Assembly: GCF_000003605.2 (NCBI RefSeq)
Contig: NW_003114460.1
Location: 1,436 to 31,688, forward strand
DNA length: 30,253 bases
Reading direction: 5' to 3'
From: Saccoglossus kowalevskii
Lineage: Eukaryota > Hemichordata > Enteropneusta > Harrimaniidae
In this document: positions 1 to 30,253 of the stretch, in pieces
Position numbering within the stretch: position 1 is the first letter of the stretch
How the letters are laid out: every line of letters starts with the position of its first letter
Made by a program: the position numbers and the translations under genes
Notes under the pieces: model-generated
The model's database searches: none
The model's input: the letters and a program-made list of their open reading frames with translations, nothing else
Told to the model about the DNA's origin: nothing

Positions 1-21
1 ACGCACACAGGGCAAAACATA

Positions 22-56
22 AGTCCCCGTTTTCGGACTGCGTCCGAACGGGGACT
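22..56. repeat. Near-perfect hairpin (inverted repeat)
   Basis: The left arm (22-38) begins AGTCCCCGTT and the right arm (42-56) ends AACGGGGACT. They pair over 15 bp, with a 2-nt TT bulge in the left arm and a 3-nt loop. It lies about 40 bp inside the presumed first intron of the minus-strand gene at 96-143. It could be a folded RNA element or the end of a small inverted-repeat transposon; no second copy is visible in this window. Confidence 0.6.
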
Positions 57-95
57 AAAAATGACTTTCGTTGCATTTGACAATGATAAACTTAC

Positions 96-143
96 CGAAA
101 AGCCGTGTTTTTCTCGGTCGCTAACGTCGGTATAATCCGCCAT
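96..143 (-). CDS. First coding exon of a gene running leftwards out of the window
   Basis: Read on the minus strand, an ATG at 143 in the context AAAATGGCGG (A at -3, G at +4) opens 16 codons, MADYTDVSDREKHGFS. The frame ends exactly at a strong splice donor, TTTTCG|GTAAGTTT, with the GT at 95-94, so the intron is in phase 0. The rest of the gene lies to the left, outside the window, and the N-terminus is too short to assign a family. A perfect CRE palindrome (180-187) sits 37 bp upstream of the ATG, as a core-promoter or 5'UTR element would. The call rests on start context, donor and hydrophilic coding-like composition only. Confidence 0.5.
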
Positions 144-179
144 TTTATTTGAGTGTGTTTGCCACCAGACTCTGTCCAG

Positions 180-187
180 TGACGTCA
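180..187. promoter_or_regulatory. CRE palindrome TGACGTCA upstream of the minus-strand start
   Basis: A perfect CREB/ATF-type site, TGACGTCA, lies 37 bp upstream of the minus-strand ATG at 143. It is one of six exact copies in the window and the one best placed to be a promoter element. Confidence 0.45.
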
Positions 188-719
188 TCATGTGCGCTAT
201 AGAAGGAGGTCTGTGATTCGTTGACTAAAATCGTCGATAGTGGGTCTCGTTGAATTCTCGTTACATAGACATCGGGTCAGATGTAGGTGGGGCGGAATTA
301 AAAAAAATCACAAAATCAAAGTAAAATAATAAAATAAAAGGGCATTAATAACAAAAGTATTAAAGAATTAAATTAAAATAAGTTTATAGCCAAAATAATT
401 AAAGCCCGTACACTACATCAGATTTTAATCAGATTGGGACTTTGTATAAGAGCATTTGTTACCCAGTATCATTAAAAACTGAACAAAATTAAACTCACAA
501 CATAGAATGATAATAATTCATTTATGAAAATTGACGTTTATTCTAAAATTCAATAAGGAAACGGGACACGCTGTAGAAGTAGTATAAAATTGAAATAAAA
601 TGATAAAATTTGGATAAAAAAAGCATATGACCCACTACGATTCTAGATCACGAAGATACATATGCCATAATTACAGCAAAGAAAATATCATGCCTTCTTT
701 TGTCTAAGTTCAACACTAT
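188..719. other. AT-rich intergenic stretch
   Basis: This is very AT-rich from about 300 onward, with A-runs and AATAAAA-like strings. No gene, splice pair or repeat family is visible. It probably holds the upstream region of the minus-strand gene at the left edge. Confidence 0.5.
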
Positions 720-965
720 ATGCTCTTACTTTTAAGTGATTTGTGTTATGGTCACGTGACCATACTATGTGATACACAAAATGATCATGTTGGAATTGTT
801 AACATTGTGAACGTTTTCTTTCAAGAGATAACTGTCTCTTGCCGCTGCACTATTGTGATTCCACTTGCTACACCAAAAAAGTGCTTTGATGGAGTGGGCA
901 CGTTATGCAGCAACTTAATATTTACGTATATGTGGAAATGCGACTTCCAGTCGGAAGTGACGTAA
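720..965 (+). CDS. Small cysteine-rich ORF, doubtful
   Basis: An ATG-started frame of 81 aa begins with a leucine-rich stretch (MLLLLSDLCYG) that could pass for a short signal segment. It contains seven cysteines, five of them in the last 41 residues with spacing C-x-C-x11-C-x7-C-x10-C. A possible acceptor, TTTTCTTTCAAG|AGATAA at 825, would make the cysteine-rich part (from 826) a terminal exon instead. The start context is poor (T at -3) and the length is not beyond chance for this base composition. No family recognised. Confidence 0.22.
   Translation: MLLLLSDLCYGHVTILCDTQNDHVGIVNIVNVFFQEITVSCRCTIVIPLATPKKCFDGVGTLCSNLIFTYMWKCDFQSEVT
747..764. repeat. 18-bp perfect palindrome centred on CACGTG
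   Basis: TATGGTCACGTGACCATA equals its own reverse complement over 18 bases. The core TCACGTGA is the site type bound by bHLH-zip factors such as USF, MITF and TFEB. It overlaps the doubtful small ORF at 720-965. Confidence 0.75.
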
Positions 966-1528
966 ACCTGTCGATCCATGTGCTGTAAAAAATCACGGTA
1001 TCCTTATTGCAACGAGTATTTGATTTCCATGGGATGACTGGAATTTACTCTGAAGGCCTCGTAGAAGATAAATATGTGCTCTGTCTCACGGACACACAAA
1101 TAAATAAAACGAAACGAAAAAAAGTAGCATTGTATATTAAGTAAAACTTCGATATCATAATGAATTCCAAATACTTTAACCAATATTTCAATATAGTACG
1201 AGTCCACGACGCGTTCAGATATAAGGTGAGTTTTGTTTTATTCATGACGGGACGGTTCATCGCACAATTTGTGCACTTTCCAGGGTAGTGAAATTTGCGG
1301 TACATGATTCTGTGAAATGCAGACCGCGTGACTGCTATTAAACCACTAAACCAGTCATTTGTGAAGCATTGATGGTCTGAGATTGATGTCACGCATACCA
1401 GAAATGTTGTTAACTATAAACAAATTTAATTGTGTGTTACCTGGGGCGATGCACGCCAACAGGCACCGCCAATGATAATGCCGTGATGCCCCCCCCCAAA
1501 AAAAAAACACTTGAAATGACGACCTCAT
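966..1528. other. No clear gene; one isolated donor and a C9A10 run
   Basis: A good donor, ATAAG|GTGAGT, follows position 1225. The frame from an ATG at 1160 stays open for 22 codons up to it (phase 0), but no partner acceptor is convincing. A homopolymer pair of nine C then ten A lies at 1489-1507. Nothing else is recognised. Confidence 0.4.
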
Positions 1529-1687
1529 CATTATTGCTTACACTGTCACTATCATTTCTTCATTGCCTTTTTTATATGTATTAATTTCTAATGTTTCCAT
1601 TCGTTCCAGCTTCCTTGTTTTTCCTTTTTTGTATTTCTTATATTTGCAAATAAAACAATAACATAAAAAAAAAACATTATTGCTTAC
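1529..1687 (+). mobile_element. Small retroposed insertion with poly(A) tail and 13-bp target-site duplication
   Basis: The 13-mer CATTATTGCTTAC occurs at 1529-1541 and again, perfectly, at 1675-1687. The 133 bp between them ends in a canonical mRNA 3' end: AATAAA at 1649-1654, then a run of ten A just before the second copy. This is the signature of an RNA copied and inserted by a non-LTR retrotransposon machinery. The inserted piece is non-coding and pyrimidine-rich, so it is probably the 5'-truncated 3' end of an mRNA or a SINE-like RNA. No source gene is visible in the window. Confidence 0.7.
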
Positions 1688-1796
1688 CCTCTGGGAATAA
1701 ATATGATTTAGATATCAAATTATACAGAGTCTCATCTCGGTCTGAATGACTAGCATGATGACGTCGTCAGAGTAGCTTTCCACCCGGATTACCCGT

Positions 1797-1994
1797 ATGG
1801 ATGGTGCAATGACGCCATCAGGGAATAGTTTTTCCTGTTTGACTGATTACCTGTTGTCATTTCGTCATCAGGGCAGCTATTTCGCTCGGGTATCTGAGTA
1901 TCTGATGACGTCACCTAAGTACGTAGATGAATATCATGCGCCACACTTAAATCATGAATGTTCTGATCATTTTAAATTACATCTATACGCACAG
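1797..1994 (+). other. Possible upstream (leader) exon of gene 1
   Basis: An exact consensus donor, CACAG|GTAAGT, ends this stretch at 1994. The next strong + strand acceptor is at 2910, just ahead of gene 1, giving an intron of 916 nt. A frame of 66 codons from the ATG at 1797 is open to the donor. Continued in phase 0 into the exon at 2911 it stops after 13 codons, so this is better read as untranslated leader or a coincidental ORF than as gene 1 coding sequence. Confidence 0.3.
1906..1913. promoter_or_regulatory. CRE palindrome TGACGTCA
   Basis: A perfect TGACGTCA lies in the context GATGACGTCACC, about 1 kb upstream of the gene 1 start and inside the possible leader exon. Binding or function is not shown by the sequence. 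Confidence 0.3.
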
Positions 1995-2910
1995 GTAAGT
2001 AGCACTAGAATTGGGCATACACAATGACGTATTTCTGCCAACTGTTTATACTGCTCAGCGCGCGCGTTAGTCAAAAGTACAGTTTAAGACCTTTTTCGGA
2101 TCGTTGTCAAAAGAAAAGAAAGAGAAAAAGTTTGCATAACATCTCAGGGTTACAACCAAGTTTGTTGGTATGATTTCCAGAATGGGATGCAGATCGATAA
2201 ATAAGATTTGATTAATAGTACGTTCCAGTAATTCAAAATTCTGTAATATGCGCGACATTGCAGTATTTTTAGTTCTCAATAAACCTACTGATTAATTATC
2301 GAACAAAATATTTTTGAAAACTACACCATATTGCCTCTTTAAATAATATTAAATTTGAAATATAAAAACAATATAGTATAGAGAAAGTAATACGGCTATC
2401 GAGCGTCATAGCTAATATGTGATATGAAACCAGCCCTACTATACTCGGTGATTTATGTTTGGTTTCGACTCACTGCATCGTGTGAAACGAACGAATGTGA
2501 TTGTTTGAAACCAGTCAGCATTGATGTACTACCATTCAGGTGTGAAAAAACACACAATTCCCAGCACAAGTCGAAGAGTAACTTAAGAACGAGTTGTAAG
2601 ACGTTTCCACTTGCTCAAAACATGTGTTGAACGTACCTAAACAAAAGGAAATTCTTGACAACAATGGGGTACATTGTAAACAGATTATGTGGGGGGATTT
2701 CGACTCACTACACTTGTGGGACGAGTACTGTATATCGTGCAGTCGCCATTTCGAAGTCACTTTTGTCATCATTTATGCGATTGTGAATTCAGACGGACGT
2801 TTCCCATCCTTCTATAGTCAGGTCAGTTATGTTGTTAAGGGAGCTTTAGAAGAAAACTAGACGCAGAATTATGTGATGCGGTCAAGTGTTACAACCTGTT
2901 TTTCTTTGAG
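1995..2910 (+). other. Probable 5' intron or intergenic region ahead of gene 1
   Basis: The region ends in a well-formed acceptor: the pyrimidine tract CCTGTTTTTCTTTGAG, with AG at 2909-2910. All three frames stop soon after this acceptor. The exon it opens therefore begins with untranslated sequence and gene 1 starts at the internal ATG at 2955. Small open frames at 2424-2860 lack good starts and look like chance. Confidence 0.4.
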
Positions 2911-2954
2911 TTATCCATGTATGAACCTTGTTACACTTTGCTAGCATTGTGAGT

Positions 2955-3974
2955 ATGGCTGGAGGAACACTCGATACGCAGGTGAAACAATATCGCAACC
3001 GTGGGACAAATCTGCAGGGCATTGTAACAGTTCTTCCAACGCTGGTTGAACTTGACGAAATCGATGTTGTAAGTTGCGCTGATGATGAAGAGGACCGAGT
3101 GAATACAGTAGACAGTAATACGGCGAGCTGTAAACAAACCGAGAGCTACAGTGGCCATAGAAAAAACAATATCGGAAATAATGGTTACACTTGTCCTAAA
3201 GAGAAACCAACACCGAAAATACCACAGAAATTTAAACATGGACTAAACAACGAGCGGTGTCTTCATCCAAAAACACTAGTAAAAGAGTCTTTGCCTCATC
3301 CAATTACTTACGATTACAAAGCAGTGTCCTCATACTATGATACCGAAGTGAAGTCCCTGGAACCGATAGTGCAATCGCTGTTAAAGGGACGAGACAGGAA
3401 ATATTCACAAACTTTAAAAAGTGAAGAAAACAATGAACGAGTCTTTTTGAATGTGAAGAAGTTCAGTATTTCCGAGCCAGTCGTCCCCAGCCAAGAATCT
3501 ACAAGATCATCAAGTTCAATGTCTAGCAGCAACGTGACTCTCGCGTCGACATTGAGTACCCCGAGAGAGCTGCTCTTCGATACTCGCACAGAGCGGGCAA
3601 ACCAATATTTGCAGAACCGCCGGATAACCACCAAAAAGTGCGGTTCTGTAGGATTCTCAGATGATAAAGATATAGCCCAGAGGACTATCACGATTTCGTA
3701 TTCTAAAAGACCTCACATAATATCACCACAGGCCATTACAAGATATACTCTATACGAGGGGAGAAAGTCATACATTCGAAACATGTACGTGGCGAGATTA
3801 GAGAGGCGACTACAACAATTAGCAGCAAAAAGACGTCAGTGGGATATCGACAACAACAGGATACAATCGCACGAAGAAAACGATACGGACATCGACCAGT
3901 CAACGGATGACGAGGTTTCATGCTCCAGCGGGCTACATAATTGCAGATACCTTCGTGGAAGTATTCGACGATAA
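2955..3974 (+). CDS. Gene 1: unrecognised protein, 339 aa, paralog of gene 2
   Basis: The ATG at 2955 has a strong context (GTGAGTATGG, A at -3 and G at +4). An in-frame TGA at 2922 bars an upstream extension within the exon. The 339-aa product is polar, with no signal peptide or membrane segment, so it is probably cytosolic or nuclear. Four segments match gene 2 in the same order: GIVTVLPTL (residues 22-30); a block starting LPHPITY and running to VKSLEPIVQSLLKGRD (113-147); a charged helix with LERRLQQLAAKRRQ (282-295), likely a short coiled coil; and NCRYLR (329-334), five residues from the C-terminus. Serine-rich linkers (181-202) lie between them. It lacks gene 2's RVRF motif and RxxSxP sites. 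I do not recognise the family. The coding call is firm; the function is unknown. Confidence 0.85.
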   Translation: MAGGTLDTQVKQYRNRGTNLQGIVTVLPTLVELDEIDVVSCADDEEDRVNTVDSNTASCKQTESYSGHRKNNIGNNGYTCPKEKPTPKIPQKFKHGLNNERCLHPKTLVKESLPHPITYDYKAVSSYYDTEVKSLEPIVQSLLKGRDRKYSQTLKSEENNERVFLNVKKFSISEPVVPSQESTRSSSSMSSSNVTLASTLSTPRELLFDTRTERANQYLQNRRITTKKCGSVGFSDDKDIAQRTITISYSKRPHIISPQAITRYTLYEGRKSYIRNMYVARLERRLQQLAAKRRQWDIDNNRIQSHEENDTDIDQSTDDEVSCSSGLHNCRYLRGSIRR

Positions 3975-5876
3975 CACAAACAGGAAATGTATTGTATTTG
4001 TAATTCAATCAGATATACAATAACTTATTATCACTGTATCATATATGAGAACCGTTAATACTAATTTTACGTTACATTACACAAATATAACGGCAAATAT
4101 CCGCCCCATTGATCAGTTAGAGATAATACACATTTTTGAAGGATTTCCAAATCACTGATAGCGGCTGTTAGTACTAGTATGTAAGCCTATTTAAAGAAAA
4201 AAAATACAAACAAAAAACAGGATTTTGCATCATAACATTGAGAAAATGTCAGTTTAATTTTTTTAATGGGTTGTTGTTTCGACTACTTCTGTGGAATTTA
4301 AGGGATACATCAGTTCGTAACCTTTTACACGTGTTCTTTGTACGCATAATTAAACTTTACACATGTCACGTGATTATACGCAAGACTACACTAGTACATT
4401 GCATACATACATACAAGATTACGCCTTATTCAAATAAAGAAACGCGAGCCCCCATATTCCTAGCTTATCGTCGAGTCCTTGAAATCGATAGTAACTATAA
4501 CAATCAGGAATGATGATATGTAGTAACAACGACCAATTCCGAGTTATTTGACCGATTTTCGTCCTATATCGTTTTTCACTAGGAATATATTCATCACATC
4601 ATTACCACTCTGACATGTAACAATATACTCTATTTGTTCATACATGATAAATACTTTACATTTGAATTATTCTAACAATTGCTGCTTTGAGTATTGCCAT
4701 GACAACGATGTACAATATATGGTACTTCGTGTTATTTATGAAATCTACACAGCACTGGGTTGAGAAGTGCACACGACGAACAGATTGGTTCAATCTGAAT
4801 GATAAAATGATCAAGCATATTCAAATCTTTCAGACAGTTTGGCTTATCAAAAATGACATTAAACGAATTAACTGGTAATTCGGTATATCAAAATCATGAT
4901 GGCGGGCGCCGATAGACTAATTTGAGCATATTAGTTAATATATCAAGTGTATTTCTCTCAGAAAATGACGTCATCAAATTAGGTTATAGAAATGAACATT
5001 CGCTAGACGCGGTAATTTCGTTGTTCTATATATATACTACAATGACGTACGACCCCACCTTTCTCGATTAAGAAAGTCATTGACGATCGTAGTTGACGTA
5101 TGAATGAAGTGACCTATAGTATAGATTATATTTAAGTTGTATTACTTATTATAAATAACACTGCTCAGCAACTCGGATACTAGTATTACACCTCATTCTG
5201 TTTCGAAAATGATTGATATTTACAAACTTGAAGTGAACAAATTTGTTCTCATCTTCTCAATATTGAGCAACAATGCAACGCGCCTCGGGAAATTAAGCCA
5301 ATATTAAAACATGGATATTAAAAAAAAACACCATCATGGATTATTCGTTAGTAGCATATAATGTCATCGCATATTTTGCGAGCACTAAATTCACCAACTT
5401 ATGTAGTCAGTAGGTCTTTTTTGTTGGTTTCTATTTGTTAACGACAACCTCACGAAATGACGTATGCACCGATCACTAGTAAATACTTGAAATGTCTATC
5501 GAAAACACTTAGCCGGGACCATGTCACCAACCACTCCACACTTTCTATGTAATTAGGCAGACTTGCCAAGGAGCACTTGAAACACGTGACGTTCATCAGT
5601 AAGGAAGTGCAACCTCTGAAATGTGGGTTATCGTCCGCACGGCAAGTCCGATATTTCATCATGATCTTACAATGACGCTAATTTACTGTGTTGGACACAC
5701 GGTATCAAAACAATGCCTGATTTCTCGCATGTACATGTGGTGGATTTGCAGCCCTTGATTAAATGTGGTTCATTGTTTCTGGTTCATGAAATTATCTCTC
5801 GTATAGTACGCACCGAGGTTATACATCAGTAGTCAGTTATTCTCGTATGTTACGCAAACGTATGTCTCTCATACAG
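3975..5876. other. Gene 1 3' region and intergenic DNA
   Basis: ATTAAA at 4349-4354 and AATAAA at 4433-4438 are the nearest poly(A)-signal candidates for gene 1, 375-460 nt past its stop. TCACGTGA (4366-4373), ACACGTGT (4327-4334) and a CRE palindrome (4966-4973) are present. No coding exon is supportable. Confidence 0.4.
4433..4438 (+). terminator. Candidate poly(A) signal for gene 1
   Basis: This is the first AATAAA downstream of the gene 1 stop, 459 nt away. ATTAAA at 4349 is an alternative. Confidence 0.35.
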
Positions 5877-6689
5877 GAACAACTAATTACGTGGGAATTT
5901 GTTACAGATATGTAACATCAACAACTGTTCGACATGATGTGATGTCCGACATCAAAGGCATGTATCATTTACTTTGAGTCGATTTTAACGCAATTCAATC
6001 GATACGCCATTTGAAAGCAGGTGCACGAAGACATAGTTGAATTGTAAGTATAACTTTGTGTGCTAAAAACACGAAAAAAACTGGACCCAAATTTCAGATA
6101 TATAACGAACCTAAATTTTAAAGTATATACTCAAAGTTATCAATTATATGTCCCTTGTAATGTAATACTGCGGCGTGTAGGTTGCATTACTCCGCTGATG
6201 GTACAGATTTGCCTCATTCTCATCCACAGTATGTGGAACCATGATTTCAATATTCATGAGTAAAAGTCACGAAAGTGAATGAGTAAATCAGCGCGTGTTT
6301 AGAAAGAGGAAAGTTGCTTCCACGAACAAAATGATCGGTTGGTACAGTAATGGAATACGCTGATTGGTGCATTTGTAAGATATTGGATACCACGATGTAA
6401 GTGGATTTTACCACGGCGTTCTTGTGGTAACCACCAGAAGCCACAGATAGTCTTAAGTTCTGTCCGTGCCCAGCCTACTAGAGAAGACAAGAAACACAAC
6501 ACGCCGCTTTATGCGTACAATGCCGGGCTACTCGGCTAAAAGTTGGGTACGCAAACTTGAAACACATAATTAGAGGTAAATATGTTGGCCGGGCACGTCA
6601 CGCGTTTGGTGTATATGTTGCCATCTTCAAATATTTAGAACCTACTTGGAAAAAAAGATCAAACACAACACTGCTTCTCCGTAGCAGAA
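5877..6689. other. No supportable gene; one isolated acceptor
   Basis: The acceptor TGTCTCTCATACAG at 5876 is followed in one frame by 32 open codons to a TGA at 5977. That length is expected by chance and no first exon pairs with it. The donor-like TTGTAAGT near 6043 is also unpaired. Confidence 0.3.
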
Positions 6690-6890
6690 ATGAAACTAGC
6701 CCCTAGCACGTTTTCTTCTCTCTGTTATGTCATTTATGCAACTCACTTCATAGCTTTGTCTACTCTTGGCCGATGTGAATACATTACGACTTGTCAACTG
6801 GTGACAATTACTCAGCTGGTCAGGGTGTCAGAACAACAACTGAACGACGATAGTATTCTCGATAGTACTTTAACAACATGGTCATGTTAG
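6690..6890 (+). CDS. Small ORF with signal-peptide-like N-terminus, doubtful
   Basis: ATG at 6690 (GCAGAAATGA, G at -3) opens 66 codons. The first 28 residues look like a secretion signal: a short polar start, then a hydrophobic stretch containing LCYVIYATHFIAL, ending near LGRC. The remaining 38 residues are polar, with three cysteines including the last residue. It could be a small secreted peptide or a chance frame; there is no neighbour or splice evidence either way. Confidence 0.22.
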   Translation: MKLAPSTFSSLCYVIYATHFIALSTLGRCEYITTCQLVTITQLVRVSEQQLNDDSILDSTLTTWSC

Positions 6891-8359
6891 GCGTCGAAAT
6901 ATGTAACACAGGTGAAATTACTTCTCACTCATTTAAACCTTGTTGACAGCGTTAACGATATAGTAGATATAGTCAACAATCATACAGTTAAAATGCTATC
7001 TCTTCACTCGATCTATTGTGTATTTCATTGTTAGCGTAATGAGTGCTTTAACATAAAAAAAATCCCCTATAGACCACAGCATATTAACAAAATCCTATTT
7101 AATAGTTTTTTAAAACATGATTAGTAGACTGAACCTCTGAGCTGCCGGAGAATTCTTGTCATCCGTTTATAAACCCCTTGGCGCTTTACCCCAATTCCAC
7201 GCCAGTCATGGATATAATTTGTAATGCAATATGTTATAGACACGTTACTTAATAACACACACACACACAAAATGCTGACAAGTTAGTAAGCAAACAAAGC
7301 GGTCATAATTTATAATGTGTATCACGTGGACTAACGCCGTACGTGTAATGACTTGAAATGCTGTGACAAGCGTGCGGATCGATACATACCGATGCTGGTA
7401 TTAATGATGACATTTGTATGTGCGTGACATCTTGTTAACAAGAACCCACACGAAAAACGTGATTGATATAATTCTTAAATAACTCGGGATATTTAAGAAA
7501 CAATTGTTCTTCATCAGAATCTTAACGCTCTACTGAAGACAAACCTTAACCAACAGGGAATATATTTGATCTAGTGTACCATGCCGGGTGTCGTACCGTG
7601 CCGTACCGTACCGGGCTGTGGCTTAAGGCGGAGTTCCATTCCAAACACAGTGTCAGAAATGATACGCACAATCAGTAATGTCAGCGTTGACATAATGCCT
7701 TGTTATTTGTGTTTATATATTTTTATTAGAGTGTAATGGGAACCTATTTCAATGTCATAAAACACATTGCGAAACCGAAAGACAAGCAATTAGCACAGAA
7801 TAAAACAACCATCACCATGATCTAGTTGACGTATTTTAAGTGTATTTCTTATTGATCATGCCTTAAATCACATTCAATTTTTTTTTCATCCTGCCTTAAA
7901 TCACATTCAGCGATTCATCACTGTAAGCTTCTTTATAGCCATGATGATTCCGTCAACTTTAAACGGTTACAATACAGTCATAAAATATTGATAAATAAAT
8001 TACTGTTTTATCTACGGTTTGACTAACAAAGTCGTTGAGTGTACACAGACTGTCTAAGTGGAAACCGCCCAATCAGAAACACGGTTTTCTAAACCGCCTC
8101 CACCAAATTACATTTTTGGCAACAAGATATGGTCTCAGTATTTCAAATTTAGACCGATTAACCGTCTTATGTGAACATGGCTACTGATTGAAGGACGGAT
8201 CACTTGATCTGCCACCAACAAAAAGAAACCCCGTGACTTTGTCAAACTTTGTCGTCCCAGACCACGTCCTTATACGATGTCACGGCCACACAGACTGGGT
8301 TATATCTATTGAACACAGGCAATAAATTATGGTAATTTAGGAGAATTGAGTATTTCCCG
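6891..8359. other. Intergenic, no gene; short local repeats
   Basis: It holds a short CA run (7256-7269), a period-5 CCGTA/CCGTG run near 7592-7611 and an 18-bp direct duplication (7859-7909). No coding exon is supportable. Confidence 0.45.
7859..7909. repeat. Local direct duplication, 18 bp, offset 33
   Basis: TGCCTTAAATCACATTCA occurs perfectly at 7859-7876 and 7892-7909, separated by a T-rich spacer. It looks like a simple slippage or tandem duplication. Confidence 0.7.
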
Positions 8360-8464
8360 ATGGCGGTGTCCAAAGTCTATTCACTCGTAGCAAACATAGA
8401 CATTTTATCTCAGCTGATGAAAAGAGTACCGTACTTAGATCCAACAGAAACACTTGATGTCTTT
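8360..8464 (+). CDS. Candidate first exon, 35 codons, unrecognised
   Basis: ATG at 8360 (CCCGATGG, G at +4) opens 35 codons starting MAVSKVYSLVANIDILSQL. They end exactly in phase 0 at the donor CTTT|GTAAGTATT. Phase-0 acceptors downstream that leave an open frame include 9634 (pyrimidine tract CTTTTTTTTATTCTTTAG, then 18 codons and a stop at 9691), 11218 (21 codons) and 12081 (63 codons). I cannot choose between them, and a non-coding transcript is also possible. No family recognised. Confidence 0.28.
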
Positions 8465-9634
8465 GTAAGTATTTTTCTGATGCCATTTTGCTTTCTAGAC
8501 ATATCTATTAGACACAGTGACAATAGTGACAGGTCTGTTTGTACCAAGCTAGATGCATGTGCCGCTCATCGGAGTCGATCTCAGGTCTGTTAGAGAACCC
8601 ACTCTATGCTATTGTCAAAATGCGTGTTTAGGCAACCCGTTTTCGTAACAGTATCTCACAGGTAGGATCTGCTTTCATAAGCGGTAGGTGGGTTTCTATT
8701 GCTGTATACACAGTTCCCGGTCCCACTTACACAGTATTAACGACACCCTGATTTGTTTTGGTAGTGCGGCCACCTCCATAATTGTACATAATTAGAGTCC
8801 TTTACACTGTCCCACAATGGCCGGGTGGTTTACGTATGGTGTATGGGCGGCACAATCGTTAATAGGCACTACTACAAGGTTGTTTCTCTTTGGAGAAGGC
8901 GGGGGTTGAAAATTCTGTGACCTAGCCCTTGGTGAGTATTTCGTAACAGTTTTATAAGTAATATTACTTTCATGCTTTTGTTATGTGTTGTCGTGTAAAG
9001 TTGTGCCTGCTTTGAATCGTATTAGCTAAATATATCAATATATGCTATTCACCTACTGTCAAAATAATATGCTTTATGAGACGCTAAAACAAACTTATCT
9101 GGTCTCTATGACATCATGATAGGAGCTATCACAGTGGCATACGGGGGAGCACAACGTAGCCGGTGGCATCGACGACCAACTCTTCACCATAATCATCATC
9201 AAAATCGATTAACAATTCCAAGATTAATTGTAGGGTCATGGTGTATCTATTAATACATTGGGTCGTGAACAGAAAACTGGTAGTTTACATTATCATCGTG
9301 AGTTTACGTAGTACCAATATTTAATTATTAGGATTATTTGCTTAAAAAACTTCTTTCTTGGGCGAATTTCGTCACGTCTGATCATGATCATAATGGATTG
9401 GAAGACTTGTGTCTGTGCTTAATCGGTCATAATTGTATATCTTCAGAGAAATTGACAAAAAAAAAAAAAAAACACTTAGCGTTGACCGTATTTTATGAGT
9501 GAGTGCCACCGTAGTTTGTTAATCGACCATCACAAGTGACATGGCGATATTGTCCTGCTCTTCTGTGCATAATTGACCAACATTTCAATAGTTTGTAGAA
9601 AATGGCGACTAATCGGCTTTTTTTTATTCTTTAG
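8465..9634. other. Possible intron of the 8360 model, or intergenic
   Basis: It contains a run of 16 A at 9457-9472 without an upstream AATAAA or a visible target-site duplication. An ATG with good context at 8817 is followed by only 31 codons. It ends in a very strong acceptor at 9634. Confidence 0.3.
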
Positions 9635-9691
9635 GGTCGCATTATTCCCATTCGATACGCAAGCACTTATACCCCGAACAACATACCTTAA
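9635..9691 (+). CDS. Candidate terminal exon after a strong acceptor
   Basis: After the acceptor at 9634, phase 0 gives GRIIPIRYASTYTPNNIP and a stop at 9691, matching the phase of the exon ending at 8464. The other two frames also remain open for 20 and about 50 codons. The acceptor is better supported than the reading frame. Confidence 0.22.
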   Translation, partial: GRIIPIRYASTYTPNNIP

Positions 9692-10224
9692 AAAATAACC
9701 GCAATTTTATTTATGACCTACGTGTCGTTTTACTTCGATATAGTTGCTGTACATTAATCGTTCATATGCCTTGCGTCACAGAGTTCAATTAGATTGTATT
9801 TCAATGACGGCAGTTTTCTGTAATTAGATTGTGGAATTGAAATTAAAATATACGCGTTGTAAAATTTAGTTAATTTTAGAAAATCTGTTGACGGTTGTCA
9901 AAGCAACTGCCCTCTATTCTAAAGTGTGATTTCAAAGCCGCCGCTAATTTTTTTGTTTTGATGATATAAAAAAGACGTCGATACCGGAATATGATTCAAC
10001 AAGCATGCTGCTCAATATATACAATTGGTTCTATTTAAAGTATACATGGGTCTTGACGAGTTGGTGACCCTTCACTAAATCCTCAGATTAAAGGCTGTAA
10101 ATAACCTCGAGTCACCGTCCCTTTTCAAAAGCTTGACTTAGTGTGTCGTACGTCGACCACGACCATTGTACAATGTCTGTCGAATACGGCGTGAATGTTC
10201 GTAGTAATCCGTGGGACGTGGCAG
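9692..10224. other. Intergenic region ahead of the small IQ-like gene
   Basis: It is AT-rich, turning CpG-richer from about 10140 toward the TATA box at 10225. That suits a promoter-proximal region. No gene is seen. Confidence 0.4.
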
Positions 10225-10232
10225 TATATAAG
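10225..10232 (+). promoter_or_regulatory. TATA box of the small IQ-like gene
   Basis: TATATAAG lies 44 bp upstream of the ATG at 10269 in a CpG-richer patch. Transcription would start near 10255-10262, where TTTCAATC resembles an initiator, leaving a very short 5'UTR with no upstream ATG. Confidence 0.5.
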
Positions 10233-10268
10233 TAGGGTATCAGAGACGTAGTGGTCGTTTCAATCAAC

Positions 10269-10359
10269 ATGGAACCACACTCGTGCGCAGTTCGTACGTC
10301 GCTTTTATCCGATTCGGTTCGTGTCCACGAAAGAATGGTCCCTCAAGGCTGCTATGCTT
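10269..10359 (+). CDS. Small IQ-like protein, exon 1 (30 codons + 1 nt)
   Basis: ATG at 10269 has an excellent context (ATCAACATGG). The frame, starting MEPHSCAVRTSLLSDSVRVH, runs 30 codons plus one base to the donor GCTT|GTAAGTAATG, so the intron is in phase 1. The nearest good acceptor in matching phase is at 10878, 518 nt on, giving a 58-aa protein. The same phase would also fit the gene 2 exon at 14444, so this could instead be an alternative first exon of gene 2. The closer partner and the exon at 12414-12519 make that less likely. TATA box, start context and donor agree with each other. Confidence 0.5.
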
Positions 10360-10878
10360 GTAAGTAATGCAACGGTAAGACTTATCGCCGTGTACGAACC
10401 AACCATTGCAGTGCAAGAACAGCATATTATAAAACGCGACGTCACAACTTGGTACGTCGATATCTTAGTCCGCTTAGTACACGCAACGTACGAGGACAAC
10501 GGTTGCCTGGGGTCTGTTTGTCTGCATTCACGGTGATACCGCGGTGTTAAGTAAAACCAGGTACATGACATTATAGGGGTGGGGTGGGGGTTCGTATAAT
10601 GTTGTCAATTTATACGGGGTATCTTTTTCATATTAGTTTTGCTTTATTTTGGATACTTAGAAGTTAATGCTTTCTATTGATATTGCGTTGCTATGATACC
10701 CTAAATTAGTCTAGTTCCAATACCCACGTCCCCATTAACACGCATGTTAACCGTAATCTAAGTATAATTGGAACCTGTAATCTCAATACGACAAGTCATT
10801 ACATTCCTATTTATTTACGTTTTTCGTCACATCGAGCGATTGATATAGATTTCATTACCACGACTTTGATTCTTACAG
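10360..10878 (+). other. Intron of the small IQ-like gene
   Basis: The intron starts GTAAGT and ends GATTCTTACAG, 519 nt. Open frames inside it on both strands look like chance. Confidence 0.4.
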
Positions 10879-10964
10879 TGGATATAAAGCAAGCGGCGAT
10901 AGCTGCGTCTTTCCAGCTTTGGCAAAAACGCACTTCAAAAAAACGACATGGTGACTTCGGTTGA
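10879..10964 (+). CDS. Small IQ-like protein, exon 2 (calmodulin-binding-like helix)
   Basis: In phase 1 the exon completes a leucine codon and then reads DIKQAAIAASFQLWQKR, a basic tail and a stop at 10964. The total is 58 aa. The pattern I-x-A-S-F-x-x-x-x-x-R preceded by AA resembles the C-terminal IQ motif of small calmodulin-binding proteins of the PEP-19/neurogranin type, which are of similar size. Two hallmark IQ residues differ: the usual Gln is Ala and the usual central Arg is Gln. Calmodulin binding is therefore an inference. The local rise in CpG and the clean acceptor support a real coding exon. The first AATAAA downstream is at 11463. Confidence 0.45.
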
Positions 10965-12292
10965 AATACTACAACATCGACCCTGACGAACAGAGAAGAC
11001 TAGCTCTCTATATATAGAACGAATGGCTGTGTCTGAATACGCACACTACAATAGAATCATCTGTTCAATACTGTCCACACTAGAGTTACTCCACTTAATC
11101 ATTCAAACAGGATTCCGTTTGTCATCGGCAAGTTAGCATGTTCTTTTTTAAACAAAATCAAAGGTATATTCCATTTAGTAATAGCGTGGCTTTTTATTAT
11201 TATTTTTTTTTACTACAGTTTAGCAAACAAAGTCACGGACACGATCACGTGACCACTGACGTCATAGATCAAGCTGAGATATAATAAGGTTAATATCTTC
11301 GTGACAATTCAAACCTCGCACTGATTTTCAAGTGATACCGTGATAGGAAATGCTGTAAATTATAGTCGATGACGTATATTATTCGTGTGGGGTCATAGGC
11401 CAGACGTGAAGTGTCAATCAGTTACGACAACGCGATTTCATTGATAACAGTGTTAGTTCAGCAATAAATTAAATGATATTTTACATCATCGGTCAATTTA
11501 TCCAATCAACTCGAACATGGATTGATATATACCCTTCCTCGTTGTTGTTAATTTTGGATCAGTCAGGCGATTCAGACCGTGGCCGTGGCATCATAGATGG
11601 ACATTATTGTATCACCCCCTCCCATATATCGCCACCTGTAGTGGTTGTCATAAACAAAAAAAGAAAATGTGGAATTATTAATAATAATAATTTGTTTGGA
11701 TTCAAGGGTGATTTTATAGGGAAGATATGAAACGAGTAATACACACGTTTCTTTAAAATCTTACGCACAATAACTGCGGCGTCTTTCATAAAATGCTATA
11801 TAGTGATTAAACAAAAACAAGTGTCAATTGTCTAGTACGATAAAATCACGGATTCAATTTACATCAAAGCTAAGGTAATACTTATTTTGGCCGAGGCCCC
11901 CACTAGTTTGGAAAACAGACCTGTTAACGTCGCTAGAAAGAAAAAAAAAACACACTGACAGAACCAAGGGCGCTGCCACAGCAAACATACCTGTGCTAAG
12001 AGGGAACCCACCGTTACGTAGGGATTGAAAACGCATTACCAATACTCAGCTGCTTAGCGACATGCTGTGTTTATTTTATAGGAGGTGACCTCTTACAAAT
12101 TAATCCCTGTATACGCAGTAGTACTTGAATATATATATAGCCAATGGAAAGCATGCGTTGTCCAAGTCACGAATGGGTACGCTGACTATTTGTACGGCGA
12201 TGGACGCCACCTCGTGCGTAATGCCATTGATATGAACTGTTTGTGTGGATTGACCGAGTGTAATCCAATCTAGGTCATCCACCTTGCCTGAG
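10965..12292. other. Region with two unpaired strong acceptors
   Basis: A long pyrimidine tract and CAG at 11218 opens a 21-codon frame starting FSKQSHGHDHVTTDV. A second acceptor, GTTTATTTTATAG at 12081, opens a 63-codon frame starting EVTSYKLIPVY that ends at 12273. Both are in phase 0 and could pair with the exon ending at 8464, but neither is compelling. The candidate poly(A) signal for the IQ-like gene is at 11463-11468. Confidence 0.35.
11245..11264. promoter_or_regulatory. Composite E-box (TCACGTGA) and CRE (TGACGTCA)
   Basis: TCACGTGA at 11245-11252 and TGACGTCA at 11257-11264 are perfect palindromes separated by 4 bp. They lie about 1.1 kb upstream of gene 2's probable first exon, so they could be an upstream control element. 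They also fall inside a possible 21-codon exon, so coding coincidence cannot be excluded. Confidence 0.35.
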
Positions 12293-12301
12293 TATATATA
12301 A
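12293..12301 (+). promoter_or_regulatory. Candidate TATA box of gene 2 (distal)
   Basis: TATATATAA would place the transcription start near 12323. The resulting leader of about 90 nt has no ATG before the one at 12414, so this geometry suits the proposed gene 2 first exon. Confidence 0.38.
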
Positions 12302-12388
12302 TTCAGAAGTATTTCTGTTAGGAAGGACCGTCGGTGAGATCGTAGTTTCAAGCAGACTTAGTCGCACCTTTCCAAATTCGATAGTCGT

Positions 12389-12396
12389 TATATAAA
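12389..12396 (+). promoter_or_regulatory. TATA-like sequence close to the gene 2 first ATG
   Basis: TATATAAA is a better match than the one at 12293, but it lies only 25 bp upstream of the ATG at 12414. A start 30 bp downstream would skip that ATG. If used, the first ATG would be 12445, in a frame that does not enter the gene 2 main exon. Confidence 0.3.
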
Positions 12397-12413
12397 CTCG
12401 TGTGCGAATAGCA

Positions 12414-12519
12414 ATGGTGTTAGAGAGTAGACATCGTACTAGTTATGGGATTAACGCTCGAGCAAACAACGGCAGTATTGACAAACAAACAGAAAATATC
12501 GCGCGTAAGAGTTGTCATG
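12414..12519 (+). CDS. Gene 2, probable first exon (35 codons + 1 nt)
   Basis: ATG at 12414 (TAGCAATGG, G at -3 and +4) opens 35 codons starting MVLESRHRTSYGINARANN, hydrophilic like the rest of gene 2. They end one base past a codon at the donor GTCATG|GTGAGT. The gene 2 main exon needs exactly one base from its predecessor, so the phases fit and the joined codon is GGT. The same donor also fits a strong acceptor at 13114, which would end the protein after 21 further residues. Cassette or alternative use is possible. Confidence 0.45.
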
Positions 12520-13114
12520 GTGAGTTATACGTCCTTACATGGACATCTCGTTGTTTTAATTCTTAGTTTTGTAATACAAATATGACTTGACTTGTGTGTA
12601 TACCAGTCTTTGTCGGTCTCTGACTCGGTAAATTCTCCGACAAACTCAACTTATACAACTGGCCAAATGCCTGCTTTGTCGCGATGGGTTTAGCAAACCA
12701 CGACTTTTTTTAATTTCAATCAATCAATAATTGCAATTTATATAAACTCTGAACAATTGCTTAACCAGTAAACGCATGCGTGCTTCTTTAGAGGCGATTT
12801 ACTTAACTGTGATGAACTGTATTGTAATCAACAAGTTGTTTGGCTGGCTGACCTTCAACGTCGTGTGTGACACCATCAAGTCTTATGAAACTAGGCTCCG
12901 ACTGAATGCAGACAACTCGAACACTCCTTAGACACTTTATACTAGAAGCCATTATGTTTTTTTTAATATTATATATCAGATATACCCGTTATCACCTAGA
13001 ATCAGAACAGATTTGCTATCTTGAAAAACGGTCTGTGAGTGCTACTACTAAACACTATAATTACATCTAATAATTCCGTGGCACAGATCCGCCTTCTCCT
13101 ATTTCCTGTTCCAG

Positions 13115-13176
13115 CTCAGCGAACAACTCCTAGCAATGACGAGGATTACGACCGTGACGTGGTGGTTGGAACAACT
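13115..13176 (+). CDS. Possible alternative terminal exon of gene 2 or of a small gene
   Basis: The acceptor CCTATTTCCTGTTCCAG at 13114 is the strongest in this intron. Joined in phase 1 to the donor at 12519 it gives Ala, then QRTTPSNDEDYDRDVVVGTT and a stop, for a 56-aa product. Composition is acidic and coding-like, with codons such as GAC GAG GAT TAC GAC. Phase 0 is also open, for 41 codons. Either it is a short isoform, a separate two-exon gene sharing exon 12414-12519, or chance. Confidence 0.3.
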
Positions 13177-13479
13177 TGAAGTCACTACACGACATTTACT
13201 AGCGATTTCAACGCCCCATTTATACTGTCGAATGCTTTGATTATTATTTTTTTCAATTGCCATGCATTTCAGTGATTATTATGTCTGAAATAAAACAAGG
13301 CTGGGTCATGGTAGTATTTATTGGAATATATTCGGACAAACCGTAAAACACTTTTCCCTCATACCATACTCTCAGTGGTGTGATATTACGGAAAGCAAGT
13401 ATCTTGATAGCTGACACTTTAAGTTCTATTGTTTCACTGGCATTGTAAATACGCGAAAAACAACTTTGCCTCGACTTAC

Positions 13480-13544
13480 GTGTCCAGGTACCCATCGTCG
13501 GGTGCATATCCAGCCTCTCTCGGCTCGCTTCGCTCTAGACTCAT
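13480..13544 (-). CDS. Candidate minus-strand first exon inside the gene 2 intron
   Basis: On the minus strand, ATG at 13544 opens MSLERSEPREAGYAPDDGYL plus two codons to the donor GACAC|GTAAGTCG, in phase 2. A TATTTATA lies about 32 bp upstream. The patch is richer in CpG than its surroundings. The next good minus acceptor (CAG at 13287-13285) gives only four more codons before a stop. Another frame through the same stretch, containing MCTNESRAKRAERGW, is also open and ends in phase 0. Short and unproven. Confidence 0.2.
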
Positions 13545-14443
13545 TTGTACACATGTAAACAGCCTGCCGTATAAATAACAACCCCAATTCAACACGAAAC
13601 TCGTAAAAATAATCGACACATATATTCATTGTTACTATAGTAGTTTTAAAACAACACGCACGATAAAAAAAACCTCCTTACAAGCAGTTAAAAATTGAAC
13701 ACGGACATAGCGTTGAAATCTTTCGTGAAAACGTTGCCTGCTAGCTGACCTTGTGTTACTCAATGTTGTCAGACACGTAATACAGAAAACATACCAGTTT
13801 GACCCTCGGCGCAATTCTTGATTTCAAATGCATTATTCAAACGTTACCTGCGTTTTTGCCTGACTCGGCGTTAATATTAATATTCCAGTCGACTATTTTT
13901 AATTAACTTTTGTGTTGGTATACCGCCTTCCAATTAGCGTATATACAACGTAATCCCTTGCAAACTTAAACAATCTGTTGATGCCAACACTCTTTCCGTG
14001 CTCAACTATAGATAGTATCAAAACGTCGAATTCCAGGGCCCTCGTTCATTTGTTTCTAGTTCTTACTTGTAACATATAAGGCCCCGTCTGAATGCAACGT
14101 TGTGGCTTTTTGACCCCAGCGTCACATGATTCTTGTTTATGCCGCCAGCCATTCTACTTCACTCACTGATTAGCTGGCATACCTTGTTATTGGCAACCAT
14201 CATGTTGATTTGTTTGTTCGTCTACCCTCGGGCTGCTTAACGAGAATTACTACGGAGTCATGAAAAGTATTTTTAATTCAGCTTTGTTGACAGTCTCAAT
14301 TCAATATGAATGTTCTGTAAGTTTTGAAATAACCCTAGCCTGGGGAAGGTGAGGTTAAAAGTGGGACACTTACAAAAGTCACCATGGCCTGGTTGTTTAT
14401 TGATTATTTGAGTTCATCATTCTAATTTGATTTAAAATTTCAG

Positions 14444-15930
14444 GTGTGAAGCTACCGAAGCTACCAAGTCCCACGTTCTCCGAAACTACGGATGGTGTCA
14501 ACAACGTTAACGCCACACTCATTCCGGCTGATGAAGTACGTTTGAAAAGACAGCGGATAAAACATTTAATGACTAAAAAAGAAGAAAGAAAGGGAATAAT
14601 CAGTGTTATATCTGACGGTAAAACGTTGTGCGATATCATGGAGGACGAGAGTCATTTCGCTCAAACAGAAGACGACGTCTTCATGATAAACGTGAAAAGT
14701 CCAAAATCGATGATTGACGAGGAGGGCGCTGTTAGTAATAGTGGATGCGATAACGGGGGCAGAAATGTTTACTCGGCAGACAGTAAAGTACGGCGCCGCG
14801 TTCGGTTCAGCCTACCTGGAATGGGCGGGAAATGTCTATTTCCCGCCAGAGTAGAGGAAGAACTCCAACGCGTTCGACGATTCTCGACACCTTCAATGGT
14901 CGGCAATTTGTCGAGAGACGAAAGTAGTGACGACACTACATGCGGCGAGATACGACGAACACGTAAAAGTAGTTTACCACCGATAAATTATACGGTAGAG
15001 ACTTTCTATGAAAGCCAGGTAAAATCCGTGGATAAACTAGTGAATTCGTTGGTGTCCAGGGACACACCCGGTACACCAAGGGAAGATTCAGCAACAAAAA
15101 ACTCCAGTTTAGGATCAGCACATTTTTTAGCCGCCATGAAATGTTCGTCAGACAGTGACGATGTTGAAGACGATTCCGACGATTCCGAGGATAATATTCC
15201 AATGGAAGAAGATCGAGTTACAACTGAGTCGCCTTTACAGTCTATTAATGAAAATACGGCGATTTTGACGCCATCTCCGCTCATGTCCATTTCTTCTCCC
15301 AGAGTTCCAACTCCGCGTCGACGCAGAATGGGTGTTGTGAACTATAACACTGGAACACCTCAAGACAATACATTTAAACCGGTGTCCAGGATGTCTAATG
15401 GCACACCCGATTCAACGTCGCGAAGTATTGACGCTCGAGACCAACAGCTAACAAACAAAAACGGGTCTTCGTCGAATACGAACAATATAGGTTCTCCTGA
15501 ATCACGCAGTCCAAGGAACTCTTTGACGACGCCCCCAAAGTTGCTAAAGCGAAGAGCGGTCTCGCTGGGTCAGAATGCCAAACCGGATCTTGCTGCACTG
15601 GAACCCATGTCCAAATCATCGTCTTTTACACCAGACTCTGCCAAAGATAACGTTAACCGCGAGCAAGAAATGAAAAATCTTGAGTCCAAATTGGGATCTT
15701 TGAGGATCCGTAAACGTGAAATTAAATCGTACGGAAACGTAATTTCCGAGAGTCTTTCACCCCTACAACCAGAGCGACAGACACAGAGATCATTCAGAAC
15801 GAGGCGCAAATCATTGCCTTCTACAATGCCACCTTCACCAGTACTGATAACGCCAGAAATAGATTTTGCGTCATTGGAAAACTGTCGATATTTGCGGAGA
15901 AAACCATCCGATGAAGATATAGAACACTAA
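14444..15930 (+). CDS. Gene 2 main (terminal) exon: phospho-motif-rich protein, paralog of gene 1
   Basis: The exon follows the acceptor TTTAAAATTTCAG and has no ATG near its 5' end, so the start lies upstream; with exon 12414-12519 the protein is about 530 aa. The exon-encoded part is 494 aa, polar, low complexity and rich in SP/TP sites, with an acidic serine patch at exon residues 234-250. Motifs shared in order with gene 1 are GIISVI (50-55), LPPINY through VKSVDKLVNSLVSRD (177-206), the helix NLESKLGSLRIRKRE (411-425) and NCRYLR (479-484). Unlike gene 1 it has RRRVRF (116-121), matching the RVxF docking motif for protein phosphatase 1, and three RxxSxP sites (RRFSTP 144-149, RKSSLP 173-178, RRKSLP 453-458) of the 14-3-3 mode-1 / basophilic-kinase type. 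A regulatory scaffold role is inference. No family recognised. Confidence 0.88.
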
Positions 15931-16140
15931 GACTAACACTTTTTCGTAGATGTGTATAGCGCCACCTGTGGTCGTAGATGGCTTTTGTTGCTTTATTATC
16001 AAGTTGATTATTTTTTTCTGCTCGTTGTGTTCTGCCAATAATTATTAATCTGGTCTTATTTTACACAACTGGCAGCATCAACCACCGAGTCTTGGGAATC
16101 ATTCACATCGGAAATCTCCAGTGAACACAACTCTAAGGCA
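15931..16140 (+). other. Gene 2 3' flank before the minisatellite
   Basis: It has T-rich stretches and an AATAAT near 16038, but no AATAAA. There is none in the minisatellite either, so the gene 2 transcript either uses a variant signal here or runs through the array. Confidence 0.45.
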
Positions 16141-19100
16141 ACATAGCCTGTAATTATCTATTTAATGGAGGAACCTAAACTCTAATCATGTATCCTGGAG
16201 AGAATTTATACTGTAATCATCTATTGACAAGGGAACCTAGACGATAATCATCTATTAATGAGGGAACCTAGACTGTAATCATCTATTGGTGTAGAAACCT
16301 AGACGTAGTCATCTATTGATGTAGAAACTTAGACTGTAATCATATATTAATGAGGGAACCTAGACTGTAATCATCTATAAATGAGAGACTCTAGACTGTA
16401 ATCATCTATTAATGAGGGAACCTAGACTGCAATCATCTATTGATGTAGAAACCTAGACTGTAATCATCTATTAATGAGGGAACCTATACAGTAATCATCT
16501 ATAAATGAGATACTCTAGACTGTAATCATCTATTAATGAGGGAACCTAGACTGTAATCATTTATTATTGTAGAAACATAGACTGTAATCATCTATTGATG
16601 AAAGAACGTTGACTGCAATCATCTATTGATGTAGAAACCTAGACTGTAATCATCTATTGATGTAGAAATCTAGACTGTAATCATATATTAATGAGGGAAC
16701 CTGGACAGTAATCATCTATAAATGAGAGACTCTAGACTGTAATCATCTATTAATGAGGGAACCTAGACTGTAATCATCTATTGATGTAGAAACCTAGACT
16801 GTAATCATCTATTAATGAGGGAACCTATACAGTAATCATCTATAAATGAGATACTCTAGACTGTAATCATCTATTAATGAGGGAACCTAGACTGTAAACA
16901 TTTATCGGTGTAGAAACCTAGACTGTAATCATCTATTGATGAAAGAACGTTGACTGCAATCATCTATTGATGTAGAAACCTAGACTGTAATCATCTATTG
17001 ATGTAGAAATCTAGACTGTAATCATATATTAATGAGGGCACCTAGACTGTAACCATCTGTTGATGAAAGAACGTTGACTAAAATCAACTATTAATGAGGG
17101 AACCTAGACTGTAATCATCTATCGACAAGGGGACATAGACAGTAATCATCTATAAATGAGAGACTCTAGACTGTAATAATCTATCAATGAGGGAACCTAG
17201 ACTGTAATCATCTATTGATTAGGGAACCTAGACTGTAAACATTTATCGGTGTAGAAACCTAGACTGTAATCATCTATTGATGAAAGAACGTTGACTGCAA
17301 TCATCTATTGATGTAGAAACCTAGACTGTAATCATCTATTGATGTAGAAATCTAGACTGTAATCATATATTAATGAGGGCACCTAGACTGTAACCATCTG
17401 TTGATGAAAGAACGTTGACTAAAATCAACTATTAATGAGGGAACCTAGACTGTAATCATCTATCGACAAGGGGACATAGACTGTATTCATCTATAAATGA
17501 GAGACCCTAGACTGTAATAATCTATTAATGAGGGAACCTAGACTGTAATCATCTATTGATTAGGGAACCTAGAATGTAATCATCTATCGATAGGAACCTA
17601 GACTGTAATCATCTATTGGTGTAGAAACCTAGACTGTAATCACCTATTGATGTAGAAACCTAGACTGTAATCATCTATTAATGAGGGGACCTAGACAGTA
17701 ATCAGCTATTAATGAGGGAACCTAGACTGTATTCATCTATTGATAAGGAAACCTTGACTGTAATCACCCATTAATGAGGGAACCTAGACTGTAATCATCT
17801 ATTGATGAAAGAACGTTGACTGCAATCATCTATTGATGTAGAAACCTAGACTGTAATCATCTATTGATGTAGAAACCTAGACTGTAATCATATATTAATG
17901 AGGGAACTTAGACAGTAATCATCTATTAATGAGGGAACCTAGACAGTAATCATCTATTAATGAGGGAACCTAGACTGTAATCATATATTAATGAGGGAAC
18001 CTAGACTGTATTCATCTGTTGATGAAAGAACGTTGACTGTAATCATCTATTGATGTAGAAACCTAGACTGTAATAATATATTAATGAGGGAACCTAGACA
18101 GTAATCATCTATTAATGAGGAAACCTAGACAGTAATCATCTATTAATGAGGGAACCTAGACTGTAATCATATATTAATGAGGGAACCTAGACTGTATTCA
18201 TCTGTTGATGAAAGAACGTTGACTGTAATCATCTATTGATGTAGAAACCTAGACTGTAATAATATATTAATGAGGGAACCTAGACAGTAATAATCTATTA
18301 ATGAGGGAACCTAGACAGTAATCATCTATTAATGAAGGAACCTAGACTGTAATCATATATTAACGAGGGAACCTAGACTGTATTCATCTGTTGATGAAAG
18401 AACGTTGACTGTAATCATCTATTAATGAGGAAACCTAGACTGTAATCATCTATCGACAAGGGGAAATAGACATTAATCATCTATAAATGAGAGACTCTAG
18501 ACAGTAATCATCTATTAATGAGGGAACCTAAAATGTAATCATCTATCGATAGGAAACTAGACTGTAATCATCTATTGGTGTAGAAACCTAGACTGTAATC
18601 ACCTATTGATGTAGAAACCTAGACTGTAATCATCTATTAATGAGTGGACCTAGACAGTAATCATCTACTAATGAGAGAACCTAGACAGTAATCAGCTATT
18701 AATGAGGGAACCTAGACAGTAATCATCTATTAATGAGAGAACCTAGACAGTAATCATCTATTAATGAGAAAACCTAGACTGTATTCATCTATTAATGAGG
18801 GAACCTAGACAGTAATCATCTATTAGTGAGAGAACCTAGACAGTAATCATCTATTGATGAGGGAACCTAGACAGTAATCATCTATTAATGAGGGAACCTA
18901 GACTGTAATCATCTATCGATGTAGAAACCTAGACTGTAATCATCTATTAATTAGGGAACTTAGGCTGTATTCATCTGTTAATGAGGGAACCTAGACTGTA
19001 ATGATATATTGATGAAGGATCGTTGACTGTAATCATCCATTATTGATCAAACATGGACATTAACCATTTACTAATGAGTGAACACAGACTATCAATTTCT
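16141..19100. repeat. 31-bp minisatellite, about 95 copies, with higher-order structure
   Basis: The unit is 31 bp, containing CTAGACTGTAATCATCTATT followed by AATGAGGGAAC. Variant units carry GATGTAGAAAC, GATGAAAGAACGTTG, AAATGAGAGACTC or CGACAAGGGGAC. The marker AAAGAACGTTGACTGC recurs at 16601, 16942 and 17283, a period of 341 bp (11 units). A related marker recurs at 18025, 18211 and 18397, a period of 186 bp (6 units). Units at both edges (16141-16230, 19020-19100) are the most diverged, as expected if unequal exchange homogenises the middle. It is not coding: 31 is not a multiple of 3 and stops occur in every frame. Confidence 0.95.
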
Positions 19101-19503
19101 GAAACTTCTCATGTATCTCTGATGGATAACTACAAGAGTTTCTTGAAAGTTTTCCTGTCTTCTCCAGAAATTGGCACCGTTTTAAAGCATGTTGCTGCGA
19201 AAAGTTAGGGTGAGGGAACTTTCCCAAAAATCAGGATTATGTGAATTTGATCTCTACTATCCCTTATTAATCTAATTGGACAAAAACTATATATATTTCG
19301 TCCGGTATTTGTCGCATGACCGGAACCCTCCACAGTTTGTTTGTTCGTGCTGTACATATTATTTCATTGTAACCAAAATGTGTGTATGTGTGTGATTGTA
19401 TTTAGAGAGTGTTTTTACGTATTCGAGTCTGTATTACCATTTACAAAAAATCGTCATTTTTTCCTGATAAATTATTTTGCCGGCTAAGGACAATGAGCAA
19501 AAA
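19101..19503. other. Unique sequence after the minisatellite; one strong acceptor
   Basis: The acceptor TTTTCCTGTCTTCTCCAG at 19167 is followed by only 5 to 14 open codons in each frame. It could end a transcript's coding part or be unused. No other feature. Confidence 0.35.
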
Positions 19504-19791
19504 ATGAAATATAGAATATTGTTTCTGTCGCTCGTGGTCGTCGTTAACATTATGATGGAATATGTGAATTCGTCATGTATTTATTATTTGACGACTCCAC
19601 ATATTTTCGCGTATCGCGAACACCAAGACAAGTACATATCTAATTTCCGAGATATACCATGTTCTCGTCTTCAATTGTGTATTTTCTCGCGGTTCTGCGA
19701 GAGCCCGTTGATAATTTTAAAATCCGTCATATATTATTTAAATATTACTTTAAAGCGGAGGGGTCGTCACCTGCGCACGTGCAGGAATTGA
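19504..19791 (+). CDS. Small secreted-protein candidate, 95 aa
   Basis: ATG at 19504 (AAAAATGA, A at -3) opens 95 codons. The N-terminus MKYRILFLSLVVVVNIMMEY has the charge-then-hydrophobic layout of a signal peptide, with likely cleavage near residues 22-25. The mature part would carry five cysteines (25, 53, 59, 65, 93), including C-x5-C-x5-C, and ends in a basic tail with KRRGR, a possible prohormone-type cleavage site. CpG is higher than in the flanks (CGCGTATCGCG, TCTCGCGG). Single exon, no recognised family. A secreted peptide precursor is plausible, chance not excluded. Confidence 0.35.
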   Translation: MKYRILFLSLVVVVNIMMEYVNSSCIYYLTTPHIFAYREHQDKYISNFRDIPCSRLQLCIFSRFCESPLIILKSVIYYLNITLKRRGRHLRTCRN

Positions 19792-20077
19792 ATTCCAAGC
19801 GACGATAACAACACACGCTAAAACTCAAAGGCTCATGGGTAGGCGCTTGTTTGTAAACAATGACACGCTATGGCCATCTGACGCATGCGCAGGTGGCGAA
19901 TTCCCCCCGCTTTAAGCGCAGAGATATTATTGTATGCAATTTTGTTTGATAACTGGCGAAAGTGTCCGTCTCGTGAGTTCGCTTTGCTCAGTCTTATTTT
20001 TGCGTGTCAATATACTCTGCTTGAATTCAGCTCACTGTGTGTGTGTTGATTTGTATACTATATTTACAGCAATACTG

Positions 20078-20084
<7 letters not shown>

Positions 20085-20110
<26 letters not shown>
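20085..20110. repeat. (TA)13 microsatellite
   Basis: An uninterrupted TA run of 26 nt. Confidence 0.9.
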
Positions 20111-20111
<1 letters not shown>

Positions 20112-20121
20112 TTAGAAGCGG

Positions 20122-20129
20122 TGACGTCA
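20122..20129. promoter_or_regulatory. CRE palindrome TGACGTCA
   Basis: A perfect site in the context GGTGACGTCATATG, directly after the TA microsatellite. No nearby start codon makes it an obvious promoter element. Confidence 0.25.
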
Positions 20130-21370
20130 TATGAATTGAACCATGCCCTTTTCCAATCATCTACATTCCCGCAAGTAGTGTTGTCCAACGCCATCTACGA
20201 TGAATTTAGACAATTTATTATTATTATTGAAATGAGTTATGATTGATATCGAATTTCTGGAGTAGACGTTTTTTTTTTTTTTTTTTGTCAAGTCAGTGCT
20301 ATGATAAATCATTATATAATAGGTCGAGGGCAAGGCTACAATGGTACATTTTGACGACAGTCCGTTAATTACTCGGGGCTGTGATGTGACTAAGCCCATC
20401 TGCTTTCAACAATCATGATCGACTTTACGACAAATCAATACCAGTAAGACGGTCGCGCGGTCAGCTATAGATGTTGAAATTGAAACTGTGGTGATGCCAA
20501 TGACCCGGTAATGGCTTGGATCACCCACTTCAACCTACAACAATCACTCAAACTCTCTTGTTATAACTTTGTCTCAAGTAATACAATTGTTGTTTTTTCC
20601 TATCACATGGTACCGTACTTGGGGTTCCACTTAGTTAGTTGATTTTGACGTTAACATAGCTGTCAGATTTGATAATAAAACTAGCAAAGCTGCCGTGTTC
20701 TTTTGTGAGCGGACAATGATTATATCTCTAACGAAGGGTGTTTTCTTAGTCCATCCATTAATCGCATGTCTCAAATGTTCCGTTATGAGCAGGATTTACG
20801 ATTGCTTTTATAATTATCACGAATCCAATGGGCCTTGCCTATCTCCAGGCTTCTCGACATAATTGACGATTTCGGCCGGGATTCAAATCCTCGATAGATG
20901 AGAATGTCTATTTAAAAATTCTCGGCCTTTGGTCACAATATATATTGAATATTCAGAATTATAACTGTAAAAGGGAAAGCGGGAACCACAAACAAATGTC
21001 ATGAGCCCCCCTCCTACCATAGATGATAAATTTGACTAGACAATTGCCATTTATGTTGTCTGCATTTCACGCCCTAAGCTAAATCCATTTTAAGATGTAG
21101 TCTGACTGGGATTTCTCATAAAAAAAACGAGCATTTGACATATCGCGATTGAAATTTTGTACGGACGAATGGACATGAACAGTGAGATGGAACACCCACT
21201 AGCAATTATGATATTGACTGAACAGTGGACGCTATGGCTACCCTAGGCTATGGCCGTACCTAGGTTTTATTCGCTATCGTCGTGCAACATAGCTGCACTC
21301 AGCTCACCCACAACAACTATGGACGCAACCATTGCGATGCGGAGGGGCGTTAGGTGGGTATGGCAGGGAA

Positions 21371-21378
21371 TATAAGAG
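21371..21378 (+). promoter_or_regulatory. TATA box, probable promoter of gene 3
   Basis: TATAAGAG predicts transcription start near 21402. The first ATG after that is at 21435 with a good context (CTCAAGATG), so the leader would be about 33 nt. The geometry is that of a standard TATA promoter, 1.1 kb ahead of the gene 3 main exon. Confidence 0.45.
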
Positions 21379-21434
21379 AGACGCTGAGGGGCAGTTATAT
21401 TAGTTTGACACACTGTGCACGCTGAACACTCAAG

Positions 21435-21602
21435 ATGTCACGCAGTGGACTCGATAAACATACGATACGCACCTATTATTTGGAACCATCAAACACAACA
21501 TCGATACACACTGAACAATGGCCTTCAAATTATGCAGTTTCGCGGGGGAAACTATGTAATCAGCTCTTCACTATTATATGGTTAATATACCTGGTTGACT
21601 GA
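21435..21602 (+). CDS. Short ORF at the gene 3 promoter: leader peptide or first exon
   Basis: ATG at 21435 opens 55 codons starting MSRSGLDKHTIRTYYLEPSN, with a stop at 21602. If spliced to the gene 3 exon acceptor at 22468, the phase requires a donor leaving two extra bases. ATATG|GTTAAT after 21580 fits but is weak, and better donors are absent. The stretch may therefore be the N-terminus of gene 3, an upstream ORF, or the 5' part of an untranslated leader. Confidence 0.33.
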   Translation: MSRSGLDKHTIRTYYLEPSNTTSIHTEQWPSNYAVSRGKLCNQLFTIIWLIYLVD

Positions 21603-22541
21603 GTTCGCCCTCAAGATGGCACCGTAAATTTGGAACCGTGCCATCCGAACGACAAGTCAATACATGCTTATATCAGCCATTTTACCATGTCGAATTTCCA
21701 CCACACTGCCAACGTTAAAACCAGCTTGGAGGCATCGTACCGTACTGTATATTCCCCATCGGCCAGGCCGCCACAATGACGACCATTTAGCGGTTTCTGT
21801 TATATTCTATGGTCTGTTATTATCTTCACCTCAAACACACGAGGGTGCATATCACACAATTAACACTGATCATAAAGATTACTAGATTCAAACTGAGAAA
21901 ACATTAAACAAATAATTAATTTAGTATAGGGGACCGCCACGTACTAAATCTGGTACATTACTACTACATTTATATGTGTTGTCATATGGATTGGGCAGTG
22001 TGTTTGACGTCCCTTCAACTTCTACGCTATTGGTTTCTAATGGTTTCTCATTGTTACTACTTGTTTACCCACCATAGTTAGCCCAATTGAAAAATGCACA
22101 AAGACTTGCGATCGGACGGGAACTTTGGAATGCTGCATTCCGTCAATAATAAAGGTCGGTATCTCGTAGGGATCAAATAAAGCCATCACACTTTTTAAAT
22201 TTTACCATTTTTTTCTTTCAAATTCCTCAAGTTTTTTTACTGTCATTGGCCCACCTCGGCTGACCTATATTCAACTTGTACAAACCGCACAGTTTATCTT
22301 TCATAAGCAATTCGGTCCGTCGTCAACGGTTACATACCCTGTCACCCCTACGATCATTTGGGATGTTCCATTCGTGGTGCGATTTCAAAATACAGCTATA
22401 GGCAGAGGTAGGGAGACTGAAACAAAGTTGTAGTGTTCCCTTGTTTGTCTTGCGTGTTGAAATTTGAGCCACGATGATACACCAATAGTATATGAGCGAG
22501 GCGTAGTTGGAGGTTATGTGCACGCAGTATTATGTGTTGAT
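21603..22541 (+). other. Probable 5' intron and leader of gene 3
   Basis: It ends in a pyrimidine-rich acceptor, CCCTTGTTTGTCTTGC...TTTGAG, with AG at 22467-22468, resembling the gene 1 acceptor. An unrelated 73-codon frame at 21664-21885 has no supporting signals. Confidence 0.35.
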
Positions 22542-23729
22542 ATGGAATATAGCACCACGGCTGAACACAATACGATAATGAAGAAACCTTCAGAGGATAG
22601 CGTACAAGAAATGTTGGAGCTAGTTCAGCGACAGCAAGTACACGACGGGGATTTTCGTGGTCGTGTTTTCAACCCCTTACCAGCAATTGGAACTAAACGC
22701 GGACCGTCGATCGGTGCTTTGAATGGGACCGGTAAAAATAAGACTAAGTCTAATGCTCGCCATGTACAACCCAAGTTAGAACGGGAATCGACAATATTTG
22801 ATTTGAAGCAAAGCAGATCCAACAATATAGGACCTAATCTCAGCACAGACAATCTTGATATCTCCCCCAAATTAAAAGGCGATCAGAATGTGCTTAAGTG
22901 TAAATCTAAGGGGAAACCAGCCCCTCGTGTCCCGTATGCGATGCGAAGGGAAGGCACCAACTATCACTTGCCTCCGCTCTCCAGTTTTCAAATGCAGGAC
23001 ATATGCGACATTGAGCGACCTTCGGCACCGTCTCCTTTATCGAAGGAATTCTACACACATGAAGAGGGAATAAATATAGACTTGAGTTCGAACAATAACA
23101 ACCAATATGCTAAGTACGCCGAACTATGTGATGGAAGTTCGACGTACGACACTAATACGGGATATTTTCAACACACTAATAATGGCGGACAAGAACGATT
23201 GTTACCGTGGTCTGCAACTGAAGCTATGGACAATGAAGAAGGTGGTGCACAAGAACAGGATCAGCCATACGAAAGACCGAAAACAGCCAGGGGGAGAAGG
23301 AGAGATGAACGCGAAGTTATAGAAAGATCTACGCCAAGAAGTAGGTGCTCATCAGCCAGTGTTGATACTGGTATGATAACAGAAAGGCCCAAAACAGCCA
23401 GAAGTAGGCGTTTTGTTGACGGTGACTCTAGCGATGCAAGGCCGAGGACTAGAGGTCGAAGGCGTGAAATCAGCGAACAGGACGCTTACGAACCGTATGA
23501 GCGGCCGAAAACAGCAAGGGGCGGAGGGAGGCGGAGGGGAGAACAGGGCGAAGTGAGTGAGGATGAACCATCGGAAATACAAAGAGCATTACGAAAACCC
23601 AGGCCTAAGAGTCCAGGACCCCATCACCCTAGATATAGAATGGTGAACACGAACTCACGGTCATCCTATGGTGAATTCGACGAGAACGGGATTATTGATA
23701 ATGTTGCTGTGATGAATTCTGCCACATAA
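22542..23729 (+). CDS. Gene 3: unrecognised basic-repeat protein, 395 aa
   Basis: The ATG at 22542 (TTGATATGG) is the first in this frame; an in-frame TGA lies at 22458. The frame is also open between the acceptor at 22468 and this ATG, so an N-terminal extension from an upstream exon is possible. The protein is hydrophilic and probably mostly disordered, with no signal or membrane segment. Residues 15-45 contain a short predicted helix (QEMLELVQRQQ) and RGRVFNPLP. There is a proline-basic KGKPAPRVPY near 123, an N-rich stretch near 183, and then four related basic repeats: YERPKTARGRRR (243), TERPKTARSRRF (280), ARPRTRGRRRE (299) and YERPKTARGGGRRR (319). The C-terminus is polar. Such arrays are typical of nucleic-acid- or microtubule-binding regions, but that is inference. 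No clear motif in common with genes 1 and 2. Confidence 0.85.
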   Translation: MEYSTTAEHNTIMKKPSEDSVQEMLELVQRQQVHDGDFRGRVFNPLPAIGTKRGPSIGALNGTGKNKTKSNARHVQPKLERESTIFDLKQSRSNNIGPNLSTDNLDISPKLKGDQNVLKCKSKGKPAPRVPYAMRREGTNYHLPPLSSFQMQDICDIERPSAPSPLSKEFYTHEEGINIDLSSNNNNQYAKYAELCDGSSTYDTNTGYFQHTNNGGQERLLPWSATEAMDNEEGGAQEQDQPYERPKTARGRRRDEREVIERSTPRSRCSSASVDTGMITERPKTARSRRFVDGDSSDARPRTRGRRREISEQDAYEPYERPKTARGGGRRRGEQGEVSEDEPSEIQRALRKPRPKSPGPHHPRYRMVNTNSRSSYGEFDENGIIDNVAVMNSAT

Positions 23730-24984
23730 AACCAACTTATCTACATTGAAAAGTGCCAATTTACCATATCATTTGTATATCTCAGGGCCGCTTTGAAACA
23801 TGTTTATTTCTTAGGTTGTAGTCGCTTTGGCATTTTAAAAACAGTGTCCACTATATACGCGTATTAATAGTGGAGGATTATGCCAAAATGTGTAGTTGCA
23901 TCTTTCACAGTCTGATATTGCAGCTTACATCTTTATATATGCTTTAAATATCGAAAACAATTTAAACGGTTGCAATAACTGCATGACGTACAGAATGTAT
24001 TTTCAATATTATATTTCTTGTTAAGAGAAGCACATTTTTTTTTTTTACAAATTTATATCATAAAACTCTTTCCAGAAACAAACAGAAAATATATTCTGTG
24101 TTTATGTGTTTGTTTATCTCCAGACTTTGAACTAGGGGTTATAATACGTAAGCTATTTCTCATCACATAGTATTGGCCATGAAACGGCGTGAAATCGATA
24201 TTGAGGTCAGCTCATCTCCAAGTTGTATGAACAATATTATACGTGTACTACTGGGGTAGTTAGTGAATAAGAGGGAATATTATTTAAACTCAAAGAGTTT
24301 AAAGAGATTGAAACCATGCACTGCTAATATTTACTGGACATACACATTTACAACCTAGTGGTCTTCACAAAAACACACCCTGTACACATATACTCGAAAA
24401 CCGTGTTCTAGTTTAACTATACCATTGACCCAGTTAGTGCAGATCTTAACACTATAGTCACGCAGTGTTAGCCACAAAGACTACTTCAATCGTCCATAAA
24501 ATAATCTCGTTGGCCTTGCTATTGAATGAGTGGGCTAATCGTCCCTCTAGTAATTCGATTTTATTGAGGAAAATAAAACAGTTGAACGTATCGTTTTCAA
24601 GTTCTCCATTTACAAAGAGCCATATTTACCGTAACATGTAAATCTGACAGTATGTTGTTTATACAGTTTAGCATTAGAGCTTTGAACACCAAGTTGCCAT
24701 TGGCAATAACACGAATCACATCACATTTGAATCACAATAGGTCTTGTTATCTCCAATTGTGTGTACACATCTTTTTTATACTAAAGTTCAATTTCGTCAT
24801 TTGGCTATGTTACAGCACATGACTTTGCGTTATTGACATACTTGTTGTATCTAAAACAATTGATATATAGATTATACTACATGTACCCACAAAGGATACG
24901 GGTATAATGAAAAAAATAGGGGGTAATTTGTTTTGCTGAAGTAACTGATTCTCGGTGAGAAGACCTCAATTGAAAATAGTTGAC
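23730..24984 (+). other. Gene 3 3' region and intergenic DNA
   Basis: The first AATAAA after the gene 3 stop is at 24572-24577, 842 nt on. An acceptor at 24668 opens a 50-codon hydrophobic frame without a partner. No gene is supported. Confidence 0.4.
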
Positions 24985-25072
24985 ATGTCGATGACTTCTT
25001 ATTCATGGGATATCGCACAGTGTCCCCACAGGGAACCGTTCAAGCGATCAGGCGTCTTTTCTTTAAGCGATC
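24985..25072 (+). CDS. Gene 4 candidate, exon 1 (29 codons + 1 nt)
   Basis: ATG at 24985 (TTGACATGT, G at -3) reads MSMTSYSWDIAQCPHREPFK and nine more codons to a donor GATC|GTAAAAAC in phase 1. The donor is weak; without splicing the frame ends seven codons later. Residue composition is strongly protein-like. Its phase matches the next exon (25931), which supports the join. Together the three exons encode 109 aa without a recognised family. Confidence 0.38.
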
Positions 25073-25930
25073 GTAAAAACGCTACTTTAGATTGATACTG
25101 AAATTCAGCGAAGCGGTAGGCTTGTTTACCTGTGGGAGAAATTTGTCTTTACCGAATGAGATAACACATTCGGCTACAATTGATTGTATATTCATGGGGT
25201 CGACGGTGGTTTAGTTGACTCTGTATAGTCACAGGGTCGCGTGGTTGTGCCTGTTTTTACTGTATGCAATCGCGGCCACAAAAGGAAAGATTATTTGTAA
25301 AGATATCCACGTCTACTGGGTCATCGAATGTTGCATGGGAAAGGTGACCACGGATGAGAGTACTTGTTTGATAGAAGGCACTAATTAATATTATGTTTTG
25401 ATATTTTTCTATATTTTTAATATGAACACATAATTAGACCAAGATAATACTGGAAATATACATATGTATAGACCAATTTTTAAAAATTTCCTTTCGTCTT
25501 TATTTTTGTATAAAGAAGCCAAACCCCAAAGGAATACATTGTTTATGGGTGGTGTAGGTATCCTTGACAACGGAGTGTATGAACCATACTGGGGTCACAT
25601 TAATAGTTGTTTCAGAGGCATTTCGTCACGGTAGTTTAAAACTATTATTAAATAATTTATTTTCGTTATACAAAAACTAGATGAAATATTTGGTAAGTGT
25701 TGTTGAAGTGTGTATAATTAACCAGAGATAAAGTATAATATGATCGCGTATATATATTTATAAAGGAGTGTCTCTGAGACAAAATACACGTCGTAGTTTT
25801 TTGTCTTTTAGAGGCCTTATAGGCGTGTAACATATTGTCGATAAGAAGGATATGTTTGGTGTGGTTGTTTTGTGTCCTTTGACGAGCGTGGAAACACCTT
25901 TCCTATACTCTAAGCAGGAGGCGATCTAAG

Positions 25931-26002
25931 GTCACAAATCTTTTGCAATTGGTGACGTAGCAACAACAACGCAAAAAGAAAAACGCTTTGACTATATCTA
26001 CG
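25931..26002 (+). CDS. Gene 4 candidate, exon 2 (72 nt, phase 1-1)
   Basis: After the AG at 25929-25930, the exon reads HKSFAIGDVATTTQKEKRFD and three more residues to a strong donor, CTACG|GTAAGTCC. It starts and ends in phase 1, so it is a symmetric exon of exactly 24 codons. There is no ATG inside, so it must follow an earlier exon. The upstream acceptor has only a moderate pyrimidine tract; the donor is the best evidence. Confidence 0.4.
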
Positions 26003-26549
26003 GTAAGTCCAAAAAGAAAGTATTTCTTCAAAGACGATTGGATAACATGAAAGGAATTGTTTTGGCATTCAAATGACTGGGACATAGGTAAGTCTTTAGA
26101 TTAGAATCGTGTTCACTTATAGAGAGTATTCAGCGCTGAACACTCGCTATTCAACATAACCAGTAACGAACAAAGCTATGGCACGACAAATCGATAAGAT
26201 TGGGTCCATACTGAAGTATAATGTCTATGACCAACGGCAAGATTAATCTCAACGAGGTAAGGTATGTATGACCAGCGCCAATACACAGTTTTTGAAACCA
26301 ACTTAGCGGTTCTCAGTTCCTGGTAGATAACTGTATCGTCACACTACGTTAGTCGGTAGCTTCGACCAGCACCATCACTGCTGCGTTGAAAAAAAACAAC
26401 AGAAGACTTATTATTAATACGTCTCGTCACTAGGATACCAACTGCATGGTTTTCATTCTCCCAAGTAACGAGATGTAAGAGAACTAATACAATATCATGA
26501 TGTGTGAAAACAAGCGCGGTGCGTTTGAATGAGTTATTTTCATTAACAG
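26003..26549 (+). other. Intron of gene 4 candidate
   Basis: It starts GTAAGT and ends TTATTTTCATTAACAG, 547 nt. A second good donor, CATAG|GTAAGT after 26087, lies inside and could mark an alternative, non-coding exon end. Confidence 0.35.
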
Positions 26550-26719
26550 ATCCGTCTAATATTGACAAACATTCAAAGAGGCCGTACCCCGCCCCCCGTG
26601 TTTCCTTACCACGCACGAGAGGTACGCTGATTGTACAGAACTCGGCAACGCGCGTTGAATTCACCATGTCGGGTTTCAATCGCTTGACGCACGGCCCCAG
26701 CAATAAGCTACTGTCGTAA
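26550..26719 (+). CDS. Gene 4 candidate, terminal exon (55 aa)
   Basis: The good acceptor at 26549 is followed, in phase 1, by PSNIDKHSKRPYPAPRVSLP and 35 more residues, ending in NRLTHGPSNKLLS and a stop at 26719. The exon is GC- and CpG-rich relative to its AT-rich flanks, has no hydrophobic segment, and joins exon 2 through an Asp codon (RFDYIY-D-PSN). PAPRV also occurs in gene 3, but the resemblance does not extend. The first AATAAA downstream is at 27135. Function unknown. Confidence 0.48.
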
Positions 26720-27527
26720 TTGAAAGGCGTCGTAATTTCGTTTCATATATTGTTTACTTAATCATAATAATTCGATTTTTAGTAGTCGGGAATACTAGCC
26801 AGGATTACAAAGAAACAAAATTTACTACTATCGAAAATACTGCAATGGCAATTCTGGAGTGTTCGATGAATCACCATTACATGTTTTATATCTCGACGCG
26901 GACTAAATAACTCGGCGGATCGAAGAATTACATTTGTAATTAAATAATTCGTATAGGTTTTTAGAAACGTGGTAAAAATCGCAGAACAGTGTCGTACACA
27001 TTAATTTGTGTAAAGTTATTATATTCACCCTGTGAACGTTATTCTGCCATGTGTCCAAACCATATTTATTAGAAAATAGCCAATATGATGTGACAAGGAC
27101 TGCTATTTTCAACTCGTTGGTAAAACATTATTTAAATAAAATCTATTCTCAAAAAGCAGATTAAAACATTGTAAAAAAAAGGTTTGTTCATATCACGGTG
27201 GAAATAATTTTAGTATTACCTCCATGGTCATATTGAGATAAGATATGATATATGCACCATATAAACCAATGACAACACCGTGGTAACAAAATTGAAAAAT
27301 GGCCGACATCATGATTATATTGTTTTAATCGACAGTATAACATAATGCATTCTGGGTATTATCATTTCACATAATTTTGAAAGTAATAAAGTTAATCGAA
27401 TTGTGTAGCATACAGATGGTAGGTCGGCTTTTGTTGTAAATTGTGTATTTTCGAAATGTAGTGTCTAATTGGTATTTTCAGTCTTGAAATTGGTTATTTA
27501 GTAAAAATACAATATTTCTATAAACAC

Positions 27528-27558
<31 letters not shown>

Positions 27559-28454
27559 GTATATAGTAAGAAGCCTGGAAGTGACGTAGAGTAATATGTA
27601 AATTAGACGCAACAATAAACAATAACAAAACACCTAACACTTCCTGGCACAACATAATATTGCATATAACCAAATTTACAAAAGAGCTATTTAAATACTG
27701 TAGAATACTTTTCAACTCAATTTATAATTCAAGTTATTTCAACTTTATTTACAAGTGCTTATAGCGACTGTATATTGGAAGAAACCTCATGTAGACTTGT
27801 TTCACATCGTATTCAAGTTGTCTAATGTCCCGTAAAAGTGAAGTGTATGGTGTTTTCTATTGTACTGTCTATATGACATACACCATCCCTGAGATGGTAT
27901 GCCGCATTAGTAAGTGACGACGATTTTTACAGTGAAGACATCAAACTTCGATTTGGTCACATCACGTATACATTTGTTTGTGTTGATCGCATGGTATTCG
28001 TAGTTCGGTACATTTTGATTTACATTTTTGACATATTTTGCAAAAAAATGTTAGTACCAATCATCATGTTTAAAAAAAACATATGTCACGTATAGAACTA
28101 TTAAATTACCACTCAATATAGCAATATTTGACGGAGCCATCGATACAATATTAGGATGTGATTATCGGCCATTTTTATTTTGTAAGATCTGTGTTGGGTA
28201 TTGCAAACATAGAGCTGATAATGGACGTTTTCTCGGTTGCTGGAAATCCAGTTTTTTGTTTCATCGTTGCACAAAATGGTCCGACATTCAGCCAACAAAT
28301 ACACGCAAACAACCGTACTTGTCCAGGTTAACGTCAAATCCATCGAAAATGACATTTCATTAATTCACATGTAATTACAAATGATTACAGGCTTTCTATT
28401 TAATTTGATCGTTTTGACATGTTCGATCGTAATGAGTCTCAATTTCTATTTCAG
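26720..28454. other. AT-rich region with a microsatellite, no supportable gene
   Basis: It holds AATAAA at 27135-27140 (candidate poly(A) signal for gene 4) and a GT/AT microsatellite at 27529-27564. Open frames on either strand are short and without splice support. Confidence 0.45.
27529..27564. repeat. (GT)n(AT)n microsatellite
   Basis: Five GT units run directly into about ten AT units, followed by GTATATAG. Confidence 0.85.
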
Positions 28455-28584
28455 ACCTCGCATACCCCGAATACGTATATCGCGTGAGCCACCACTGAAA
28501 ATATTGATATGCGCATACAAATATAGTTGGGTTCATCTACTTGTTTACTTCCACGTGCAGACAGTTAAGTGTGAAACGACGTAG
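28455..28584 (+). CDS. Candidate terminal exon after a strong acceptor
   Basis: The acceptor CTCAATTTCTATTTCAG at 28454 is excellent. With two bases supplied by an earlier exon, the frame reads PRIPRIRISREPPLKILICA and continues to a stop at 28584 (42 residues). Another frame gives a shorter end, LAYPEYVYRVSHH. No partner donor can be identified, so the frame is uncertain. Confidence 0.25.
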
Positions 28585-29626
28585 TTTTATTTTTCAAAAT
28601 AACATTAGTGATGGGTGCGTACTGATACTAATAAAGCGAATATACGTCTTATTCAATTGATATCATACATATCTCGGGTTAGTAGGCTGTCAGTCTCCAC
28701 TGATCCGATACAATACCATTTCATATTTTTATAACATAAAACGCCCATTTCTGCTTCAAGCTGTCAAGCACAGAAAATGACAGTTGTCGTCACTAAGATA
28801 CAATAATAAACACGCCGTTTGTTGTCCGAGGTCACGGCTGTCGACAAAGACGGTAATGACATTATCTGGTTAAATAGGATGAAAACAATCAGCCTCGCGT
28901 GGCTGTCAATACTGAGTGTATGCAAACTTGACCTCACAGTTGTCAACTACTATATTTCACTTTTATAAAGAGGCCATCGGTTGTTTTATTCTGTTCTTTT
29001 CGTGGCAGAAGTATATTCGGGGAAAGTTAACACATCAAACCAAATTGGCATTATGTAGACATTTTCTAGTTGCGGAGTATTACCCAGGGAGATATACATG
29101 CAGAACAGGAAAAATAGAAAAATCCTACTTAAATTTGAAAATTAATTATAAAACAGAAAATTAAGATTCATACAATGCCATTATATTCAGACTAATAGTT
29201 ACGGGTTATACTGTGTGCCATGTTGTTGAAAGCTACTTTTTTATTTGGGAAATTTAGAATTGATTTCTAGTCCTTTTCATGGACATTGAACCCAGTTCAA
29301 CAAGAAGATGAGGCCAAATTGATGATGGAATGTTGATATTTGTTTCTATGGAAACAGTATTGCCTTTTTCGAAAGATGTTTGATACATGGCCATAACTTA
29401 TTTGATCCAACCAATGCAGACACTTTATTACAAGTATTACCCTTCCATTTAACTATTATTGCATGATGACAAATAATGAACCAGGTAATAACATCAGTGA
29501 TGTTTTAATTGTTTCCACAAACCGGCTATGAATAGGTTATTCGACAATAAAAAATACAAGATGAACACTAACACAGCATGAATAAATAAATTATCCCAAT
29601 TTTCTACATCAGATTGGTTATTGCAG
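28585..29626. other. Intergenic, one minute secreted-like ORF
   Basis: ATG at 28879 (TAGGATGA, A at -3) opens 29 codons starting MKTISLAWLSILSVCKLDLT, which resembles a bare signal peptide. It is too short to call. Nothing else supportable. Confidence 0.35.
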
Positions 29627-29753
29627 GAAACGACCATCGCATAGAGAAGGTGACGTCATTAGGGTGTTCATCATTGCCACCACAATCGAGCTAAAGGTCA
29701 CTGTGAAGTATACTAAGAGCATAGAATCTATTGTATCGTGCCAGTGTTATTAA
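29627..29753 (+). CDS. Candidate terminal exon ending in a poly(A) signal
   Basis: After the acceptor TTGGTTATTGCAG at 29626, with two bases from a previous exon, the frame reads KRPSHREGDVIRVFIIATTI and 21 more residues ending SCQCY. The stop TAA overlaps AATAAA (29753-29758). A CRE palindrome at 29651-29658 falls within the frame. No upstream donor is identified, so this is tentative. Confidence 0.27.
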
Positions 29754-30253
29754 ATAAACTGAAAGGTAGCCAGCGAAAATGCATTTGAAGGTTTCTTTAG
29801 TTATTTTATCGATCCAATTGTATGAGTGGACCATGCTTTAATAGTAAACGCTCATAGAATTCATTTGAGTCTTACCAGTGAAATTGGGCGTGAAATGACA
29901 TATAAGGGATGGACCATATTACGCATCGGGCGAGGGAGAGCTGCGTTCAAATAACACCCTCCTACACACGGTACTGGCCAAGTTGAAATCTTCCCGTCCA
30001 CAGAAAGTAGTACACCTCTCCCAATTGCTTCTAGTTATAAACGTGGCCATGGCAACAACCTCAACGTTTTTATATGCCGACTATACCTATACAAATACAA
30101 CTGAATGACAACGTCAAACTGATGTTTCATGCTGAGCTTGGAAAACGGAAAAATGTATACTAGTATTTACTCTTGGCTGAATCGTAGGCTAGGTCGGCGA
30201 CAGTCTGCGGGCAAGGGGGTCAAACCCTATTTATATCCATCCATCACTTTATG
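29754..30253. other. Right end of window, no gene seen
   Basis: A minus-strand donor, CACTG|GTAAGACTC, near 29878 follows an open frame containing MVHPLYVISRPISL. It is the only signal and is too short to call an exon. Confidence 0.35.

Follow-up and report, generated by a model that had tools for sequence, protein, structure and literature searches.

A C-terminal CRYLR tail as the apparent common mark of a small, diverged protein family in Saccoglossus kowalevskii

Two genes of the hemichordate Saccoglossus kowalevskii (genes 1 and 2 hereafter) look, from their sequences, like diverged duplicates in a small, fast-changing family. On evidence of the same kind, the family is real and is held together by a short C-terminal tail, LxxCRYLR, and not by four collinear motifs. 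Both genes lie in the window, i.e., the whole stretch of 30,253 nucleotides that was analysed (C803:1436-31688, from a genome of 572,110,611 bases in 4830 contigs). Four genes have long open frames with the tail close to the C-terminus: genes 1 and 2, a third gene on the same contig whose frame is broken (the L012 gene) and a fourth gene on another contig (the C4174 gene). An earlier note on this DNA had taken genes 1 and 2 to be related, and this is borne out by their best local alignment, the raw score of which is 91 as against a maximum of 79 among 2000 shuffles. The note had also defined the family by four short segments in the same order; the recurrence of the tail in further genes upholds the family, whereas the four segments do not hold as its definition, given that the first of them is at chance level and that, within the sequence examined, the core block was found only in the pair.

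Gene models and shared segments

Genes 1 and 2 are gene models read from sequence alone, and their features are collected in Table 1. The list of open frames contains both reading frames on the + strand at the positions previously reported for them. The long frame of gene 2 (14446-15930) is preceded by a splice acceptor, and its two coding exons, separated by a gt-ag intron, join in phase to give a protein of 530 residues with an ATG start. Visual inspection shows a sequence resembling a splice acceptor immediately 5' of gene 1, which may thus have a 5' untranslated exon. The DNA of the window is AT-rich, intron-bearing and eukaryotic in character. Between the two genes, frames of 80 residues or more are few: five lie clear of the genes and measure 83 to 91 residues, a sixth (90 residues) overlaps the end of gene 1, and a seventh (80 residues) overlaps the start of the long exon of gene 2. 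The window has a third long frame, P0003 (22464-23729), which was considered as a member and set aside, its comparisons with genes 1 and 2 being equalled by 372 and 277 of 500 shuffles.

Table 1. Positions of genes 1 and 2 and of their segments, numbered along the window
Feature	Position	Strand	Remarks
Gene 1	2955..3974	+	single open frame, 339 aa
Gene 1 GIVTVL segment	3018..3035	+	motif 1 of the earlier note; not above chance
Gene 1 core block KESLPHPITY..VKSLEPIVQSLLKGRD	3282..3395	+	BLASTP, local alignment, core profile; low-confidence helix
Gene 1 C-terminal helix, residues 258-310, containing LERRLQQLAAKRR	3726..3884	+	AlphaFold2
Gene 1 tail LHNCRYLR	3933..3956	+	5 residues short of the end
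Gene 2 coding exon 1	12414..12519	+	deduced from reading frame and splice signals
Gene 2 coding exon 2	14444..15930	+	494 residues in frame up to the stop
Gene 2 GIISVI segment	14593..14610	+	not above chance
Gene 2 RRVRF	14794..14808	+	fits both strict PP1-docking RVxF forms of the PMC3792071 excerpt
Gene 2 core block KSSLPPINY..VKSVDKLVNSLVSRD	14965..15063	+	BLASTP, local alignment, core profile; low-confidence helix
Gene 2 C-terminal helix, exon-2 residues 396-436, containing LESKLGSLRIRKR	15631..15753	+	AlphaFold2
Gene 2 tail LENCRYLR	15874..15897	+	10 residues short of the end

Four segments in register had been held to be more than chance could give, and shuffles uphold two of them, viz., the LPxPI..VKS core block and the NCRYLR tail. 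In single BLASTP comparisons of gene 1 with gene 2, the core block matches with 15 identities in 34 residues (E-value of 3e-4) and the tail with seven identities in ten (E-value of 0.033). A 17-residue core taken from gene 1 recovers the block of gene 2 with a score equalled by none of 3000 shuffles, and the six-residue word common to the last 60 residues of the two proteins arises in 6 of 20,000 shuffles. The charged helix is marginal, as the part between block and tail that holds it scores 52, with 180 of 3000 shuffles as good. The part upstream of the block, in which the GI segment lies, has a score of 35, where shuffles average 30.4 and 550 of 3000 are as good; since this is within shuffles, the GI segment is not evidence of relationship. 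Genes 1 and 2 do have the segments in the claimed order; a search of the L012 and C4174 genes for the block, however, did not find it.

It could be argued that genes 1 and 2 encode unrelated disordered proteins in which block and tail coincide by chance, given that the matches are short and that the end-to-end alignment is the weaker one, its score being reached by 14 of 2000 shuffles. However, the local score is reached by none of 2000, two segments occur in order and the tail recurs in further genes, which makes this explanation hardly credible.

The CRYLR tail across the genome

A degenerate 24-base pattern for LxxCRYLR, based on gene 1, gene 2 and the L012 gene, was searched against the readable part of the organism's own genome with the reversed pattern as control, and gave five matches versus one. 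These are gene 1, gene 2, the L012 gene, the C4174 gene and a site on contig C4557, of which only the last two are independent because the pattern was built from the other three. The C4557 match would read CSYFR, has no long frame and appears to be a chance match. Three of the five matches fall on C803, which accounts for 639,053 of the 572,110,611 bases (~0.1%). A tail profile made from genes 1 and 2 has a score in the L012 piece that none of 3000 shuffles reaches, and likewise in C4174. Among the loci examined, frames of at least 60 residues with [RK]YL[RK] no more than 40 residues from the end are confined to five genes, i.e., the four above and the L013 gene described below.

The core block does not extend in the same manner. 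The core profile scores within shuffles in two of the L012 pieces (L012b, 1601 of 3000; L012c, 734 of 3000) and in C4174 (927 of 3000), and is weak in L013 (97 of 3000). Two alignment profiles run over the window and the examined loci gave, beyond genes 1 and 2, best E-values of 0.6 (core) and 1.5 (full length). Local comparison of seven sequences with genes 1 and 2 was equalled by 23 to 474 of 500 shuffles in 12 of the 14 pairs, the other two being L012a with gene 1 and L016a with gene 2 (5 of 500 shuffles each). Searches of the genome with the whole proteins of genes 1, 2 and C4174 returned only the query itself (4, 4 and 2 candidates scored, respectively). Disordered families elude similarity searches because little beyond short motifs persists in them; here the whole-protein search found only self, and the tail pattern found the relatives.

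Further tail-bearing genes

The L012 gene (L012:7492-9112, equivalent to C803:108492-110112) lies on the opposite strand, 91 kb beyond gene 2, and its C-terminus reads SLEECRYLR followed by 14 residues. It is split into three frames near short single-base runs, which would reflect either assembly errors or a pseudogene, and since the frame is broken its pieces were compared separately. The C4174 gene (L029:286-1593) is a frame of 435 residues that ends in LDKCRYLR and 22 further residues; its flanks (L031 and L032, ~5 kb on each side) hold no second frame with an RYLR-type tail. Compared with the L012 piece, the C-terminal 100 residues give scores equalled by 43 (gene 1), 37 (gene 2) and 105 (C4174) of 3000 shuffles, which is suggestive at best.

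A fifth gene (L013:3759-5315, equivalent to C803:114759-116315) lies ~5 kb from the L012 gene and ends in GIRYLR followed by 17 residues. Because GIRYLR by itself is within shuffles of L013 (318 of 3000), the case for the membership of this gene is its alignment with the C-terminal piece of L012, which spans 76 residues through RYLR with a BLASTP E-value of 3e-6 and is equalled by none of 3000 shuffles. At a cut-off of 0.05, BLAST omitted the L012-L013 pair, which we ascribe to an effect of the cut-off on the heuristics; the shuffle test is independent of this behaviour. A search of the genome with the last 114 residues of L013 found itself and the L012 gene alone (E-value of 0.70). The C-terminal 100 residues of L013 show no match to those of gene 1 (2538 of 3000 shuffles) or gene 2 (1463 of 3000), and hence genes 1 and 2 are linked to L013 via the tail of L012.

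L013 also has a helix, HRTTAE, in common with the frame at L016:6794-7534 (E-value of 2e-4), which is without RYLR. L014, L015 and L016c form a separate group that shares a coiled-coil-like block (E-values of 2e-11 and 1e-5), and comparison of the L013 coil with these three (201, 22 and 49 of 1000 shuffles, respectively) is at best suggestive. Thus, C803 carries four tail-type genes and one tail-less relative of L013 in ~150 kb, much of which is unreadable. C803 downstream was examined as 20 pieces of 10 kb, 11 of them N throughout, six partly N and three without N, so that the readable sequence is mainly that of 101-151 kb and 231-241 kb.

Comparison with databases and literature

Pfam scans of both proteins, their conserved pieces and the readable neighbouring frames gave no family at the cut-off, in agreement with the earlier note, which had recognised no named domain in either protein. 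The best E-values in searches of PDB sequences were 0.49 for gene 2, 0.2 for C4174 and 0.49 for L013. The string NCRYLR has no match in open-access papers, and the matches listed there for CRYLR bear titles on sutures, resins, glue, plant extracts and clinical matters. Gene 1 shows a match to Anillin_N (PF16018) of 14.8 bits as a whole and of 19.3 bits for its C-terminal piece alone; as both are below the cut-off of 27 and the match covers a stretch of only 29 residues, gene 1 was not assigned to Anillin_N. We know of no human protein that fits. The family is thus matched to no named one within Pfam-A, PDB sequences and open-access papers.

The tail could instead be the mark of an older, already named animal family, the disordered remainder of which has diverged past the reach of Pfam. 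A cysteine-containing tail in four proteins that are otherwise hardly alignable is what an old linear motif would look like, and the searches took in the organism's own genome, Pfam-A, PDB sequences and open-access papers. However, the absence of any Pfam family at the cut-off in the proteins and pieces scanned, the PDB E-values given above and the lack of an open-access match to NCRYLR speak against it, and we consider this explanation rather unlikely.

Predicted structure

AlphaFold2 models built on two-sequence alignments have a mean pLDDT of 41.5 for gene 1 and 42.5 for gene 2, with low values outside the helices. This suggests that both proteins are mostly disordered with a few helices, though low pLDDT need not mean disorder when the alignments are as shallow as these. 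The C-terminal helix has a block pLDDT of 77-90 over residues 271-300 in gene 1 and of 80-92 over exon-2 residues 401-430 in gene 2, and the core block is predicted with low confidence as a helix (residues 121-144 of gene 1; exon-2 residues 184-206 of gene 2). An N-terminal helix of gene 2 (28-57) reaches a block pLDDT of 72, and gene 1 has short low-confidence helices there. The helices follow the same order in both models. Since the C-terminal helix is confident and occupies the same relative position in both, the third segment, i.e., the charged helix, is better supported than by its alignment.

RVxF motifs and a proposed function

According to the excerpted text of PMC3792071, RVxF motifs are often preceded by basic and then trailed by acidic residues, and SILK sits N-terminal to RVxF. 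Two strict consensus forms of RVxF were taken from the same excerpt. Besides gene 2, the L012 gene fits both forms with RSVRF, followed by EMSDNKSD, and C4174 fits one of the two with KSISF; neither of these strict forms occurs in gene 1 or L013. A strict RVxF match is hence present in three of the five tail-bearing proteins (P of 0.019 by shuffles) and in five of the ten proteins tested (P of 0.004 by shuffles, with kinship established for part of the ten), where both the consensus forms and the ten proteins were picked after the sequences had been looked at. The matches occur at different positions among the members and are not aligned. In gene 2 the motif is followed by SLPG, with no acidic residues there. 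A SILK-like SIMR lies 13 residues ahead of the match in C4174, and no SILK-type motif is seen in genes 1 and 2. By the excerpt's description of context, then, C4174 and L012 fit well, gene 2 partly and gene 1 not at all. Simple ad hoc patterns find six Arg/Lys-directed and 19 Ser/Thr-Pro candidate phosphorylation sites in gene 2, and three of each kind in gene 1.

Because three of the five tail-bearing proteins hold a strict RVxF match, we tentatively propose that these are disordered adaptors to which protein phosphatase 1 (PP1) docks via RVxF and another partner via the tail, a reading that is possible and falls short of probable. The LxxCRYLR tail would dock one constant partner, the C-terminal helix would pair with a protein, and the RVxF, in those members that have one, may recruit PP1. 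Phosphorylation may serve as the switch, gene 2 being rich in candidate sites. In gene 1, which is without a strict RVxF, the PP1 step may have been lost or relaxed. Should the tail indeed bind one constant partner, it would be a docking motif.

Just as likely, the family is real and PP1-free, its members being coiled-coil or cytoskeletal scaffolds in which helix and tail bind each other or some partner in the cytoskeleton, with RVxF matches that arose by chance. The confident C-terminal helices of both models, the coiled-coil-like block common to the neighbours L014, L015 and L016c, and the weak Anillin_N match of the C-terminal piece of gene 1 are consistent with such scaffolds. However, that match is short and under the cut-off, the neighbours' block is not demonstrated in either gene 1 or gene 2, and the RVxF is modestly enriched.

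Taken at its widest, the PP1-adaptor reading would make these proteins a disordered, PP1-targeting family of animals that is so far undescribed and has the LxxCRYLR docking tail as its mark. Its genes would have spread into a loose cluster on a single chromosome and changed so far that nothing but the tail, a helix and the phosphatase-docking motif is recognisable, all of which we hold to be quite improbable. The finding is modest, and would be more so if the family already has a name.

Comparison with known systems

The N-terminus of Anillin (PF16018) bears a weak likeness to a short stretch in the C-terminal helix of gene 1, and gene 2 differs in being without any such match. Disordered PP1 adaptors are, as a scheme, already known. 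Unlike the RVxF-docking regulatory interactors of PP1, such as LAP1B in the excerpt of PMC3792071, gene 1 and L013 are without a strict RVxF. The tail-bearing proteins resemble these interactors in predicted disorder, gene 2, L012 and C4174 resemble them further in their candidate RVxF matches, and C4174 alone does so in its SILK-like site as well.

Frames and repeats around the CRYLR genes

The breaks between the frames of the third family gene (L012) adjoin short single-base runs and reflect either an assembly error or a pseudogene. The SLQNRYLW stretch of L016 is similar to SLENCRYLR, without the cysteine, and is possibly a decayed end or a chance likeness.

Features of the window and of 10-kb pieces of the same contig downstream of it (L012-L016)
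Feature	Location	Strand	Remarks
Minisatellite	window 16136-19046		31-base unit, 94 copies
Third long frame	window 22464-23729		421 aa, basic
Third family gene	L012:7492-9112	-	three separate frames
Frame sharing coiled-coil-like block	L014:6123-7148	-	
Tandem repeat	L015:1-545 and L014 end		TTGTHDWHPRLA-like in one frame
Frame sharing coiled-coil-like block	L015:2745-3647	-	
Frame sharing coiled-coil-like block	L016:906-1745	-	
SLQNRYLW, then stop	L016, about 7707-7740	-	directly past splice-donor-like site gtgagt

The coiled-coil-like block common to the L014, L015 and L016 frames, all on one contig, spans 44 residues, with E-values of 2e-11 between L014 and L015 and 1e-5 between L015 and L016c (one of the L016 frames). 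These frames form a second diverging group adjoining the CRYLR genes. The tandem repeat contains several open frames on both strands.

The 421-residue frame of the window carries three ERPKTAR repeats and one ARPRTRGRR variant; it found nothing in Pfam at the cut-off and, with one candidate scored, matched only itself in its own genome. The minisatellite starts about 200 bases downstream of the gene 2 stop codon, and may form part of the 3' untranslated region of that gene.
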